Origin: Bacteroidota bacterium
GTDB lineage: Bacteria; Bacteroidota; Bacteroidia; B-17B0; Aurantibacillaceae
DNA length: 64,000 bases
NCBI GenBank assembly: GCA_013697245.1
Contig: JACCXH010000022.1
Coordinates: forward strand, 1 to 64,000
Direction: 5' to 3'
In this document: positions 1-64,000 of the stretch, piece by piece
How the letters are laid out: the number at the start of each line of letters is the position of its first letter
How positions within the stretch are numbered: position 1 is the first letter of the stretch
Translations under genes and position numbers: made by a program
The notes under the pieces: generated by a model
Databases searched by the model: none
Told to the model about the DNA's origin: nothing
Seen by the model: the letters and a program-made list of their open reading frames with translations, nothing else

Positions 1-91
1 GTAAAGCTATAACAGTAATAAAAATTGACTGTAAAGCTATTTTAGGAATAAACTTTAATGCTGAAAAAACTGTAAAGCTATATCAGTAATA
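1..91. repeat. three short direct repeats at the window edge
   Basis: The decamer GTAAAGCTAT occurs at 1-10, 31-40 and 72-81, each followed by a related AT-rich stretch ending near GTAATA or GGAATA. Spacings are 30 and 41 bases. Frame 3 (3-89) is open up to a TAA at 87 and could be the end of a gene lying outside the window, so the repeat may be partly coding. The role is unknown and the array may continue to the left. Confidence 0.4.
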
Positions 92-132
92 ACTCTTAAA
101 AGTGTAAGGTTTATTCAGTACGAGACAGGTAA

Positions 133-363
133 TACTTTGTAAATGTTGGCTTTCCGGTTTTTAAAAAGTTAAGCGGTTTTATAGAGAGTTATGGTGAAAT
201 TACATGCTACAATTTTGAAAACCGCTATGATGGAGGATTTGCCTACCTCTTAACAGACAATATACAGTTAGATCTCTCTGCGGGATATGGAAATAATACG
301 TTTGAAGACTATTTTGTAAGTGGGGGGATTTCATGGAGAATAAACTTTAAAAATACAAATTAA
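133..363 (+). pseudogene. 3' remnant of an outer-membrane transporter-like barrel protein
   Basis: Frame 133-363 encodes about 76 residues with no start codon and a stop (TAA at 130) directly upstream. The sequence contains YDGGFAYLLTDNIQLDLSAG and ends in FVSGGISWRINF, the typical C-terminal beta-strands of the MetA-pathway-of-phenol-degradation transporter family (PF13557-like), normally about 250-300 residues. Only the last quarter is present. The rest is not found upstream in any joined frame, so this looks like a truncated gene left after an insertion or deletion rather than one cut by the window edge. A nearby frameshift cannot be excluded. Confidence 0.6.
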
Positions 364-488
364 TAAAATATTACGTACTTAGGTATTTGATCTAATAAGT
401 AATAGGCCAGACCGTATTTTAAAATTAAATGCCTGATTTTGGATTGATAATACTGCCCTTATCTATAGTAGGCTGTATTAAAAATGGT

Positions 489-1400
489 TTATTCTTTAAA
501 GCTTAATTCACTAAAATTAACTTTGGGTGCATAATAATGCAGCTCCCACCGTGTGGCAATTAGCTCTTTTTTATTTTGTGGTAGCAGCCGGAATTTCAAA
601 GTCTCATTTTCATCTGCGCTTTGGCATATCTTTTTTAGCGATTCCCTTAACTCTAAAATTTCATTTGCATAAGGGTAGTTTTGCAGACTTTTAAAATAAT
701 TGGAGCGGATCAACAAGGTAAAAGCGTTACAAATTTCTTTGAGATCATCTACTTTAATTGTTTTCATTTCAGAAAACGTCAATAAACATTCCGCCAAACA
801 TTTAAAGCGGGTACTTACCCATAAATAAATACCGGTAGCATCGTTCCAAAACAATGGAGATAATTTTGAAATGTTATCCCGCTCATCGGTTAACTCAATT
901 AAAGCGTCAACAAAAGGGCTTTTGTAGTGTTTGTATTGTGCTTCTAAATCTCTACCCGCATTATTATTTACGTTTAATGCATCAATTGACGGATAATTTG
1001 TTGACGGCTTTTGGCTTTGCCCTGATACTTCTGTTGACGGATAAATCATTTTAGTGGATGGGTTTTCATCTTCTAAGTTTTTTTTTGTTGACGGGTAAAT
1101 TATTTTAGTTGACATATAATTTATTGCATTTTCCTTTATTGACGGATATTGGTTTTGTTGTGATCCATCAGTTGACGGATAAATAGATTTAGCCAGAGCC
1201 TCTTCATTTTCGTTTAAATACTTTGTTGACGGCTCAGTATCGTTTTTACTTAATTGTAATTCATGCATTGATTTTAAATTGACGGATAAATTCATTTTCC
1301 GTACTTTATAAGCCATTTGCTTATGTGAGGGGCAGCAATAAACAGCATCAATGCGTTTAGGAATGAATGAATTTTGACAGTATGGGCATATTATTTTCAT
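489..1400 (-). CDS. zinc-finger protein with internal YPST repeats, unknown function
   Basis: I do not recognise a named family. The N-terminus has a Cys-rich knuckle (C5, C8, C22, C23, H26) resembling the short zinc ribbons found in Bacteroidota mobile-element proteins. Residues about 36-140 are low complexity and carry repeated (I/Y)YPST(K) motifs, encoded by repeats of a TTGACGGATAAAT-like DNA word. Residues about 150-303 look globular and helical (DALIELTDERDNISKL onward). It ends a leftward gene series, six bases after the preceding gene, so probably co-transcribed with it. The DNA repeat appears to matter more than the peptide, because one copy lies in another frame. A replication, transfer or regulatory role is inference. 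Confidence 0.7.
   Translation of the reverse strand: MKIICPYCQNSFIPKRIDAVYCCPSHKQMAYKVRKMNLSVNLKSMHELQLSKNDTEPSTKYLNENEEALAKSIYPSTDGSQQNQYPSIKENAINYMSTKIIYPSTKKNLEDENPSTKMIYPSTEVSGQSQKPSTNYPSIDALNVNNNAGRDLEAQYKHYKSPFVDALIELTDERDNISKLSPLFWNDATGIYLWVSTRFKCLAECLLTFSEMKTIKVDDLKEICNAFTLLIRSNYFKSLQNYPYANEILELRESLKKICQSADENETLKFRLLPQNKKELIATRWELHYYAPKVNFSELSFKE
986..1299. repeat. iteron-like cluster of TTGACGGATAAAT repeats inside a gene
   Basis: Copies of (G/A)TTGACGG(A/G)TAAAT or clear variants start (at TTGAC) at 986, 1001, 1034, 1088, 1109, 1139, 1172, 1226 and 1279, with a weak one near 1054. Several extend further with ATTTTAG downstream. Nine share one phase modulo 3 and encode YPST-type peptides. 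The copy at 1279 is in a different phase and encodes Leu-Ser-Val. Conservation of the word across frames suggests selection on DNA. The same orientation throughout resembles iterons or a repeated protein-binding site. Confidence 0.75.
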
Positions 1401-1406
1401 GTTGAG

Positions 1407-1676
1407 TTACCTCCAGTTAACGTTTTCTTCTTCTTCTTCTTCTTCTGATCGGAAATTAGTATAATCTTCTAACATTGTTTGTATATCATACAGTGCATTT
1501 TGATGGCGACTAAATTTTTTATCGTAAGTAATGGCTACTACTATAAGGCTTCGGTTTGGGATCACCTGTATAATTTCATGTGTTAGGTTTTCTTTAAGGA
1601 TGACGCTTAAAACGTCAACGACCATATCTATGGGTATTTTGATCGTTTCTTCAATTATTTCTTTTTCTTGTTTCAT
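1407..1676 (-). CDS. small hypothetical protein with poly-Glu tail
   Basis: About 89 residues from ATG at 1676; an upstream in-frame TTG at 1700 is less likely. No family is recognised. The N-terminus is charged, the middle has two predicted beta/alpha segments (VVDVLSVILK, SLIVVAITYD), and the C-terminus is a run of glutamates encoded by a (TTC)n microsatellite. It sits between a coiled-coil gene and the zinc-finger gene in the same leftward cluster, six bases from the latter. Confidence 0.6.
   Translation of the reverse strand: MKQEKEIIEETIKIPIDMVVDVLSVILKENLTHEIIQVIPNRSLIVVAITYDKKFSRHQNALYDIQTMLEDYTNFRSEEEEEEENVNWR
1425..1446. repeat. (TTC)7 microsatellite in a coding region
   Basis: Seven TTC triplets in a row, read on the minus strand as GAA codons giving a poly-Glu tract near the C-terminus of the small protein at 1407-1676. 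Triplet slippage would change tail length without a frameshift. Confidence 0.85.
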
Positions 1677-1730
1677 GGCTTTTAATTTTAAAGGCTTCAA
1701 TTATTGGCTAAATTTTGACGGTTTGGCAGT

Positions 1731-2123
1731 TTATAAATGAACGCTTCTTTTATAGTGAGCTGATTTTCCTGCATTTTCATAAGCGCGTTTAGTAGTAAAA
1801 AGGTCATCGTCACCTTGTTTGCGCTTTTGGTTTGCCTCGTTATTTAATTGTAAGATCAAGCGGTCTTGCTCGTTTTCAAGATCTTTGATCCTGTCTTTTT
1901 GCCCGCCGATCTCTTTTTGCATTTCTTCCATTTTATCCTGCATAGGCTTTATAAATAAAAAATAGTTTGCACCAAGCGAACCAGCCCCGGTTAGTAAATG
2001 TTTTAACCAGTCTGGAATATTAAGGCCATCAAGGTTCAATCCTTCCAAAGGGTTGCTGCTTTTATTTTTGTTGGTCTTTTGAGTGTTGTCCTCACTTTTG
2101 GTTTTATTTTCATTCTCTTCCAT
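1731..2123 (-). CDS. membrane-associated coiled-coil small protein
   Basis: 130 residues from ATG at 2123. The first 30 residues are polar (Lys/Asn/Thr-rich). A weakly hydrophobic stretch follows (residues about 40-60, WLKHLLTGAGSLGANYFLFI) that could touch or cross a membrane. A coiled coil occupies residues about 62-100 (MEEMQKEIGGQKDRIKDLEN), with a basic tail. It lies 24 bases after the upstream gene in the leftward cluster. No family is recognised; small helical accessory proteins like this are common in Bacteroidota integrated elements. Confidence 0.6.
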   Translation of the reverse strand: MEENENKTKSEDNTQKTNKNKSSNPLEGLNLDGLNIPDWLKHLLTGAGSLGANYFLFIKPMQDKMEEMQKEIGGQKDRIKDLENEQDRLILQLNNEANQKRKQGDDDLFTTKRAYENAGKSAHYKRSVHL

Positions 2124-2147
2124 TTTTTCGGATTTTAATGGTTATTT

Positions 2148-2447
2148 TCAGATGTACATAATGTTTCTTGCCATTTCGCTTATTGCAAGGGAAACCCTCA
2201 GTTTTATGTTTTCTTTCTCCAATGCTTCAAGTGCTTGTACCAGCTGATGAAGATCCTTTCTTTGTTTTAAGATATGCTGCTCTAATTCTGTAATGATTGG
2301 TTCATCTTCCTGCAAATAATCAAGCTGCATACGAAGCCTGTTTTTATCATCCTGCCCTAAATAAGTACAGACTATATTTTTTTCTTTGCATCTTTTTAAT
2401 ACCTCACCTGCTAACAGACTTAGAATATTTATTGTTTTAGTTTTCAT
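2148..2447 (-). CDS. small helical/coiled-coil hypothetical protein
   Basis: 99 residues from ATG at 2447. The second half (EQHILKQRKDLHQLVQALEA onward) is strongly helical with heptad-like hydrophobics. No Cys/His cluster, signal peptide or catalytic motif is seen. First gene of the run 2447-489, preceded by a hairpin-containing gap (2448-2606). Function unknown. Confidence 0.6.
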   Translation of the reverse strand: MKTKTINILSLLAGEVLKRCKEKNIVCTYLGQDDKNRLRMQLDYLQEDEPIITELEQHILKQRKDLHQLVQALEALEKENIKLRVSLAISEMARNIMYI

Positions 2448-2536
2448 GATGCTAATTTTTTTATCGTTTATAATTGATGGATTATATATAAAGTGTATGA
2501 TCCATTTAGTTTAATTATTTGCTTTTTTGTTTTTTC

Positions 2537-2582
2537 GTAAGCAGGGCAAACTTTTTTTAATGCCTGTTTGCCCTGTTCTTAC
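2537..2582. other. strong 15-bp hairpin in the gap between two element genes
   Basis: GTAAG then CAGGGCAAAC (2537-2551) can pair with GTTTGCCCTG (2566-2575) and CTTAC (2578-2582), with a two-base bulge. On the minus strand, where the flanking genes run, the stem is followed by an A-rich not a U-rich tract, so it is not a standard terminator for the gene at 2607-2921. On the plus strand it is followed by CTTTTTA. It could be an attenuator, a processing site or a DNA-level recombination site. Confidence 0.6.
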
Positions 2583-2606
2583 TGCTTTTTACCTAATCTT
2601 TACTCG

Positions 2607-2921
2607 TTAGGCGATGATAACACGCTTGCGTTTTAAACCCTTCATAAAATTTAAGACTTCGGCTTTCTTAAAAAGTAGCTTGCGCCCGATCCTATAAAAA
2701 GGCATACCCAGTTTTTTATAATTGTGTATGCTTACTTTTGAGCATCGCAGGAATTTTGACAGTTCCAAAATATTAAATACTTCTTCGTCTGATTTAATAT
2801 CATTTTTTATAGTGCCATCTTCTTCTTTGCGCCCATTTATTGCATCTGCTATCAACTGTTTTGTTAATATTATAAACTCTTCTATAGTAAGAGTATATAA
2901 TGGTTTTTTATCTTCACTCAT
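2607..2921 (-). CDS. excisionase-family helix-turn-helix DNA-binding protein (copy 1)
   Basis: 104 residues from ATG at 2921. The C-terminal half (about 48-100) is a MerR-like/excisionase winged helix-turn-helix: FNILELSKFLRCSKVSIHNY followed by the wing MPFYRIGRKLLFKKAEVLNF. This matches the helix_turn_helix_17 type common beside integrases in Bacteroidota elements. The N-terminal 45 residues are a helical extension. A paralogue lies immediately upstream (3002-3280). A role in excision or element gene control is inferred from family and context. Confidence 0.75.
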   Translation of the reverse strand: MSEDKKPLYTLTIEEFIILTKQLIADAINGRKEEDGTIKNDIKSDEEVFNILELSKFLRCSKVSIHNYKKLGMPFYRIGRKLLFKKAEVLNFMKGLKRKRVIIA

Positions 2922-3001
2922 ATCTTTCTTCTTTCTATCTTTTTTTGATCAATGGTTTTGAAAACTCTCAGCTTTCCTGGCCAATAATAAACTTTACTTA
3001 T

Positions 3002-3280
3002 TTATTCATGGTTCACCTCCTTTTCTTTTTTTGTTTTCATCCAGGCATTTAATTCATGTTTGGAGAAATGTAATTTTTTGCCCTTTTTATGGAAGGGTAT
3101 TTTTTTGTTGCTGGTATAATCGTATAAGGTAGTTACAGGCATTTTTAAATACAGGCTTGCTTGCTGTATATTAAAAAACTCATCTTCATCCTTCTTTTGC
3201 TTTAATCCTTGTTCAACAGCCTCAACGATAATTGTTTTTAAATCATATACGCTTAGGGTTTCAATTATTAATCGTTTCAT
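3002..3280 (-). CDS. excisionase-family helix-turn-helix DNA-binding protein (copy 2)
   Basis: 92 residues from ATG at 3280, preferred over a GTG at 3319. Residues about 35-85 form the same winged helix-turn-helix as the neighbour: FFNIQQASLYLKMPVTTLYD with the wing IPFHKKGKKLHFSKHELNAW. The aromatic and Lys positions match between the two proteins, so they are paralogues. It follows a GC-rich spacer and a strong terminator that closes the upstream gene, so it probably has its own promoter; a weak -7-like TACCTTTA occurs near 3325-3332 on the minus strand. DNA-binding regulator or directionality factor. Confidence 0.75.
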   Translation of the reverse strand: MKRLIIETLSVYDLKTIIVEAVEQGLKQKKDEDEFFNIQQASLYLKMPVTTLYDYTSNKKIPFHKKGKKLHFSKHELNAWMKTKKEKEVNHE

Positions 3281-3351
3281 GGTAAATAATTTTTTAAATA
3301 AATAAGAGTTCTTTCTCACTTATAAGTAAAGGTAGTAGGCAAAGAAGGGGG

Positions 3352-3380
3352 CGGGGTAGCCCCGATTTGTACCCCGATTT
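3352..3380. repeat. GC-rich spacer with alternative hairpins and a direct repeat
   Basis: In an otherwise AT-rich region, CGGGGT (3352-3357) can pair with ACCCCG (3371-3376). Alternatively GGGG (3353-3356) can pair with CCCC (3360-3363). CCCCGATTT is directly repeated at 3360 and 3372. It lies just upstream of the helix-turn-helix gene at 3280 and could be an operator or leader element for it. Confidence 0.45.
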
Positions 3381-3404
3381 TAGGATTGTTTTGTTATAAT
3401 GGGT

Positions 3405-3448
3405 ATAAAAACAGAAAATCCCAAACAGGTTTAGTTCTGTTTGGGGTT
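3405..3448 (-). terminator. rho-independent terminator after the 3469-4287 gene
   Basis: On the minus strand a 12-bp stem (CTGTTTGGG at 3437-3445 with CCCAAACAG at 3420-3428, plus three flanking pairs) has an 8-base loop and is followed by a T-rich tract (rc of 3405-3417). It ends transcription about 20 bases beyond the stop of the gene at 3469. Confidence 0.85.
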
Positions 3449-3468
3449 ATTTAGGAATTATTATAGTT

Positions 3469-4287
3469 TTAAGATAGGCTCTTATTGATAGAATCGATTT
3501 CCTTCTGAACAAGGTTGATTCCTTCAGCATGCTTAATATCTGCAAATTGTTTTTTAACAAATTCAAGATCGATTAATAATAGCTTATCCGGTTTTACATA
3601 AGGAAGATCTTTTATGACTTTATAAAGTGGCGCGTTATCAATATTACTATATGGCCAATTAAATAAAGCATGACCAAACCTTGTTAACGCAGCAAGTGAA
3701 ACGTCATCTTTTCGTGTTTGTATGCCCATTATTTTCAGGACAAAATAATACATGAGGGCTTGTCGCTTGCGGTTAAATTCCGGATTTTTTATTTTACTTT
3801 GATTTCCTTCGGGTATTTCAGTTGGTTCAGGCTTAATAACCGCAGATTCTTTGGACGTATTAGGCGGTAACAAAAGTAGTTTGTCTAAATGTGTAGTAAG
3901 TGTTTTTTCCAAAACAAAGGTTACAAAGTGGTCAAAATCCATAAGATCGAAAAAAGGCTCGTTTATTTTGAGTTTTTGAAAAAGGAGTGTTTTGCTATAT
4001 TCATCATCATTAAAATAATTGATCAGGTTGGTTCTTATAAATGGAACCATTTTATCTCTATACTTAGTGAGCAGTTTACTGCGTATAAATTCACCTCTGT
4101 CAAATTTAACTTCTTCCCACAATTCCAAATTTTCATCATAGCTAAAAATTCCCGCAATATATCCCCTAAGCGTTTCTATAAAGTAAATTTGATCCTCAAC
4201 GTGATCTAATGGTTTAAGGCTTTCGTTAATATCCTTAACGAAAGCATGATAAACTATTTCGACAACTTCTTTACGCTCATCTAACAT
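3469..4287 (-). CDS. hypothetical protein of a mobile-element-like cluster
   Basis: 272 residues from ATG at 4287. No family is recognised. It is acidic and helical without a signal peptide. Residues about 1-135 carry aromatic helices (NESLKPLDHVEDQIYFIETL), followed by a Pro-rich linker near 143-165, then a Lys/Arg-rich helical C-terminal part (NRKRQALMYYFVLKIMGIQT onward) ending in a coiled stretch. Domain layout and position beside excisionase-like genes resemble the cytosolic hypothetical genes near integrases in Bacteroidota. It is transcribed alone, with a strong terminator after it. Confidence 0.6.
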   Translation of the reverse strand: MLDERKEVVEIVYHAFVKDINESLKPLDHVEDQIYFIETLRGYIAGIFSYDENLELWEEVKFDRGEFIRSKLLTKYRDKMVPFIRTNLINYFNDDEYSKTLLFQKLKINEPFFDLMDFDHFVTFVLEKTLTTHLDKLLLLPPNTSKESAVIKPEPTEIPEGNQSKIKNPEFNRKRQALMYYFVLKIMGIQTRKDDVSLAALTRFGHALFNWPYSNIDNAPLYKVIKDLPYVKPDKLLLIDLEFVKKQFADIKHAEGINLVQKEIDSINKSLS

Positions 4288-4351
4288 AAACTAATAACGG
4301 TAAAACGGGTTATAAATTACAACCTAAAATAACTATATTTTTTGATTAAAT

Positions 4352-4380
4352 AAAAACCGAGGTAAAACACCTCGGTTTTT
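4352..4380. terminator. bidirectional terminator-like hairpin between divergent genes
   Basis: AAAAACCGAGGT (4352-4363), loop AAAAC, ACCTCGGTTTTT (4369-4380): a 12-bp symmetric stem with A- and T-tracts, a textbook two-way terminator. Both flanking genes (4287 leftward, 4584 rightward) start here, so it would lie in both leaders or upstream of both. It may be left over from a gene displaced by insertion, or act as an attenuator. The rest of 4288-4583 shows only the palindrome listed separately. Confidence 0.8.
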
Positions 4381-4410
4381 CTGTGGAGATTTCTTTAAAA
4401 AACAAACGTA

Positions 4411-4428
4411 GAATGAGAACGTTCATTA
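4411..4428. promoter_or_regulatory. palindrome upstream of the imelysin gene
   Basis: GAACGTTC at 4417-4424 is an 8-bp perfect palindrome inside AATGAGAACGTTCATTAT, about 160 bases upstream of the imelysin start. It resembles short operator half-site pairs and the GAACGATTGTTC element near the TetR gene at 53.5 kb. Function is inferred only. Confidence 0.3.
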
Positions 4429-4583
4429 TACAAGTATAATACTAATTTCTTTATTATCTTTCTATTATTGAGTGCCCTGAATGATTTTTGGCTTTTAACT
4501 TACAAACTCGCATTAAATAATACCACGATTAAGGTATTGTTAAAAATCAATCTAAATAAGAGATTTACTAAAATTATTTTCTA

Positions 4584-5777
4584 ATGAAAAAATCTATACT
4601 TTTTATTGCCATTGCTTTTGTTGGTTTTACAGCATGTAAAAAAGATAAGACCGAACCAACACCTGAGCCAACACCAACACCAGTAGTTGACCCTAATGCA
4701 ACACAGAAACAACAAGTAAAGCAAACCTACGCTAACATTGCCTTTGCAGTTTATGACGATGCTTATTTAGGAACACTGGCACTTAAAACCGCTATCAATG
4801 CTTTTGTATTAAACCCAACAGCAACAGGGTTTCAAGCCTGTAAACAAAAATGGTTGGATGTGAGAGAGATTTACGGATTAACTGAGACATTCCGTTTTGT
4901 TGATGGCCCAATTGATGATCCTGCAAATGGCCCTGAAGGATTTATTAATGCCTGGCCTATGGATGAAGCTTATGTTGATTACGTTACAGGAAACGCAACA
5001 GCAGGGATTATAAATAATTCAACAACTTACCCAACCATTGACCAAGCCACGCTTTTGACAGCGAATGAAAACGGCGGCGAAGAAAATATCTCCTTAGGAT
5101 TTCATGCCATTGAATTTTTATTGTGGGGACAAGATCTATCGGCATCTACAGCAGGGGTTCGGCCTTATACAGACTATTTAACAACAGGTGGTACAGCCTC
5201 CAATCAGGCACGAAGAGGACAATATTTAAATACCACCGTTGATATTTTAGTTGCAGGGCTTAAACAAGTTCGCGATGATTGGGATCCAACGGTTTCAGGT
5301 AATTACCATAGTACTTTTTTAGCTTTAGATAATGCTGTCGCTTTAAGAAAAATGTTCAATAGCTTAAAAGTAATGAGCGGTGTTGAACTCTCAGGTGAAC
5401 GTATGTACACAGCTTATACAAATATGAATCAGGAAGATGAACACAGCTGTTTTTCAGATAATACACACCGGGATATTTATTTAAACGCAAAAGGAATGCA
5501 GAACTTATATAACGGTACATATACAAGAACAAACTTAACAGTTGTTTCAGGTTATGCTTTAAAGGATTTAGTGCCGCTTTACGATGCTTCAAAAAATAAT
5601 GATGTTATTAACTATTTAAACAGTTCAATAGCTAAAATTAATTTGATGTACATTCCATTTGATCAAGCAATTATATTAGCGCCCGAAAGACCAAAAGTAT
5701 TAGCATCTGTAAACGAACTCCAAGCCTTGGAAACAAAAATTGTTGCTGCTGCCGGTGCTTTAAGCATTAGTTTTTAA
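4584..5777 (+). CDS. imelysin family lipoprotein
   Basis: 397 residues. Signal peptide with lipobox FTAC (Cys18), then a Thr/Pro-rich tether, then an imelysin (Peptidase_M75, PF09375) domain from about residue 42. The GxHxxE signature is present as GFHAIE (H174, E177) with LLWGQ after it. Imelysins are surface or periplasmic proteins linked to iron acquisition; no peptidase activity is established for most. The next gene, a di-heme oxidoreductase, begins seven bases after the stop, a pairing seen repeatedly for imelysins, so the two probably form one functional unit in periplasmic iron or haem metabolism. Confidence 0.9.
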   Translation: MKKSILFIAIAFVGFTACKKDKTEPTPEPTPTPVVDPNATQKQQVKQTYANIAFAVYDDAYLGTLALKTAINAFVLNPTATGFQACKQKWLDVREIYGLTETFRFVDGPIDDPANGPEGFINAWPMDEAYVDYVTGNATAGIINNSTTYPTIDQATLLTANENGGEENISLGFHAIEFLLWGQDLSASTAGVRPYTDYLTTGGTASNQARRGQYLNTTVDILVAGLKQVRDDWDPTVSGNYHSTFLALDNAVALRKMFNSLKVMSGVELSGERMYTAYTNMNQEDEHSCFSDNTHRDIYLNAKGMQNLYNGTYTRTNLTVVSGYALKDLVPLYDASKNNDVINYLNSSIAKINLMYIPFDQAIILAPERPKVLASVNELQALETKIVAAAGALSISF

Positions 5778-5784
5778 ATTTATT

Positions 5785-7182
5785 TTGAAACAAAACTATT
5801 TATTTATAGCCTTAATTTTTTCTTTAGTCTCTTGTAAAAAAGACCAGAAAACAGAGCCATCCATAACAGTTGGCTCTTCTGCGTATGAAGAAGGCGAAGA
5901 ATTTTCAGCAGGTATAAGAACCGTTAACGATCAATCATCATTGGCGTTTAGTTATCAATTATCAGGGCTAAATGCACAGGAAAAATTAGATTTTTTTGTT
6001 GGCAATTCTTTTTTTAATCAAAATTGGGTCGAAGCACCCTCTTCAACAACAGCAAGAGATGGATTAGGCCCAATGTTTAATGCCCGTTCATGCGCAAGTT
6101 GCCATTTTAGAGATGGTAGAGGCGAGCCTTTTGCTAATAAAGGACTTTTATTTAGACTAAGCGTTCCCGGTATTGGATTAAACGGTGAGCCACTTGCAGA
6201 TATTAACTACGGCGGTCAATTAAGCGACAATTCTATTCAGGGAGTTGCTTCTGAAGGCGTATTTAATATTTTTTACAATGAACAAAATTATCAATTTCCT
6301 GATGGCGAAAACTACTCCTTAAGAACACCTGTTTATACATTTACGGGCTTAAATTATGGGGCGATGAATAGTAGTATTATGTTCTCGCCTCGTATTGGGC
6401 AACAAATGATTGGGCTGGGATTAATAGAAGCTTTGAATGATGCGGATGTTTTATCCAAAGTAGATGAGATGGATGCAAACGCTGATGGCATAAGTGGGAA
6501 AGCAAACTACGTCTATGATGCTATTTCCAAAAGTCAGCGCTTAGGTAAATTTGGATGGAAAGCAAATGTTGCCAATTTATACCATCAAACCGCAGGCGCT
6601 TTTTTAGGGGATTTGGGAATAACAACATGGCTTTTTAAAAATGAAAACTGCACCTCGATACAAAATGATTGCCAAACGGCTATAAATGGTGGCGCGCCGG
6701 AAATAGACAGTACCAACTTAAATTTGACCGTTCTTTATGCCAGGTCATTAGGTGTTCCTATTCGCAGAAACTATAAAGATGCTGATGTATTACTTGGTAA
6801 AATGATCTTTACCAATTTAGGGTGTGCAAATTGTCACACGCCAAAATATACAACCGGAAACAATTCTCCAATTGCAGCTTTAAACACTATTGAAATTAGA
6901 CCATACTCTGACTTTTTACTTCATGATATGGGAAATGATTTAGCAGACAATCGACCCGATTACTTAGCTAATGGCAATGAATGGCGTACTCAGCCACTTT
7001 GGGGCCTTGGTTTAATACAAACTGTAAACGGGCATTCATTTTTATTACATGATGGTAGAGCAAGAACTATTCTTGAGGCAATCATGTGGCACGGTGGTGA
7101 AGCTAATAATTCAAAGCAGAAGTTTAGCATTCTCAAAAAAACGGAGAGAGATGCAGTTATCGCATTTTTAAAATCTTTGTAG
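5785..7182 (+). CDS. di-heme oxidoreductase (DUF1111 family) lipoprotein
   Basis: 465 residues starting at a TTG (5785); no ATG fits. Lipoprotein signal LVSC (Cys17). Two c-type haem motifs: CASCH at 103-107 and CANCH at 347-351, with GLGPMFNARSC just before the first, as in the DHOR family (PF06537), relatives of bacterial di-haem peroxidases. Final segment SFLLHDGRARTILEAIMWHG is the conserved C-terminal motif. Translationally close-coupled to imelysin. It probably transfers electrons in the periplasm for iron handling; the substrate is unknown. Confidence 0.9.
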   Translation: MKQNYLFIALIFSLVSCKKDQKTEPSITVGSSAYEEGEEFSAGIRTVNDQSSLAFSYQLSGLNAQEKLDFFVGNSFFNQNWVEAPSSTTARDGLGPMFNARSCASCHFRDGRGEPFANKGLLFRLSVPGIGLNGEPLADINYGGQLSDNSIQGVASEGVFNIFYNEQNYQFPDGENYSLRTPVYTFTGLNYGAMNSSIMFSPRIGQQMIGLGLIEALNDADVLSKVDEMDANADGISGKANYVYDAISKSQRLGKFGWKANVANLYHQTAGAFLGDLGITTWLFKNENCTSIQNDCQTAINGGAPEIDSTNLNLTVLYARSLGVPIRRNYKDADVLLGKMIFTNLGCANCHTPKYTTGNNSPIAALNTIEIRPYSDFLLHDMGNDLADNRPDYLANGNEWRTQPLWGLGLIQTVNGHSFLLHDGRARTILEAIMWHGGEANNSKQKFSILKKTERDAVIAFLKSL

Positions 7183-7217
7183 GTTTATTTAAAAAGAAGT
7201 GTTAATGCAATTATTAT

Positions 7218-7697
7218 TTAATGAAAATTAAAGGTCGTTACCAGATCACGGTTTCCTGCCTGAGAATGACAATTAATGCAGGTGGACGGATTTCTGTCCA
7301 CGCTATACAAAACTTCTCTATTGGGCTTTATTTCTCCCCACAACCACGAACCTGATCTTTTATACATAAAAGCATAAAGAATAATGGTATTGTTCCCATC
7401 ATAAATATCTTTTACAATTAACGAGCCGTTTGGCATTGTGCCTCCAAGGGGTAACTTTCCATTATCTGTTAGTGCATTAAAGCCAATGTTGTTAAAGCGC
7501 AATTTATATGGCCCGTGCGGGCCATTTGTACCCGGCAAAAGACTACTTGAATTATTTTTATAGTATTTTAAATCTGGCTCATTAATGCTATCCAACAACG
7601 CGAAATTAGAGTAAGCTAATTCAGGATTTTTACCTACTTTTTTTGTACAGGCAATTAAAATGCAAAGTGTAAGAATAAAAAGTAATAAGAATTTCAT
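7218..7697 (-). CDS. cytochrome P460-like c-type haem lipoprotein
   Basis: About 159 residues from ATG at 7697 (an upstream in-frame TTG at 7709 is less likely). Lipoprotein signal with LIAC. The body shows the P460 fold pattern: PYKLRFNNIGFNAL, PNGSLIVKDIY, SWLWGEIKP, then a single haem motif CINCH at residues about 140-144 close to the C-terminus. It is convergent with the di-heme oxidoreductase, 36 bases apart, adding a third periplasmic haem or iron protein. Whether the Lys-haem crosslink of true P460 exists cannot be told from sequence. Confidence 0.75.
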   Translation of the reverse strand: MKFLLLFILTLCILIACTKKVGKNPELAYSNFALLDSINEPDLKYYKNNSSSLLPGTNGPHGPYKLRFNNIGFNALTDNGKLPLGGTMPNGSLIVKDIYDGNNTIILYAFMYKRSGSWLWGEIKPNREVLYSVDRNPSTCINCHSQAGNRDLVTTFNFH

Positions 7698-7782
7698 TTT
7701 ATTTGGCAAATATTTTTATTGTTTTTAAAGATACGAATATTTGGTAAAAAAAGTTTTGCTGTAAGTAGGTAACATTTGCCCT

Positions 7783-8277
7783 TCATTCTTTACTCGCTTT
7801 TTTAATTTTAATTACTTCTTCTTGAAATAAATCGTAAACTTCTTTGTTAGAGGGCATATCCAAGCCTGAATCTTGTTCTTTTACTAAATCTAGTAATCTA
7901 CCCCTTTTAAAATACAATTTATCAGTTAGTATTTTAGCGTTCTTTGTTTGATAAGGCTTTTGATACGAGATTAAATTGTCAACGACTAGACTCAGTTCAT
8001 TATTTAAGAAATAATATTGAGTTTCTTTTTTAAACATTTCCCTATAGAGAATAACTTTTATTTTCTCTAAATTATTAGCAGTATAAAACAATGTTACCTT
8101 ATTATCAAGCCCCTCGTCATAAGCTTTGTAATCAATAACTTCTTTAACCTTTGTCCATTTTTTTATTGCATTAATGCGACTATAATTTTTCTTTATCAGT
8201 AAAAGCGATGTATCACTTTGTGCATAACCTATCGCTCCGGTTACAAGCAATACAAATAATGAAATTGTTTTTATCAT
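7783..8277 (-). CDS. secreted hypothetical protein
   Basis: 164 residues from ATG at 8277. N-terminal signal peptide (MIKTISLFVLLVTGAIGYAQ) with likely cleavage after AQ or near SDT. The mature part alternates beta-type segments (KVTLFYTANNLEKIKVILYR, TQYYFLNNELSLVVDN) and ends in a Lys-rich helix. No family recognised. It is transcribed leftward, upstream of the P460-like gene and 85 bases from it, possibly in the same unit. Confidence 0.65.
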   Translation of the reverse strand: MIKTISLFVLLVTGAIGYAQSDTSLLLIKKNYSRINAIKKWTKVKEVIDYKAYDEGLDNKVTLFYTANNLEKIKVILYREMFKKETQYYFLNNELSLVVDNLISYQKPYQTKNAKILTDKLYFKRGRLLDLVKEQDSGLDMPSNKEVYDLFQEEVIKIKKASKE

Positions 8278-8675
8278 TGTACTTTAGTCCTAGGCTCTAT
8301 TTTATATTTATATATCTTTCGATTATTATTAATTAATATTTATTGAATTAGTTTTCCTTCAATTCAAGATATTGATAATAACGTACGGCTCTATTTTCTT
8401 ACAATAATACATTTTCTTCACATAATTATGTAATTCAATAACGTTTTTCCTTAAAATCTACTTAGCAAATTCGTTCTATGTTTCTGAACCGTTAAAAAAC
8501 TCAAAATTATATGTTCTGAAATCTCTTGGTTTGGCTTAGCTTGTTTTAAGTCTATACCTGAGAATCAATTGAGGCACTTAACCCGAATAAATATAGAAGT
8601 AACCACTTGCTATATTAATTTGACCAGTTATAGGATTGAACATACCAGATATTTGAATTTATATAGCTTTAAAGT
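8278..8675. other. 398-bp intergenic region between divergent genes
   Basis: AT-rich gap containing the promoters of the leftward secreted protein and the rightward STAS-like/kinase series. No open frame, strong hairpin or RNA gene is visible. A partial -7-like GATATTTGAA lies near 8649 upstream of the GTG start at 8676. Confidence 0.5.
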
Positions 8676-9053
8676 GTGAACAAAACCCAAACACGCACAG
8701 CCCAAATCTATTTGGACGAGAATGGTATTTTACATTTGGTAATGAATGTAAGAGTTGTGGTGGATTTAGAAGATGCCATTGATAATTACTTGGTTATTAA
8801 GAATATTACCAAAAATAAGCCTTGTGTAAGATTGATAGATATTCGTAAAGTCTTTAAGATCGATAAAAAGGCAAAAGCATTTATCGATAAAAAACAAACA
8901 CAGGCAAACACAATTGCCCGTGCTATATTAATGAATAATGGGCTAAGGAAATCAACTGCTAATTTTTTTGTGAAGTTCAATTCAAATTTGATTCCTACTA
9001 AATTTTTCATTAACTATGATGAAGCAATTGAGTGGTTAAAATCCTATCAATAG
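8676..9053 (+). CDS. STAS/SpoIIAA-like small protein flanking a histidine kinase (copy 1)
   Basis: 125 residues from GTG at 8676. The pattern is that of a single STAS-like alpha/beta domain: strand DENGILHLVM, helix VVDLEDAIDNYLVI, strand CVRLIDIRKV, helix around KAKAFIDKKQ, strand ARAILMNNGL, then FFINYDEAIEWLKSY at the end. It resembles the DUF7793-type proteins found beside Bacteroidota kinases. The gene at 10907-11323 shares the same plan, ending in EKWLKSL, so the kinase between is bracketed by two paralogues. A role in kinase signalling is inferred from position only. Confidence 0.65.
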   Translation: MNKTQTRTAQIYLDENGILHLVMNVRVVVDLEDAIDNYLVIKNITKNKPCVRLIDIRKVFKIDKKAKAFIDKKQTQANTIARAILMNNGLRKSTANFFVKFNSNLIPTKFFINYDEAIEWLKSYQ

Positions 9054-9077
9054 TACTTCCAATCTAAATCAATTTTT

Positions 9078-10853
9078 ATGTATAATGACCCCTTCATAGT
9101 TGATTTTAACAGACTAAATATTGTTGCTCTTTCTTTTATTCCGGCAATAGTCAATTTAATTATCCTTAGTTATACGACACTTTATTCCCCAAAAACAAGG
9201 GTTAATATTTTCTTTTCGAGCTTTGTCTTAGCGCTTGCTATTTGGCAAATCATGGAAGGCTTTATGAGAATGAGCAAGGTTGCAGAAGTGGCCTCACAGT
9301 GGCATAGGCTATCGGAGATCTCTGTATTATTTGTAATTTTTTTTGGAAACCTGTTTGTTTTTCGATTTACCGGTTTTTACAAAAAGATACCGAATAAAAT
9401 TATTTTTATACTCTTTGTTTTACCGATACTGATTTTCTTTATCGCTTTAAATCTCCGATTAGATAGTTTTACTATCAAACAATCTGTTAGATGGTATTGG
9501 ATAACTAACCCGGAGCCAACGACGCTTACCTTATTAAACTCTGTCTGGGTCAGTTTAGGTGCTTTATCTATGCTCTTGTTGCTTTGGTATTATTATTTTA
9601 ATTCAAAGAAAAATTCACCCGAGCAGAAAAAATTGTTATGGATGGCTTGTGGTTTTAGTTTTCCTGTTATCGGGGGTATTGTTACCGAAATTGTATTTCC
9701 ATTAGTTTTTAAAATAGATAGTATTCCAACAACCAACTCGCTTGTAACTACTTTTTCTATTACTTCTATTATCGTTATAAGGAAATATAAAATGTTTAGT
9801 TATTCGCCAAAACACCAATGGGACAAAATAATTGAAACACTCAATGAAGGGATTTTGATCGTTAATAATAAAGATGAGATCATGTATGCAAACAGGGCTT
9901 TCTGTGAAGCTACAGGCTATGAGTTTTCTGAAATTAATGGTGTGATGGCAAACAAATTATTTTTCCCTAAAGAAGAGTTAATTTCATCTGAAGGTGAAAC
10001 TAAACTAAAAAATGAGGGTCATACCCAAATCGAAATACAAACAAAGAACGGAGATAAACGATGGATGATCGTAAGCGATTCTTCTTACACCGACAGAAAG
10101 GGTAAAATAATTGGTTCAATAAAATTGCATACAGATATAAGCCAAATAAGAAAAACAAAAGAAAATCTAAAGAGCGCTAATACAGAGTTAGAGATCTATG
10201 TTTATAAAGCTTCACACGATTTACGCGGCCCTTTAGCATCTATACTAGGTTTAATTGGCGTTGGACGCATGGAAATAAAAGACCAGACGGCATTAAAATA
10301 TCTTGAAATGTTAGATACATCTGCAAAAAAATTAGATACTACATTGGCAGAACTTGTAAAAGGTATGAAGATAAAAGAAATTCATGTATTTGACGATGTC
10401 ATTAATTTTGAAGATATAATTTCAGGTGTTTTAAAGATGTTTGAACATTACCCTGGTTATATTTGGCTAAAAGTTAGCTTAAATATTTCCGTTCCAAACG
10501 ATTTTATTTCTAATCGCTTTATAATCGAAACCATTTTTCAAAACTTAATAGAGAATGCCATTAAATATCAAAATTTAAAAGAAGATAATTCAATGCTTCA
10601 GATTGAAGTGTTACAGGAAAATAATAAGGTTAAAATACGGGTTGAAGATAATGGCATTGGTATTGATCCATCTTTTCAGGAAAAAATATTTGACATGTAT
10701 TTTAGAGGGACTGATGCTTCAACAGGCTCTGGTCTTGGTCTATATCTGGTTAAAAAATCTGTGGATAAATTAAATGGACACATTAGGCTTACAAGTCAAC
10801 CTAACCAAGGTGCGATTTTTTATGTGACATTACACAATACTATTGCTGCTTAA
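9078..10853 (+). CDS. orphan sensor histidine kinase with 7TM N-terminus and PAS domain
   Basis: 591 residues. About seven membrane helices in residues 15-235 (HisKA_7TM-like), a PAS domain around 245-355 (GILIVNNKDEIMYANRAFCE), a dimerisation helix with phospho-acceptor H380 in YKASHDLRGPL, and a HATPase domain with N-box N493 (NLIENAIKYQ), G1 DNGIGID (524-530) and G2 GSGLGLYL (550-557). All catalytic boxes look intact. No response regulator is adjacent. It begins 24 bases after one STAS-like gene and is followed by another. Confidence 0.9.
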   Translation: MYNDPFIVDFNRLNIVALSFIPAIVNLIILSYTTLYSPKTRVNIFFSSFVLALAIWQIMEGFMRMSKVAEVASQWHRLSEISVLFVIFFGNLFVFRFTGFYKKIPNKIIFILFVLPILIFFIALNLRLDSFTIKQSVRWYWITNPEPTTLTLLNSVWVSLGALSMLLLLWYYYFNSKKNSPEQKKLLWMACGFSFPVIGGIVTEIVFPLVFKIDSIPTTNSLVTTFSITSIIVIRKYKMFSYSPKHQWDKIIETLNEGILIVNNKDEIMYANRAFCEATGYEFSEINGVMANKLFFPKEELISSEGETKLKNEGHTQIEIQTKNGDKRWMIVSDSSYTDRKGKIIGSIKLHTDISQIRKTKENLKSANTELEIYVYKASHDLRGPLASILGLIGVGRMEIKDQTALKYLEMLDTSAKKLDTTLAELVKGMKIKEIHVFDDVINFEDIISGVLKMFEHYPGYIWLKVSLNISVPNDFISNRFIIETIFQNLIENAIKYQNLKEDNSMLQIEVLQENNKVKIRVEDNGIGIDPSFQEKIFDMYFRGTDASTGSGLGLYLVKKSVDKLNGHIRLTSQPNQGAIFYVTLHNTIAA

Positions 10854-10906
10854 CTTGATTTGCAAATTCAAAAAAATCCATTAATATTACACTACAATTT
10901 ATTTTA

Positions 10907-11323
10907 ATGGAATTAGCGGCAGATATAAAAATCCTTAAAGAAATTAGCGACCGGCTTTGTAATATAAAATTACGAAGCGATGGCATCTTACAATTTAATA
11001 CCATAAAAAATGTAGAGTATAGTAAAGATGAAGCGGTAATTGTCATTAATAATATCATAAATATTGCAGAAGGCAATCAATATTATATATTAGTTATTGC
11101 CGAGGATACATCAAACGTAACTGTTGAAGGTATGAGGCTATTATCCAGCGCTCCTGCTATGAGTTATGCTCTTGCTAAAGCGTATGTGATAAATTCCATA
11201 CCACATAAAATGATGGCTAATTTTTATTTAAAATTTCTAAAACCGGAGAAATCGGTGAGATTTTTTAGAAGCCAGGTTGAAACGGAGAAATGGCTAAAGT
11301 CTCTAAAAAATTACGCGATTTAG
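10907..11323 (+). CDS. STAS/SpoIIAA-like small protein flanking a histidine kinase (copy 2)
   Basis: 138 residues from ATG at 10907, 53 bases after the kinase. Strand/helix order matches the protein at 8676-9053: NIKLRSDGILQFNTIKNVEY, then a helical NIINIAEGNQYYILVIAEDT, then APAMSYALAKAYVINSIPHK, ending FRSQVETEKWLKSLKN. The HK2-flanking pair suggests duplication followed by divergence. Candidate partner or antagonist of the kinase; not established. Confidence 0.65.
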   Translation: MELAADIKILKEISDRLCNIKLRSDGILQFNTIKNVEYSKDEAVIVINNIINIAEGNQYYILVIAEDTSNVTVEGMRLLSSAPAMSYALAKAYVINSIPHKMMANFYLKFLKPEKSVRFFRSQVETEKWLKSLKNYAI

Positions 11324-11474
11324 AAATCCTTGGAAGATCCTTGTTTTTTTCTTTGAATTAAGCGGGTTTTTTCATTGACAAAGCCTTATTTCTTCAATAA
11401 TAAACGCTTGCTTTTCAGTGGAAGGCTTGAATTATAATTTGACTAAAATAACTTTGTTTCTACCCAAAAACAAA

Positions 11475-12740
11475 TTACTTACTTTTTTTGTATGCGGAAA
11501 CAGAGCCAAATACTTTGGCCATTTCCTTAGCTCTTAAAGTATCTGCAATTTTAAAATAGCGTTGGGCTGACTTGTAACTCCTGTTACCTGTTATTGCCAT
11601 AGCAGTGGTTAAACTTCCCCCACGTTCTAAAAAATTGGTAACGAAGGATTTTTTGCTGGTATGAAATGTCGCGCATTGCCAAAGTGGTTGGGTTTGCTCA
11701 AAACGGGTCGCGCCTCTAAAATGGATGATCTGAACACTACGGGTTAATTTAGCTTTTTCCATCACTTTTTTTAAATACTGGTTGGCGTCACCTCCTTTAT
11801 ATTGTGGCATACAAAAAGGAAGATGTTTTTTAGCGTGACGTTTTATAATTTTCTTACTATGTGGATTTAAAGGGATAATATTGGGTTCTTTGGTTTTAAT
11901 TGTTCTATTAACAATTAAATCTCCCTGTATATTTTCAGGCTTCAATCCTTTTATATCTGAATATCTCATGCCTGTAAAACATCCCAAACAATACAAATCC
12001 CTTACTTCTGCTAAAGTCTTATTTTCTAATTTTAAATTTAAAAGGGTCATTACTTCATCATAATACAGGTAAATGATCTCTGTATTTTCCCACGTATTTT
12101 TAAATTCTTCTTTTTTAAACTCTACTGTTTTATGATAACCGTTTTTATGCGCCCAATTTAAAAAGGCTTTTAGTCGTTTTAAATTTGTTCCTACATAATT
12201 ATTAAAATACTTTTTTTCGTTAAAGCAATAATCCAGATATTCATCATAAAACCGTTGGTTAATATTTTCGAAGGTTAATTTATATCTTCTGCTTTTGCTA
12301 AAGTCTTCCAAGATTTTATAATTTAGTTTAGCATTGGAAACCGTTTTTGGTGTTTTACTAACGGCAAGGCTTTTTAAATAATCCTTGTATGCTTCCCATA
12401 TTGTTTTTTTGTCGATCAAATCCAATAATCGACCGTTCAGGTTATCTCTGAAGTATTCCAATGTTGGGGTTTCGTTTAATACTTTGGCTTTATCATATAA
12501 CTCTTCTACCTTGGCTTTTAATCGAGTAAGCTCCCTGTTATATTCTCCTGCTTCTGAATAGTTCTTTTTTACCTTCATGGTTTCTTCATTCCATTTTTGG
12601 GCATCAATGCGCATATTTGTATAATACTGTAGCCTTTGGCCGTGAAAACTGTAAAAGAGAAATATTGGAACGTTCTTGGTAATAACTTCACCTGTAATCT
12701 TATCTCTTCGTTTCTCTAAATAAAATTTAACTTCTGCCAT
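11475..12740 (-). CDS. tyrosine-type integrase with atypical active-site residues
   Basis: 421 residues from ATG at 12740. N-terminal arm-binding part (residues 1-100), SAM-like core-binding domain (about 112-205), catalytic domain (about 222-405). Arg I is R259 (TGMRYSD), the Lys is probably K284, and the nucleophile is Y395 (SAQRYFKI). Box II reads HTSKKSF, so the usual HxxR arginine is Lys363. The later His/Lys position is Asn386 (TGNRSYK instead of TGH). It resembles integrases of Bacteroidota integrative elements. No att site or tRNA was found next to it. It may be the integrase of the element whose other genes lie at 0.5-4.3 kb, or a decayed remnant. Confidence 0.85.
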   Translation of the reverse strand: MAEVKFYLEKRRDKITGEVITKNVPIFLFYSFHGQRLQYYTNMRIDAQKWNEETMKVKKNYSEAGEYNRELTRLKAKVEELYDKAKVLNETPTLEYFRDNLNGRLLDLIDKKTIWEAYKDYLKSLAVSKTPKTVSNAKLNYKILEDFSKSRRYKLTFENINQRFYDEYLDYCFNEKKYFNNYVGTNLKRLKAFLNWAHKNGYHKTVEFKKEEFKNTWENTEIIYLYYDEVMTLLNLKLENKTLAEVRDLYCLGCFTGMRYSDIKGLKPENIQGDLIVNRTIKTKEPNIIPLNPHSKKIIKRHAKKHLPFCMPQYKGGDANQYLKKVMEKAKLTRSVQIIHFRGATRFEQTQPLWQCATFHTSKKSFVTNFLERGGSLTTAMAITGNRSYKSAQRYFKIADTLRAKEMAKVFGSVSAYKKSK

Positions 12741-12913
12741 AATATGTTTTTATAAGGTTGTATAATGCCTTTCTACATACTAATTTACATACATTTTTTG
12801 GTTAATTGAGTTAAATTTCACTTTAGCGGCCTAAACTTATAAACACCACCAAAATCAATGAAGTAAGGCATTTAGTTAAATATAGTAAAGTTATTTAATT
12901 TCATTTAGGCCTT

Positions 12914-12962
12914 CAGATACCTCCTTTGGAGGAGGTGGCGCGAAGCGAAGGAGGAGGATTTC
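12914..12962. repeat. intergenic palindromic repeat with CCTCC/GGAGG stem
   Basis: CCTCC (12920-12924), TTT, GGAGG (12928-12932) form a tight hairpin, followed by AGGTGGCGCGAAGCGAAGG and GGAGGAGGATT. The composition is GC-rich against an AT-rich setting, as for dispersed palindromic units of Bacteroidota. It lies in the 258-base gap between the integrase and a lipoprotein gene. Confidence 0.55.
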
Positions 12963-12998
12963 TTATTCCCTTAATATTTTCGTAACTTTAATCTAGTG

Positions 12999-13460
12999 AT
13001 GAAATATCAAGTTATACTATTCATAATATTAACAGCTTGTTCGACAAAAAAACCTGCCGATAAGATACAGATTCCAAGGTTTTATTTAATCCATTTGCGT
13101 TGGGATGGTAGTAGTGAAAATAATAACAATTTTTTTTATTATAATGATAAAAACATTTGTTCAGTTTATTTCACTGATAGTAATTATTCAGTTTCACAAA
13201 AGAAAGATTTTAATATTAATAAGATACTTGCTGATTCAATATACCTTTTAGCATATAATAATTCTAAAAATTTTGATATTGCAGATATCAGTTTGCCTCC
13301 TTTGATAGATGGTTCAAAATTGTCTATCACTCTTCGAACAGATAATAAATCTGTAGAAAATACATATTCCGGACTTTCAGGCTATTCAGTAAACAATGAT
13401 ATAAATCAAATTATTAGGATAATAAGACAAGTGACTAAGGATTCAACCATACTTGATTGA
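12999..13460 (+). CDS. hypothetical lipoprotein
   Basis: 153 residues from ATG at 12999 (a GTG three bases earlier is also in frame). Signal peptide with lipobox LTAC, then a tether and a beta-rich domain (FYLIHLRWDGSSENNNNFFY, SKLSITLRTDNKSVENTYSG). No family recognised. A promoter-like TAACTTTA lies about 20 bases upstream. The nuclease gene begins nine bases after the stop, so both are probably one transcript. Confidence 0.65.
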   Translation: MKYQVILFIILTACSTKKPADKIQIPRFYLIHLRWDGSSENNNNFFYYNDKNICSVYFTDSNYSVSQKKDFNINKILADSIYLLAYNNSKNFDIADISLPPLIDGSKLSITLRTDNKSVENTYSGLSGYSVNNDINQIIRIIRQVTKDSTILD

Positions 13461-13469
13461 TATATTAAA

Positions 13470-14228
13470 ATGAAGAAATCCCTCATCATATTCCTCTTCT
13501 CCCTTCTCCTCCCCGCTTCTACTTTTGCATGGGGCGCTAAAGGACATAAGATAATTGCCGCTATTGCAAAACAATGTTTAGAGAAACAAGTGATTGATTC
13601 CGTACAAAAATTTTTAGGTGTAATGAGCTTTGAAGAAGCCTCCGTTTGGATGGATGAAATGCGCTCTGACCCTTCATACAATTACCTCAAGCCCTGGCAT
13701 TATGTTAATGTAGAGAAAGATAAGACCTATGTAAAAACCAAAGATCCGGAAGTAGTAAATCAAATAGAAATTTATATTTCACTTTTAAAAGAAAAAGGCG
13801 AGCGCGATAACGACAAAATTAATTTTGCATTAAAAATTCTTTTTCATTTGATCGGTGATATTCACCAGCCATTGCATTGTGGTTACAAAGCAGATAAAGG
13901 CGGTAACGAAATAGAACTACAGTTCAAGAATAAAAATAGTAATTTACATAAAGTGTGGGATTCTGAAATAATTGAAAATGCAAATATAACGCTGAACGAT
14001 TGTTTGTTATTAGCGAACAAAATGACGGCCGAAGAAAAAAAGAAGATCCAAAATAATAATGTAGAAGTTTGGATGAACGAATCTATTGCATTATTACCAG
14101 AAGTGTACAAATTTGAAACCGATATAAAACAGGATTATATTGATAAAAATAAACCTGTTATAGAAAAACAATTGGTAAAAGCAGGCATTCGTCTGGCGAT
14201 GGTGTTGCATCAAACTTTTAAACGTTAA
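13470..14228 (+). CDS. secreted S1/P1-type zinc nuclease
   Basis: 252 residues. Signal peptide cleaved after STFA, leaving Trp as the mature N-terminus (W21), as the family requires for its first zinc ligand. Further ligands match the P1 nuclease set in order and spacing: H26, D62, H77, H126, D130, H136, H160, D164. So all three zinc sites look complete and an active single-strand nuclease/3'-nucleotidase (or phospholipase C-like) enzyme in the periplasm or outside is likely. Role: nucleic-acid scavenging. It follows a lipoprotein gene by nine bases. Confidence 0.92.
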   Translation: MKKSLIIFLFSLLLPASTFAWGAKGHKIIAAIAKQCLEKQVIDSVQKFLGVMSFEEASVWMDEMRSDPSYNYLKPWHYVNVEKDKTYVKTKDPEVVNQIEIYISLLKEKGERDNDKINFALKILFHLIGDIHQPLHCGYKADKGGNEIELQFKNKNSNLHKVWDSEIIENANITLNDCLLLANKMTAEEKKKIQNNNVEVWMNESIALLPEVYKFETDIKQDYIDKNKPVIEKQLVKAGIRLAMVLHQTFKR

Positions 14229-14299
14229 AATTTCAAATCATGCTTTTTATTTTGTAACTTTAATTATAAGATCTAATCGTTAAATCTAAGTGAGGCATT

Positions 14300-15277
14300 A
14301 TGAAATTAAAAATTACTTTTCAATCTCTGTTTTTTTTATTCTTAAGCACAAAGTACATCGCACAAAAAGAATATTCCTTCGCTTCAACCGGGCAAGAAAA
14401 ATTATTAATTAATCCCGCGTTTGCAGGTAATTCAAACGGACTTAACATTCAAACGCTTAATGCATCAAATAACTCATTTCCATTTACGGCTTCTTATGTA
14501 GGAGTAGATTATGGTACTAAGAAATTCAGTTATGCTCTTTCAAACAATTACTTTGACTATAAGTATGGTTTATATAAAGGTATTCAAACAGATCTGAGTG
14601 CTAACTATAAATTAAATTTAAACGATAAATTAACTTTAGTTCCATCACTACAGGTTTCTTATTTAGAAAGAAGACTTGACATGTCAAAACTTTCTTTTGA
14701 TGACATGGCTTTTTTAGGTGTTGGTTATAATCCTTTTTTAATACCAGAATGGCCACAGGATTATTATTCAACAAGACAAACTAAAAGAAACATAAGTTTT
14801 TCATCTGGTTTACTTTTAGACATTAATAAAACTATCACATTTGGTGTTTCTGTTTACGATCTTAACCAACCTGATCAGGGTTTACTTGGCACTCAAAAAA
14901 GAGCGCTTACACAAGTTTATCATGTGTCAGGCATTTTATTCAAAGAAAAACCGGTTACTCTACAACCCTACTCTATTTTAAAGATACAGGTTGCAAATCA
15001 AAACTATTACCAGATTGGCGCTTACACCTCCTACAAATTATTTTCTTTGCATACAGCTATTAGAAATAATTTTATTTACAACAGCAAAGACCTTAGCAGC
15101 ATTAGCAGTCGCTGGGTTTATTTAGTTGCCGGTGTAACTTTTACTTATAAAAACATTAAAGCAGGTTATACGCTTAATAATTTATATGGCGCAAAACTAA
15201 ATGCACATGAGCTGTTTATTTCTGCCAACTTATTCAATAAGAATAAGGTCACCCAAAGGAATTTAATGCTGAATTAA
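14300..15277 (+). CDS. PorP/SprF-family type IX secretion outer-membrane protein
   Basis: 325 residues with signal peptide. The mature start ASTGQEKLLINPAFAGNSNG carries the PorP/SprF hallmark (INPAFAG). The rest alternates amphipathic strands as in a 14-stranded barrel (FSYALSNNYFDYKYGLYKGI, LTLVPSLQVSYLERRLDMSK). SprF-type proteins help export or anchor partner adhesins such as SprB; here an SprB-repeat adhesin lies 6 kb away rather than adjacent. A promoter-like TAACTTTA with TTTG in front occurs near 14252-14262. Confidence 0.85.
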   Translation: MKLKITFQSLFFLFLSTKYIAQKEYSFASTGQEKLLINPAFAGNSNGLNIQTLNASNNSFPFTASYVGVDYGTKKFSYALSNNYFDYKYGLYKGIQTDLSANYKLNLNDKLTLVPSLQVSYLERRLDMSKLSFDDMAFLGVGYNPFLIPEWPQDYYSTRQTKRNISFSSGLLLDINKTITFGVSVYDLNQPDQGLLGTQKRALTQVYHVSGILFKEKPVTLQPYSILKIQVANQNYYQIGAYTSYKLFSLHTAIRNNFIYNSKDLSSISSRWVYLVAGVTFTYKNIKAGYTLNNLYGAKLNAHELFISANLFNKNKVTQRNLMLN

Positions 15278-15372
15278 ACCAGTTTAACTCTATCAATAAC
15301 ACTTATATAAAGCTAGGTTAATATTAACTTAACTTTTCTATAATACATTCATGAAAGAAATTTATTCATTTA

Positions 15373-16020
15373 ATGTTTGCACCGCTTCTTATATTTATTG
15401 TTTGTTTAGTGCCGGTATTATTATTACTGATACACAATAAATTAAAACAGCACAAAAAGAGTCTTTATCCTATTCAAAAAAAATTAATTCAAGAACTCAT
15501 CAACGACCTAAAAAATAATAAGATAGATGTAATCTTATCGGAAGAAGGTCCAAAAGATAGCAGCGTAACTTTAACATTGCTGGAAGCTAAAGATCTTATG
15601 GATACTAAAAAAGAGTTGGCAAAAGAAAAATACGATGACCTGAGTTTATATTTCACAAACAATATTAATCAGATAATTGATCTTGATAAATACTTTAAAG
15701 ATCCCATACTACCAAAAGAAATTATTTCCGAACTTCAGCATTTTCATAATACTTACTACACCAAAGCCGATCCAACAGACCTGTACTTTGTTATTATTAC
15801 CAATTTTAACGCGAAAAAAAAGAAATTGGAGAATGTTGGAGATATTCTATACACAGGCAATGCAGAAGCATTTGAATCGTGGTTGAGTTTTAAAGAAAGC
15901 GCCGACAATTTAAACTATGTAATTAATCAATGGCTAAAAGAAAACAGTACCAAAAATGAAAAAGAAATGTTTTGGGAGTTTGAAAGAACAGAAGAAAACG
16001 AAATTCATATATCATCTTAA
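15373..16020 (+). CDS. membrane-anchored hypothetical protein
   Basis: 215 residues from ATG at 15373. One N-terminal membrane helix (FAPLLIFIVCLVPVLLLLIH) then a charged helical cytoplasmic-type domain rich in Lys, Asp and Glu. No catalytic motif or named family. It stands alone between the PorP-like protein and a histidine kinase, with a weak upstream hairpin and no clear promoter box. Confidence 0.55.
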   Translation: MFAPLLIFIVCLVPVLLLLIHNKLKQHKKSLYPIQKKLIQELINDLKNNKIDVILSEEGPKDSSVTLTLLEAKDLMDTKKELAKEKYDDLSLYFTNNINQIIDLDKYFKDPILPKEIISELQHFHNTYYTKADPTDLYFVIITNFNAKKKKLENVGDILYTGNAEAFESWLSFKESADNLNYVINQWLKENSTKNEKEMFWEFERTEENEIHISS

Positions 16021-16109
16021 TTTCAACTAACTTATCCTTTCTTTTTTCTGCTTGGTCATATAATCTTATTAATTAGACGATCTTAATATTAAGAATACTT
16101 TCCCTTTTC

Positions 16110-16138
16110 TTTGACTTAATAATCTGAATCTAATTTTG
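16110..16138 (+). promoter_or_regulatory. Bacteroidota-type promoter of the HAMP histidine kinase
   Basis: TTTG at 16110-16113 (-33), 17 bases, TAATTTTG at 16131-16138 (-7, consensus TAnnTTTG). The start codon is at 16157, so the leader would be very short. Confidence 0.7.
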
Positions 16139-16156
16139 TAGTATAATTCATTTCCT

Positions 16157-17980
16157 ATGTTCATAACCATTCGCTCTAAACTACTTGCAATTTTGCTACT
16201 TTTTGTAATGGTAACCGTAACTACCTCTGTTATTATTTTTGATTATTTTGAAAAAAACAAAGACGCTCTCTCCAATATTACCCAAAAAGCAGAAAACACG
16301 CATGTGTTGCTTTTAAAAGATATTAAGGTAACCCACGAATTTTTTGAAAATGAAACGATCAACCCTGATTTTTTTGAATCCGGTAAAAGCCAGCTTATTG
16401 CCAAGCACCAAACCATTTGCAAAATGGTAGATATTTCTCTTAATGAACTGGATCTTGCACAGAAAAAAAATAATTTTGAGTTAAGCGATTCAATCAGGAA
16501 CCTAAAAAAAGATTTTGTAGAATATAAAACACTTACAAGTAATGTATTTAAACAGATACTGATACGTGGATTTAAAGATTATGGCATCGAAGGCAAAATG
16601 AGGAATTATGCCCATGAGCTGGAAAATTATAAAACAGAGATCGGTCTGGTAAATATTTTACAATTGCGCCGACACGAAAAAGATTTTATTATTCGTCAGG
16701 AAGATCCGTACGTACTTAAACACAACGCTCTTGTGCATACTATAAAAGATAATTTATCTATTGATAATTCTATTAATTCAAATACAAAAAGCGCTATCAT
16801 TAAAATATTGAATAATTACTCGAAAGAATTCACTAACCTTATTGTCTACGAAAAAAAACTTGGGTTAAAAAGTGGCAAAGGTTTTAAAAAACAGATAGAC
16901 GATATTTCTACAAAAATTGAAGCTTCTTTAGCCACCATGGTTGAGTTTTCTGCCCAAAAAGAACAGACAGCGCTTGTTAACATTAAATTGGTTTATCTAT
17001 GCATTGGTCTGGCTTTCGTGCTTATTGGGATTTTTTCGGCATTAGCAATCTCTAAACGTATTTCGCGCTCTATAACACATTTAAAAGAAAAAATAGATGA
17101 ATTTGTAAAAAGCGATTTTACTGTAAGAACCATTTTGCCAATAAATAATTCTGATAATGAAGTAGATATTCTTACGACTAACTTTAGTATTATGGAACAG
17201 CATATTGTTAACCAAATGACATCCCTAAAACAATCCAATAAAGATCTTGAAATGCTTTTTTACGTTGCGTCTCATGATCTGAGGCCGCCATTGGTAAAAG
17301 TAAAAGAACTTACCAATAATGCTTTTATAAAGACTACTGATGCTGATACAAAAGATTCACTTTATAAAATAAATCAATCCTGGGAAAAACTAATAGTGAT
17401 CATAGATGAGCTTGGTATTGTTACCAATGTAAAAACAGAAGAAATTAAAACAGAAAAAATAAATATCGAAGAGTTAATCCGCTCGATATATTCTGAATTT
17501 AGCTCGTTTACCGGTTTTGACAATATTATCTTTTCGTTGGAAATAAAAACAAGTAGCGAATTTTTTTCATCTCCTGCACTGGTTAAAGCAATATTCAGGA
17601 ACTTAATTGAGAATACAATAAAATATTCTACTAAAAGAAAAAGTTTTAGTTTTTTAAAGATCTCGGTTATAGATCAAAATGAAGAAATGTTGCGAATTGA
17701 AGTAGCAGATAATGGCATTGGTATAAAAAAAGAACACCTTGTGAAAATATTTGAAATGTTCTATAGAGGTACAAATGTAGCCAGCGGAACAGGTCTTGGT
17801 TTATACATCGTTCAAAGCTCCATAGAAAAATTAAACGGGGCCATTGGGGTTGAAAGCGACGAAAATTCAGGAACAACCTTTACTATTTTATTACCAACAA
17901 ACTACAAGAAAAAGAACATTAAAGAACGTATTATTCATAATCGCGAAATTTCAGAGCTCACAAATTCTGTTTTAAATTAA
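16157..17980 (+). CDS. orphan HAMP-domain sensor histidine kinase
   Basis: 607 residues. TM1 at about 8-28, a helical periplasmic sensor region (30-270), TM2 at about 277-297, HAMP linker (about 298-350), dimerisation helix with H373 in VASHDLRPPL, and a HATPase domain (N-box N486, DNGIGIK 518-524, GTGLGLY 544-550). The periplasmic part resembles four-helix bundles of chemoreceptor-like sensors. No response regulator is next to it. The output region strongly resembles that of the kinase at 9078-10853, so the two may be related paralogues with swapped sensors. Confidence 0.9.
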   Translation: MFITIRSKLLAILLLFVMVTVTTSVIIFDYFEKNKDALSNITQKAENTHVLLLKDIKVTHEFFENETINPDFFESGKSQLIAKHQTICKMVDISLNELDLAQKKNNFELSDSIRNLKKDFVEYKTLTSNVFKQILIRGFKDYGIEGKMRNYAHELENYKTEIGLVNILQLRRHEKDFIIRQEDPYVLKHNALVHTIKDNLSIDNSINSNTKSAIIKILNNYSKEFTNLIVYEKKLGLKSGKGFKKQIDDISTKIEASLATMVEFSAQKEQTALVNIKLVYLCIGLAFVLIGIFSALAISKRISRSITHLKEKIDEFVKSDFTVRTILPINNSDNEVDILTTNFSIMEQHIVNQMTSLKQSNKDLEMLFYVASHDLRPPLVKVKELTNNAFIKTTDADTKDSLYKINQSWEKLIVIIDELGIVTNVKTEEIKTEKINIEELIRSIYSEFSSFTGFDNIIFSLEIKTSSEFFSSPALVKAIFRNLIENTIKYSTKRKSFSFLKISVIDQNEEMLRIEVADNGIGIKKEHLVKIFEMFYRGTNVASGTGLGLYIVQSSIEKLNGAIGVESDENSGTTFTILLPTNYKKKNIKERIIHNREISELTNSVLN

Positions 17981-18011
17981 AAAAAAAGACCTGAAAAACT
18001 CAGGCCTTTTT
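17981..18011. terminator. bidirectional terminator between convergent genes
   Basis: A-tract, GACCTGA (17988-17994), loop AAAAC, TCAGGCC (18000-18006), T-tract to 18011. One internal mismatch. It serves the kinase on the plus strand and the T9SS protein on the minus strand. Confidence 0.85.
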
Positions 18012-18025
18012 CAATTCATCATTCA

Positions 18026-20497
18026 TTAATTTTCGATCACCCTGGTAACAATAGTGTTATTGTTAACCGCTGTTTTTATAAGGTACATTCCTGCAGCATA
18101 GCCTAATTTAACGGCGCCAAAACTAAATGTATGTTTGCCGGCAAAATAATCTGCGTTGGCAATACTTTGAATTTTTTGCCCTAATAAAGAATATACTTCA
18201 ATAATTACTCTCGAATTTTCGGCCAATACTAATTCAATAGAAGTACTTTCATTATATGGGTTTGGAAAAATAGTTACTACATTTTTATCGCCAATATAAT
18301 TTGTAAATCCTACCGTGTTAACCACAACAACAGCTGAAGTTGAAGAGCATCCGCCTGCATCAGTAACTGCCACAAAATAATTCCCATTTTGTGCTGCATT
18401 ATAAGTTTGCAGCGTAGCGCCTGTTATTGCAACACTATTATAATACCATTGGTAACTTACACCCGGAGTTGATGTAAAAGAAAATCCTGCCTGAGTTATT
18501 ACCGGTGTGGATGTTGCACTTAGGATGCATAAATTAACCGCGCTTAAATTATCTAACCTGAATTTTCTGAGATTAAGATCGGCAAGGTCTTTTGCTGCAT
18601 TGCCATCATTATAAATTATATCCCCACCTCCATCGGATATTATTTGTAATGGAGTAGCTGATACCGGAGCACTGCCAATTCCCTGCATTACACCTTCCAT
18701 ATTTAAAAATCCATTTACTGGTGTTGCTATAAAAAGTGGCGCATCGGTTGCGTTACCAGTCCATTTATAAATAGCACTTGTTAACGGACTCCCCGCAGGA
18801 TTACCTGCTAAAATAATATAAACACCATTTGTTAATCTTACCAGATCGCGGATGCCTCTTCCACCTAGATTTAATTCTATTGGTGCACCTAAGGTTGGAT
18901 TGCCGGACGGTGAGCCGTTATTGAACCATGTCTCAAAATTAGTTAATGGCACGATCACTGCTTTTGTTCGATTAGCAATAGGAACTAATGGTGCTCTTAA
19001 TCCAACATACAATGTAATATTATCCGGTGCAAATACCATTCCTTCAGCAGCATAACCTGCAATATTTTTTGAATCCATTCCGGCAGCAGCACTGGCAGAA
19101 AAATTATAACCGTTAGCATCGCCCCAATTTACAATGGCCGTTCTTAAACTAGCATAATATCCAAGTACCGAAAAAGTAGTCGTTGCGCCAGTACCGGAAA
19201 CTGTAGTTGCAAACAAACGGTCTCTGTTTGGCCTGATACTAAAAGATGAACCACCGGTGCTCATAGAACCCATCCAATAAATCCTATTTGTATTTAAAGG
19301 ACTTCTAGTGCCTGCTTCAAGATCTACTTCCGGACTACTTGTTGAGGCCAGATTTATAAAAGATGAATAATCAAAAGACACTAATGGCAAGCCGGAAGCT
19401 GTTCTTGAATACACATTTAAAATATCCAATTCATCGTCTCCGGAAATGTAATAATTATTATCTATTGCTACAGCATCTGATGCATCAGACATTCCGGTAT
19501 GCCAAATTGTATTGCTTGGCGTAGACGCTGCTGCTGAACAAGCATAATTGATCGTGTATGGTGTAATATTAGTTCCATCGCTTACATTGATAGTAATGTT
19601 TGAATAACCTACGGTCCCAGGAATGATCTTGATATTTCTTGATGCAGCAGTGCCTGTTATAACAACATTGGCATTTGGAAGCACCGTTAGGTTACTGCTT
19701 ACAAACGTTACCGTTAAACTTGACGCGGCAGTTTGCGCATCGTTTATCGTAAAGTCAATTCCTAGTGTACTTGCCGGATCTGAAGGATCACTTATAACTC
19801 CACTTACAGGATAAGGACTAATTGGGGCAACAGAAACACCACCATCCAAAAAATTACTGGTACTTGCAACATCCATAACAATGGTAGGCGCATTATTATT
19901 TGCGGCCGCATTCCCAATTACAAATACATCGTCAATCTTAAAATTTGAGGCAGTCCCGGTTCTTACAAAGGTCCACCGGATATATAAAGTAGATTGATTT
20001 CCGGCGCCTGCAGGCAATGTTAAACCCGGACCAGATGCTAAACCCCAGGCCCCGGCAATTGCTTCGGTATAATTTATGGTATTATAAGTAATACCATTAT
20101 TGCTCCACTCTAATGTATAAGTAGCATTGGCATTATAACCACCGGAAGATTTTCTCATACCAAATGCAAGTGTTACTGTTGAAAAGCCCGTAGTATTCAC
20201 CAATAATTCCGCACTTGATGTTCCTATTTGAGATGTAGGTTCCGATGTGGCAGAAGTATTTATAAAAGCTACAGAGTTACCTTCGCCAAGATAACAGTTT
20301 CCGGAAGCACTGGGATAGCCGGATGAAGCACTGTTGGTGCTGATATTCATATTTATTCCCGTAAACGTCCAACCCGTTGGGTTAACGTTGGCAACGGTTC
20401 CAAAATCGGTTGTGTAAATGTTAGTTTGTGCTTTTCCGTAACTGATCAATGAAAGGGTAATAATTGTTATTCTAAGAATTTTGTAGATCTTTTTCAT
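18026..20497 (-). CDS. T9SS-secreted protein with DUF3616-like propeller
   Basis: 823 residues. Signal peptide, an N-terminal beta-sandwich (about 25-195, GWTFTGINMNISTNSASSGY onward), an Ig-like linker (about 205-315), then a region with DLEA, YWMGSMSTGG, NRDRLFATTV and GMVFAPDNITLYVGLRAPLV that matches the pattern of DUF3616 proteins, an Ig-like segment with SYQWYYNSVAITGATLQTYN, and a C-terminal type A sorting domain (about 745-823; VTIFPNPYNESTSIEL, ending ATMYLIK-like AGMYLIKT). The sorting domain directs export by T9SS to the surface. Substrate unknown. Confidence 0.8.
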   Translation of the reverse strand: MKKIYKILRITIITLSLISYGKAQTNIYTTDFGTVANVNPTGWTFTGINMNISTNSASSGYPSASGNCYLGEGNSVAFINTSATSEPTSQIGTSSAELLVNTTGFSTVTLAFGMRKSSGGYNANATYTLEWSNNGITYNTINYTEAIAGAWGLASGPGLTLPAGAGNQSTLYIRWTFVRTGTASNFKIDDVFVIGNAAANNNAPTIVMDVASTSNFLDGGVSVAPISPYPVSGVISDPSDPASTLGIDFTINDAQTAASSLTVTFVSSNLTVLPNANVVITGTAASRNIKIIPGTVGYSNITINVSDGTNITPYTINYACSAAASTPSNTIWHTGMSDASDAVAIDNNYYISGDDELDILNVYSRTASGLPLVSFDYSSFINLASTSSPEVDLEAGTRSPLNTNRIYWMGSMSTGGSSFSIRPNRDRLFATTVSGTGATTTFSVLGYYASLRTAIVNWGDANGYNFSASAAAGMDSKNIAGYAAEGMVFAPDNITLYVGLRAPLVPIANRTKAVIVPLTNFETWFNNGSPSGNPTLGAPIELNLGGRGIRDLVRLTNGVYIILAGNPAGSPLTSAIYKWTGNATDAPLFIATPVNGFLNMEGVMQGIGSAPVSATPLQIISDGGGDIIYNDGNAAKDLADLNLRKFRLDNLSAVNLCILSATSTPVITQAGFSFTSTPGVSYQWYYNSVAITGATLQTYNAAQNGNYFVAVTDAGGCSSTSAVVVVNTVGFTNYIGDKNVVTIFPNPYNESTSIELVLAENSRVIIEVYSLLGQKIQSIANADYFAGKHTFSFGAVKLGYAAGMYLIKTAVNNNTIVTRVIEN

Positions 20498-21001
20498 AAT
20501 TAATATGTTTATTTCCTAAAAATACAACACTGTATGTTTTTAAAAATTAAGTCACCATTAATAAATACTTAAGGATGTTGACTAATTTCCTTAAAAAAAG
20601 AAATGCTAAAAGTTATGTTAATTAATTGGTGCTAAAATATTACTGATATGTTACCAACTCTAATGCCGGCTGAAATTTATTTTTTGCGCCCTTGTTATGG
20701 ACTCAAATATTTTACACTGTTACTAAATAAACTTAAGCGCCTAAAAGCTTTACTTAATGAGTAGCATCTAAATATTAAGTTCTGAAGCATAGTATTTGTT
20801 GAGTGAAAACTATCTGGGATCTTTATTTTAAATTAAATGTAAAGTTTCAAGTTCTTTTTTAGTAACAAAATAATATTTTTTTGGTAACAATTCTCCCTGC
20901 ATTTTACCATAATTTTGTTCCGTAAAAGTGAAAATCCTTGAGGCTTTACGTGCATTATTCGCTAGTAAATTCGAAGCCACTTCAAATAAAAATTGTTAAG
21001 G
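20498..21001. promoter_or_regulatory. 504-bp divergent intergenic region with promoter of the adhesin gene
   Basis: The gap separates two surface-protein genes. A -7 element TAATTTTG is at 20910-20917, with TTTG at 20880-20883 (a rather long 26-base spacing). The leader to ATG 21002 would be about 80 bases, partly GC-richer than its flanks (20936-20985). No coding frame is apparent. A TTG at 20993 is in frame with the adhesin, but ATG 21002 precedes a much better signal peptide. Confidence 0.5.
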
Positions 21002-24000
21002 ATGAAAACAAAATTATTTTTTTGGAGTTTATTTTTATTTTTTTTGAGTAAAATTTCTTTTGCTCAGCAATTAGTAATTAATGAGGTTTCACAAGGCCCT
21101 TCCGGCGCAAAAGAATATGTAGAACTTTTGGTTGTTGGCAGCCCAACATGTAATTCTATTCCATGTATGGATCTTAGAAATTATATTATTGATGATAATA
21201 ACGGAAACCATGCTACCGGCGCCGGTGTAGGTATTGCCGCAGGCTGCGTAAGATTAAAAAATATCGCTTTTTGGCAATGTATACCTTATGGAACGATCAT
21301 TTTAATTTATAACGATGCCGATCAAAATGCTTCTGTGCCACCGCAAGATCTTTCTATGCTCGACGGTAATTGCCGGTTGGTTATACCAATAAGCGATTGT
21401 ACCTTACTTGAACGTCATACCTCTCAACCAAGTACAGGTAGCTCCACTTATCCAACAACAGGTTTTACCAATTGTGGAAATTGGACACCCATTTCAATGG
21501 CAAACAGCGATGATTCTTTTCAAACAATAGACCCAACAGGGAGTTTCCTTCATTCGGTAAGCTGGGGTAATAATACATTAGCAACTATAATTTATTTTGC
21601 TGCCGGCGCAGGTGGTAATGTGGCAATCATGACAAACGCCGTAAATAATAATCCGGCTAATCAACTTAACTGGGTAATGTCTCCTGTTATTGGCAATGAA
21701 ACTCCGGGAAACCCTAATAATGCGGCTAATAGTGCATGGATCAGTTCCATGAACAATGGTTGTTTACCGTTACTTCCATTTACTGCCAGTGTTTCTTCAA
21801 CAAATGCCGGATGCACCTGTAACGGGTCTGCTACTGTAACAGCAGCCGGAGCAATTGCACCTTATACGTATACCTGGTTTCCTTCGGGTGGAAATTTAAA
21901 TACTGCAAGTGGTCTTTGCAGTGGTAGCTATACAGTTTCTAGCACCTCTTCTAACGGTTGTAATCAAACATTAACCGTAAATATTGCGAGTGCAAGTTCT
22001 TTGTCTGCAACAATTGTCAATCAAAGTGTCACATGTTTTGGATTATCCAATGGTAGTGCAACAGTAACGCCATCCGGGGGAAACGGTCCATACTCTTATA
22101 CTTGGAGTCCAAGCGGTGGAAATGCGTCAACCTCGAACGGGTTAGTAAGTGGGACTTATACGGTTCTTGTAAAAGATGCAAATAATTGTACCGTAACAGC
22201 AGTTACTTCTATTGTTCAACCCGCTTCAGCTGTTTCAGCAATAACTTCTGTAACAAATGTTTTATGTTTTGGTAGCGCTACAGGTATAGCTTCGGTAAGT
22301 GCATCCGGTGGAACGCCAGGATATACTTATACTTGGAGTCCTTCCGGCGGAAACGCAGCGCAAGCTTCTTTGCTAGCGGCAGGAAATTATACTGTATTGA
22401 TAAAAGACATAAATAATTGTACTCTAACTGCAAACGTAATTGTTAATCAACCTGCGGCATTAAGTGCCATAATTGTTTTTACAAATGCAACCTGTGGCAT
22501 GTCTAATGGCAGCGCCTCTGCAACAACCAGCGGTGGAACACCAGGGTATACCTATACCTGGATCCCCAGCGGAGGCAACTTACCTCTTGCTTCTAATTTA
22601 TCTCAAGGCAATTATAGCATTGTAATTACAGATGCAAATAATTGTCAGCTTACAAAAACCGTTACTATTCTTCAACCAACCTCTATGGTTTTTACAGTAA
22701 GCACAACAAGTGTAACATGTAATGGAGGTTCTACAGGATCATCATCAATAAATGTTAGTGGAGGCAATATACCTTATTCATATACATGGTCGCCTGCTCC
22801 CGGCTCAGGACAAGGTTCTTCTGTTGCTTCGGGTTTAAGTGCTCAAATTTATACGATTACAGTAAAAGATAACTTAGGTTGTACAACCTTTACCACTGCA
22901 ACTATTACACAACCCGCCACAGCACTTTCTGCAATTATTTCAACCACTAACGTTTTATGCTTTGGCGCAGCAACAGGCATTGCATCAGTTACTGCAAGTG
23001 GCGGAACGGGTGGTTATACATACACATGGAATCCTTCCGGTGGCAATACAGCTATTGCCTCGTCTTTGTCGGCAGGAGGGTATTCGGTAATTGTAAAAGA
23101 CGCAAATAATTGTTTATATACTGCCAATACAATTGTAACACAACCTATAGCTGCTTTAACTTCGGCTATTTCAGCAACTAATATTTTGTGCTTTGGTGCC
23201 AATAATGGCATAGCCTCTGTAACTGCAAACGGCGGAACTGCAGGTTATACCTATAACTGGAGTCCTTCCGGAGGAAACAGCAATACTGCAACTAATCTTG
23301 CTCCGGGCAATTACACAGTAACAGTAAAAGATGTAAATAATTGTACCGTCACATCGTTTACTTCTATCTCTCAACCAACAGCTGCATTAAATGCAATTAT
23401 AGCAAATAACAGCGTAAATTGTAATGGTGGGACTACAGGTTCGGCAACTGTAACAGTTAATGGCGGAACTACGGGTTATAATTATACATGGATACCTTCA
23501 TTAACCTCTTCTTCTGTTAACACAGGGCTTGTTGCAGGAACTTATACTGCTTTTATTTTAGATGCAAACAACTGTTCTTTTTCTATAACCACAACAATAA
23601 CTCAACCCTTACCAATTTCATTAAATGTAAATGCAATTAAGTTGTGTAATGGACAACCCGGAGTATTATCTGCCAATGTAAATGGAGGGGTTGGCCCTTA
23701 TTCCTATTTTTGGAATGGCACTCCCGGAGCTTCAACAATTGCAATTAGTACAACCGCATCTGCAGTTTATACAATTTCAGTGACTGATGCAAGTGGCTGC
23801 AACTCTCCTATTGATACAGCGCAAGTAAGTATAACTTCACCATTGGCACTTTCTATTTCTGCTACCAGAACAATTTGTCAAGGCTCAGCCACAAGTTTAT
23901 CTGTTGGCGCAATTGGCGGTTCGGGAATATACCAGTATGCCTGGTTACCAGGAAATATGAGTGGACAAATTATCTCCGTTAATTTAAATAATACAACGGT

Positions 24001-24850
24001 TTACACCGTTAACGTTACCGATGGTTGCAGTCAACCTGCTTCAATCACAACAACTGTTTATGTTGAAACAATTGGAACAGCAACCCTGACTGTAAATAAA
24101 CACAAGGGTTGTACGCCTGTATGTATTAGTTTTACAAACCCTATATTTTCTTCTTCGATCACCGTTCAATCGAGTTTATGGACGTTTGGTGATGGATCTG
24201 CTAGCAATGTTTTACAACCGGAATATTGCTATAATAAAGAAGGAACCTACACAGCATACAATTCCTTTACAACCGCATCGGGCTGTACTATGACCTTGGT
24301 ATTAGAACCTAAAATAAATGTATTTCAAACCCCTGAAGCAGAATTTAGTGCCGATAAATATTCTTTCGATTATAATAATGCATTAGTTAATTTTTACAAT
24401 CAATCTACTAATGGCGTAAATTATTTTTGGGATTTTGCCGGGTTAAGTAATTCTATTTTAGAAAACCCTGCCTATAACTTTAATGAACCCGGTAAATATT
24501 TGGTAGCTTTGGTTGCCAGTAACGGCGCTTGCTCAGATACCGTATATCATACAATTGAATGTTTACCCGCATTTACATTTTACGCACCAAATACATTTAC
24601 ACCAAATGATGATAATTTAAACAACATTTTTTTAGCTCTCGGTGAAGGTTGGGATATAAATACCTACAGCATGATGATCTTTGACCGGTGGGGAGAGAGA
24701 ATATATAGCACTAACCAGTTTAACGCAGGGTGGGATGGAAAACTAAAAGGGCAAGAGGTTAAGGAAGATACTTACACTTGGAAAATTAGTTTAAAAGATA
24801 TTTTCGGGAAGCAACATCAATATATTGGTCACGTTTCTGTTATCAGGTAA
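21002..24850 (+). CDS. large SprB-repeat adhesin with gliding-associated C-terminal domain
   Basis: 1282 residues. Signal peptide to about residue 22, N-terminal lamin-tail-like domain (about 25-250, QLVINEVSQGPSGAKEYVEL). Then eight SprB repeats with the pattern (V)xCFGxxxGxAxVxxxGGxxxYxYxWxPSGGN (about 260-800), two divergent repeats, two PKD-like domains (WTFGDGSA and WDFAGLS). A C-terminal gliding motility-associated CHU_C domain follows (about 1190-1282, PNTFTPNDDNLNNIF, MIFDRWGERIYST, GWDGKLKG). This sorting domain directs T9SS export. The protein is likely a cell-surface adhesin; whether it drives gliding is unknown. Confidence 0.92.
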   Translation: MKTKLFFWSLFLFFLSKISFAQQLVINEVSQGPSGAKEYVELLVVGSPTCNSIPCMDLRNYIIDDNNGNHATGAGVGIAAGCVRLKNIAFWQCIPYGTIILIYNDADQNASVPPQDLSMLDGNCRLVIPISDCTLLERHTSQPSTGSSTYPTTGFTNCGNWTPISMANSDDSFQTIDPTGSFLHSVSWGNNTLATIIYFAAGAGGNVAIMTNAVNNNPANQLNWVMSPVIGNETPGNPNNAANSAWISSMNNGCLPLLPFTASVSSTNAGCTCNGSATVTAAGAIAPYTYTWFPSGGNLNTASGLCSGSYTVSSTSSNGCNQTLTVNIASASSLSATIVNQSVTCFGLSNGSATVTPSGGNGPYSYTWSPSGGNASTSNGLVSGTYTVLVKDANNCTVTAVTSIVQPASAVSAITSVTNVLCFGSATGIASVSASGGTPGYTYTWSPSGGNAAQASLLAAGNYTVLIKDINNCTLTANVIVNQPAALSAIIVFTNATCGMSNGSASATTSGGTPGYTYTWIPSGGNLPLASNLSQGNYSIVITDANNCQLTKTVTILQPTSMVFTVSTTSVTCNGGSTGSSSINVSGGNIPYSYTWSPAPGSGQGSSVASGLSAQIYTITVKDNLGCTTFTTATITQPATALSAIISTTNVLCFGAATGIASVTASGGTGGYTYTWNPSGGNTAIASSLSAGGYSVIVKDANNCLYTANTIVTQPIAALTSAISATNILCFGANNGIASVTANGGTAGYTYNWSPSGGNSNTATNLAPGNYTVTVKDVNNCTVTSFTSISQPTAALNAIIANNSVNCNGGTTGSATVTVNGGTTGYNYTWIPSLTSSSVNTGLVAGTYTAFILDANNCSFSITTTITQPLPISLNVNAIKLCNGQPGVLSANVNGGVGPYSYFWNGTPGASTIAISTTASAVYTISVTDASGCNSPIDTAQVSITSPLALSISATRTICQGSATSLSVGAIGGSGIYQYAWLPGNMSGQIISVNLNNTTVYTVNVTDGCSQPASITTTVYVETIGTATLTVNKHKGCTPVCISFTNPIFSSSITVQSSLWTFGDGSASNVLQPEYCYNKEGTYTAYNSFTTASGCTMTLVLEPKINVFQTPEAEFSADKYSFDYNNALVNFYNQSTNGVNYFWDFAGLSNSILENPAYNFNEPGKYLVALVASNGACSDTVYHTIECLPAFTFYAPNTFTPNDDNLNNIFLALGEGWDINTYSMMIFDRWGERIYSTNQFNAGWDGKLKGQEVKEDTYTWKISLKDIFGKQHQYIGHVSVIR

Positions 24851-24857
24851 TTATAAC

Positions 24858-25055
24858 TTATACTTTTTTTACATTAATTGCTTCAATACCTTTTTTTGAT
24901 TCTTTTAATTCAAATGAAACAACATCATTGGTGTTTAACTCTTCAACAGGATCCTTTATATAGAAATAATAATCATTTTCGGTATTTGACTGGCGAATAA
25001 AACCAAATTTATTTTTCAGGTTAAAGAATTTTATTTTTCCAAAATAAGACGTCAT
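24858..25055 (-). CDS. divergent cold-shock-domain protein
   Basis: 65 residues, the length of a single CSD. GKIKFFNLKNKFGFIRQ matches the start of the domain through RNP1, but the usual KGFGFI is NKFGFI. RNP2, normally (D)VFVHF, is DYYFYI. So the fold is likely kept with altered RNA-facing residues. It is convergent with the adhesin, eight bases from its stop, and has no visible terminator between. Likely an RNA-binding protein of altered specificity. Confidence 0.8.
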   Translation of the reverse strand: MTSYFGKIKFFNLKNKFGFIRQSNTENDYYFYIKDPVEELNTNDVVSFELKESKKGIEAINVKKV

Positions 25056-25117
25056 AATACAAAAGAACTGCCCTTATTTTAATTTTAGTAGAACAAAAAA
25101 TTAACCTATTGTTAAGT

Positions 25118-27058
25118 TTAGTACTCTCCTCCTATTTTTCGTTTATTAAGAACCGGGTCATTTATTTGCGGTAATTTTTTAGGTGCAATGTTTTTATAGG
25201 AGTTATCAGAAAGACTCATTAAAAACGATTTAATTTCATCTTTTTCTTTTGGAGATAACTGCAACGAATCGAAAGGTAAGGTTTGGTGGTTTATCTTTTG
25301 TTTAGCCACAGACCCTCCTCCTTTATTATAAAATTCAATTACCTGGTCGATAGTTCTAAAAGCGCCATTATGCATGTATGGAAAAGTAGCTTCAATATTT
25401 CTTATACCCGGTGTTTTAAATGAAAATGTATGAATGTTTTTTTTTGTGATCAATACCCTTCCACTATCACTATCTACCTCTTTAATATCAGGGCCCGCAA
25501 GAGTACCAATTACTTCAAATTCATTATCATTAAATACCGGAGGTACTAATCCATTAAATAATGGTAAAAAATGACAAGAACCACACAGCGCCTTTCCCGA
25601 AAAAATATTATACCCGTTTATTGCATTTTGATCTAAAGCATTTTTATTTCCATTTAGGTATTTATCAAATTTTGAATTCATCGATGTTAAGGTTTTCTCA
25701 AACTCAGAGATCGCTTTTAAAACGCCATAAAATGTAATAGCAGTATCCCTTTGGCCCTTAAAGGCCTTCTTGAATAAATGCTTGTAGTCATCGCTTTGTT
25801 TAAGTTTTTTTATTACTTCTTCAGGCATAGAATTCATTTCATTTTTCGCATGTAATACATCACTTACCTGGTCTTCCAATTGCAAAGACCTTCCATCATA
25901 GAAAAAATTCTTTTGATACATTACGTTCAGCAAGGATGGTGTATTTCTTTTTAACTGACCTGTTTGGTTATATTCTTGGTTTTTTGCGATCGTATCTGAA
26001 AATGCAAATTGCGGTTGATGGCAGGAAGCACAAGCTCTTTTATTATTGCCGGATAAAAGCGGATCGAAAAATAAATTTTTACCAAGTTCGGCTTGTGGTT
26101 TAATATTTGCTGAATCTGCAATATTAACTGAAAAAAAATGTCGGTTAAAAAATGCTTCTCCAAACAAATTACTTTCGTTAAAATTAATTGCATAATTTAC
26201 CGGTGTATTGGATAGTTTTAGTTCGCTCCTTATTTTATGTAGTAAAGAATAGAGTGGCTTAACATAATTTATTATAAAATATAATCGGTTAAACGTTTCA
26301 TATTCTTTATTAAGGAATAAATATTTTTTTGAATCCGAAATAAGCTTTTTGAATACGGGCAGAGATGGGCTTTTCATTCTTACTTCTTTAATACCTTCCA
26401 GTATTTCGGCCATACCGTCAAAAACATAAGTACTTTCTTTAATGTTCTCTTTAGTAATAGCACAATCGTATCCATTGATATTTAAGCTAATTATTCGCAC
26501 CAACTCCATTTGTACCATATCAAAATATTGTTCGTTCCTGGGAACAACACTTTTGTACTTTTTCCTGGTCTGAATAATGCTTTCTTTCAGAAGTTTAATT
26601 TCATAAACTATTTCTTCTTTTGACAAGCTTGTGTCGCCGGTAAAAAAAAAAGATTCAATTAATTGAAAGCCGTGAGGTTCAAACACCTTATTACCATTCT
26701 CTATATCATGCTTTTTTAGTGGCGGGCCATTAATATAATACTTGGCAAAAAAAGGAGATACGTATTCTACTACAGCTTCAATATACTTGTAGTTTTTTCG
26801 TGAAAGTGTATAATAGAATTGTTTTTGAGCAACAGGTCTGTTTTCCGAAACCTTATTTTCAAGGCTATCAATACTGCCAATAAGTTTCACAAAATGTGTA
26901 TCAATAATTTCGGCGGAGCTTTTTGGTTGAATTCCAATAAACGAAAAACTCAATAATAAGCTCTCAAGTGCGACAAGATAAATTCCGATAAGACAAAATA
27001 AGCGCTTATTTTTATTGCTTAACGAACTTAATAGTTTCTGAATTACCAAGGGTTTCAA
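25118..27058 (-). CDS. membrane-anchored di-haem cytochrome c peroxidase
   Basis: 646 residues starting at TTG 27058 (or TTG 27049), overlapping the upstream phosphatase stop by 47 bases. N-terminal signal anchor (RLFCLIGIYLVALESLLLSF), a helical region of about 270 residues, then the MauG/CcpA peroxidase: haem motif CASCH near residue 335 (RACASCHQPQFAFSD), second CGSCH near 497 (ALCGSCHFLPLF), and the C-terminal FPYMHNGAFRTIDQVIEFYN. It reduces hydrogen peroxide in the periplasm in known relatives. The long helical N-terminus is unusual. Being last in an operon with secreted phosphatases is unexplained. Confidence 0.85.
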   Translation of the reverse strand: MKPLVIQKLLSSLSNKNKRLFCLIGIYLVALESLLLSFSFIGIQPKSSAEIIDTHFVKLIGSIDSLENKVSENRPVAQKQFYYTLSRKNYKYIEAVVEYVSPFFAKYYINGPPLKKHDIENGNKVFEPHGFQLIESFFFTGDTSLSKEEIVYEIKLLKESIIQTRKKYKSVVPRNEQYFDMVQMELVRIISLNINGYDCAITKENIKESTYVFDGMAEILEGIKEVRMKSPSLPVFKKLISDSKKYLFLNKEYETFNRLYFIINYVKPLYSLLHKIRSELKLSNTPVNYAINFNESNLFGEAFFNRHFFSVNIADSANIKPQAELGKNLFFDPLLSGNNKRACASCHQPQFAFSDTIAKNQEYNQTGQLKRNTPSLLNVMYQKNFFYDGRSLQLEDQVSDVLHAKNEMNSMPEEVIKKLKQSDDYKHLFKKAFKGQRDTAITFYGVLKAISEFEKTLTSMNSKFDKYLNGNKNALDQNAINGYNIFSGKALCGSCHFLPLFNGLVPPVFNDNEFEVIGTLAGPDIKEVDSDSGRVLITKKNIHTFSFKTPGIRNIEATFPYMHNGAFRTIDQVIEFYNKGGGSVAKQKINHQTLPFDSLQLSPKEKDEIKSFLMSLSDNSYKNIAPKKLPQINDPVLNKRKIGGEY

Positions 27059-28862
27059 TTTTTATAAAATAAATTCCTTTATTAAATGGCATAGAATTAA
27101 TGTAGTGTTTATTAATTCCCTGCTCAATTATCTCAGAATAATTATAAACGATCTTTCCGGCTATATCACAAACAGAAATATTTACTTTACCATTGGTGCT
27201 GTTGTTAAACTGTAAAGTTACATAATCCATTGTAGGATTTGGATACACTGAAAGGAAAACACTTTCTTTGTACATATCATTTAATACCGTTATTAACGGC
27301 GGACGAGGACACAAAGGCGCATTGATATAATAAATACTTTGTCTTGGTAAAGATGCAGATGCAACGGGGTTTAAATTTCTTTGATAATTATTTACTTTAA
27401 AAGATGTGGCGTATGTATAAGCCGTGCTTGGATTGTCAACAGTTGTAAGGTGATACCAATCTGCCTGTGTGCGATTTTGATTTATATCCATGATCACATA
27501 CCCATGTGCTGTAAGGTTTGTGTATTTAATATGTCCGTTAGCGGCCATAATAGCAGAAGCGCCCAATGGAATGCTCAGTCCGGGAGAAGTAACGCTGGGT
27601 GTTACAAATTCAACCCCGGCAGAACCCCCACCCGTGCTACTATTGTAGGATGCGGTTGGCAGATCATTTGCCCATGAAGAATGGATATCGCCGGTAATCA
27701 CTACCATGTTTGAAATGTTATTTGTTAATACATGATTATAGATCCTATCTCTTTCTGCGGGATAGCCATCCCATTGATCACCATTAAAACCATTACCAAA
27801 AACCTGTAAAGGTGCCATCATAACCTGTTGACCTAACACTTTCCACTGTGCCGTTGATGAATCCATTTTATTTTTCCACCAGTTAAACTGTGTGGTTCCC
27901 ATTAATTGTCTTGTTGGGCTGGTAACTGTTGCGCCCGATGTGCCTGCCTGGAGATCGCGTCCAACAATCCTGGTATCAAGCATAATAAGGTCCATAAGGT
28001 TACCATATTTTATGGTCCTGTATATTTGATACGGATCTATTGTTCCAGTTTTTCTAATAGGTAACCATTCAAAAAAAGCTTCTTTAGCATTTTGTTTTCT
28101 GGCATTCCACGGCCCTTCATTGGCCTGGTGATTTTGTGCACCATTCATCCATGAGTCATTCGCAAATTCATGATCATCATAAACAATTATAAATGGAAAC
28201 TGCTGGTGTAATCTTTGAAGATCAAGATCTAACCTGTAAGATGAATAACGCATCCTGTAATCTGCAATTGACAAAATTTCGTTAGTAGGCGCCCACTGCC
28301 TGTTTACAATCGTGTTTGGCGCATAACCGCCCGAATTATATTCATATATATAATCTCCCAAAGCAATTACTGCATCAAAATCCTGACGCGCTAATAAGCT
28401 TGCATAAGAATTAAACAAACCCGCTTCAAAGTTAGCACAGGAAACTAAAGCAAAACGTAAACTATCTACTGCACCAACAGGCGTGGTTTTTGTTCTTCCA
28501 CGTGGAGAATATTTTCCGTTTGCTTTAAACTCATAAAAATAAAATGTGTTGGGATTTAAACCGGTTGCATCCACCTTAACCGTAAAGTCCTTTGTAGAAT
28601 CGGTTAATAAAGTTCCCTGGTTTATAACATTAACCATTCCCGTATCAGTTGCTATTTTCCAATCAACCAATATAGATTGATTGATTTGGTTAGTGTCTGG
28701 TGTTACACGTGTCCATATAATTACCCTATTTGGCATTGGATCGCCAGAGGCAACGCCATGGTAAAAAGGTTTTAAACAAGGCTGTAAAGTAATTTTGTGA
28801 TTGTTTTGTTGATAAAGATCTTTTACCAAAAAAAAACAGATTAAAATTAAAAAATTTTTCAT
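27012..28862 (-). CDS. T9SS-secreted PhoD-type alkaline phosphatase
   Basis: 616 residues. Signal peptide, then the PhoD N-terminal domain (FYHGVASGDPMPNRVIIWTR), the metallophosphatase domain with VSCANFE, IALGDYIYEYN, YDDHEFANDSW and VVITGDIHSSW, giving the Fe/Ca-dependent phosphomono/diesterase centre, and a type A sorting domain at the C-terminus (VYPNPTMDYVTLQF, GIYFIKIET). Start codon of the next gene lies inside its 3' end. It probably releases phosphate from organic esters at the cell surface. Confidence 0.9.
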   Translation of the reverse strand: MKNFLILICFFLVKDLYQQNNHKITLQPCLKPFYHGVASGDPMPNRVIIWTRVTPDTNQINQSILVDWKIATDTGMVNVINQGTLLTDSTKDFTVKVDATGLNPNTFYFYEFKANGKYSPRGRTKTTPVGAVDSLRFALVSCANFEAGLFNSYASLLARQDFDAVIALGDYIYEYNSGGYAPNTIVNRQWAPTNEILSIADYRMRYSSYRLDLDLQRLHQQFPFIIVYDDHEFANDSWMNGAQNHQANEGPWNARKQNAKEAFFEWLPIRKTGTIDPYQIYRTIKYGNLMDLIMLDTRIVGRDLQAGTSGATVTSPTRQLMGTTQFNWWKNKMDSSTAQWKVLGQQVMMAPLQVFGNGFNGDQWDGYPAERDRIYNHVLTNNISNMVVITGDIHSSWANDLPTASYNSSTGGGSAGVEFVTPSVTSPGLSIPLGASAIMAANGHIKYTNLTAHGYVIMDINQNRTQADWYHLTTVDNPSTAYTYATSFKVNNYQRNLNPVASASLPRQSIYYINAPLCPRPPLITVLNDMYKESVFLSVYPNPTMDYVTLQFNNSTNGKVNISVCDIAGKIVYNYSEIIEQGINKHYINSMPFNKGIYFIKIETLGNSETIKFVKQ

Positions 28863-28864
28863 TT

Positions 28865-30457
28865 TTATTGTTTTATAAATTTCTGGTTGATCAAAAAGTC
28901 ATGAGTGCTCAATCTTAAAAAATACATTCCACTGTTCAATTCATGTATATCAATGATTTGTTCGCTGTTTAAATGTAATGTGGAAGGGAGCTCTAAAACT
29001 TTCTTTCCATTCAGGTCAATTATTTCAATCGAAGAGTTCTCTTCGTTAAATGAATCGAAATATTTAAATTTTAAAGCGATTTGGTTGGTCGCCGGATTTG
29101 GAAAAACAGTTACATCGTGATAAATATAATTATCTAATAAATTGGTTACTGAACAAATTACGTTGTACGAACCTGGTAAACCCTGATAAAAGGCGGCTCC
29201 ACCCAATACATTGTTAACCGGAGTAATTGTACTTTGAGCACAACTTGGTACAAAAATTTTTATTCTTCCTCCACCGCCGCCGCCACCTGTAGTTCCATCT
29301 GAACCGTTACCACTTATTAAAGCTTCGGTCCCACAAAAAGTAGCACTGTAATTGCAACTTGTACCTGTACCTTTTTGTCCACCGTTTCCCCCATCTCCTC
29401 CATTCGCAACTAACGTTCCGGTAATTACCGCTTTATTCTGAGATTCAAGATAAATTCCACCACCAGAGCCTCCACCGGAGCCGGAACCACCGCCAGCGCC
29501 ACTTGATAATGTAGCCTCACCACAATCATCGCATCCGTCTGAACAACATTTTGCGGTTACTCCGCCATCTCCGCCTTTACCGCCATTTAAACCGTTTTCT
29601 CCGGTAGCGGTAATAGAGCCCGTTACTAATAATGTATCTGATGCAACAAGCATTACCATGCCTCCACCATTGCCACCTTTGCCTCCCTGCAAACCTGCAA
29701 TAAACGAACGTCCGCCACCACCTGAGCCTGCACCTCCTGAACCTAGGTTAATATCATTACCTGTTGCAGATCCAACAGCATTTGGCGCAATGCCACCCGT
29801 TCCGCCATTGCCGGGAATAACAGCGTAACCTGTTGATACGTTTACACCTGTTGCCGTATAAGAATTAGTTCCATTACCGCCATTGGTGCCATTGCCGCCT
29901 TTGCCGCCATATGTGCCACCAGAGCCTCCGCCGGCACCCCCACCGGAACCAATCATTCCGGATTCATCATTATTACTTAAACATTGTTGTTTTGGGCCTG
30001 ATCCATTTGTACCGTTTCCACCGGGAATTCCTCCACCTAAGCCTAATCCTGCAACACCTTGTTTTCCCCCTTCAACATTTACGTTGCCCGTATTATCTTT
30101 ATTATTGCAGCCGGTTAACGATACCGCATCACCTGTTATGCTGGTGACACTTGTTCCACCAACACCACCTAATCCGCCGGGGTAACCGGAAGCGTTGGCA
30201 TTAATTTTACCGTATACAAAAACTTTTTGTGCATTTACAACTAATTTACCGCAAGTACCTGAAGAATATCCCTGCACAAAAACTGTTATTCCATTTGGGA
30301 TGACAAATTTCCCTGTAACATTGTAAGTGCCTGTCATAATTATATTAGAAGAGATGATCAGATCGCCGCTAACATTATTAATTGTACACTGGGTATATGC
30401 ATGAAGCGAGAAAAATAGAGTAAAAGAAAAAGCAATGTGGTTGATAAATGTTTTCAT
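28865..30457 (-). CDS. glycine-rich T9SS-secreted protein
   Basis: 530 residues. Signal peptide, a short beta-region (about 25-100, ITVFVQGYSSGTCGKLVVNA), then long Gly/Asn/Ser-rich stretches (GGKGGNGTNGGNGTNS-type) at about 105-400 with interspersed Cys pairs, and a type A sorting domain (VFPNPATNQIALKFKY, NSGMYFLRLS). Gly-rich repeats suggest a flexible or fibrous surface protein; no enzymatic motif is seen. It is between two phosphatase genes with two and three bases of spacing, so it is part of the operon. Confidence 0.8.
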   Translation of the reverse strand: MKTFINHIAFSFTLFFSLHAYTQCTINNVSGDLIISSNIIMTGTYNVTGKFVIPNGITVFVQGYSSGTCGKLVVNAQKVFVYGKINANASGYPGGLGGVGGTSVTSITGDAVSLTGCNNKDNTGNVNVEGGKQGVAGLGLGGGIPGGNGTNGSGPKQQCLSNNDESGMIGSGGGAGGGSGGTYGGKGGNGTNGGNGTNSYTATGVNVSTGYAVIPGNGGTGGIAPNAVGSATGNDINLGSGGAGSGGGGRSFIAGLQGGKGGNGGGMVMLVASDTLLVTGSITATGENGLNGGKGGDGGVTAKCCSDGCDDCGEATLSSGAGGGSGSGGGSGGGIYLESQNKAVITGTLVANGGDGGNGGQKGTGTSCNYSATFCGTEALISGNGSDGTTGGGGGGGRIKIFVPSCAQSTITPVNNVLGGAAFYQGLPGSYNVICSVTNLLDNYIYHDVTVFPNPATNQIALKFKYFDSFNEENSSIEIIDLNGKKVLELPSTLHLNSEQIIDIHELNSGMYFLRLSTHDFLINQKFIKQ

Positions 30458-30460
30458 ATT

Positions 30461-32287
30461 TTATTTATTAAATATTATTTTTTTATGGATCATTTTATTA
30501 TCAATAATAAGTTCAAGAAAATAAGTTCCATTTTGTGGTTCATTTTTAAAATAAATATTTAGTTCGTTCATTGGTTGTTCATTGCTGTATATATCTATGG
30601 CTATTCCTTGTATATCCAGTACTTTCACATGTTCAATTTTTGCTCCCGAAAATGTTCTGATCGTAAATGCTTCGTTCTTGTTCCTGATCATTGTAGGATA
30701 AACACTTACCTCTAATGCAGGGTCATAATTTGGCAATGCGGTTATATTACACGGTGGAACATTATTTGGCGTAACATTAACCACAAACGTATCTTTAATG
30801 CATGAGTTGGGATCGTAAGCAAAATAAGTTGTTGAGAAGGGTGGACTAACGATGGCAGAATCCAATGTTGTTCCAATAGGGAACCAATAAACAGGTTCCG
30901 GCCATGACGGCTTTAAAACTGCGTTTTGGCCCTGGCAAATATTTACTGTAGTTTTTTTACCTGCATTTTTTACGATAGTGAAACCATCATAAACAGCACT
31001 GTTACTTGTTATAAATTTTGCGTCCAGTCGGTTATCATTCACTTCTACCAACATACTTCCCAATAAGATATTGTTGTAACTATACATAACCGGATGCGGC
31101 CAACCGCTGGCAGTAACGCCCGTTTGACCCGAACAGCCAACAACGGCATAAACAGTTCCTTTGTGAGCTTTGTTTATAAGCGTTTGTTTTTGATATGGAC
31201 ACGAAGAGGGGTAGTTACCACTTGTATTATTTTTGATCATACTAGGACTTAACTGGCTGGATGTACCGTAATAACCATCCACTAAAAATGAACGTTCGTA
31301 AACGTGGCTATGACCATTTATAACTACATCAACCCCATTGTTTTCAAGAATAGGAATAATATTTTGCCTTATTTCCGGTAACTCGCCATCCAAAAAATTT
31401 GGGTTATCAGAATCATGCGTTCCTTTTGTATATGGAGGGTGATGAAAATAAGCGATGGTCCATGCCGCATTATTTGCTGCCAAATCGTTTTGCAACCATA
31501 CCGCCATTGGATCGGTGACTCCTCTAGGCACACTATAAGAATCCAATACAACAAAATGTATGTTACCGTAATTATAAGAATAATATTTTTCAGTTCCGGA
31601 TGAAAGTCCTCCTGCTTCGCCTAAAGTGGGCAGCGTAAAAATGTCGAGATAAGCGGGCGGTGGTGAGAACGGTATATTGTTGTTATAATCGTGGTTGCCG
31701 GGCGCAGGCCATACCACAAACTTTTTTAATTCTGTAGCATATGTATTATTTGCAAAAACGCTTGTTTGATATTCGCTATCAAAACCACTGTTATAAGCAT
31801 TATCTCCAAGCCATAACCAACCGTCAATATGATTACTGCCAATATAGTTTAAAAAACCTGTTTTTTCTGTAACATTTCCTGTGCCGGCATCGCCCACGGC
31901 CCAAAACCTGTACTTGCCTTTTGTGCCAATAACGGGGCTGGTTTTAAAGGTTTGGCCCGCACTTGCTGTTAACAATGTTGTAGAGCTTGTGCCAATCATA
32001 TAATAATAAAATGTAGAAGGATTTAAATTTGTTATTTTAATTTCATGATCGGTTAACAGCGAAGCGTTAGTAATCTGGTTTGTTATAGTACTTATTGAAG
32101 TACCATACCATACTTTTGAATCGCAGTTAACATCTGTCCGCCATTTTAAGATCATGCTGTTTGCAGTTCCTATTTGAAGGTATGGTCCGCGCACAATATT
32201 AGGAATTAGCAAATTAGAAGCGCTTGTTTGCGCAAATAAATTACATACCCATCCATAAACTAAAAAAAAGAATAATTTACACCTCAT
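30461..32287 (-). CDS. T9SS-secreted purple acid phosphatase-like metallophosphoesterase
   Basis: 608 residues. Signal peptide, FN3-like N-terminal domain typical of purple acid phosphatases (GPYLQIGTANSMILKWRTD), catalytic domain with VGDAGTG, WLGDNAYNSG, APGNHDYN, and NGHSHVYERSF, i.e. the metal-ligand set of the family. Type A sorting signal at the C-terminus (VSVYPTMIRN... GTYFLELI). First gene of a four-gene leftward operon, with a promoter 10 bases upstream. Likely surface phosphate scavenging together with the PhoD-type enzyme. Confidence 0.88.
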   Translation of the reverse strand: MRCKLFFFLVYGWVCNLFAQTSASNLLIPNIVRGPYLQIGTANSMILKWRTDVNCDSKVWYGTSISTITNQITNASLLTDHEIKITNLNPSTFYYYMIGTSSTTLLTASAGQTFKTSPVIGTKGKYRFWAVGDAGTGNVTEKTGFLNYIGSNHIDGWLWLGDNAYNSGFDSEYQTSVFANNTYATELKKFVVWPAPGNHDYNNNIPFSPPPAYLDIFTLPTLGEAGGLSSGTEKYYSYNYGNIHFVVLDSYSVPRGVTDPMAVWLQNDLAANNAAWTIAYFHHPPYTKGTHDSDNPNFLDGELPEIRQNIIPILENNGVDVVINGHSHVYERSFLVDGYYGTSSQLSPSMIKNNTSGNYPSSCPYQKQTLINKAHKGTVYAVVGCSGQTGVTASGWPHPVMYSYNNILLGSMLVEVNDNRLDAKFITSNSAVYDGFTIVKNAGKKTTVNICQGQNAVLKPSWPEPVYWFPIGTTLDSAIVSPPFSTTYFAYDPNSCIKDTFVVNVTPNNVPPCNITALPNYDPALEVSVYPTMIRNKNEAFTIRTFSGAKIEHVKVLDIQGIAIDIYSNEQPMNELNIYFKNEPQNGTYFLELIIDNKMIHKKIIFNK

Positions 32288-32297
32288 GTTTTAGAGG

Positions 32298-32305
32298 CAA
32301 ATTTA
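32298..32305 (-). promoter_or_regulatory. -7 element of the phosphatase operon
   Basis: TAAATTTG on the minus strand (plus-strand CAAATTTA at 32298-32305) fits TAnnTTTG and ends 10 bases before the ATG at 32287, implying a very short leader. No convincing -33 TTTG is seen. The rest of the gap to 32558 has no gene; a plus-strand TAATTTTG occurs at 32523-32530. Confidence 0.5.
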
Positions 32306-32558
32306 GATAAGAACTATTTGTTATTTAATACCGAAACGTTACCATTGCGTTACATGTTAGAATTGCTTTTTTAGCAAAACATTTACTTTAAAGAGGCATA
32401 CCCTCAGTTCTTGCAATTAAAAAAATGTCATTGTAAATTTTTTTGCCCGGATTATTCACCTATGTAAATAAATCCTAAACAATTCATTAACATCCTTGAT
32501 ATAAGTATAATTAAAGGATAATTAATTTTGTCAGACTTTTTTTGAAAAATGAAAATCT

Positions 32559-32879
32559 TTATTGAAGATACAGATCTACTTTTGTTTTTATATCCTCTAT
32601 TAATTCAGGATCCATAAATTGATATTCGTCAGGAATATCGAGTATAATGATCATTTTATCTTCCACTTCAATAGGGAATTTATCTATCATTCTTTGTTTA
32701 TGCTTTTTTTCCATCACAAAAATAATATCGGCCCATAATATAGTTTTTGCGCTTAATTTTATTCTCGCCGAAGGCTCTGTACCTGCTGACCTTACATTTA
32801 CCCCATGGTTATCTTTATAAATAGCTTCAGCCGTTGGGCTCCGCCATTGATTACGACTGCATATAAATAAAAAATTCAA
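32559..32879 (-). CDS. low-molecular-weight protein tyrosine phosphatase-like protein
   Basis: 106 residues starting at a TTG (32879), placing the P-loop at the family's normal distance from the N-terminus. CSRNQWRSP gives the C-X5-R-S/T loop (C7, R13). SAGTEPSA and VMEKKHKQRM match later family motifs, and the acid Asp would be in ILDIPDEYQF. It is short compared with typical 150-residue LMW-PTPs but matches a common Bacteroidota subgroup. Likely cytoplasmic phosphatase; substrate unknown. Confidence 0.8.
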   Translation of the reverse strand: MNFLFICSRNQWRSPTAEAIYKDNHGVNVRSAGTEPSARIKLSAKTILWADIIFVMEKKHKQRMIDKFPIEVEDKMIIILDIPDEYQFMDPELIEDIKTKVDLYLQ

Positions 32880-32891
32880 ACTATTTAACGG

Positions 32892-32899
32892 TATATTTG
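32892..32899 (+). promoter_or_regulatory. -7 element upstream of the pentameric channel gene
   Basis: TATATTTG at 32892-32899 fits TAnnTTTG. The predicted leader to ATG 32943 is about 38 bases. No clear -33 TTTG is found at the expected spacing. Confidence 0.5.
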
Positions 32900-32942
32900 T
32901 TTAATTAAAAATACGCATTTGATCTATACTACTAAAACAAAA

Positions 32943-33914
32943 ATGAAGATTATAAGACACATTTTACCTTTAATTATTTTTAGTTCCTTTTCCTTAAATT
33001 CTTTGGCCAGGGAACAGAAAGAAGCGCCTGACACTGTTCATACCGGTATTTACATTACCAGCATACACGATATTGATTTTAAACAAAAAGAGTTTACCGT
33101 TAACCTTTGGCTTTGGCTAAAATACAAGAATAAAGATTTTGATTTTGTGCAAAATCTTGAAGTGCCGGAGGCAAAAACCGTGGTAAAATCATATTCAACT
33201 GTTGATACCAGCAATAACCGCGTATATATTTTAATGAAACTTCAATGCGTGATGAAAGATTCATGGAAGATCAGCCGCTTTCCATTTGATACACAAAAAT
33301 TAAGTATCAATATCGAGAACTCTCAATTTGATGCCAGCAACCTTATATTTGCACCTGAAAGATCGAGTGGTAAAAATTACGACCCACGCTTTACTCTTAA
33401 TGGCTGGACGATAGACAGTTTTTTGGTGTCTTCAAAAATAAAAACTTATGAAACTGCCTTTGGCGATGATGAATTACCGAGGCCGCATTCTGAGTATAGC
33501 CAGTATAAAGTAAACATACACATGGAACGTGAGGCGATGGGTCTTTTTTTTAAAATGTTCATAGGTATGTATGTAGCATTTTTAATTGCTTATGCATGCT
33601 TTTTTATTCATGTAGATAGTATTGATTCGCGTTTTGGCTTAAGTGTTGGTGCGTTGTTTGCTGTAATTGGCAATAAATATGTTATCGACTCAGTGCTACC
33701 CGAATCATCTTCGTTTACTCTGGTAGATACATTACATGGCATTACGCTTGTTTTTATTTTTACGGTAATAGCCTGCACTATATATACTTTAAGTGTTTTA
33801 AAGAAACATGAGATCAAACGCGCCAATCATTTTGATAAGATAGCTGCTATTATATTATTAACGATCTATCTTACTTTAAACATTTATTATATTTTGGACG
33901 CCAGCCGGGTTTAA
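32943..33914 (+). CDS. pentameric ligand-gated ion channel homologue (GLIC/ELIC type)
   Basis: 323 residues from ATG 32943 (an in-frame TTG at 32919 is less likely). Signal peptide, an extracellular beta-sandwich ligand domain with the family signature SWKISRFPFDTQKLSI (FPFD at 113-116), and four C-terminal membrane helices (about 200-222, 230-250, 262-285, 298-318). TM2, which lines the pore, is SRFGLSVGALFAVIGN. As in other prokaryotic members there is no Cys-loop disulfide. In the family, pentamers gate cations or anions on binding ligand or protons. No transporter or receptor gene is adjacent; ligand and ion unknown. Confidence 0.88.
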   Translation: MKIIRHILPLIIFSSFSLNSLAREQKEAPDTVHTGIYITSIHDIDFKQKEFTVNLWLWLKYKNKDFDFVQNLEVPEAKTVVKSYSTVDTSNNRVYILMKLQCVMKDSWKISRFPFDTQKLSINIENSQFDASNLIFAPERSSGKNYDPRFTLNGWTIDSFLVSSKIKTYETAFGDDELPRPHSEYSQYKVNIHMEREAMGLFFKMFIGMYVAFLIAYACFFIHVDSIDSRFGLSVGALFAVIGNKYVIDSVLPESSSFTLVDTLHGITLVFIFTVIACTIYTLSVLKKHEIKRANHFDKIAAIILLTIYLTLNIYYILDASRV

Positions 33915-33931
33915 AATTATTCTGAGAATTA

Positions 33932-34903
33932 TTACTTAAGCATCGCTTTCATCTTTTCTGAAATCTCTTCTGCATAAAAGAACGGGCCAAGAATATGCCC
34001 ATGTTTTACTTCGTAAAACTCTTTTGGCATGTTAGCTGCTTTAAACAGTTTTTGTCCCATTTTAAACGGTATGACCTTATCTTCTGTACTGTGAATGACT
34101 AACACCGGTTTGGTATATTTTTTAATAAAGCGCATCGCCGAATAGCCTTGCTTAACAAAGATCCTGCCTATTACCGGAACCCTGCTTGCTGCAATATCTT
34201 TGCAGGAAGAAAAAGCACCTTCAACAACAAGTGCATCAATATCGTTTTGACGTAGCTGCGCAACTACCGGGGATAAATGCCCGCCAAACGACTGACCATA
34301 AATAATAAGTTTGGTATCATTTACATCGCTGCGTGTTTTAAGATAATCGAGTGCAGAAAGTGCATTGTTTAAAGCATTTTTACGCGTGGCTTTGCCTTGC
34401 GAAAAACCAAAACCGCTGTAATCAAACATCAATACCTGAAAACCTTTTTTAAGAAAAGGTGTCATCAATTTATATTGGCTGATCATAGAACCCGAGTTGC
34501 CATGTAAATGCAAGATGGTAATGTTTGCTTTTGCATTAATTGGCTTTAAGAACCAGCCGTTAATGGTATCGCCATTGTTGCTTTTAAATAATATACTCTC
34601 AATGGTATAATCTAAAACAAGCGTATCTCTGCCATTATGTTTGGTAAAAGTGGGTTGGTGAATTCCTTTAGAAAAATAAGCCTTTAAAGTATCTTTTGGT
34701 GTAGTGTAGGTTAAGGTATTAAAGCCTTTGGCATATTTATCGGGTTGCAAAAAGATCTTATTAAAACTGCAGGAAGTCAATAAAAAGCCTATTAGAACAG
34801 CAATAAAAAGTTTAATATGTTTGGTTGAAAGGATGCTTAAAAATAGGTAATAAACACAAGGATTACAAACAAGCTTTATTCTATAGGTAAATAAAAAACT
34901 CAA
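33932..34903 (-). CDS. alpha/beta hydrolase lipoprotein
   Basis: 323 residues from TTG 34903, the only start codon upstream of the signal. The start overlaps the stop of the preceding gene in a TTGA. Lipobox LLTSC puts the lipid on Cys45 after an unusually long n-region. Alpha/beta hydrolase core: HLHGNSGS oxyanion loop, nucleophile elbow GQSFGG (S205), acid D275 (HSTEDKV), and a histidine at about 301-303 (VKHGHILGP). Likely esterase or peptidase-type; substrate unknown. Last gene of an ECF-sigma operon. Confidence 0.8.
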   Translation of the reverse strand: MSFLFTYRIKLVCNPCVYYLFLSILSTKHIKLFIAVLIGFLLTSCSFNKIFLQPDKYAKGFNTLTYTTPKDTLKAYFSKGIHQPTFTKHNGRDTLVLDYTIESILFKSNNGDTINGWFLKPINAKANITILHLHGNSGSMISQYKLMTPFLKKGFQVLMFDYSGFGFSQGKATRKNALNNALSALDYLKTRSDVNDTKLIIYGQSFGGHLSPVVAQLRQNDIDALVVEGAFSSCKDIAASRVPVIGRIFVKQGYSAMRFIKKYTKPVLVIHSTEDKVIPFKMGQKLFKAANMPKEFYEVKHGHILGPFFYAEEISEKMKAMLK

Positions 34904-35499
34904 TGGATCGCTTCCGGATTTAATATAATAGGATCGCAGCCTTTTTCATATTTAAATTCGATCTTTATTTTTTCGTCTTCTTTTAGATCCATTACCTGTA
35001 ATTTAATTTCAAAAATATCTGAATCAATTTTTCGTGTTATAATCTTTCCATTTACTGTTATTTCTTTAATTCCATATTTTCCATCTGTTGTTTTTGGGTT
35101 GATCACAAACAAATTTTGCCATAAATAAGTTCCTTCAATTAGAAATGTATTGCTATTAGCCAATACCGCCGGATTAATTATCATAGGCTTAGATAAAGGG
35201 GTACAACCCTTATAATAACTTATTTCGATTTTGACTTTCTCACCTTGTTTTAGACCAACTGCAGAAAGGTCTATTTGAAAAAGATTTGCGTTGATCTCGT
35301 CTTTTGTTACATTACCATTTACTTTTGTCTCAGCAACACAATAGCCCACACCACTGGCGCCAAAAGAGTTTTTTACGAAAACATTTTTACCTGAATAATA
35401 GCCTTCAAAAGTAATATTTTCTGTTGGTTTATTTTGCGCATAGTTGTTTAATGACAAAATACATACTGCTATTAATGTTTTTAATACTTGTTTTTTCAT
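34900..35499 (-). CDS. secreted protein of two repeated domains
   Basis: 199 residues with signal peptide (cleavage near NNYAQ). Two homologous units, about 30-110 and 116-199, each with a pattern (G)xNxFVxN, VNGxxxxxxIxxxxFxIxL, E(K)VKIEISYYKGCTP or EKIKIEFKYEKGCDP. No known family is recognised; the duplicated domain looks beta-rich. Operon position: after the putative sigma regulator, before the hydrolase, so probably controlled by the ECF sigma factor. Confidence 0.65.
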   Translation of the reverse strand: MKKQVLKTLIAVCILSLNNYAQNKPTENITFEGYYSGKNVFVKNSFGASGVGYCVAETKVNGNVTKDEINANLFQIDLSAVGLKQGEKVKIEISYYKGCTPLSKPMIINPAVLANSNTFLIEGTYLWQNLFVINPKTTDGKYGIKEITVNGKIITRKIDSDIFEIKLQVMDLKEDEKIKIEFKYEKGCDPIILNPEAIH

Positions 35500-35515
35500 A
35501 ATGATAGTTTTTTAA

Positions 35516-36481
35516 TTATTTATATTTATTGGCTTTTTTCTTTGGCAAGTAATTATAGAAGTAAAGCATAAACCCTTCCGGATCTTGATTTTTTTGAATA
35601 CGTAAATTATTCGTTACCATTAAATAATAGGTTTCTCCTGATTTTACCTTTAATACAGATGCGTACGTTTTTCCTTGTTTTTCGCCATTAGCAAATATGC
35701 CTTCATAAGTTGTATCCTTTGCTGAATTTGATAAACCTGTATTGGGATTCATAGAACTATTCCAGGCAAAACAAACCCGCAAAGGTTTATTTCGAATGGC
35801 TGGATTGCAATCTTTGTCAACACATTTATACAAAATAAAATCATAATCATCTGTTCCTAAAGTAGGCACTATGTGAAAGGTTAACAACGTATCTTTAGTT
35901 ACTTTAAATTTAAACCAAGCAGAATTCACTTCTTTAACTTTTGGATTAGCCTTGTCGAAGAATACATCATTATACTCACCATAACCTTTTGATACATTTA
36001 CAGGGCCGTAAACAGAATCTTTTATTTCAATAGCATACTGGGCATCTGCATTCGCTAATCGCTGAAATGATAAAGAGCGTGTAGGCTTTAGTGTTTCTTC
36101 AGGCTCATCTTTTATTACTTTATCATTAATAATTGTTTCATCTATTACGTTTCTTACTTTTGCTTCAGTAATTTGGTTATTTACAATTTCATAACTTATT
36201 TTTATTTCGTTTACAACTCTATTTGTATCGATTGACCTTAAAGTATCTGATATAATTGGTTGAATATTTTTTTGTTTAGGTTTAGAAGCTATTGAATTAT
36301 AAATAACAAAGCCTGCAATTATAGCAACCACTGCTAAACCAGTAATAATAGTTGTATTTAAAGTATTTTTAGCAGAAATAGAGCTCTTTTTCTGAATAAC
36401 ACTAAAACCCATACCTGCTACAACTTGCTCAGCTGTTAAGTCGGCGCGATTTTCTACTATTTTATAATTATTCGCCTTCAT
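35516..36481 (-). CDS. single-pass membrane protein following an ECF sigma factor
   Basis: 321 residues. A cytoplasmic-type N-terminus of about 40 residues (LTAEQVVAGMGFSVIQ), a membrane helix (about 42-62, TTIITGLAVVAIIAGFVIYN), then a linker and a C-terminal beta-rich periplasmic domain (about 150-320) with KGYGEYNDVFF, SAWFKFKV and ADDYDFILYKC-like TDDYDFILYKC, a prepeptidase-C-like sandwich pattern. Start ATG overlaps the sigma stop (ATGA), so translation is coupled. Anti-sigma function is inferred from position and topology only; the classical anti-sigma zinc motif is absent. Confidence 0.65.
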   Translation of the reverse strand: MKANNYKIVENRADLTAEQVVAGMGFSVIQKKSSISAKNTLNTTIITGLAVVAIIAGFVIYNSIASKPKQKNIQPIISDTLRSIDTNRVVNEIKISYEIVNNQITEAKVRNVIDETIINDKVIKDEPEETLKPTRSLSFQRLANADAQYAIEIKDSVYGPVNVSKGYGEYNDVFFDKANPKVKEVNSAWFKFKVTKDTLLTFHIVPTLGTDDYDFILYKCVDKDCNPAIRNKPLRVCFAWNSSMNPNTGLSNSAKDTTYEGIFANGEKQGKTYASVLKVKSGETYYLMVTNNLRIQKNQDPEGFMLYFYNYLPKKKANKYK

Positions 36482-37014
36482 GCAATTTTATTAAATATGT
36501 TTTTTAATTTATCAACAACTCTGTATGTTTTTACTTTTGCGTTATTTTCAGTTATTTGTAGTATTTGCCCCAGTTCCGAAAAAGGCCGCTCTTCAAAATA
36601 ACGCAGTTCTATTAAGATTAATTCTTCTTGCGATAAATACAATAATGCTTTTTTTAAGGCTGAAACAAGGTCTTTATTTAAATATGTTGTTTCCTCAGCC
36701 ATGTTATCTATTCCTTTTTTATCAAGACTGATCACCCTTCGTTTATCTGATTCCCGATAAAACTGTGCTATTTCGTTAATAGCAATTCTATACAACCAGC
36801 TTGAAAAAGGAAATCCTTGGTACTCATACTTTTTAATATTTGCTAGGGCTTTGGTAAAAATAATAGCTGTTACTTCCCTTGTGTCATCAAGACTTTCTAT
36901 TCTTTTGTAAACAAACTTTAAGATCCTTTCGTAGTAAAGAACATATAATGGTTCAAAACACTTGGGATCTGTTTTGGCGTCTTCTATATATTGCTTTTCT
37001 ATTTCAGTTTGCAT
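36478..37014 (-). CDS. ECF RNA polymerase sigma factor
   Basis: 178 residues from ATG 37014 (upstream in-frame start at 37065 rejected because MQTEIEKQYIEDAK gives the usual ECF N-terminus). Region 2 around FEPLYVLYYERILKFVYKRI and FPFSSWLYRIAINEIAQFYR; region 4 around EELILIELRYFEERPFSELG with helix-turn-helix ENNAKVKTYRVVDKL. Cytoplasmic. It heads a four-gene leftward operon in which the second and fourth genes overlap their upstream neighbours. Probably controls the operon and other surface genes. Confidence 0.88.
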   Translation of the reverse strand: MQTEIEKQYIEDAKTDPKCFEPLYVLYYERILKFVYKRIESLDDTREVTAIIFTKALANIKKYEYQGFPFSSWLYRIAINEIAQFYRESDKRRVISLDKKGIDNMAEETTYLNKDLVSALKKALLYLSQEELILIELRYFEERPFSELGQILQITENNAKVKTYRVVDKLKNIFNKIA

Positions 37015-37209
37015 AAAACCAACTCGCTTTAATATGGAACGGGCGCGATACCCTGAAAGATACAAAAAAGATAAAATTTATTTTGGATATTGTTTTATTT
37101 CTATTGGTTCAAATATTGATATTTTTGAGAAAGCAATTATTTGGGTATCATTCTAGGGCCTTACTGACTCTATTTAAAACCTTTTCGTCAGTTTTAACGT
37201 ATATAATTA

Positions 37210-37217
37210 TAAATTTG
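37210..37217 (+). promoter_or_regulatory. -7 element with near-leaderless start
   Basis: TAAATTTG at 37210-37217 fits TAnnTTTG and ends four bases before the ATG at 37222. If transcription starts about five bases downstream, the mRNA is leaderless or nearly so. The -33 position shows TTTT rather than TTTG. Confidence 0.5.
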
Positions 37218-37221
37218 TACT

Positions 37222-38982
37222 ATGATCAAAAAAATTTCATCTCCCATATTTCTTTCTTTTGTTTTTATTTTACTTTTTGTAAATGCTAAAAGCATTAACT
37301 CCCCAAAATGGTCGCATTTTGACCCTGAGATCTTTGCCAAAGCCAAAAAAGAGAACAAACTTGTATTGCTTCATTTACGCGCTAATTGGTGTCATTGGTG
37401 CCATGTCATGGAAGAAAAAACATATACCGATCAAAAAGTGATCGATTACCTTGCTAAGAATTACATTGCCTGTATGGAAGATCATGACGAGCGCCAGGAT
37501 CTTACCAGTTTATATTCTGATTACGGCTGGCCTGCCACAATTATTTTTGATGGCGATGGTAATGAGCTTTTAAAAGAGCCGGGTTATATTAACGCCGAAG
37601 AGTTTTTAGCAACTCTTGCCAAATTAAAAAAAGACCCAAAACCTTTGGCAGGCACTGCTGTGAATGCAGACCCAAAATTGACCACAGAAACGTCGAAACA
37701 AAAATCCTTAAACGATCTGAAAAGATCATTTAATAGATCGCTGGATATTGCAAGTGGTGGTTTTGTGTTTGGGCAAAAATATATTGAGTTCGATACTTTT
37801 GAATATGCTTTTACACATCAAAAATCTGATTCACTTTTAAAAATGTGGTTAACCCATTCTGTGGTTAACTCTACCGGCATTTATGATAAGGTCTGGGGCG
37901 GGGTTTTTCAATACTCTACCGATAATGATTGGGATCATGTGCACTATGAAAAATTATTATTCATTCAGGCACGCTACATAAAAATGTATTGCTGGTATTA
38001 TAAAATCTTTAACGATGCCGAAGCTTTAAAAAAAGCGGAAGGTATTGTGGATTATGTAAATCGTTTTTTAACTGCCCCGGGCGGAGGTTATTACAACGCA
38101 CAGGACGCAGATCTTATTAAAGGAGAAAAAGCCAAAGAATATTTTGAGTTGGGAGATAAAGAAAGAATGAAAAAAGGAATTCCCGCTATTGATAGTAATG
38201 TTTACACAAGCGATAACGCTGCTTATGCAGAGGCTCTTACTATTTTATGGGCCACCAGCGGTAAACAAAATTATTTAGATAAAGCTTTAAATTGTATTCA
38301 GTTCTTAAACACAAAACGCAAAGCAGGAAATATTTTTATGCATGGCGAAAAATATGCAGCTACCACTTCTTTAAAAGATAATTTGGCCATGCTAAAAACA
38401 CTAATGTTAGCACACCGTGCCACGCAGAGACAAGTATATAGAGCAGATGCAGAACAACTGATAAAAGAAATTGCTGCAAATTTTAATTCAGGTAGAGGTT
38501 ATTTTTACACCTACATTGGCAAGAGCGCCATTAAATCAACATACAACGTATCTGAAAATATTGAAGCTTGCCGTTTATTAAATTACTGTTCGTATTTTTT
38601 TCATGAACCCGACTATAAAAAAACCGCAAATGAGATCCTAAACTTTTTAACCAACGATAAATTAGTTAGCACACTTTCTACCGAGCCCGGTATTTTAAGC
38701 GCCGCCGAAGAACTCACCAACGAACCCATTATTGCTGCGCTTATGCTTAAAAAAAATGACGACCTGACGCCGGGCTACCTAAAAGAAACCATTGCTTTTC
38801 CACGTTTTTATTTTAACAGTGTTATTTATGATAAAGGAAATGTAATTGAGGATAAAAAAGATCTTTTCGATTCTTTTGATGATAATTTTATGATATTGTG
38901 TACTTCTTCTTATTGCAGCTCACCACTTTTTAACCCAAAAGAGTTTAGCGAGTTTATGTATAAAAGGGTGTTGGAAAAGTAA
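37222..38982 (+). CDS. secreted thioredoxin-fold protein of the DUF255 (YyaL) family
   Basis: 586 residues. Signal peptide, then a thioredoxin-like domain with WCHWCHVM (C57, C60) and GWPATIIFDGDG, followed by an alpha/alpha barrel-like helical region (about 170-580) as in the spermatogenesis-associated protein 20/DUF255 family. Family length is normally about 650-700; the C-terminal barrel is shortened. The cysteine motif suggests disulfide or redox work in the periplasm; substrate unknown. The gene stands alone with a palindromic element directly downstream. Confidence 0.85.
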   Translation: MIKKISSPIFLSFVFILLFVNAKSINSPKWSHFDPEIFAKAKKENKLVLLHLRANWCHWCHVMEEKTYTDQKVIDYLAKNYIACMEDHDERQDLTSLYSDYGWPATIIFDGDGNELLKEPGYINAEEFLATLAKLKKDPKPLAGTAVNADPKLTTETSKQKSLNDLKRSFNRSLDIASGGFVFGQKYIEFDTFEYAFTHQKSDSLLKMWLTHSVVNSTGIYDKVWGGVFQYSTDNDWDHVHYEKLLFIQARYIKMYCWYYKIFNDAEALKKAEGIVDYVNRFLTAPGGGYYNAQDADLIKGEKAKEYFELGDKERMKKGIPAIDSNVYTSDNAAYAEALTILWATSGKQNYLDKALNCIQFLNTKRKAGNIFMHGEKYAATTSLKDNLAMLKTLMLAHRATQRQVYRADAEQLIKEIAANFNSGRGYFYTYIGKSAIKSTYNVSENIEACRLLNYCSYFFHEPDYKKTANEILNFLTNDKLVSTLSTEPGILSAAEELTNEPIIAALMLKKNDDLTPGYLKETIAFPRFYFNSVIYDKGNVIEDKKDLFDSFDDNFMILCTSSYCSSPLFNPKEFSEFMYKRVLEK

Positions 38983-38992
38983 GCTTCAGTAT

Positions 38993-39087
38993 CGCTATAA
39001 AGGAGAGGGAACTTGATCCTAAATGCTTCTACTTTAGAGAAGGATTTAGGATGAGACTAACAATCCTTAACAACATTCCGCTATAAA
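38993..39087. mobile_element. short palindromic MITE-like element with 9-bp flanking repeat
   Basis: CGCTATAAA is directly repeated at 38993-39001 and 39079-39087. Between them lies a long hairpin: ATCCTAAAT (39016-39024) pairs with ATTTAGGAT (39044-39052), and inside that CTTCT (39026-39030) pairs with AGAAG (39038-39042). Size about 77 bases between the repeats. The direct repeat looks like a target-site duplication; chance is possible since the region is AT-rich. Confidence 0.5.
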
Positions 39088-39105
39088 AACCCTTACATTT
39101 ACAAG

Positions 39106-39441
39106 ATGAATTGGAACCAGTTAACGGATATAAAACAACTTGATATTATAGATCAGGAATCTGCCGCGAAAAAAATTTTACTATTTAAACACAGTACCCG
39201 TTGCAGTATTAGCACTGCGGCATTAGGTAGAACGGAACGCAAATGGAATGATGGTCTTTCTGAAAAAATAAAACCTTATTATTTGGATCTTCTTGTTCAC
39301 CGCGACATTTCAAATGCTATTGCAGAGCGTTATGGTGTGGCGCATGAATCGCCACAAGCATTGATCATTTCAAACGGTAAATGTATTTTCTCTCAAACGC
39401 ATATGGAAATTAGCGTGGATGAGATGGTACAAGTTTCTTAA
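39106..39441 (+). CDS. ytxJ: bacillithiol-linked redox protein YtxJ
   Basis: 111 residues, thioredoxin-like monothiol protein. LFKHSTRCSIS carries the single active cysteine C33 (TxCSxS) instead of CxxC, and ESPQALIISNGK forms the cis-proline region. The YtxJ/BrxC type is linked to bacillithiol-dependent de-bacillithiolation. It follows the DUF255 gene by 120 bases, beyond a palindromic insert, and precedes a hairpin-flanked GIY-YIG gene. Presence implies a bacillithiol pathway elsewhere in the genome. Confidence 0.9.
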   Translation: MNWNQLTDIKQLDIIDQESAAKKILLFKHSTRCSISTAALGRTERKWNDGLSEKIKPYYLDLLVHRDISNAIAERYGVAHESPQALIISNGKCIFSQTHMEISVDEMVQVS

Positions 39442-39459
39442 TAAAACTCAAGGAAACCT

Positions 39460-39486
39460 GTCATTCTGAACTTGATTCAGAATCTC
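39460..39486. repeat. REP-like hairpin, left flank of a GIY-YIG gene
   Basis: 27 bases: GTC, stem ATTCTGAA (39463-39470), loop CTTGA, stem TTCAGAAT (39476-39483), CTC. The stem is a perfect 8-bp hairpin. Its inverted counterpart, with compensated stem bases, lies at 39858-39884 beyond the gene. Confidence 0.75.
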
Positions 39487-39503
39487 AGTACTCTTTTATT
39501 TGA

Positions 39504-39794
39504 TCATTCCCAATCTGCTACCAGATCTTTAAAATCGGGGTTATCCCCCTGAATTAATTTGATCTTCCAATCTCTCTTCCAGTTTTTAAGTTGTTTCTCT
39601 CTTCTTATCACTGTTTCAATATCACTTATTATTTCAAAATAAACAAGGCTATGTAAATTGTACCGACTTGTAAATTCGCTTTCATTGTTTTTATGTTGTC
39701 TCAATCTGCTTTCCAAGTCGTTTATAACACCAACGTAAAAAGTTGATGCGCGCTTGTTGGACATAATATAAACAAAAGCATTTGTGAGTTTCAT
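39504..39794 (-). CDS. GIY-YIG family endonuclease-like protein (copy 1)
   Basis: 96 residues from ATG 39794. GIY-YIG core: VYIMSN (8-13) and FYVGV (19-23), then R30 (LESRLRQH) and the ending YFEIISDIETVIRREKQLKN-type helix with REKQLKNWKRDWK. This is the single-domain UPF0213-type, probably cytoplasmic. It is bracketed by two inverted covarying hairpins, as is the second copy at 59610. Catalytic activity not established for this group. Confidence 0.85.
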   Translation of the reverse strand: MKLTNAFVYIMSNKRASTFYVGVINDLESRLRQHKNNESEFTSRYNLHSLVYFEIISDIETVIRREKQLKNWKRDWKIKLIQGDNPDFKDLVADWE

Positions 39795-39857
39795 AAATTT
39801 AATTTATGAAAAAGTAATCATCTAATAAATAAAAATGAAGAAATATTCAAGAGAACT

Positions 39858-39884
39858 GAGATTCCTGCTCAAGGCCGGAATGAC
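39858..39884. repeat. REP-like hairpin, right flank of a GIY-YIG gene
   Basis: Reverse complement reads GTC, ATTCCGGC, CTTGA, GCAGGAAT, CTC, the same architecture as the left-flank hairpin (8-bp stem, conserved CTTGA loop, conserved GTC and CTC edges) but with different stem bases and one mismatched pair (G/A). Orientation is inverted relative to the left copy. It ends four bases before the pyrH stop codon at 39889. Confidence 0.75.
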
Positions 39885-39888
39885 GGCA

Positions 39889-40596
39889 TTACATCTCAAC
39901 AAGTGTCCCGATCTTTTCTCCTTCAACAAGATTTTTAAGATTACCTTTTTTGTTCATATCAAAAACAATAATTGGCAAATTATTTTCTTTACAAAGTGTA
40001 AAAGCTGTCATATCCATTACTTCAAGGCCTTTACTATATACTTCTTCAAAAGAAATTGTTTCGTATTTGGTAGCAGTTGCATCTTTTTCAGGATCTGCAG
40101 TATAAATTCCATCTACACGTGTTCCTTTTAAAATTACATTTGCTTCAATTTCAATGGCACGCAATGTTGCAGCTGTATCGGTTGTAAAATAAGGGTTACC
40201 TGTACCTGCCCCAAAAATAACTACCCTACCCTTTTCTAAATGTCTAACTGCTTTACGGCGTATAAATGGTTCGCAGATCTGCTCCATTTTAATGGCACTT
40301 TGTAAGCGCGTATTTACGTTCAAAACCTCTAGCGCGCTTTGTATTGCCATACTATTAATAACTGTGGCCAGCATTCCCATATAATCGCCGTGTACACGAT
40401 CCATTCCACCTTTTTCGGCCTGAATACCGCGAAAAATATTACCACCACCAATAACAATAGCTACCTGGCAGCCGGCGTCGTAAATAGATTTTATTTCGCG
40501 GGCATATTCCCCAAGTCTTTCCTGGTCAATACCAAAACCTTTATTGCCCATTAGGGCTTCGCCACTTAATTTTAAGAGAATACGTTTGTATTTCAT
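39889..40596 (-). CDS. pyrH: UMP kinase
   Basis: 235 residues. [19 protein letters not shown] and [14 protein letters not shown] give the amino-acid kinase fold and GGGN loop; [14 protein letters not shown] and [16 protein letters not shown] complete the UMP-kinase pattern. Converts UMP to UDP in the cytosol. Located after tsf in the conserved rpsB-tsf-pyrH order; a terminator separates it from tsf, so expression may be uncoupled. Its stop lies five bases from a REP-like hairpin. Confidence 0.98.
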
Positions 40597-40622
40597 TTTT
40601 GAGAACTTGTATTTTATTGGTT

Positions 40623-40653
40623 AAAAAAAATCCCGACTAAAAAATCGGGATTT
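40623..40653 (-). terminator. terminator after tsf
   Basis: Stem AAATCCCGA (40628-40636) with TCGGGATTT (40645-40653), loop CTAAAAAA; read on the minus strand the T-tract is the rc of the A-run at 40623-40630. It lies seven bases from the tsf stop and 27 bases upstream of the pyrH start. Confidence 0.9.
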
Positions 40654-40660
40654 AAAATTA

Positions 40661-41485
40661 TTAAGATAATGAATAGCGTTTTAGTGCCGAAACCGTTAGG
40701 TCTTTTTCTACACTTTGTAAAAATTGACGAACGGTCATTTTGTTATCGATAAAATATTCCTGATTCAATAAGGTAGAATCTTTATAGAATTTATTTAATT
40801 TACCTTGTGCGATCTTCTCAACCATATCTTCCGGTTTACCTTCAGCACGTGTAGTTTCGCGAGCTATATCTAATTCTCTTTCGATAGTAGTTTTATCCAC
40901 ATCATCTTTATCAATTGCTACTGGTGCCATTGCGGCAGCTTGCATGGCAATATTTTTTGCAACATCAGCCGAAACCGGTTTATTAAAACCAATTGCAACT
41001 GCTAAACGGTTACCCGGGTGAATATATCCAACAACTTGTTCAGCATTAACAATGCTATAAAAACCAATATCAATTTTTTCACCGATTTTTCCAATTTGTT
41101 CCATAAATTTATCAGCAACGGTAAGATCGCTGTTATATGGTAATGTTTTTAATACATCAATAGATGCAGGTTTTTTATCCAATGCAATTGCAGTAACATT
41201 ATTTGCAAATTCAATAAATTCTGCATTTTGAGCAACAAAATCTGTTTCGCAGTTAACACTAACTACTACTGCAGTTTTATTATCAGGCGATGTCTTTGCA
41301 AGAACTACACCTTCTTTTGCATCACGGTCGGCACGATTAGCTGCAACCTTTGCACCTTTTTTACGCAAAAAATCTACTGCGGCTTCAAAATCGCCATTGC
41401 TTTCTTCTAATGCTTTTTTACAATCCATCATACCAGCTCCTGTTTGCTGACGTAACTTATTAACTTCTGCTGCTGTAATTGCCAT
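40661..41485 (-). CDS. tsf: translation elongation factor Ts
   Basis: 274 residues. N-terminal UBA-like part EVNKLRQQTGAGMMDCKKAL and the core repeat VVSVNCETDFVAQN are the canonical EF-Ts signatures. It recycles EF-Tu-GDP to GTP form. Between rpsB and pyrH with terminators on both sides, so it may be transcribed as its own unit or by readthrough. Confidence 0.98.
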   Translation of the reverse strand: MAITAAEVNKLRQQTGAGMMDCKKALEESNGDFEAAVDFLRKKGAKVAANRADRDAKEGVVLAKTSPDNKTAVVVSVNCETDFVAQNAEFIEFANNVTAIALDKKPASIDVLKTLPYNSDLTVADKFMEQIGKIGEKIDIGFYSIVNAEQVVGYIHPGNRLAVAIGFNKPVSADVAKNIAMQAAAMAPVAIDKDDVDKTTIERELDIARETTRAEGKPEDMVEKIAQGKLNKFYKDSTLLNQEYFIDNKMTVRQFLQSVEKDLTVSALKRYSLS

Positions 41486-41552
41486 TTTGTTTTTTATTTA
41501 TATTATTATTTCTTATTTCAAATTCTTGTTTAACGCAATTGATCTTTAGGTC

Positions 41553-41587
41553 AAAAAAAACGGTCAGCCTGATTTACAGAATGACCG
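41553..41587 (-). terminator. terminator after rpsB
   Basis: CGGTCA (41561-41566) pairs with TGACCG (41582-41587) with an inner CTG/CAG pairing; the A-run 41553-41560 becomes the T-tract on the minus strand. It is 20 bases downstream of the rpsB stop. Confidence 0.85.
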
Positions 41588-41609
41588 CTTTTAAATATTA
41601 TAGTTCTAA

Positions 41610-42476
41610 TTATTTTTTTGCAGTCGTTACTCTACGACGTGGTTTTTTAGCGCCACCTTTTTCTTCATCATCAGTAGTACCTTTAACAGCACCTTTAATG
41701 ATAGCACCATCTGCTAATTCTTCAGCTTCGTGTTGGCTTAATTCTTTAGTATCTGATTCTTCAGTATTACCGGCTTCTTTATCCATCTTACGATCAGATA
41801 AACCTTCTTTAATTGCAGTTGCCATTAATTCAATAATGTAAGCAATTGAAGTAGAAGCATCGTCATTTGCAGGAATAACGTAATCCACTAAATTTGGATT
41901 TGAGTTAGTATCTACAATAGCAAATGTTGGGATATTTAAACGCTTTGCTTCTGCAACAGCGATATGTTCTTTAGTAATGTCAACAATAAATAATGCAGCA
42001 GGTAAACGAGAAAGATCTGCAATTGAACCAAAGTTAGTCTCTAATTTAGCGCGTTCGCGAGAAAATTGTAAACGCTCACGTTTAGAGATATTGGTAAAAG
42101 TGCCATCGCTATTCATTTTATCGATCTGACTCATGCGACGCACCGATTTACGGATAGTAGCAAAGTTGGTTAACATACCACCCGGCCAACGTTCAGTAAC
42201 ATAAGGCATGTTAATTGCTTTGATCTTTTCAGCAACGATATCTTTTGCCTGCTTTTTTGTAGCAACAAATAATATTTTACGTCCTGAACGAACAATTTGT
42301 TTTAAAGCCTCTGCAGCTTCATCGATTTTTACAATGGTTTTGTTTAAGTCAATAATATGTATACCATTTTTTTCGGCATAAATATAAGGAGCCATTGCTG
42401 GATTCCATTTGCTTTTAAGGTGACCAAAGTGTGCACCTGTTTCAAGTAATTCGTTAAATGATGTTCTTGCTGACAT
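41610..42476 (-). CDS. rpsB: 30S ribosomal protein S2
   Basis: 288 residues from ATG 42476, matching the conserved start SARTSFNELLETGAHFGHLK; a longer upstream frame into rpsI is rejected. Body: HIIDLNKTIVKIDEAAEALK, WPGGMLTNFATIRKSVRRM, DITKEHIAVAEAKRLNIPTF. Compared with the usual ~230-250 residues there is a C-terminal extension of about 50, acidic then Lys/Arg-rich (DDEEKGGAKKPRRRVTTAKK). Downstream of rpsI-rplM in a ribosomal block. Confidence 0.98.
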   Translation of the reverse strand: MSARTSFNELLETGAHFGHLKSKWNPAMAPYIYAEKNGIHIIDLNKTIVKIDEAAEALKQIVRSGRKILFVATKKQAKDIVAEKIKAINMPYVTERWPGGMLTNFATIRKSVRRMSQIDKMNSDGTFTNISKRERLQFSRERAKLETNFGSIADLSRLPAALFIVDITKEHIAVAEAKRLNIPTFAIVDTNSNPNLVDYVIPANDDASTSIAYIIELMATAIKEGLSDRKMDKEAGNTEESDTKELSQHEAEELADGAIIKGAVKGTTDDEEKGGAKKPRRRVTTAKK

Positions 42477-42507
42477 TTGTATATTCTCTTCTTTTTTAAA
42501 TGTAATA

Positions 42508-42894
42508 TTAACGTTTGCTGAATTGGAAACGTGCACGTGCACCTCTTTGACCGAATTTTTTACGCTCAACCATACGTGGATCGCGGGTAACTAAACCGGC
42601 AGCACGAAGATCTTTTTTTAACTCTGCGTTCATTTCAACCAAAGCTTTTGCAATAGCTAAACGAATTGCTTGCGCCTGGCCAGTAACGCCACCACCTGCA
42701 ACATTCACTTTTACATCGTAATCCGTTAAAGCATTAGATACTTTTAAAGATTGAGTTACATAAAAATGTAAAGTTGGGGTTTTAAAATATTCTTTATAGT
42801 CTCTTCCGTTCACTTCGATATTACCGCTTCCTTTGGTAACATAAGCGCGTGCTACTGAAGTTTTTCTGCGACCAGATGTGTTAATTACTTCCAT
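42508..42894 (-). CDS. rpsI: 30S ribosomal protein S9
   Basis: 128 residues. GRRKTSVARAYVTKGSGNIE start and ending VERKKFGQRGARARFQFSKR are S9 hallmarks, the C-terminal Lys/Arg tail reaching into the P site. Starts 12 bases after the rplM stop, forming the conserved rplM-rpsI pair. Confidence 0.98.
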   Translation of the reverse strand: MEVINTSGRRKTSVARAYVTKGSGNIEVNGRDYKEYFKTPTLHFYVTQSLKVSNALTDYDVKVNVAGGGVTGQAQAIRLAIAKALVEMNAELKKDLRAAGLVTRDPRMVERKKFGQRGARARFQFSKR

Positions 42895-42905
42895 TTACTT
42901 TATAA

Positions 42906-43361
42906 TTACTTAATTTTACTTAGATCTATTTTTTTTGGTTGTTGTGCATCATGACCATGATTGGTACCCACAAAAATACGGATATTGGTATTTAATGTGC
43001 GGCCTAATGGGCCTTTTGGCAACATACCATGAATGGCGTGTGCAAGAATTTCTTCCGGCTTTTTAGCTAACAATTCTTTTGGAGTTGTAAAACGTTGGCC
43101 GCCCTGGTAACCAGTATAACGAACGTATTCTTTATCTGTTAATTTTTTACCTGTAAAGCGAACTTTTTCGGCATTAATGATAATTACATTACTTCCTGCA
43201 TCTGCATGCGGGGTATAGCTTGCTTTGTGTTTTCCACGTAATAACATGGCTACTTTTGAAGCTAATCTTCCAACTACTTCATTTTCAGCGTCAACCAATA
43301 ACCATTCCTTCTCTGCAGAAACTTTATTGGCAAATTTTGTTTTATAACTTAATGCGTCCAC
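42906..43361 (-). CDS. rplM: 50S ribosomal protein L13
   Basis: 151 residues starting at GTG 43361. KEWLLVDAENEVVGRLASKV, DAGSNVIIINAEKVRFTGKK and HGMLPKGPLGR are L13 signatures. GTG start agrees with relatives whose N-terminus is MDxLSYKTK. First gene of the leftward ribosomal block with a good promoter upstream. Confidence 0.98.
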   Translation of the reverse strand: MDALSYKTKFANKVSAEKEWLLVDAENEVVGRLASKVAMLLRGKHKASYTPHADAGSNVIIINAEKVRFTGKKLTDKEYVRYTGYQGGQRFTTPKELLAKKPEEILAHAIHGMLPKGPLGRTLNTNIRIFVGTNHGHDAQQPKKIDLSKIK

Positions 43362-43399
43362 TTTATAATTTTTTTAGTCTTTTCCTTAAATAAGGGGTG

Positions 43400-43430
43400 C
43401 AAATGTATGAAGTTTTTTTGATAGAACAAA
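43400..43430 (-). promoter_or_regulatory. promoter of the rplM-rpsI-rpsB block
   Basis: Minus strand: -33 TTTG (rc of CAAA at 43427-43430), 19 bases, -7 TACATTTG (rc of 43400-43407), matching TAnnTTTG. The predicted start is about 30-35 bases upstream of the rplM GTG. Confidence 0.8.
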
Positions 43431-43579
43431 CTTTTTTTGAAAAAATAGGGATTATTTATACCCCAAGATCGCTTTATTTTAACCCATTAGATAAAATCAA
43501 GCCTTCCGGGCTTAAAATTATTCAAAATAAAGTCAATTTTAGAGTCTTTTCTATCTAAAATTAATTGATACTTTTAGGG

Positions 43580-45049
43580 GTGCTAAAATACATAAAAATA
43601 CTCTTACTATTAATTCCTTTAAGCTTTTTTGGGCAAAATAACGCTCTCGATTCATTAAAAACTGCCCTAAAACTGGCAAAACACGATACCACCCGATGTA
43701 CTATTTTAAGTGCTATGGTTGAGACCGAAAACGACGCCAACGTTTGGATCAACTATAATAAAGAATTGGAAAAACTGGCAAGCGCCAATTTAGAAACTAC
43801 ACAGCCAAATGATCCGTTACATAAAGTTTATTTAAAATACCTTGCCGATGCATATAACAATACGGCATTTCTTGCTGATGAGACAGGTGATGTAGCCAGA
43901 GGGCTTGACTATAACAACAAAAGCTTAAAAATACAAGAACAGATCAGAAACAAGTCGGGCATTGGCAATTCGTTAAACAATATTGGCGGGATTTATTACA
44001 AACAGGGCAATGTATCTAAAGCGTTAGAATATTTTACTAAAAGCTTAAAAATATCCGAATCTATTAATGATTATTACGCTATTTCCAGGCTGTTAAACAA
44101 TATTGGAGGCATTTATTATAAGCAAAAAGAATTATCTAAAGCGCTTGAATATTATAATAAATGCCTGCTCATTAATAAACTTACCGATGATGTTGGGGGA
44201 ATGGCATCTGTCCTTAATAACCTTGGTAATTTATATTACGAAACCAATGATATAAACAAAGCGCTTGAAAGTTTTGAAAAAAGTTTAAAGTTGCGTGAAA
44301 GCCTTAACGATAAGCGGGGCATTGCCGAATCAATGAACAATATTGGTCAAATGTATTTTGCACAAAAGAAAGAAGATGAAGCCTTAAATTATTATAATAG
44401 AAGCTTAAACATTCAGAAAGAAATTAATGATAGAACAGGTATATCCTACACATATAATAATATTGCCGAGATCTATGTGCACCGCAAAAATTACGACAAG
44501 GCCTTAGAGTATTGTTTAATATCCATGAAAATTTGTAAAGACCTTGGTTACCCTGAAAACATAGAGTTTGTTGCTTACCAGTTAAACGAAGTATACAAAG
44601 CCAAAGGAGATTATAAAAATGCTTTACAAACTTATGAATTGTATATTTTAATGAAAGATAGCGTTGTAAATAGCGGTAACAGGAAAGCCTCCATCCGTTC
44701 GCAACTAAAATACGAATACGAAAAAAAAGCCGCGGCTGATAGTATAAAAGTAGCTGAAGAAAAAAAGATAACCACTTTACAATTAAAACAAGAAGAGAAT
44801 CAACGTTATTTTTTATACGGCGGCTTAGTATTAACTATGTTATTTGGCAGTTTCATGTTTAATCGCTTTCGTGTAACCAAAAAACAAAAAAACATTATCA
44901 ATCAACAAAAAACAATTGTTGAACACCAAAAGATATTAGTCGAAGAGAAACAAAAAGAAGTAATGGACAGTATACGTTACGCCAAGCGCATACAACAAAG
45001 TTTATTACCAACTGAAAAATACTTTGAACGTATTTTAACTAAAAAGTAA
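43580..45049 (+). CDS. TPR sensor-like membrane protein, array gene 1 (no output domain)
   Basis: About 489 residues from GTG 43580 (TTG 43565 also in frame). Signal peptide LKYIKILLLLIPLSFFGQN, leader motif LDSLKTALKLAKHDTTRC, about seven 40-residue TPRs (for example KSGIGNSLNNIGGIYYKQGN), conserved RKASIRSQLKYEYEKKAAAD, a membrane helix (RYFLYGGLVLTMLFGSFMFN), a coiled coil, and the tail QKEVMDSIRYAKRIQQSLLP-TEKYFERIL ending at residue ~489. In related proteins this tail continues into a SpoIIE phosphatase; here it stops. First of five tandem paralogues. Confidence 0.85.
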   Translation: MLKYIKILLLLIPLSFFGQNNALDSLKTALKLAKHDTTRCTILSAMVETENDANVWINYNKELEKLASANLETTQPNDPLHKVYLKYLADAYNNTAFLADETGDVARGLDYNNKSLKIQEQIRNKSGIGNSLNNIGGIYYKQGNVSKALEYFTKSLKISESINDYYAISRLLNNIGGIYYKQKELSKALEYYNKCLLINKLTDDVGGMASVLNNLGNLYYETNDINKALESFEKSLKLRESLNDKRGIAESMNNIGQMYFAQKKEDEALNYYNRSLNIQKEINDRTGISYTYNNIAEIYVHRKNYDKALEYCLISMKICKDLGYPENIEFVAYQLNEVYKAKGDYKNALQTYELYILMKDSVVNSGNRKASIRSQLKYEYEKKAAADSIKVAEEKKITTLQLKQEENQRYFLYGGLVLTMLFGSFMFNRFRVTKKQKNIINQQKTIVEHQKILVEEKQKEVMDSIRYAKRIQQSLLPTEKYFERILTKK

Positions 45050-45050
45050 A

Positions 45051-46664
45051 TTGAAAAAGCATTCAACATATTTTTTGATCAGCATTTTTTTATTTGCAAT
45101 TTGTAATTTTTACTATTCACAAAACGCAATACTTGATTCATTAAAAACAGTTTTAAACGCCGCAAAACACGATAGCACACGCTGTAATATACTCACTTCT
45201 TTAATAGATGCCGAAGGCAATGACAATATATGGCCAAAATACAACCAACAGCTTTTAACCATTGCCGAAACCAATCTTAAGTCAAAAACAGTATCACAAA
45301 ATAAAAGTTTAGAGTTTTTATTTTTAAAACACAAAGCCATGGCCATAAATAATACAGGCTACCTGTTCGACCTTAAAGGTGATTTAGAAAAAGCATTACT
45401 TAACTACAATATCAGTTTAAATATCCGCAAACAAATAAACGACGTCAAAGGGGTTGCCAATTCATTAAGTAACATTGGAGTACTTTATTTTAACCAGGGA
45501 AAAATTTCGTTGGTTTTAGATACCTACGAAAAAGGACTTACCATCCAGAAACAAATTGGAGATAAAAAAGGCATGAGTGTTACTTTAAACAATATCGGGC
45601 TTTTATACATGAGCCAAGGCGATATTGCCAATGCCCTCAATTATTACAGAGCAAGCCTAAAGCTTGAGGAAGAGATAGGCGATAAAGACGGACAGGCACT
45701 TGCTTATAACAATATGGGTCAGATATTTCAGTCGCAAGGCGAAATACAAAAGGCGCGCGAGATGAATTTAATGAGTTTAAAATTAAGAAAAGAGAGTAAA
45801 AATAAACATGGCGAAGCCGAATCACTTATTAACCTTGCCTTAATTTATTATAAAGACGGCGATATAAAAAAGTCCTTAAATTATAATTTTGAAGCTTTAA
45901 CTCTAAATAATGAAATTGGCAATAAAAGTGGTATGGCATATGCTTTTGCAAACATTGCTACAATTTATGTGAATACGCAAAAATTTGATTCTGCCGAAAA
46001 ATATTCATTCGCCAGTTTAAAAATTCGTGAAGAATTGAACGATGTTCAGGGTCTTCCGGATAGTTATTATAACCTTGGGTTCTTATACCTTAAAAAAGGG
46101 CAAATATCAGCAGCAAAAAAAAATGGCATTAAAGCGTTACAATTAGCAAAGCAGCTTGGATTTCCTGAGAACATATATCTTTCCTCAGCCCTGCTTTTTA
46201 GAATATATAAGCAGGAGAATAAACCAAAAGAGGCTCTTGAAATGTTTGAACTGTATGTAAAAATGCACGACAGTGTTAATAGCCGCGAAACAAAAAAAGC
46301 AAGCATAAAATCTCAATTAAAATACGAGTACGAAAAAAAAGCCGCGGCGGACAGCATCAAAGTACTAGAAGAAAAAAAAATAACTTCGGTAAAATTTAAA
46401 CATGAGCAAAATCAACGTTATTTTTTATATGGCGGCTTAGGTTTAACCATGTTATTTGGAGGCTTCATGTTTAATCGCTTCCGAATAACCAGGAAACAAA
46501 AAAATATTATCGATCAGCAAAAAACAATTGTTGAACACCAAAAAAAATTAGTTGAAGAAAAACAAAAAGAAGTATTAGACAGTATACGCTACGCTAAACG
46601 AATACAAACAAGTTTGTTGCCAACTGAAAAATTTATTGAACGGATTTTAAAAAACAAATTTTAA
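45051..46664 (+). CDS. TPR sensor-like membrane protein, array gene 2 (no output domain)
   Basis: 537 residues from TTG 45051, one base after the preceding stop. Signal peptide, LDSLKTVLNAAKHDSTRCNI, about seven TPRs, KKASIKSQLKYEYEKKAAAD, membrane helix YFLYGGLGLTMLFGGFMFNR, coiled coil, terminal QKEVLDSIRYAKRIQTSLLP then FIERILKNKF and stop. Layout identical to its neighbours; TPR sequences differ much more than the tail. Probably cotranslated with gene 1. Confidence 0.85.
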   Translation: MKKHSTYFLISIFLFAICNFYYSQNAILDSLKTVLNAAKHDSTRCNILTSLIDAEGNDNIWPKYNQQLLTIAETNLKSKTVSQNKSLEFLFLKHKAMAINNTGYLFDLKGDLEKALLNYNISLNIRKQINDVKGVANSLSNIGVLYFNQGKISLVLDTYEKGLTIQKQIGDKKGMSVTLNNIGLLYMSQGDIANALNYYRASLKLEEEIGDKDGQALAYNNMGQIFQSQGEIQKAREMNLMSLKLRKESKNKHGEAESLINLALIYYKDGDIKKSLNYNFEALTLNNEIGNKSGMAYAFANIATIYVNTQKFDSAEKYSFASLKIREELNDVQGLPDSYYNLGFLYLKKGQISAAKKNGIKALQLAKQLGFPENIYLSSALLFRIYKQENKPKEALEMFELYVKMHDSVNSRETKKASIKSQLKYEYEKKAAADSIKVLEEKKITSVKFKHEQNQRYFLYGGLGLTMLFGGFMFNRFRITRKQKNIIDQQKTIVEHQKKLVEEKQKEVLDSIRYAKRIQTSLLPTEKFIERILKNKF

Positions 46665-48269
46665 TTGAAAAGGCAATACCCTAAAATATTTTATCTCGTT
46701 ATCTGCTTGATTGCTTTTAATTTTCTTAAAGCTCAAGAGCAAACTCTTGATTCGTTAAATGATGAATTAAACCATACATTTGCAGATACCACAAAAATTA
46801 AACTATTAAGTGAATTGAGTGAAATTTGTGACGTAAAAGACATTCCAAAATACAGTAAACAGGCGGTTATGATTTCCGAAAAAAAATTGCGCTTTGCTTC
46901 TTTAGAAAAAAAAGAGAAATATTTTTATTTATTTCACCTATCAAAAGCTTATAACAATATTGGATTCTATTATTCTGAAAAAAATGATTTCGAAAAAGCA
47001 ACCAACTATTACTTGAATGCGCTAAAAATTCAAAAAGATATAAATGACAGTTTAGGTATTGGCACTTCGCTAAACAATATCGGACTAATTTATAATCAAC
47101 AAAATAAAACGGATAAGGCAATTGAATATTTTGAAAAAAGTTTAAATATTAGACAACGACTAAAAGATATGGACGGCTTTGCCGGATCTTTAATAAATAT
47201 CGGTTCAATCTATAATAGACAGGGCAATATTTTAAAAGCAATAGAGTACTATAATAAAGCCCTAAAAACCTATGAGGCCGGCAATAATAAACAAGGGGTT
47301 GCAACGGCTTTAAATAATATAGCTTTTATATACAATAATCAGAATGACGAAATAAAGGCACTAGAATATTATAAAAAAGCTTTTGAGTTACAAAAAGAGC
47401 TAAAAGATAAGAATGGTATAGGCAATTCACTAAATAATATAGGCCTTATTTTGAAACATAGAGCAGACTATAAAAATGCGTTAATATATTTTAATAATTG
47501 TTTAAAAATAAGAGAAGAACAAGACGATAAAAAAGGCATTTCGTTGGCATTAAACAATATTGCTACTGTTTATAGTGACAAAAATCAATATGCAGTAGCA
47601 CTTGATTATTGCTTAAGGTCTTTAAATATATGCAAAGAAATAAATCACAAAAAAGGAATTGCCATTGCGTTAAACAGCTTAGGTATAATTTATGAAAAAA
47701 AGGGAGAATTTGCCCTTGCCGAAAATTATGGATTGGAAAGCTTGCAAATTGCAAAAGAATTAGAATTTCCAGAACATATAAAACACGCATCAAATTTACT
47801 TTACCGAATATATAAACAACGAAAAAATTATCCGAAAACATTAGAGATGTTTGAACTTTATATTCAAATGAGAGATAGCCTAAATAACCAAGAAACGAGA
47901 AAAGCCTCAATCAAAAGCCAACTAAAATACGAGTACGAAAAAAAAGCAGCTGCCGATAGCGTTAAAGTTGCAGAAGAAAAAAAGCTAACCACTGTAAAAT
48001 TGAAACAAGAAGAAAATCAACGTTATTTTTTATACTCAGGCTTATTACTAACTATTTTTTTTGGGATATTTATGTTTAACCGTTTTCGTGTAACACAAAA
48101 ACAAAAAAACATCATTAACGAGCAAAAAACAGTAGTTGAACTACAGAAAAAAATAGTGGAAGAAAAACAAAAGGAAGTAATGGACAGTATACGTTACGCT
48201 AAACGAATACAAACAAGTTTATTACCAACTGAAAAATATTTTGAACGAATATTAGGAAATAAAAGTTGA
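46665..48269 (+). CDS. TPR sensor-like membrane protein, array gene 3 (no output domain)
   Basis: 534 residues from TTG 46665, directly after the preceding stop codon. The N-terminal domain diverges (LDSLNDELNHTFADTTKIKL instead of AKHDTTRC). About eight TPRs (the longest set: LNNIGLIYNQQNKTDKAIEY), RKASIKSQLKYEYEKKAAAD, membrane helix, coiled coil and the tail EVMDSIRYAKRIQTSLLP. No domain after the tail. The stop TGA at 48267-48269 overlaps the next start (TTGA). Confidence 0.85.
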   Translation: MKRQYPKIFYLVICLIAFNFLKAQEQTLDSLNDELNHTFADTTKIKLLSELSEICDVKDIPKYSKQAVMISEKKLRFASLEKKEKYFYLFHLSKAYNNIGFYYSEKNDFEKATNYYLNALKIQKDINDSLGIGTSLNNIGLIYNQQNKTDKAIEYFEKSLNIRQRLKDMDGFAGSLINIGSIYNRQGNILKAIEYYNKALKTYEAGNNKQGVATALNNIAFIYNNQNDEIKALEYYKKAFELQKELKDKNGIGNSLNNIGLILKHRADYKNALIYFNNCLKIREEQDDKKGISLALNNIATVYSDKNQYAVALDYCLRSLNICKEINHKKGIAIALNSLGIIYEKKGEFALAENYGLESLQIAKELEFPEHIKHASNLLYRIYKQRKNYPKTLEMFELYIQMRDSLNNQETRKASIKSQLKYEYEKKAAADSVKVAEEKKLTTVKLKQEENQRYFLYSGLLLTIFFGIFMFNRFRVTQKQKNIINEQKTVVELQKKIVEEKQKEVMDSIRYAKRIQTSLLPTEKYFERILGNKS

Positions 48270-49756
48270 AGAGAATACTATACATATTACTTATCTGCAA
48301 TATACAAATTGCTATCAACTTCTGTTTTGCCCAAGAAAGAAGAACGATGGATTCGTTAAATTTAGCTTTAAAAACGGCTAAACACGATACCACACGCTGT
48401 AATATTTTAATTGCAATGATCGAGGCAGAAACTGAGGATGTTATCTCGATAAAGTATAATGAACAGTTAAAAAATATTACAGAAAGCAAACTAAAAACAA
48501 CTGAATCGACTTTGCCAGAATATCGCATTTATAAAAAACATTATGCTGCTTCATTAAATAATATTGGTTATGCGTATGATATTGCAGGCAATAGTCTAAA
48601 AGCCTTAGAATATTATAGCAAAAGCCAAAAAATACAAGAAGAAATTGGCGATAAGAATGGAGTTGCCACTTCCCTAAATAACATTGCGTATATTTATAAT
48701 AATCAGGGTGATATTTTAAAAGCCTTAGAATATTTCAGCAAAAGTCTAAAAATACAAGAAGGGATTGGCGACAAAAAAGGAATTTCAGTTCTATTAAATA
48801 ACATAGCAGGTATTTACAATTATCAAGGCGATAGTAAGAAGGCGTTAAGTTATCTGGAAAAGAGCTTAAAAATAAGAGAAGAAATTGGCGATAAAAATGG
48901 AATTGCTCGTGCATTAAATAACATTGGGTACTTTTATAATAAGCAAAACAATATTAATACTTCTATAATTTACTTCAGGAAAAGCCTTAAAATAAGAGAG
49001 GAAACTGATGATAAACCAGGGATTGCTGCTTCACTAATTAACATTGGGTATATTTACAAAATGCAAAATAATGTTCCGGAAGCATTAAATTATTTGGATC
49101 GAAGTCTAAAAATAAGCGAAGAGATTGGAGATAAAAATGGAATTGCAGATTGTCTAAATTACATTGGGGGTATTTATTGTGAACAAAAAAATTATAGCAA
49201 AGCTCTGTCTTATTGCAAAAAAAGCATGGTGTTGGCAAATGAATTGTCTTATCCTGTAGTTATTAAAAATGTAGCGAAAAATTTAAACCAAATTTACAAA
49301 GCCCTCGGAGATGACAAAAATTCATTATTAAACTACGAGCTCTACATTCAAATGCGCGATAGTATTAGTAACCAGGAAACAAAAAAAGCCAGTATTAAAA
49401 GCCAACTTAAATACGAATACGAAAAAAAAGCTGTCGCAGATAGCGTTAAAGTTGCAGAAGAAAAAAAGTTAACTACCGTAAAATTAAAACAAGAAAAAAC
49501 ACAACGTTACTTTTTATATGGCGGCTTGGGCTTAACCGTTTTATTTGGGCTATTTATGTTTAATCGCTTTCGTATAACACGAAAACAAAAAACTATTATT
49601 GAACAGCAAAAAACAATAGTTGAACACCAAAAAAGTTTAGTAGATGAAAAACAAAAAGAAATTTTAGACAGCATTCATTATGCGAAACGCATACAAACCA
49701 GTTTATTACCAACACAAATTTATATTCAAAGACAATTAAATAAACTGAAAAATTGA
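48266..49756 (+). CDS. TPR sensor-like membrane protein, array gene 4 (no output domain)
   Basis: 496 residues from TTG 48266 (overlaps the previous stop). Signal peptide, LALKTAKHDTTRCNILIAMI, about seven TPRs with highly regular KSLKIQEEIGDKNGIATSLN-like units, KKASIKSQLKYEYEKKAVAD, membrane helix, coiled coil, and tail EILDSIHYAKRIQTSLLP with a shorter, more divergent C-terminus. Stop TGA overlaps the next TTG start. Confidence 0.85.
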   Translation: MKRILYILLICNIQIAINFCFAQERRTMDSLNLALKTAKHDTTRCNILIAMIEAETEDVISIKYNEQLKNITESKLKTTESTLPEYRIYKKHYAASLNNIGYAYDIAGNSLKALEYYSKSQKIQEEIGDKNGVATSLNNIAYIYNNQGDILKALEYFSKSLKIQEGIGDKKGISVLLNNIAGIYNYQGDSKKALSYLEKSLKIREEIGDKNGIARALNNIGYFYNKQNNINTSIIYFRKSLKIREETDDKPGIAASLINIGYIYKMQNNVPEALNYLDRSLKISEEIGDKNGIADCLNYIGGIYCEQKNYSKALSYCKKSMVLANELSYPVVIKNVAKNLNQIYKALGDDKNSLLNYELYIQMRDSISNQETKKASIKSQLKYEYEKKAVADSVKVAEEKKLTTVKLKQEKTQRYFLYGGLGLTVLFGLFMFNRFRITRKQKTIIEQQKTIVEHQKSLVDEKQKEILDSIHYAKRIQTSLLPTQIYIQRQLNKLKN

Positions 49757-51108
49757 ACTTAAAAGTAAAAAAAATATTTATTTGGTTACTCATAATTTAT
49801 TGTAACTCAATTTTAATTGGGCAAAATAAAGATTCACTTAAGACAGAAATAAAGAACGCAAAACATGATACTACGCGCTGCAAACTATTGAGTATGCTAA
49901 TAGAGAACGAATACGATGAGAAGATCTGGCCGGCATATAATGAAAAGTTATTTGAGCTGGCAAAAAAGAATGTTGAAGCACAAGCCCCGGGTAAATTAAA
50001 GAACGCCTACCTCACCTATTTTGCAAATGCAACAAACAACAAAGGTTATCTTGCCCAGGAACATGGGGATATAAGTAAGGCGCTTGAGTATTATTTTAGT
50101 GCTTTAAAACTGGAAGAACAGCTAGGCGACAAAAAAAATATGGCAACCACTATAAATAATATTGCCTACATATATATGCATCAGGGAGGTGTAGAACGAT
50201 CTCTTGAATATGTAAATAAGGCACTTGAGCTACAAAAAGAAATTAAAGACAGTAATGGAATTGCAAATAGCTACAATAATCTAGGCAATCTATACCGGAA
50301 CAAAAATGATATTGAAAGATCTTTAGAGTATTTTGAACGATCGTTAGAGATCCAAAAAAAATTAAATAATATAAATGGCGTAGCGGTTTGTCTTTCCAAT
50401 ATTGGTGATATATATACAAAAAAAGGTGAGCCCAAAATAAGTGTTGACTATTATTTGCAGGCAATGAAAATTAATGCAGAAACGAATGACAAAGATGCAA
50501 TAGCTTATAATTTAAATTGTTTGGCAAATTTAATGTATAGTATGGGTAGATCAGAAGAGGCTTTAAATTATGGCCTTAAAGGCTATACGCTTGCTAAAGA
50601 AGTTGATTATATAGAGAATATAAGGAACGCCTCATATATCCTATACAAGATATATAAAAAACAAAATAATTATCCTGAAGCTTTAAAGATGTATCAATCA
50701 TACATAACTATGCGCGATAGTTTAAATAACACGGAAACACGAAGATCTTCTATAAAGAATCAGTTAAAATATGAATATGAGAAAAAAGCAGCTGCCGATT
50801 CTGTGCGCGTTATGGAAGAAAAAAAAGTGATCGCAGTACAATTAAAACACGAAAGAACACAACGTTATTTCTTATATGGCGGTTTAAGCTTAACAATGCT
50901 ATTTGGAATATTTATGCTTAACCGTTTTAGAGTAACTAAAAAACAAAAAAATATTATTAACGAGCAAAAAATTCTTGTTGAAAAACAAAAACTATTGGTA
51001 GAAGAAAAGCAGAAAGAGGTTTTAGACAGTATTCATTATGCTAAGCGAATACAAACCAGTTTATTGCCGAATGAAAACTATTTAAAGAAACACATTCCAA
51101 AAACTTAA
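49753..51108 (+). CDS. TPR sensor-like membrane protein, array gene 5 (no output domain)
   Basis: 451 residues from TTG 49753 (TTGA overlap with gene 4). Shortest member: about five to six TPRs (SNGIANSYNNLGNLYRNKND), RRSSIKNQLKYEYEKKAAAD, membrane helix, coiled coil, tail EVLDSIHYAKRIQTSLLP. C-terminus NENYLKKHIPKT. Its stop overlaps the stop of the convergent tatD gene by four bases. No terminator hairpin is seen at this end. Confidence 0.85.
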   Translation: MNLKVKKIFIWLLIIYCNSILIGQNKDSLKTEIKNAKHDTTRCKLLSMLIENEYDEKIWPAYNEKLFELAKKNVEAQAPGKLKNAYLTYFANATNNKGYLAQEHGDISKALEYYFSALKLEEQLGDKKNMATTINNIAYIYMHQGGVERSLEYVNKALELQKEIKDSNGIANSYNNLGNLYRNKNDIERSLEYFERSLEIQKKLNNINGVAVCLSNIGDIYTKKGEPKISVDYYLQAMKINAETNDKDAIAYNLNCLANLMYSMGRSEEALNYGLKGYTLAKEVDYIENIRNASYILYKIYKKQNNYPEALKMYQSYITMRDSLNNTETRRSSIKNQLKYEYEKKAAADSVRVMEEKKVIAVQLKHERTQRYFLYGGLSLTMLFGIFMLNRFRVTKKQKNIINEQKILVEKQKLLVEEKQKEVLDSIHYAKRIQTSLLPNENYLKKHIPKT

Positions 51109-51869
51109 TTCCCAAAAATGAATTGCGCGTTGGCATTTGTAATTTCGGCAAGCTCAGACATGGAAATATTTTTAAGTTCTGCTAATCTTTTAGCAACGTC
51201 TAATAAATAGACCGGCTCGTTTCTTTTCCCTCTGTGCGGTACAGGCGCTAAATACGGGGCATCTGTTTCCAGAACCAAATGGTCTAAGCTTATTTCTTCT
51301 ACTACTTTATCCAAACCGGAGTTTTTAAAAGTAAGCACCCCTCCTATTCCCAATTTAAAATTACCTAAATCAATAATTTTATTGGCCTGTTCCACATTTC
51401 CCGAAAAACAATGAAAGATAGCTTTTGGTAATTTCTCAAAAGAGATCAATATCTCGTAGATCTCATCAAACGCACTGCGGCAATGAATGGAAACAGGGTA
51501 ATTATAATCAAGCGCCCATTGCAATTGCATTTTAAAGGCCTTTTGTTGTTCTTTTAAAAATGTTTTGTCCCAATAAAGATCAATGCCAATTTCGCCAACC
51601 GCACTATACTTTCTTTTTTCTAACCAGCTTTTTACGAGTGCCAATTCTTCTTCAACACTAGCATTTACACTGCATGGATGAAGGCCCATCATGGCAAAAC
51701 AATTTTCGGGAAATTCTTTTTCGAGTTGATGCATTACTTCGATGGAAGAAGAATCTATATTTGGCAAATAAAATTTTGTAACACCATTTGTAATAGCTTT
51801 TTGGATCAAAGCCTTTCTATCGGCATTAAACTCTTCAGCATAAAGGTGTGTATGTGTATCAATGATCAT
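51105..51869 (-). CDS. tatD: TatD family metal-dependent hydrolase
   Basis: 254 residues from ATG 51869, with a longer in-frame extension to 51932 rejected because the family starts at the HxH motif. IDTHTHLY, GEIGIDLYWD, SIHCRSAFDEIYEILIS, FHCFSGN and ETDAPYLAP are the metal and catalytic motifs. Cytosolic DNase/3'-5' exonuclease activity is known for TatD. Convergent, overlapping the last array gene by four bases. Confidence 0.93.
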   Translation of the reverse strand: MIIDTHTHLYAEEFNADRKALIQKAITNGVTKFYLPNIDSSSIEVMHQLEKEFPENCFAMMGLHPCSVNASVEEELALVKSWLEKRKYSAVGEIGIDLYWDKTFLKEQQKAFKMQLQWALDYNYPVSIHCRSAFDEIYEILISFEKLPKAIFHCFSGNVEQANKIIDLGNFKLGIGGVLTFKNSGLDKVVEEISLDHLVLETDAPYLAPVPHRGKRNEPVYLLDVAKRLAELKNISMSELAEITNANAQFIFGN

Positions 51870-51907
51870 ATTAAGTTGTAAAGATACATCAAATTCATTA
51901 TTTTTAT

Positions 51908-51915
51908 TATCTTTG
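51908..51915 (+). promoter_or_regulatory. -7 element of the T9SS protein gene
   Basis: TATCTTTG at 51908-51915 fits TAnnTTTG, ending 15 bases before ATG 51931; it lies inside the rejected N-terminal extension of tatD. No good -33 box. Confidence 0.5.
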
Positions 51916-51930
51916 ATTAAAATCCAATTC

Positions 51931-52941
51931 ATGAAAACAATTTTAATACATCTGAGTTTTTTACTAACACTGAGTTTAAACGCTCAATACACGATTACTT
52001 CAACTTCTAATCCCGTTCCGGGAGATATAGAAGCTACAGTTTATACGTATACGACCGGCTTAAATCAACCTGTTACCGGTACAAATAAGTTATGGAATTA
52101 TTCAGGAATCAGCGTCAACTTAACTTCAACTTCTTCGGGTACTTATGTACCTATCTCAACTGTACCTAATAACAATCTTTTTCCCGGAGCAACTATTGCT
52201 GTAGATCAAGGTTTTCAAAATTATGATGTTTATAAAATAAATTCTTCCACCAGAGATGAACTGGGTTTTGCCTCGCCAACCGCTACAAACTGCTTAGTGC
52301 TTAATAATCCAATAACTCTTTTTACCCTACCATTCGCATATGGTAGCAGTTATTATGATACTTTCGGCTTTAACATCACAGGCGAAACACTTACCGGCAC
52401 TTTAACTACTATTGCTGATGGAACAGGAACCTTAGTTTTACCGGGTTTTACTTTAACTAATGTAGTAATGGTTTCTACAAATTATACTGAAGTTGATGTG
52501 ACGCCAACCACCACGATCACAACTGCAGGTTTACAACACCTGTTTTATTCTAATGTAAGTAAATTCCCTTTGTTTTCAATAAGTACAAGCACTAATATTC
52601 AAAACTCAGTAAGTTCGATATCTACTGATGCTTATGTAAATAAAAATTTCTCTATGCCAGTTGGCATTAAGGAAATAACTGATGAAAATAATTTTAGCAT
52701 TTACCCCAACCCGGTTAATAAAGAAACAGTTTTTATAAATTTTACAAATAAAGAGAATAAAGAAATTAGTATAACGCTCTTAAATACTTTGGGACAAGTA
52801 ATAAAAGAAAACAAATACGAGAATTTATCTTCGGGAGAAAACAAATTAAGTTTAGACCTAAAAAATATTCCACCTGGCATTCATTCTCTTCAAATAAACT
52901 CCGGCGGAATTGAAAGCGTAAAAAAATTAGTTATTGAATAA
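51931..52941 (+). CDS. T9SS-secreted hypothetical protein
   Basis: 336 residues from ATG 51931 (an upstream ORF from 51862 is rejected because MKTILIHLSFLLTLSLNA is the signal peptide). Beta-rich mature domain with Thr/Ser-rich strands (TGTLTTIADGTGTLVLPGFT), no known catalytic family, and a type A sorting domain at the C-terminus (FSIYPNPVNKETVFINF, PPGIHSLQINS). Its stop is followed directly by the stop of the convergent TetR gene. Confidence 0.78.
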   Translation: MKTILIHLSFLLTLSLNAQYTITSTSNPVPGDIEATVYTYTTGLNQPVTGTNKLWNYSGISVNLTSTSSGTYVPISTVPNNNLFPGATIAVDQGFQNYDVYKINSSTRDELGFASPTATNCLVLNNPITLFTLPFAYGSSYYDTFGFNITGETLTGTLTTIADGTGTLVLPGFTLTNVVMVSTNYTEVDVTPTTTITTAGLQHLFYSNVSKFPLFSISTSTNIQNSVSSISTDAYVNKNFSMPVGIKEITDENNFSIYPNPVNKETVFINFTNKENKEISITLLNTLGQVIKENKYENLSSGENKLSLDLKNIPPGIHSLQINSGGIESVKKLVIE

Positions 52942-53523
52942 TTAATTTAAAGAGTCTAGTGCTACTTTAACAACATTATTCAATTCGGTCTTACCTGCCC
53001 CACTCTGGCTCATTACCCGCAATCCACATAAAGTGTTGTAAAGGAACTGCCCGTAAATTTTAGCCGGTTTATTTAGTTTTAAAACTTTCTTTTGTTCTGC
53101 ATCGCTTATCCACGATGAAAATAAATTTTGCACTTCATCTTTGTTATTGCAAATAACCTGCGATGTTTTAAAACATTGCTTACTCATTTCCGCCGCGGCA
53201 TTTACCAATAAACAACCATTATCATCAGGGTTCTCAACCAAATGGTTAACAACACCTTTAAACATGGTCTCTAATTTCTGGAAGCCGTTAAGGTTTTTTT
53301 CGTCAACGCTCTGAAATTTTTTATCGTTCGATTCTTTATAAAATTCAAGCGATTGTAAATATAAATTATGCTTGTCCTTAAAAGAGTCGTATAAACTGCT
53401 GCGACTAAGACCGGTGGCGGTTAAGATCTCATCAATAGATGTACCGTTATAACCTTTTTCGTGAAAGACATTAGATGCCGCTTCGAGCACTTTGTCTTTA
53501 TCAAATTGTTTGTATTTTGGCAT
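52942..53523 (-). CDS. TetR/AcrR family transcriptional regulator
   Basis: 193 residues. N-terminal helix-turn-helix FHEKGYNGTSIDEILTATGL-SRSSLYDSFKDK, then a helical ligand domain (about 65-193) with TetR_C-type pattern (LVNAAAEMSKQC). Ligand unknown. Two inverted repeats lie upstream (53558-53593), suggesting autoregulation. Convergent with the T9SS protein. Confidence 0.9.
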   Translation of the reverse strand: MPKYKQFDKDKVLEAASNVFHEKGYNGTSIDEILTATGLSRSSLYDSFKDKHNLYLQSLEFYKESNDKKFQSVDEKNLNGFQKLETMFKGVVNHLVENPDDNGCLLVNAAAEMSKQCFKTSQVICNNKDEVQNLFSSWISDAEQKKVLKLNKPAKIYGQFLYNTLCGLRVMSQSGAGKTELNNVVKVALDSLN

Positions 53524-53557
53524 AGGGTTAATAATTTGAATGTAAAATTAAAACATC

Positions 53558-53593
53558 GGAATGAATATTCCAAATTATTTAGAACGATTGTTC
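53558..53593. promoter_or_regulatory. two operator-like inverted repeats upstream of the TetR gene
   Basis: GGAATGAATATTCC (53558-53571, arms GGAAT/ATTCC) and GAACGATTGTTC (53582-53593, arms GAAC/GTTC), centres 23 bases apart, in the gap between the TetR start (53523) and the end of the convergently oriented TPR-SpoIIE stop (53597). Likely TetR binding sites. Confidence 0.5.
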
Positions 53594-53596
53594 CGT

Positions 53597-55588
53597 TTAA
53601 ATTTTTATACCAACTATTAGTACATCATCTGTTTGCTCAAAGCTGCCTTTCCATTCATTAAAGGCTGTTTCAAGGCTATTCTTCTGCTCAATAGCCGCAA
53701 GATCTGTAAAAGAAATTAACATTTGTTTTAACTTCTTTGTCATTACTTTCTTTCCACCGGATGGTCCACCAAACTGGTCGGCATAGCCATCGGTAAATAT
53801 ATATATACCGTCATTCTTTTGTAATGAAATCTTGTGCGTACTAAATTCGTAATCGTTTGCTGTAAAACCTGCAATGGCAGTTTTATTTGCCTTGTACTCT
53901 ATTATTTCTTTATTCCTAATTAAAAACAATGGTCTGTTAGCGCCGGAATATTCAACCTCGCTATTTGTTTCATTAAATTTTAAAATAGCAATATCCATTC
54001 CATCTTTTTGTTTTGAAGCATCTGAATGTTGCTTTAAAACATTTTTAATCTGAATATTTAAATACGAAAGTATTTTATTTGGCTCGGTTATCTTCTTTTC
54101 AAAAATAGCCTGGATAATTTTATCCATTCCAATGATACTCATTAAAGCACCCGGTACACCATGCCCCGTGCAATCTGCAGCAAGGCAATAAAAATCTTTT
54201 TCTACTTTTGCAAACCAATAAAAATCGCCACTTACAACATCTTTCGGTTTGTACAAAACAAAACTTTCTTTAAACTGATCGTTCAACTCATTTATATCGG
54301 GCAAAATAGCCAGCTGAATTCCTTTCGCATATTGTATGCTATGATCGATCTCCTCCTTTTTTTCTTTAATGATATTGTTCTGTTCCAGTAATTGAATATT
54401 TGTTTGTTGCCGCATTTTATTTTGACGGAACAATAAAAATGCAATTACTAAAACACCAATTCCAATAAAGGTTAACCCAAAAATAAAATAGTTCTTTTTC
54501 TTGCTCCTTAACTCTTCGAGTTCTTTTGCTTGTGTTAATTGCGTTACGCTTGCTTCAGATTTTTCAAGAGAATAGTTATTTTCAAGATTGGCCATACTTG
54601 TAGAATATGATTTTTTATCCAATTCCTTTTTCTTCTCAATATATTCTTTAAAAACATCAAAGCCTTCTTTAAATTTACCGCGCTTATAATATAAGTTTGA
54701 AAGCATTTGTAATACATCCGACTCAAGATCCAATGCCCCGTTTTTCTTACAATACGCTCTTGCAAAATTCAATGTTTTTATATCTTCATCGCTATCTCTA
54801 AACTCACCGTTACATTGAGCGATCTTACTCAAAATAAAAACCATATTAAAAGAGTCTACCTTAACTTTGTAACCATCGGCTGCATTAGAATAATAAAATA
54901 TTGCTGATCTGTAATCTTTCATGTTATAAAAAAGGTCGCCCATGTTTACATTAAAAGCAGCTAAAGGGCCGTATATTTTATTTTTCTTAGAAAGATCTAT
55001 ACCTTTTTGCGTATAATAAATGGATGAGTCAAAATATATTTTTTGTTTTTGCGCGCTAAATCTATCATAATAATAATTTCCCAAAGCATTATAAGCTCTT
55101 AATGTGCCACCAAGATCATTTGTCTTTAGACTAATATCCAGAGACTTGTAAAGGTATTTATCTTCTTTATAATTATGTTGAAGGATACACGACACCCAAC
55201 CTAAATTATATAATGATAAAGCCACGCATTTAGGATCCTTTATAGAATCACTTACGCGATAAGCTTTGTAATAATATTTAATTGCCTGTTCGTAATTAGT
55301 GTTATTCCAGGCTTCATCGGCAAGGCTGTTTAATGCATTTATTTGTCCCTTTGCATATTTTACCTTTACCGCAAGATCCAACGCTGCCTTAAAAAGTTCA
55401 TTCGTTTTTACAGTTTCGCTGCGAGCATACATACGTCCAAGGTTAAGCATCTTTTTAACCTTAAGTGAATCTTCTTTAGCCTTTGCAATTTCTCGGATAA
55501 GACTATCCTTATCAAGATCATTCTGTGAGTAGAGAGATGAAAAATAAATTAAGAAAAAAAGAAATATTATGTTTTTAAAATTGAACAT
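53597..55588 (-). CDS. TPR-linked SpoIIE-type PP2C phosphatase
   Basis: 663 residues from ATG 55588. Signal peptide, TPR-rich periplasmic domain (about 30-330, AKGQINALNSLADEAWNNTN), membrane helix (NYFIFGLTFIGIGVLVIAFL), coiled coil, then the same linker HSIQYAKGIQLAILP continuing into a complete SpoIIE domain: SGDFYWF (D455), DCTGHGVPGALM (D472), DGMDIAIL (D532), FTDGYADQ (D600, D604), TDDVLIVG (D654-655). All metal-binding aspartates look intact, so it should be an active serine/threonine phosphatase facing the cytoplasm. It shares the design of the five array proteins except that those lack the phosphatase. Confidence 0.93.
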   Translation of the reverse strand: MFNFKNIIFLFFLIYFSSLYSQNDLDKDSLIREIAKAKEDSLKVKKMLNLGRMYARSETVKTNELFKAALDLAVKVKYAKGQINALNSLADEAWNNTNYEQAIKYYYKAYRVSDSIKDPKCVALSLYNLGWVSCILQHNYKEDKYLYKSLDISLKTNDLGGTLRAYNALGNYYYDRFSAQKQKIYFDSSIYYTQKGIDLSKKNKIYGPLAAFNVNMGDLFYNMKDYRSAIFYYSNAADGYKVKVDSFNMVFILSKIAQCNGEFRDSDEDIKTLNFARAYCKKNGALDLESDVLQMLSNLYYKRGKFKEGFDVFKEYIEKKKELDKKSYSTSMANLENNYSLEKSEASVTQLTQAKELEELRSKKKNYFIFGLTFIGIGVLVIAFLLFRQNKMRQQTNIQLLEQNNIIKEKKEEIDHSIQYAKGIQLAILPDINELNDQFKESFVLYKPKDVVSGDFYWFAKVEKDFYCLAADCTGHGVPGALMSIIGMDKIIQAIFEKKITEPNKILSYLNIQIKNVLKQHSDASKQKDGMDIAILKFNETNSEVEYSGANRPLFLIRNKEIIEYKANKTAIAGFTANDYEFSTHKISLQKNDGIYIFTDGYADQFGGPSGGKKVMTKKLKQMLISFTDLAAIEQKNSLETAFNEWKGSFEQTDDVLIVGIKI

Positions 55589-55611
55589 TTGCGAACTAAA
55601 GATAATAAAAC

Positions 55612-56415
55612 TTATTTCATTTTAAGCCTTATCTTGGTAATGATCTTTTTTGTGTAAAGCGGAAAATCGCCTTGCATCATCCAATTATAATAAGAAGGTT
55701 CTTTTGTAAATACCTCCACCACAGGTTTATCTTTATGTTTGCCAAAAGCAAACACTTCTATACCATTTTCATTAAACACAATTCTTCCGGCAAGATCAGC
55801 GCTCTTTGACTTTGCGGTAGTTAACTCACTTAATTTTGAAATATCGTTGACTACCGGAATTGTTTTGTTTCCTTTTGCATCAACCACTTCCTGCCCTTCA
55901 TAACGCTGGATCTGCGATCTGAAGATCTCGAAAGTAGCTGTTACATCTGCTTCGGCACTATGCGCATTCTCTAAAGGTTTGTTGCAATAAAATTTATATG
56001 CCGCGCTTAAATTTCGCGGTTCCATAAAATGAAAAATATTCTGCACGTCTACCAATTTTCTTCCCTCTAGTTCAAAATCTACTTCGGCGCGTAAAAACTC
56101 TTCGGCTAATAATGGCACATCGTATTTGTTGGAATTATAACCTGCAAGATCGGCATTTCCAATAAAACGCAAAAGCTCTGGAGCTGCTTCTTTAAAGGTT
56201 TTGCAGCCTACCACATCTTTATCGTAAATACCATGAATTTTTGAAACTACATCCGGAATAGGTATTTGCGGGTTTATTTTTTGCGTTTTTGTTTCGGTGC
56301 TATTATCAATGTTAAGTTTTAAAAGCGAGATCTCCACAATCCTATCAGAGCCAATATTTAGGCCGGTGGCTTCAAGGTCAAAAAAAACAAGCGGTTTATT
56401 TAATTTTATGTTCAT
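55612..56415 (-). CDS. DnaQ-like 3'-5' exonuclease
   Basis: 267 residues. DEDDh exonuclease: FFDLEATG, HGIYDKDVV, AGYNSNKYDVPLL, HSAEADVTATF. C-terminal domain with GIEVFAFGKHKDKPVVEVFT and YYNWMMQGDFPLYTKKIITK resembles the ExoX C-terminal domain. Start ATG 56415. Likely DNA repair or editing exonuclease. A promoter -7 element lies directly upstream. Confidence 0.88.
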   Translation of the reverse strand: MNIKLNKPLVFFDLEATGLNIGSDRIVEISLLKLNIDNSTETKTQKINPQIPIPDVVSKIHGIYDKDVVGCKTFKEAAPELLRFIGNADLAGYNSNKYDVPLLAEEFLRAEVDFELEGRKLVDVQNIFHFMEPRNLSAAYKFYCNKPLENAHSAEADVTATFEIFRSQIQRYEGQEVVDAKGNKTIPVVNDISKLSELTTAKSKSADLAGRIVFNENGIEVFAFGKHKDKPVVEVFTKEPSYYNWMMQGDFPLYTKKIITKIRLKMK

Positions 56416-56426
56416 TATTTTAAATT

Positions 56427-56434
56427 CAAAGTTA
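56427..56434 (-). promoter_or_regulatory. -7 element upstream of the DnaQ-like gene
   Basis: TAACTTTG on the minus strand (plus CAAAGTTA), 12 bases from ATG 56415, giving a leader of about seven bases. No clear -33. Confidence 0.5.
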
Positions 56435-56454
56435 AAGGTTCAAAGTTTAAAAAG

Positions 56455-57687
56455 TTAACTGTATGTTTTTAGATCTTCTATTACTGTTTCAATATTTTTT
56501 GTGTGGCCAATAAAAGTATTTAATTTATTCATTACCGCGTCTAATAACGAATCGGGACAAGAGGCGCCGCTGGTGATCACGATCTTTAAAGGCCTCGTTG
56601 ATGTTAAATAATTTTCGGTACTTACTCTTTTTTTATTCGGGTAATCGTAATGATGAATGGTTGTAGCACTTTCAATTTCTTTTTCGGAAGAAATAAAATA
56701 GGTTGGAAATTTGCGCTCGCATAATTCCACCAAATGAGAAGTGTTGCTGCTGTTATAACCTCCTACAACAATGGCCAGGTCGGCATTTGTATCTAATAAA
56801 CCATATGTTGCATCCTGATTCTCATTAGTAGCATAACAAAGCGTATCGTGCGTATCTGAAAAATGCTCTTTAATATCTTTTTCGCCAAATTTTTTACAGA
56901 GCGCTGTTTTAATAAACTCCGCTATCTCTGCTGTTTCGGTAGCTAACATGGTAGTTTGATTTATAACTCCGATCTTTTTAAAATGCTCGTTTATTTTAAA
57001 TCCCGGCGTAAACTTTCCTTTAAACTCTTCTTCAAACTGCTCTTGCGTTCTCTTCCCTAAAATATATTCGGCCAGGCGTTTCGTTTCTTCAAGATCTCTT
57101 ACCACCACAACAGCTTTACTATCTACAGCACTGCGCGAAAATGTAGAGCGTGTTTCTTCGTGGTTATATTTGCCGTGAATAATGATCGTATGTTCTGTTT
57201 TACCAATTTGTTCCGATTTTTTCCAAACCCTTTCTACAAAAGGACAGGTTGTATTGTAGGCTTCTGTTTTAATTCCTTTTTCCTCTAACAATTTAAGTAA
57301 CTGTAATGGCGCACCAAATGCGGGTATCATCACAATATCATTGGCAGTTACATTTTCGAACGGAATTAATTGTTCGCCTAAGGTATCCTGTAAAAAAAGT
57401 ACGCCCCGTTCGGTAAGATCTTTATTTACTGCCTGGTTATGGATCATTTCACTTAACAAATAAATTCGTTTTCCCGGATTTTCATCCAGTGCTTTAAAAG
57501 CGATCTCAATGGCATTCTCAACACCAAAACAAAAACCAAAATGGCGGGCAATATAGTATTTTACAGGCCCAAAATCCAAAACGGTTGGACTATTATCTTT
57601 TTTACGGGGATCTTGTACTTTACGAAACTGCTTCACCTTTGAGATGATAGGGCTGCGGTAAAATTCAGGAACATTAAAGGTTTTCAT
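56455..57687 (-). CDS. ispH: 4-hydroxy-3-methylbut-2-enyl diphosphate reductase
   Basis: 410 residues, the long Bacteroidota form. The three iron-sulfur ligand cysteines are C53 (HFGFCFGVENAIE), C148 (NTTCPFVERVW) and C377 (GASCPDS). Also GKYNHEETRST and VGGYNSSNTSHL motifs. It performs the last step of the MEP isoprenoid pathway, using a 4Fe-4S cluster. A promoter lies in the gap before the xerD stop. Confidence 0.97.
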   Translation of the reverse strand: MKTFNVPEFYRSPIISKVKQFRKVQDPRKKDNSPTVLDFGPVKYYIARHFGFCFGVENAIEIAFKALDENPGKRIYLLSEMIHNQAVNKDLTERGVLFLQDTLGEQLIPFENVTANDIVMIPAFGAPLQLLKLLEEKGIKTEAYNTTCPFVERVWKKSEQIGKTEHTIIIHGKYNHEETRSTFSRSAVDSKAVVVVRDLEETKRLAEYILGKRTQEQFEEEFKGKFTPGFKINEHFKKIGVINQTTMLATETAEIAEFIKTALCKKFGEKDIKEHFSDTHDTLCYATNENQDATYGLLDTNADLAIVVGGYNSSNTSHLVELCERKFPTYFISSEKEIESATTIHHYDYPNKKRVSTENYLTSTRPLKIVITSGASCPDSLLDAVMNKLNTFIGHTKNIETVIEDLKTYS

Positions 57688-57706
57688 GTAAATATGTAAT
57701 AGATAA

Positions 57707-57714
57707 CAAAGCTA
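57707..57714 (-). promoter_or_regulatory. -7 element of ispH
   Basis: TAGCTTTG on the minus strand (plus CAAAGCTA at 57707-57714), leader about 14 bases to ATG 57687. It almost touches the xerD stop at 57716. Confidence 0.5.
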
Positions 57715-57715
57715 G

Positions 57716-58627
57716 TTATTTTTTGTTTCGTGGGTGATAACTTAAGATATTATCTCTTAAGAACTGTCGGTCTAAATGCGTATAAATTTCGGTAGTGGTT
57801 ATACTCTCGTGGCCCAGCATTTCCTGCACAGCCCTAAGATCGGCGCCCCCCTCCACCAAATGGGTGGCAAATGAGTGCCTGAAACTATGCGGACTAAGCA
57901 CTTTTTTAATACCGGCTTTTTTAGCAAGATCTTTAATAATATAAAAGACCATTACCCGCGATAGCATGGCCCCTCGCCTGTTAAGGTATAAAACATCTTC
58001 AGCGCCCTTTTTTGGCTGCACCAGCGAACGCGTTGAGGAAATATAGGATTTAATAAGTTTAACAGCATTCTTGCCAATAGGCACCAGCCGCTCTTTATTT
58101 CCCTTACCGGTTACTTTAACGTAATAATCTTTTAAATGCAGATCAGTGATCTTTAGTCCCGTTAACTCGCTTACCCTTAAACCACAGCTATAAAGGGTTT
58201 CGAGCATGCTAAAATTTCGTTCGCCTTCGGCTGTGCTTCTGTCTATGCCGCTTAACATGTTGTCAATTTCTTCAACACTTAAATATACCGGCAATTTGCG
58301 GGCAATTTTTGGTGTTTCTAAAAGCTCGGCCGGACTTTGTTTAATATCATTCTCTAATAACAAGAATTTATAAAAGGTTTTTATTCCCGAAATAATGCGC
58401 GATTGCGTGGAGGCCATAAAACCCAAAGTGGCTATCCATTCAATAAAATTTTGCAGTTGTTTGAATGAAAATTTATCGGGTGTTTGGTTATCTAAAAAAA
58501 GTTGCGCATAATTCTCCAATTTTTTTAGATCATCGGCATAAGCCTCTATCGAGTTTTTTGAGAGCGAGCGCTCTAACTGTAAATACTGTTTAAACCTTAT
58601 GTAATAAACATTCCAATTATTGCTCAT
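57716..58627 (-). CDS. xerD: site-specific tyrosine recombinase XerD
   Basis: 303 residues. N-terminal SAM-like core-binding domain (about 1-110), catalytic domain with R151 (CGLRVSELTG), K175 (GKGNKERL), H247 and R250 (SPHSFRHSF), H273 (LGHES) and Y282 (IYTHLDR). All six active-site residues intact, unlike the integrase at 11.5 kb. It resolves chromosome dimers at dif in a XerC/D pair. Overlaps the upstream secreted protein gene by 11 bases. Confidence 0.95.
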   Translation of the reverse strand: MSNNWNVYYIRFKQYLQLERSLSKNSIEAYADDLKKLENYAQLFLDNQTPDKFSFKQLQNFIEWIATLGFMASTQSRIISGIKTFYKFLLLENDIKQSPAELLETPKIARKLPVYLSVEEIDNMLSGIDRSTAEGERNFSMLETLYSCGLRVSELTGLKITDLHLKDYYVKVTGKGNKERLVPIGKNAVKLIKSYISSTRSLVQPKKGAEDVLYLNRRGAMLSRVMVFYIIKDLAKKAGIKKVLSPHSFRHSFATHLVEGGADLRAVQEMLGHESITTTEIYTHLDRQFLRDNILSYHPRNKK

Positions 58628-59063
58628 AAAAGATCAACAGGGTACCTTTTTTATTAAAAAAATAGATCTTATTATTTGTGATAAGATAGTTTGTTATTTT
58701 CAGGAAATTTTCTTTCAGGTCAGATTCAATTCCAATTAAATGGTCCGGGCATGGCACATCGCCGGGCGTTACTTTGGTAAATTTAAATTTTGCTTTTTTT
58801 TCGCTGTATTTAAGATTAATAAAATTACATTTGGTAAAACACTTAGCCGTTTTGCTTTTGGTATAAAAAACAAGGCTGGCCTTATCTTTAACTGCCATAT
58901 TTTTTTGCCCACCAATAAATGTAGCGCCCAGGTTATACGACACCTCGTTCTTAGGCTTAGTGCTTTGAGAAAGAACGTTAGAACAAAGAAACAGGGCCGG
59001 GATCACAAAAGAAAAGGCAAGATCATTTTTTATTGTAATAAGAAATAAGTTTATTAATTTCAT
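58617..59063 (-). CDS. secreted hypothetical protein
   Basis: 148 residues from ATG 59063. Signal peptide (VIPALFLCSNVLSQS). The mature part is beta-rich with Cys residues (TAKCFTKCNFINLKYSEKKA) and ends in LITNNKIYFFNKKGTLLIFY. No family recognised. Three bases separate its start from the divergent aroQ start, so promoters of both lie inside the opposite reading frames. Its 3' end overlaps xerD by 11 bases. Confidence 0.6.
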   Translation of the reverse strand: MKLINLFLITIKNDLAFSFVIPALFLCSNVLSQSTKPKNEVSYNLGATFIGGQKNMAVKDKASLVFYTKSKTAKCFTKCNFINLKYSEKKAKFKFTKVTPGDVPCPDHLIGIESDLKENFLKITNYLITNNKIYFFNKKGTLLIFYEQ

Positions 59064-59066
59064 ACC

Positions 59067-59486
59067 ATGAAGATAGCAATTATTAACGGACCAAATTTAA
59101 ATTTATTGGGAAAAAGAGAACCCGAAATTTATGGTGACAAAGGTTTTGACAGTTTTTTAAAAGAGCTGGAAAGCTTGTATCCAAAGTTAGAGCTGGTTTA
59201 TTTTCAAAGCAATGTTGAAGGCGAGTTAATTAATAAATTGCACGAATTTGGTTTTACATTTGATGGTATTATTTTAAATGCCGGGGCTTATACGCATACA
59301 TCTCTTGCCTTAGCCGATGCTGTTGCCGCCATAAAAACCCCGGTAATAGAAGTTCATATCAGCAATATTTTTGCCCGCGAAGATTTTAGGCATGTATCTT
59401 ATTTAGGTGCAAAATGTTTGGGAAGCATTAGCGGACTGGGTTTGAAAGGTTACAAACTGGCGTTGAATTATTTCATTAAGGGTTAA
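59067..59486 (+). CDS. aroQ: type II 3-dehydroquinate dehydratase
   Basis: 139 residues. INGPNLNLLGKREPEIYG (loop with the catalytic Arg and Tyr), ILNAGAYTHTSLALADA and VEVHISNIFAREDFRH (catalytic His). Shikimate pathway, dehydration of 3-dehydroquinate; dodecamer in relatives. Divergent from and adjacent to xerD, a common Bacteroidota order. Confidence 0.97.
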   Translation: MKIAIINGPNLNLLGKREPEIYGDKGFDSFLKELESLYPKLELVYFQSNVEGELINKLHEFGFTFDGIILNAGAYTHTSLALADAVAAIKTPVIEVHISNIFAREDFRHVSYLGAKCLGSISGLGLKGYKLALNYFIKG

Positions 59487-59490
59487 TTAC

Positions 59491-59590
59491 CCTTCGATGC
59501 TTCGACTAGCTCAGCATAAACTTTCTCAGGGTGACAAGTACTAGTAATGGTGACTCGTCCGTGTCATGGTGAGCCTGTCGAACCATCGAA
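59491..59590. repeat. REP-like repeats, left flank of the second GIY-YIG gene
   Basis: CTTCGACTAGCTCA (59500), CTCAGGGTGACAAG (59525) and GTCATGGTGAGCCTGTCG (59563) are variants of the CTTCGACAAGCTCA...GTGAC unit seen on the other side of the gene. The last copy runs just before the start region of the gene. Confidence 0.7.
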
Positions 59591-59609
59591 CCATACAAAT
59601 ACAAAAACT

Positions 59610-59936
59610 ATGTTATACTTTTACATACTAAAATGTTCTGATGAAAGTTATTATGTTGGTGTAACAAACAATGTAGAAAGCCGTTTGTTTCAACATCAGG
59701 AAGGGATTATTGAAACTTGTTACACGTTTTCCAGAAGGCCGCTTGAATTAAAATATTACGAAATAATTGAAGATAATTTACAAGCAATAAAAAGAGAAAA
59801 ACAAATTAAAGGTTGGACACGCGCTAAAAAAGAAGCTTTAATTGCTCAAAATTGGGACAAGTTAATTGAGTTTTCAAAAAATTACAAGATTAGAAACTCA
59901 CAAAATGAGCAAGGCCCTTCGACAAGCTCAGGGTGA
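59610..59936 (+). CDS. GIY-YIG family endonuclease-like protein (copy 2)
   Basis: 108 residues from ATG 59610; an earlier frame through the REP unit (from 59547) is rejected. FYILKCSDESYYVGVTNNVE carries the GIY-YIG signature, with ESRLFQHQEG, EIIEDNLQAIKREKQIKGWT helices. The last residues (GPSTSSG) are encoded by the right-hand REP unit, so the stop is inside the repeat. As for copy 1, function is unknown beyond family; association with REP hairpins is the main clue. Confidence 0.85.
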   Translation: MLYFYILKCSDESYYVGVTNNVESRLFQHQEGIIETCYTFSRRPLELKYYEIIEDNLQAIKREKQIKGWTRAKKEALIAQNWDKLIEFSKNYKIRNSQNEQGPSTSSG

Positions 59937-60026
59937 CAGGCTTGTGTCACCCTGAGCTTGTCGATGTCATGGTGAGTTTGTCGATGTCATGGTGAGCTTG
60001 TCGATGTCATGGTGAGCTTGTCGAAG
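59915..60026. repeat. REP-like inverted and tandem repeats after the GIY-YIG gene
   Basis: TCGACAAGCTCAGGGTGACA (59919-59938) is a perfect 20-bp inverted repeat of 59945-59964 with a six-base loop. From 59946 the 20-base unit recurs in tandem at 59946, 59966, 59986 and 60006 (the last extended to 60026), each beginning GTCA and containing GAGCTTGTCG or GAGTTTGTCG. The first half of the set overlaps the end of the GIY-YIG gene. Confidence 0.85.
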
Positions 60027-60144
60027 AACACACAAAAAAAAATAAACATGCAGTTGAGGAAATAGTTTCCTGTTTCCCCAATGAAATGATCAAAAATTTA
60101 AACACTTATCTCTTATTTTAATTAATTTATTCGGGCATGATTTT

Positions 60145-60174
60145 ATTATAGTTATTTAGTAAAAAAACTATAAT
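60145..60174. promoter_or_regulatory. inverted repeat directly before ytxH-like start
   Basis: ATTATAGTT (60145-60153) and AACTATAAT (60166-60174), 9 bp, end one base before the ATG at 60176. As RNA it would hide the initiation region; as DNA it could be an operator. Confidence 0.5.
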
Positions 60175-60175
60175 T

Positions 60176-60424
60176 ATGAAAAACTCAGGAAACATTTTAG
60201 GCGCACTTTTAATAGGGGTGGCAGCCGGAGCGGTGATCGGTATTTTGGTTGCACCGGATAAAGGCAGCGAAACAAGAAAAAAATTATTGAACGGGGCAAA
60301 TGACCTGGGCGATAATTTAAAAGATAAAATTGCAATGGGTAAAAAGAAATTGAGATCTATTGGTATGAACGAAGATGAAAAAGAGTTCTACGAAAATGTG
60401 CACTCAGCTTCTAATCCTGTATAA
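60176..60424 (+). CDS. YtxH domain-containing small membrane protein
   Basis: 82 residues. N-terminal membrane segment with the YtxH pattern (GALLIGVAAGAVIGILVAPD-KGSETRKKL), then a charged amphipathic helix. Typical size for this envelope-stress-linked family. An inverted repeat lies just before the start, and a modest hairpin (AAGAGAG at 60444, CTCTCTT at about 60464) could be its terminator. Monocistronic. Confidence 0.85.
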   Translation: MKNSGNILGALLIGVAAGAVIGILVAPDKGSETRKKLLNGANDLGDNLKDKIAMGKKKLRSIGMNEDEKEFYENVHSASNPV

Positions 60425-60478
60425 TACCCAAGGCAATTAAATAAAGAGAGGCTATATTTATGGTCTCTCTTGTTATTA

Positions 60479-60502
60479 TCATAGTGAGTTTGTCGAACCA
60501 TT
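60479..60502. repeat. degenerate REP-like unit
   Basis: GTGAGTTTGTCGAACCAT at about 60484-60501 matches the unit at 59563-59586, with surrounding AT-rich spacer. A decayed isolated copy. Confidence 0.5.
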
Positions 60503-60544
60503 AGTTTAGCAAACCAAGGATAACAAACAATCATAGAAAGATAA

Positions 60545-60704
60545 AGCCACGAATTACACCAATTCCACAAATAGCAATTACTTTTTTAAATAACCATTTG
60601 TGTTAATTTAAATTTTCTTAAAATATATTTTAAGAAAATAATTCTCGCAAATCATTAATTAGTATCCGATCGATAATTTTTGAAAATTCGTGAAATTAGT
60701 GGCT
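60545..60704. mobile_element. 160-bp MITE-like element with imperfect terminal inverted repeats
   Basis: Termini match as inverted repeats: 60545-60564 (AGCCACGAATTACACCAATT) against rc of 60685-60704, 17 of 20 identical. The exact centre (60612-60639) is a 28-base perfect palindrome built of A/T with two C/G pairs. Other inner segments show further partial symmetry (around ATTTG at 60596 and its partner). No open frame. It is non-coding and palindromic, like dispersed elements of Bacteroidota. Confidence 0.65.
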
Positions 60705-60715
60705 AACTGCGTATA

Positions 60716-61339
60716 TTAATTAAGTACATCAAGGCTCCCTAATCCCTCCCGCAAAACAATTATCTCCTCCTTGCTGCAATCTATTACGGTTGAAGGATAA
60801 ATATTTCCGAAGCCGCCATCCACCACAATATCCACTTTGTTTTCGTATTCATTATGGATCACTTCCGGATCGGAAAAATATTCCAAAATATCATCGCTTG
60901 TATCGTGCAGACTGGTTGAGATAATGGGATTACCCAACTGCTCAACAATTTCTTTACAAATTAAATTATCGGGAACCCTTATACCAATGGTATCTTTATT
61001 TTGTTTTAAAAGTTTGGGTACATTTTTATTGGCTTCTAAAATAAACGTATAAGGGCCCGGCAAGGCCTTTTTCATGATCCTGAAAATATGATTGGGAATG
61101 GGTTTTGTAAACTCCGATAAATGACTAAGATCAGAACAGACAAACGAAAAATTAGATCGCTCGGGCTTGATGCCTTTTAATTTACAGATCTTTTCTACCG
61201 CTTTTTGCTGTGTAATATCGCAACCAAGGGCATAAACAGAATCGGTTGGATAAATAATGATACCGCCATTTTTTAAACAACTCACAATTTGCGAAATAGT
61301 AGCGGATGGAATGTTTTTATCGTTGATGCGTAGCAACAT
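60716..61339 (-). CDS. Sua5/YciO/YrdC (TsaC-type) threonylcarbamoyl-AMP synthase-like protein
   Basis: 207 residues. GGIIIYPTDSVYALGCD, KICKLKGIKPERSNFSFVC, ALPGPYTFILEANKNVPKLL, TIGIRVPDN and PIISTSLHDTSDD are the conserved YrdC motifs. The family makes threonylcarbamoyl-adenylate for tRNA t6A37; the YciO subgroup is not proven to. Leaderless-type promoter in front. Confidence 0.88.
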   Translation of the reverse strand: MLLRINDKNIPSATISQIVSCLKNGGIIIYPTDSVYALGCDITQQKAVEKICKLKGIKPERSNFSFVCSDLSHLSEFTKPIPNHIFRIMKKALPGPYTFILEANKNVPKLLKQNKDTIGIRVPDNLICKEIVEQLGNPIISTSLHDTSDDILEYFSDPEVIHNEYENKVDIVVDGGFGNIYPSTVIDCSKEEIIVLREGLGSLDVLN

Positions 61340-61343
61340 ACTG

Positions 61344-61375
61344 CAAAGTTACTGAAAGCAAGCACGGATTGCAAA
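61344..61375 (-). promoter_or_regulatory. promoter of the YrdC-like gene
   Basis: Minus strand: TTTG (rc of CAAA 61372-61375), 20 bases, TAACTTTG (rc of 61344-61351). The -7 box ends five bases from ATG 61339, so the transcript may be leaderless. Confidence 0.7.
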
Positions 61376-61472
61376 TCATTAGTGTTGGAAACCTTTAATA
61401 TGCAATAATACTTGGACACCTGATGTTTAAAATTGGATCGGGTTAATTTTAAGAATATTAATAAAAAAATAC

Positions 61473-61507
61473 TTACCAAAATGGTAATTAGTTACCAAAT
61501 TGGTAAC
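61473..61507. promoter_or_regulatory. tandem operators upstream of higBA
   Basis: TTACCAAAATGGTAA (61473-61487) and GTTACCAAATTGGTAAC (61491-61507), the second an 8-1-8 perfect palindrome; centres 19 bases apart. Typical HigA-type autoregulatory sites about 33 bases before higB. Confidence 0.8.
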
Positions 61508-61539
61508 TTATAGGGATATTTGTAGTATAAATACAAGGA

Positions 61540-61866
61540 ATGAATATTTATAACAAAAGCACAATAATTAAATTTTATAAAAAAGAGAGGAATGCCAAAC
61601 TGCCATTAGAAATTTGGCAAGAAGAAGTAAACTCAAAAACATGGAAAAGCCCTAACCAATTAAAACAAGAGTACAGGGCAAACATTAGCATCTTAAAAAA
61701 TGGAAGGGTTGTTTTTAATATAAAGGGAAATAATTATAGGTTGGTAGCCACCATTAATTGCGAAAACGAATGGCTTTTTATTAAATTTATAGGAACACAT
61801 AAAGAATATAATAAAAAGATGCCAATACAATTGAATATAGCAATAAGAAGAAAGAGAAAGAAATAA
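61540..61866 (+). CDS. higB: HigB-type mRNA interferase toxin
   Basis: 108 residues. HigB_toxin (PF09907)-like: LPLEIWQEEVNSKTWKSPNQ, KNGRVVFNIKGNNYRLVATI, WLFIKFIGTHKEYNK. RelE-like fold; in the family it cleaves translated mRNA. The toxin precedes the antitoxin, the reverse-order arrangement typical of higBA. Paired palindromic operators lie upstream. Confidence 0.93.
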   Translation: MNIYNKSTIIKFYKKERNAKLPLEIWQEEVNSKTWKSPNQLKQEYRANISILKNGRVVFNIKGNNYRLVATINCENEWLFIKFIGTHKEYNKKMPIQLNIAIRRKRKK

Positions 61867-61883
61867 CCACAATTAATCAAATC

Positions 61884-62240
61884 ATGTACGTACAGATAAT
61901 AAAAACCAAAACACAGTATGAAAAAGCTTTACAACGCTTTGAAAAAATATTTCATGCAAAAGCTAATACGAAAGAAGGAAACGAAGCGCAACTTTTAGCG
62001 CTTGTAATAAAAAATTACGAAGACAAACATTTTAAAATAGACTCACCAGATCCAGTTGAAGTAATAAAATACCGCATGGCGCAAATGAACCTTACAAAAA
62101 CACAGCTCGGCGAAATACTTGGGCACGCCACACGCGTGAGTGTAATTTTAAGCAAAAAAAGGAAACTCACCTTAGAAATGGTTCGCAACCTTCACAAAAA
62201 ACTTAATATCCCCTTAGAATCATTGGTTCAGGCTTATTAA
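61884..62240 (+). CDS. higA: HigA-type antitoxin
   Basis: 118 residues, starting 17 bases after higB. N-terminal helical toxin-binding part (YEKALQRFEKIFHAKANTKE), C-terminal Xre-like helix-turn-helix (VIKYRMAQMNLTKTQLGEIL-GHATRVSVILSKKRKLT). It neutralises HigB and represses the operon. Confidence 0.93.
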   Translation: MYVQIIKTKTQYEKALQRFEKIFHAKANTKEGNEAQLLALVIKNYEDKHFKIDSPDPVEVIKYRMAQMNLTKTQLGEILGHATRVSVILSKKRKLTLEMVRNLHKKLNIPLESLVQAY

Positions 62241-62574
62241 AGTATTATCTACGCTCTGGTAGATTTGCTAAAGGTGATGAAACACAGATGACACTGATTA
62301 TACGGATATTCACAGATTTTAAATTTGCTTTAACAAACACTTGTCTCCCTGATAGCTACCTTCAGTGCATCGTAGATTATCATTCAGAAAAAGCGGAAGA
62401 TTATGAAGCAAACTACGGTTCGATTTTTGGAGGCATAAAGCATAGATTATCAGTAATTTGAGATAATACTATTCTTGCGAATAGTTCAGAAATAAGTATA
62501 AGGGCAAAAAGTGGTTTTTTCATTTTTTAAATTGTTTACATTTATTTTTTTGTATAGAAATTCTCCAGTTTGTC
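62241..62574. other. 334-bp intergenic region with a repeat fragment and a tiny open frame
   Basis: ACACAGATGACACTGATTAT (from 62282) resembles fragments of dispersed CACAGAT-type repeats in Bacteroidota. A 57-codon frame (62288-62461, ending EANYGSIFGGIKHRLSVI) is present, but I see no family and no promoter, and its start lies in the repeat fragment, so I do not call it a gene. No terminator for higA was found. Confidence 0.4.
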
Positions 62575-64000
62575 TTAATGGCTCGCCCTATTTTTTTCTT
62601 CACTATTACTTTTTATTTCCCGTTGCTGCAATTTCAGTTTTCCAAATGTGTAATTTAAGCTAACGCTGATCCTGCGTGTATCCATCCTGAATGTACCCAC
62701 ATTATTTTGATCTTGAAATTTTGAAAAGGTATTGTACGTTCGGGTAAAAAAGATATCTGCAAAGGCCAATGAAATTGAAAGTTTCTGATTCATAAGCATT
62801 TTTTTTAAAGCCACATCTACGGCAGAACGACTTTTTACGTGATTAATACCTTCCAGAACTGGCGACTGGTAGTAAGCGTTTAATTCTATTTTAAAATCCT
62901 TTGGCAAGATAAATCGACTGAATAATCCGGGATTGAATCCTACTGTTGAAATTGAATAGGGCTGACCGTTAATATAACCATTCATGAAAATTGCGAATAC
63001 GGTAGCATTAACATTTAATGAGAACCATTTTTTAATGTCTTTTTGAAAAAATAAAGAATAGCTTGGTATATCTGCTTTTTTCAGATTGGCTGGATGTCCA
63101 ACTCTTACCTTTGTTGAATCGTTCTGCGTTGTGTAATCCATCATAACGTTATCAATTCTTGAATAAGAAAAAGTATGATACATGAAAGATTTGTATGAAT
63201 AGGTAAAGTCGACTGAAGTAATATATTCAGGACGCAGATATGGATTTCCCTCCCCAACAATCAATAAACTTTTTACAGTACGGAAGGGGTTGAATGAATT
63301 ATAGTCAGGACGGTTAATTCTCCGGTTAGCTGAAAGTTGAAAGTTGTGACTGTCAGATTTTTTGTACTCTAAGCTAATCATTGGAAATAAATTGAAATAT
63401 TGTCTTGTGTACCCAATACTATTAGTTTTACTCAATGCAGTAATTGAAGTATTTTCTGCTCTGACTCCGGCTTGTATAAAAATTTTTTTATACTGCTTGT
63501 TAAAATTAATATAGGCTGCACTTATATTTTCCTTGTATGAAAATTTATTGGTGTAGGTACTATCAAATTGATATGCACCAGTTGAATTATTCAAATTTTC
63601 AAACGTGTAATCGCTTGAAATATTTTGAGATGCTGCTTTTATTCCTGCTTCAATCTTTAGAGACTTAGTTATTTGCTTTTCAAAATCAAGTTTCGAAGAA
63701 AGAATAGAGAAAAGTAGTGTATTAGATGTGCGAAAAATTTTTGGCTGTAAAATTTCTTTTGAATTGCTATCTAAAAAATGATGGTCAAAAGAAGCTGCGT
63801 ATATATCCCAATATGGACTGTAATCAGCAGAGAAACGTAGTGTCGTTCCTAACGTATCAAACAGATGTTCTGCGTTAATATTAAAATCTGGATAAATCCA
63901 AGGGTTTGGCTTGCGAAATGAATAAGGCATGGCTCTATACCCCAAGCTATTATCACTAATAGTAAATGTAGCATTCCTATCATCATTTCCCAAACCAAAT
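62575..64000 (-). CDS. TonB-linked outer-membrane beta-barrel protein, 5' truncated by window
   Basis: The frame is open to the window edge, preceded in frame by FG, so 475 or more residues are only the C-terminal part. Repeated aromatic beta-strands, YPNFNINAEHLF-like, FSADYSPYWDIYAASFDHHF, RPDYNSFNPFRTVKSLLIVG, and a strand-ending pattern FRMDTRRISVSLNYTFG match the Bacteroidota outer membrane beta-barrel family (OMP_b-brl_3, PF14905), often carrying an N-terminal CarboxypepD_reg and plug. Transported substrate unknown. Confidence 0.85.
   Translation of the reverse strand, partial: FGLGNDDRNATFTISDNSLGYRAMPYSFRKPNPWIYPDFNINAEHLFDTLGTTLRFSADYSPYWDIYAASFDHHFLDSNSKEILQPKIFRTSNTLLFSILSSKLDFEKQITKSLKIEAGIKAASQNISSDYTFENLNNSTGAYQFDSTYTNKFSYKENISAAYINFNKQYKKIFIQAGVRAENTSITALSKTNSIGYTRQYFNLFPMISLEYKKSDSHNFQLSANRRINRPDYNSFNPFRTVKSLLIVGEGNPYLRPEYITSVDFTYSYKSFMYHTFSYSRIDNVMMDYTTQNDSTKVRVGHPANLKKADIPSYSLFFQKDIKKWFSLNVNATVFAIFMNGYINGQPYSISTVGFNPGLFSRFILPKDFKIELNAYYQSPVLEGINHVKSRSAVDVALKKMLMNQKLSISLAFADIFFTRTYNTFSKFQDQNNVGTFRMDTRRISVSLNYTFGKLKLQQREIKSNSEEKNRASH

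Follow-up and report, generated by a model that had tools for sequence, protein, structure and literature searches.

Is a short word repeated within a bacterial gene maintained for the peptide that it encodes or for the DNA itself, and, in the latter case, what does the DNA do? This question is raised by a minus-strand gene, c1 (489-1400), located near one end of a 64,000-nucleotide stretch of Bacteroidota DNA (hereafter, the window). The gene encodes a protein of 303 aa, consisting of an N-terminal Cys ribbon (Zn-ribbon), a linker that carries the words, and a conserved helical C-terminal domain. An earlier note, made from the sequence of the window, described the words as iteron-like repeats on which conservation acts at the level of DNA, and suggested a replication or transfer origin, or a binding array for excisionase-like proteins encoded nearby.

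Repeated words within the c1 gene

The repeats are real, and the earlier observation is confirmed. Eight exact copies of TTGACGG, all on the plus strand, lie within 986-1291, inside the minus-strand ORF. Seven of the eight are in phase, five of which encode YPS[T/I] and two K-PST or E-PST: the copies at 1034-1040, 1088-1094, and 1172-1178 encode IYPST, those at 986-992 and 1139-1145 encode NYPSI and QYPSI, and those at 1001-1007 and 1226-1232 encode KPST and EPST. Two further plus-strand copies are decayed and in phase, namely TGGATGG at 1055-1061, where the word is broken and the peptide is kept (NPST), and TTGACAT at 1109-1115 (YMST). The "about ten" same-orientation copies of the earlier note therefore correspond to eight exact and two decayed ones. 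Its statement that nine copies share one codon phase and encode YPST holds for the phase (seven exact and two decayed copies) but not for the peptide, which is K-PST, E-PST, NPST, or YMST in some copies. The remaining exact copy, at 1279-1285, is out of phase and encodes a different peptide, MNLSVN, as had been reported. A ninth exact TTGACGG is found on the plus strand at 1715-1721, in the noncoding gap between the genes c3 and c0, and nine of the 17 occurrences of TGACGG in the 64 kb are in 987-1721.

When the synonymous codons of the gene at 489-1400 were permuted, TTGACGG occurred 1.7 times on average and at most 6 times in 5000 trials, compared with the 8 copies observed (p = 2e-4). We also scored the window with a matrix built from 35 noncoding sites taken from other elements only. 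This matrix gave 17 matches with a score ≥ 9 in the 64 kb, 7 of them within 950-1300, including the four best. The copy at 986 had the best score in the window (22.4), the out-of-phase copy at 1279 the second-best (20.8), and the noncoding copy at 1715 a score of 9.6. At ≤ 2 mismatches, GACGGATAAAT was not enriched across the window as a whole (20 matches against a shuffle mean of 21.9). The signal is therefore one of local clustering, and the claim rests on this clustering and on the related elements described below. The in-gene copies of the window are not significantly phased with respect to the helix (p = 0.065). No clear AT-rich unwinding region was apparent, the AT content being 0.59-0.72 throughout. 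Other repeats in the window are 120-bp tandem repeats at 48550-49176 (about 3-5 copies) and 20-bp tandem repeats at 59953-60024 (3.6 copies, 96% matches).

These data bear on the simplest explanation of the repeat, that YPST is a functional peptide with the DNA word as its by-product, or that the copies arose by recent duplication. The shared codon phase of seven of the eight exact copies fits such a protein-level repeat, as does the decayed copy that keeps PST in a broken word. The out-of-phase copy at 1279 and the result of the codon permutation argue against it, and the related elements weigh further on the same side.

The word in related elements

In the elements L044-L047 and L057, the word array occurs in the noncoding leader between the genes c7 and c5, with 6-8 matrix sites in the leader versus 0-2 in the gene. 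Looking in relatives for the array without the gene copies, as the earlier note had proposed, thus gave a positive result in these leaders. The spacings in the leader arrays are mostly 20-22 bp, with some of 10-12, 32, and 43 bp. For the leader arrays of L044-L047, L057, and L042, the mean vector length was 0.92-0.99 at the best of three periods (10.3-10.7), calculated without a null distribution; the leader sites of these six elements are direct repeats, regularly spaced and close to a single face of the helix. Three of the four exact in-gene copies in L061 and L043 run in the opposite direction, encoding (V/I)DG, and L102 has copies on both strands. The closest relative (L017), 70% identical over residues 135-302, has neither YPST nor the word.

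No relative was seen in which the peptide YPST alone is conserved: L017 lacks both the peptide and the word, and in L061 and L043 the word is retained, mostly on the opposite strand. The protein-level reading was therefore rejected on the basis of the noncoding arrays, the opposite strand, and the other frames, and the relative without YPST in its 70% identical C-terminal part also contradicts it; we consider it highly improbable. The proposal that conservation acts on DNA has fared well, since the word is noncoding, on either strand, and in other frames in the relatives, in addition to the codon permutation. That the word is conserved as DNA, and not for YPST, is strongly supported by these sequence comparisons.

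We compared the numbers of leader and in-gene sites across 11 TTGACGG-group elements. The sum of leader and gene sites was 6 in L044, 10 in L045, 8 in L046, 7 in L047, 7 in L057, 4 in L041, 9 in L042, 8 in L043, 8 in L061, 9 in L102, and 12 in the window, where the "leaders" of the window and L102 include other genes. Nine of the 11 elements thus have 6-10 sites, the exceptions being L041 (4) and the window (12); L041 and L017 are off the pattern of a fixed number. The leader and gene copies trade off: the in-gene number was negatively correlated with the leader number (Spearman −0.66, p = 0.027) and positively correlated with the length of c1 (Spearman 0.81, p = 0.002), both p values being optimistic because the 11 elements are related.

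The position of the arrays also raises the possibility of an operator, at which a repressor or activator (c1 or a protein of the c7/RteC type) would tune transcription of the cassette, the in-gene copies acting by looping or titration. Many of the relatives' arrays are upstream of the first cassette gene, beside palindromes and a promoter-like stretch; in some elements, an RteC protein is found in the place of c7; and in the L059 group, copies of another word, CGTAAAATA, which is found in both leader and gene, directly precede the first gene. In the window, however, the leader that separates c7 from the HTH genes (3281-3468, no strand assigned) contains a GC-rich inverted-repeat-like stretch and no exact TGACGG, and the array lies ∼2 kb downstream of it, at the distal end of the operon. 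A purely promoter-proximal role is disfavored because of this leader. Furthermore, the strand, frame, and place of the copies vary while their number stays similar, which counts against an operator, and we regard this explanation as rather unlikely. In the leaders of L044-L047 and L057 (at about 4800-4950), a TTGACGTTTC-like box and TTGATTATCAA-like and GGGTATACCC-like palindromes separate the array from the first gene; these may be regulator sites.

The c1 protein and its homologues

The c1 protein belongs to no Pfam family and has no sequence match in the PDB. The AlphaFold model of the c1 homologue of L044 has the ribbon, a low-confidence stretch at 38-77, and the helical domain. No significant structural match was obtained in a fold search with the c1 model; the hint for its N-terminal fold, the gyrase inhibitor YacG, was non-significant (Foldseek E = 2.9, probability 0.82; Z = 4.5). 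Pfam scans of the window and L044 proteins at E 0.1 detected neither RepA_N (PF06970) nor any other known initiator domain.

The same genome contains two clear homologues of c1. At E 1e-3, homologues were detected in 54 of 199 related genomes, many of the matches being partial and often to the ribbon alone, and at E 1e-15 in 20 of 87 genomes from the order; both counts include the genome of the window itself. Tblastn searches with the window protein against phages, and with the window, L059, and L044 proteins against plasmids, found no relatives, nor did a scan of viral_contigs with an alignment of 18 c1 sequences.

The cassette and its mobile elements

The c1 gene and its neighbors form a conserved cassette, which is found in small integrative elements of Bacteroidota that have either a serine or a tyrosine recombinase. 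The conserved order is c7 or RteC, c5, c3 or c6, c0, c1, c4 or c8, and then a large serine recombinase. All of the window genes concerned are on the minus strand. The 89-aa c0 (1407-1676) has a KH-like predicted fold without GxxG; its top Foldseek matches (lowest E = 1.1e-3, probability 1.00) are single-strand-binding KH domains, and GxxG is absent in the aligned sequences. Two further cassette members follow, the coiled-coil-like c3 of 130 aa (1731-2123) and c5 of 99 aa (2148-2447). Beyond these are an HTH_17/DUF3853-like protein (2607-2921), for which both matches are below the Pfam cut-off, an excisionase-like HTH_17 protein (3002-3280; Pfam E = 5.6e-12), and the 272-aa c7 (3469-4287), which occupies the position of RteC in other elements. 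A tyrosine integrase is encoded at 11475-12740, ∼7 kb from the c7 and HTH genes. It is 93-95% identical to the integrases of L062 and L064, in which it adjoins relatives of the window region 2607-4287 (the 272-aa gene and two HTH genes), and we infer that the integrase and the cassette belong to the same element.

Where the context is complete, the cassette is always accompanied by a recombinase. The serine type contains PF00239 (Resolvase) and PF07508 (Recombinase) in the relatives L044 and L059; the right end of the window element is missing. Serine recombinases on contigs C60 and C27 of the same genome, sought as its missing right part, have contexts without the words. Of the 19 serine-recombinase loci scanned, 10 have an opposite-strand tRNA gene, of varying identity, that overlaps the recombinase gene at its 3′ end; examples are L059:9123-9208, L047:8564-8648, and L061:1960-2036. 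Alignable copies of ∼4.3 kb with 88-90% identity occur in different surroundings, and both ends were found in L059, L058, and L052. The c3-c0-c1 block with an upstream tyrosine integrase was found in the two elements tested, L106 and L108; in L103 and L114, the same layout was recognized from gene positions alone. In its arrangement, the window copy resembles these elements of the L106 and L108 type. As c3-c0-c1 occurs with both serine and tyrosine recombinases, it is not tied to one recombination chemistry.

No relaxase was detected among the seven cassette and recombinase proteins of L044, the window genes at 489-4287, and the integrase. The scan was confined to these genes; the cargo genes lie at 4584-11323. 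There were no Rfam matches in L001 or L044. The c3-c0-c1 cassette is unnamed in the libraries searched, and no description of it appeared among the papers listed by our literature searches.

Other features of the same genome were as follows. A 131-bp repeat with GTAAAGCTAT direct repeats lies at the contig start (1-131) and also ends contigs C17 and C34, where it lies downstream of a Zn-ribbon gene, at a distance of a few hundred bases, in a different element each time. In three tyrosine-integrase elements (L062:3014-4702, L063:1964-3664, and L064:2675-4369), c1 is replaced by a protein of 562-566 aa with a c1-like Cys ribbon, hydrophobic segments, and a P-loop (weak NTPase matches); no such word array was found in the genes for this protein.

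The constant company of a recombinase suggests another role, in which the array provides accessory sites for a nucleoprotein complex acting in excision, in segregation (partition) of the circle, or in hitch-hiking transfer. The excisionase-like HTH_17 genes of the window are consistent with such a role, as is the integrative mobilizable element (IME) NBU1, whose excision, according to the excerpted text of PMC5704250, depends on a large internal region that contains oriT and a portion of a gene. However, one cassette is combined with two unrelated types of recombinase, arrays are present without labelled HTH_17 genes, and the scanned genes include no relaxase. We therefore consider accessory sites to be unlikely. 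The more specific idea that the excisionase-like HTH_17 proteins bind the array gained little support, because L044-L047, L061, and L042 have arrays without a labelled HTH_17 gene.

Other words in diverged elements

Diverged elements carry other words: AAACGTCA occurs in three frames in L103 and L108, and AACG[GC]AA in three frames in L112. In L116, AAAGGG[TC]A occurs in three frames and on both strands, with 10 copies compared with a null mean of 1.44 and maximum of 6. For pairs of a gene and a word, p was ≤ 0.016 in 12 of 13 cases and 0.23 in L042, the words of all these pairs having mostly been picked after inspection. An unguided permutation of 38 distinct genes gave 12 genes with p < 0.05 at some word length, uncorrected, two of which (L047 and L049) had a word without known meaning. 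The other 26 genes had no significant word, partly because the sites are in the leader or absent. The synonymous constraint on the word codons in the L059 group was not significant (p = 0.059). Altogether, at least five different words occur across the diverged elements, and their copies shift between noncoding and coding DNA, between strands, and between frames.

A putative origin-like locus

The explanation that we prefer is an array of iterons for an element-encoded protein, located inside the last gene of the cassette and serving as an origin-like locus once the element has been excised; we give this explanation somewhat less than an even chance of being correct as a whole. The array would consist of DNA sites for the element's own DNA-binding protein, for which c1, with its Zn-ribbon, is the most likely candidate, and the disordered linker of c1 would be a passenger encoded by these sites. 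The recombinase would excise the element as a circle, and the array and c1 (with c0 and c3) would form a position-tolerant origin-like locus by which the circle replicates or is maintained. An array that tolerates changes of position and strand, has a similar size, and lies beside a dedicated protein is better explained as an origin-like or maintenance locus than as an operator close to a promoter. Among the functions proposed in the earlier note, a putative replication origin is the best reading of the array, and a transfer origin is possible, with no relaxase among the genes scanned.

More broadly, the elements may represent a previously undescribed and apparently relaxase-less family of small integrative elements in Bacteroidota, driven by serine or tyrosine recombinases, with a c3-c0-c1 cassette, a Zn-ribbon initiator, diverging words (TTGACGGATAA, TTGACGTTT, CGTAAAATAC, AAAGGGYA, and CCAACGSAAA), and an origin-like array that roams between the leader and the initiator's own gene, the linker being a passenger. 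We propose this broader picture tentatively and consider it doubtful in its entirety. The shifting of copies between places, strands, and frames is a natural experiment on the tolerance of a disordered protein linker for a DNA code, and may offer a route to the maintenance locus and specificity determinant of a common, apparently unstudied Bacteroidota mobile element.

Comparison with known systems

In pSK41 and other replicons with a RepA_N-type rep gene, the binding sites are central in the initiator gene, in the linker-coding part between the N-terminal DNA-binding domain and the C-terminal domain, according to excerpts of PMC5703833. The word array likewise lies in the linker-coding part of c1, a putative initiator. 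In contrast to pSK41, c1 has a Zn-ribbon and no RepA_N, sites are also found in the leader, and the carriers are Bacteroidota integrative elements. In phage lambda, the iterons of ori lambda are in the middle of the initiator gene O, and a variable iteron number adds residues to the protein, as described in part of PMC7466680. The array of c1 is similar in that the putative origin is inside a gene; however, we found no sequence relation to O, and c1 has a different word, a different architecture, and no identified P-like partner. The PLE satellite of Vibrio cholerae is an element with a large serine recombinase, its own initiator, and iterons; in the portions of PMC7145576 consulted, these iterons are noncoding, the initiator is RepA_N, and the element depends on a phage, whereas no phage link was found for c1.

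Within Bacteroidota, the elements resemble those of the CTnDOT/NBU1 kind: some members have RteC, and others have excisionase-like HTH_17 genes and a tyrosine integrase. According to the same excerpts of PMC5704250, the known IMEs of Bacteroidetes encode a relaxase, whereas none was detected in the genes scanned here. Binding arrays within genes are already known from a few model replicons; the present elements are unusual in how many word classes they have and in how the array moves between leader and gene.

Follow-up and report, generated by a model that had tools for sequence, protein, structure and literature searches.

The window, the whole 64,000-nucleotide stretch of DNA analysed here, carries a hairpin-gene-hairpin unit at 39460-39884, placed between two convergent genes. 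At its centre lies a 96-aa GIY-YIG nuclease gene (39504-39794, minus strand; PF01541). The left hairpin, arm type A (39460-39486, plus strand), is 27 nt long and reads GTC-ATTCTGAA-CTTGA-TTCAGAAT-CTC, with its GTC tag outward, an 8-bp stem in which 8/8 positions pair, a CTTGA loop and a CTC tail. The right hairpin, arm type B (39858-39884, minus strand), also 27 nt long with an outward GTC tag and a CTTGA loop, reads GTC-ATTCCGGC-CTTGA-GCAGGAAT-CTC and pairs at 7/8 positions. Taken with the preceding base, the tag is TGTC in the left hairpin and CGTC in the right. The original prediction had described 27-nt hairpins in opposite orientation around a 96-aa GIY-YIG gene, with GTC/CTC edges, CTTGA loops, differing stems and the same numbers of pairs, and all of this is found exactly in the sequence.

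The likeness of the two ends runs inward beyond both hairpins (CTCAGTACTCTT on the left, CTCAGTTCTCTT on the right) and includes a conserved inner extension at 39487-39495 (plus strand, AGTACTCTT) and its counterpart at 39849-39857 (minus strand, AGTTCTCTT). The ends are identical at 29/39 positions, with differences mostly in the hairpin stems; because the likeness continues past the hairpins, the conserved segment at each end can be taken to be about 36-39 bp long. In the 4.44-Mb genome the hairpin pattern GTCATTNNNNNCTTGANNNNGAATCTC has two mismatch-free matches, both in this unit, and four degenerate copies elsewhere bring the total to about six.

The 96-aa protein matches the GIY-YIG family PF01541 with E=5e-15. 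The GIY-YIG catalytic residues are invariant among homologues, and the residues invariant in the family include Y9, Y20, G22, R30, H34, E54, E66 and N85. A structure model (pLDDT 84.5) had as its best structural match the GIY-YIG protein UPF0213 BH0048 (E=2e-4), followed by Slx1 and the UvrC N-domain with weak E-values. Freestanding homing endonucleases of the I-TevI type share the GIY-YIG fold and a patchy distribution, but the window protein, at 96 aa, has no separate DNA-binding domain and is bracketed by its own repeat. No phage homologues were found. A 48% identical GIY-YIG homologue on Planktothrix agardhii plasmid p1 (L246, 1007-1291), with no hairpins detected, sits in a defence island between an MmeI-type restriction enzyme and the DISARM gene drmA.

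Homologues were gathered from a public genome set together with the window's own family, and both sides of each gene were scanned for a GTC-tagged hairpin within 250 bp, with 2050 pseudo-gene positions in the same loci as controls. GTC-tagged hairpins were present on both sides at 49/104 homologous loci, compared with 8/2050 control positions, and were head-to-head at 41/104 and 2/2050, respectively. The hairpin-gene-hairpin layout is common to dozens of relatives in several phyla and is no local chance pattern. Because a scan based on pairing would itself force covariation, we recounted with sequences selected solely by their GTC tag and CTYGW loop. Among the 92 distinct sequences selected in this way, 645/736 cells were paired, whereas 1000 shuffles averaged 429 and reached 467 at most; the relatedness of the sequences inflates counts of this type. 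Despite this inflation, C-G, G-C and T-A pairs are each common at stem position 3, which requires repeated double changes. The original prediction had envisaged tagged hairpins concentrated beside GIY-YIG genes, and this, rather than hairpins widespread without such enrichment, is what the counts give; its suggestion of covarying stems holds for the repeat family.

The flanking repeats were scored as having a 5-nt loop, a 4-nt loop, a 6-nt loop, a 9-bp stem or a tandem-G.A stem, or as none. Repeat class and protein clade are inherited together: mapped on the protein tree, which is poorly resolved (101 columns), repeat class required 14 changes, whereas shuffling gave an average of 47. For 37/101 proteins in the tree there was no repeat belonging to the scanned classes, and a looser scan found other GTC-tagged repeats beside some of these. 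In a GIY-YIG clade whose proteins start M..GGAVYILTN (L096-L109, L177-L189), some members go with a GTC-tagged repeat of another fold, GTCATTGCGAG..GAAGCAATC, which is found in part of the clades scored as none.

Repeats of this kind are familiar from a survey of GTAG- and CGTC-tagged palindromic repeats (BMC Genomics 2013; PMC3733652). In that survey, CGTC-tagged REPs, a superfamily that includes Neisseria dRS3 and Rickettsia RPE-4/RPE-6, have an unpaired CGTC or TGTC tag, an 8-9 bp stem starting with A-T, a 4-5 nt loop and a short tail, usually CCA; they form mostly head-to-head dimers, commonly heterodimers, reach high genomic copy number and, according to the authors, apparently have no dedicated transposase (PMC3733652). 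The window hairpins agree with this description in their tag, in stem and loop lengths and in forming mostly head-to-head dimers, and their GTC tag, 8-bp A-T-led stem and 5-nt loop correspond to the CGTC-2 layout. They share the short tail and the heterodimers as well, but the tail is CTC rather than the usual CCA and, in contrast to the surveyed repeats with no dedicated enzyme, the window dimer has a GIY-YIG gene inside it. The GIY-YIG protein is a candidate for the missing enzyme of CGTC-tagged REPs.

The repeats also occur without the gene. Genomes of the same genus contain gene-less head-to-head dimers of the window's arm types (L150, L151, L153, L157, L160, L168), and in the genome of the window the remaining four copies resemble whole or decayed dimers. 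The start of the left inner extension (AGTACT/AGCACT) is seen again in gene-less dimers. Two decayed dimers of the window's genome (L007 and L008) share a palindrome, CCCGATAGCTATCGGGA, which lies within the second arm or close to it, at about 1570-1600 on the hairpin strand. Dimers of genus g10 and its relatives mostly measure about 56-58 bp, with typical arms ATGCTGAA and ACCCTGAA, and 17/17 complete dimers listed are heterodimers, some of them orthologous to one another. With DNA parameters, a long palindrome is favoured over two hairpins by 16.6 kcal/mol in a hypothetical equal-arm dimer and by 5.2 kcal/mol in an observed heterodimer. This weakening by unequal arms may explain why the stems differ, and the regularity of the heterodimers suggests a design rule whereby differing arms weaken the palindrome that equal arms would form.

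Repeat copies are more numerous in genomes that have a close gene. All 14 genomes with a close gene had at least one repeat copy, compared with 28/73 without a close gene (Mann-Whitney p=1.7e-7, statistics that ignore kinship); inside genera the relation between copy number and a close gene was weaker (p=0.03 and 0.02), with clear exceptions. Under the strict pattern the relatives hold at most 32 repeat copies per genome, and close genes are mostly present as one copy per genome.

The GIY-YIG gene has a patchy distribution, occurring in 36/87 genomes, and whole units are present or absent at the same locus. One such locus is L081, where, between the same flanking sequences, G068 and G071 carry the unit and G080, G084 and G074 lack it; G080 has about 16 bp between the homologous blocks, and at this orthologous locus, the one looked at closely, the relatives without the gene have no leftover dimer. 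At the locus orthologous to the window's own, G034 has a short intergenic stretch with neither unit nor hairpin. Several units occupy shared loci in different species, which indicates that vertical inheritance is common. Neither exact empty sites nor target duplications were seen when a dimer (L168/L160) was compared with G015, G034 and G025, leaving out the G033 row (L191), which is misplaced in the alignment, or when the L081 unit was compared with G080, G084 and G074; divergence of the intergenic sequence hides the exact junctions. At the orthologous pyrH-proximal intergenic junction, unit-less relatives have sequences that end in other GTC-tagged inverted repeats (L171, L172), and this junction may be a hotspot.

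A small nuclease paired with its own recognition repeat is a kind reportedly described in 2025 under the name Ssn, the founder being a GIY-YIG nuclease of N. meningitidis whose family is said, in Nat Commun of that year, to cut specific single-stranded repeats. Searching a plasmid collection by tblastn, we found a 45.5% identical protein in a 2.17-Mb N. gonorrhoeae record that is evidently the chromosome. We take this homologue to be a relative of the N. meningitidis protein and infer its orthology with the published Ssn. It is flanked on both sides by dRS3-type repeats, a setting that putatively links the window gene to the Ssn family. The dRS3 repeat is the CGTC-1 repeat of Neisseria (PMC3733652). 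Repeats likewise bracket the gene of a Sphingobium plasmid homologue, head-to-head. Homology and layout make it most likely that the window gene belongs to the Ssn kind, as a member from the Bacteroidota, and that the CGTC-type repeat is its cognate. As with Ssn, a small GIY-YIG protein goes with a cognate repeat of which multiple copies lie both near the gene and elsewhere in the genome; the window case differs in belonging to the Bacteroidota, in its few genomic repeats (about six) and in that cleavage of single-stranded DNA is putative here. The unit looks like a nuclease paired with its own recognition repeat, and possibly like a minimal mobile element.

We consider it likely that the 96-aa protein is a site-specific nuclease of the Ssn kind and that the flanking hairpins are its cognate CGTC-tagged REP; specificity for single strands is probable by analogy with what is reported for Ssn. 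When a strand is exposed, as lagging-strand template, during repair or in incoming transforming DNA, the repeat would fold, and the protein would bind by reading the GTC tag, which is invariant, and the CTTGA/CTTGT loop while tolerating compensatory changes in the stem. It would then cleave the single-stranded DNA beside the folded hairpin, and might also have a role in copying the repeat, of which the gene-less dimers would be members without the gene. Since two unlike copies of its own repeat enclose the gene head-to-head, gene and target would travel and be lost together.

In layout this arrangement resembles that of RAYT/TnpA-REP systems, in which a gene is bracketed by inverted hairpin repeats that are also present as gene-less doublets with the same arms. 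GIY-YIG nucleases are hydrolytic, without the covalent tyrosine intermediate of RAYTs, so a role like that of RAYT proteins is an analogy in layout and not in chemistry. The hairpins are not RAYT-type REPs either, since their tag is of the CGTC type (TGTC/CGTC) and not GTAG. Membership of the RAYT family is ruled out: the protein is a GIY-YIG hydrolase rather than an HUH tyrosine enzyme, no HUH protein is present here and there is no GTAG tag. Of the comparison with REP/REPIN elements and RAYTs in the original prediction, the layout stands, with a GIY-YIG gene in the RAYT place and gene-less doublets around the genome, whereas the chemistry does not carry over; the function proposed from the sequence is putative.

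The pairing of an Ssn-like nuclease with its cognate repeat might extend further, to an autonomous transposable element whose GIY-YIG protein mobilises both the unit and the gene-less dimers. We regard this as possible, if on balance doubtful. It would account for the many sites at which heterodimers with the arms of the unit lie without a gene, for the patchy distribution and for the gene-carrying unit that G071 has and G080, G084 and G074 lack at an orthologous site. It fits poorly with the lack of target-site duplications and exact empty sites at the compared loci, with the low numbers of repeats and of close genes per genome and with the vertical inheritance indicated by shared loci; moreover, GIY-YIG enzymes have no known covalent DNA intermediate. 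More speculatively, GIY-YIG nucleases could in general supply the mobility that CGTC-tagged REPs have seemed to lack an enzyme for, with autonomous units that move by way of single-stranded DNA and need neither an HUH nor a DDE transposase, and with the 56-58-bp heterodimers as miniature derivatives. CGTC-tagged REPs are found in several phyla and reportedly lack an enzyme, and the co-occurrence of repeat class and protein clade yields a list of testable enzyme/target pairs with which to ask if a nuclease that works by hydrolysis is able to spread hairpin repeats.

Alternatively, the gene may have homed, by cutting an existing gene-less dimer and being copied into it through recombination. Its position between two dimer arms suits such a history, in which the gene-less dimers would naturally serve as empty sites, but the missing leftover dimer in gene-less relatives at the closely examined locus argues against it, and we think homing improbable. 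It is similarly improbable that a different transposase, such as one of the IS200/IS605 type, moves the repeats in trans and that the nuclease uses them just as targets. In some REP-rich genomes no close GIY-YIG gene was detected, and the 2013 survey (PMC3733652) proposed that other transposases may mobilise CGTC REPs; yet it did not see CGTC repeats as regular flanks of any transposase gene, whereas here they flank GIY-YIG genes. It is extremely improbable that the hairpins are ordinary terminators with a nuclease beside them by coincidence. Although the space between convergent genes is a usual place for terminators and REPs, the unpaired tag and the loop are conserved, the orientation is head-to-head and the enrichment at GIY-YIG genes is strong in several phyla; coincidence is ruled out by that enrichment.

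Another, distant GIY-YIG gene of the window, at 59610-59936 on the plus strand, encodes 108 aa that are 42% identical over 77 aa to the 96-aa protein. Its repeats are of a class unlike the hairpins at 39460-39884, being GTC-tagged with tandem G.A stem mismatches (GTCACCCTGAGCTTGTCGAAGGG). The upstream repeat, of the tandem-G.A stem class, lies at 59563-59590 (plus strand, GTCATGGTGAGCCTGTCGAACCAT) and the downstream repeat at 59914-59937 (minus strand, GTCACCCTGAGCTTGTCGAAGGGC), where it overlaps the stop codon of the gene and is followed by more tandem copies to about 60024. A stretch of ~35 bp at 39026-39060, upstream of a thioredoxin-like gene, is repeated in the genome (C30, C6, C53) and belongs to a separate repeat family.
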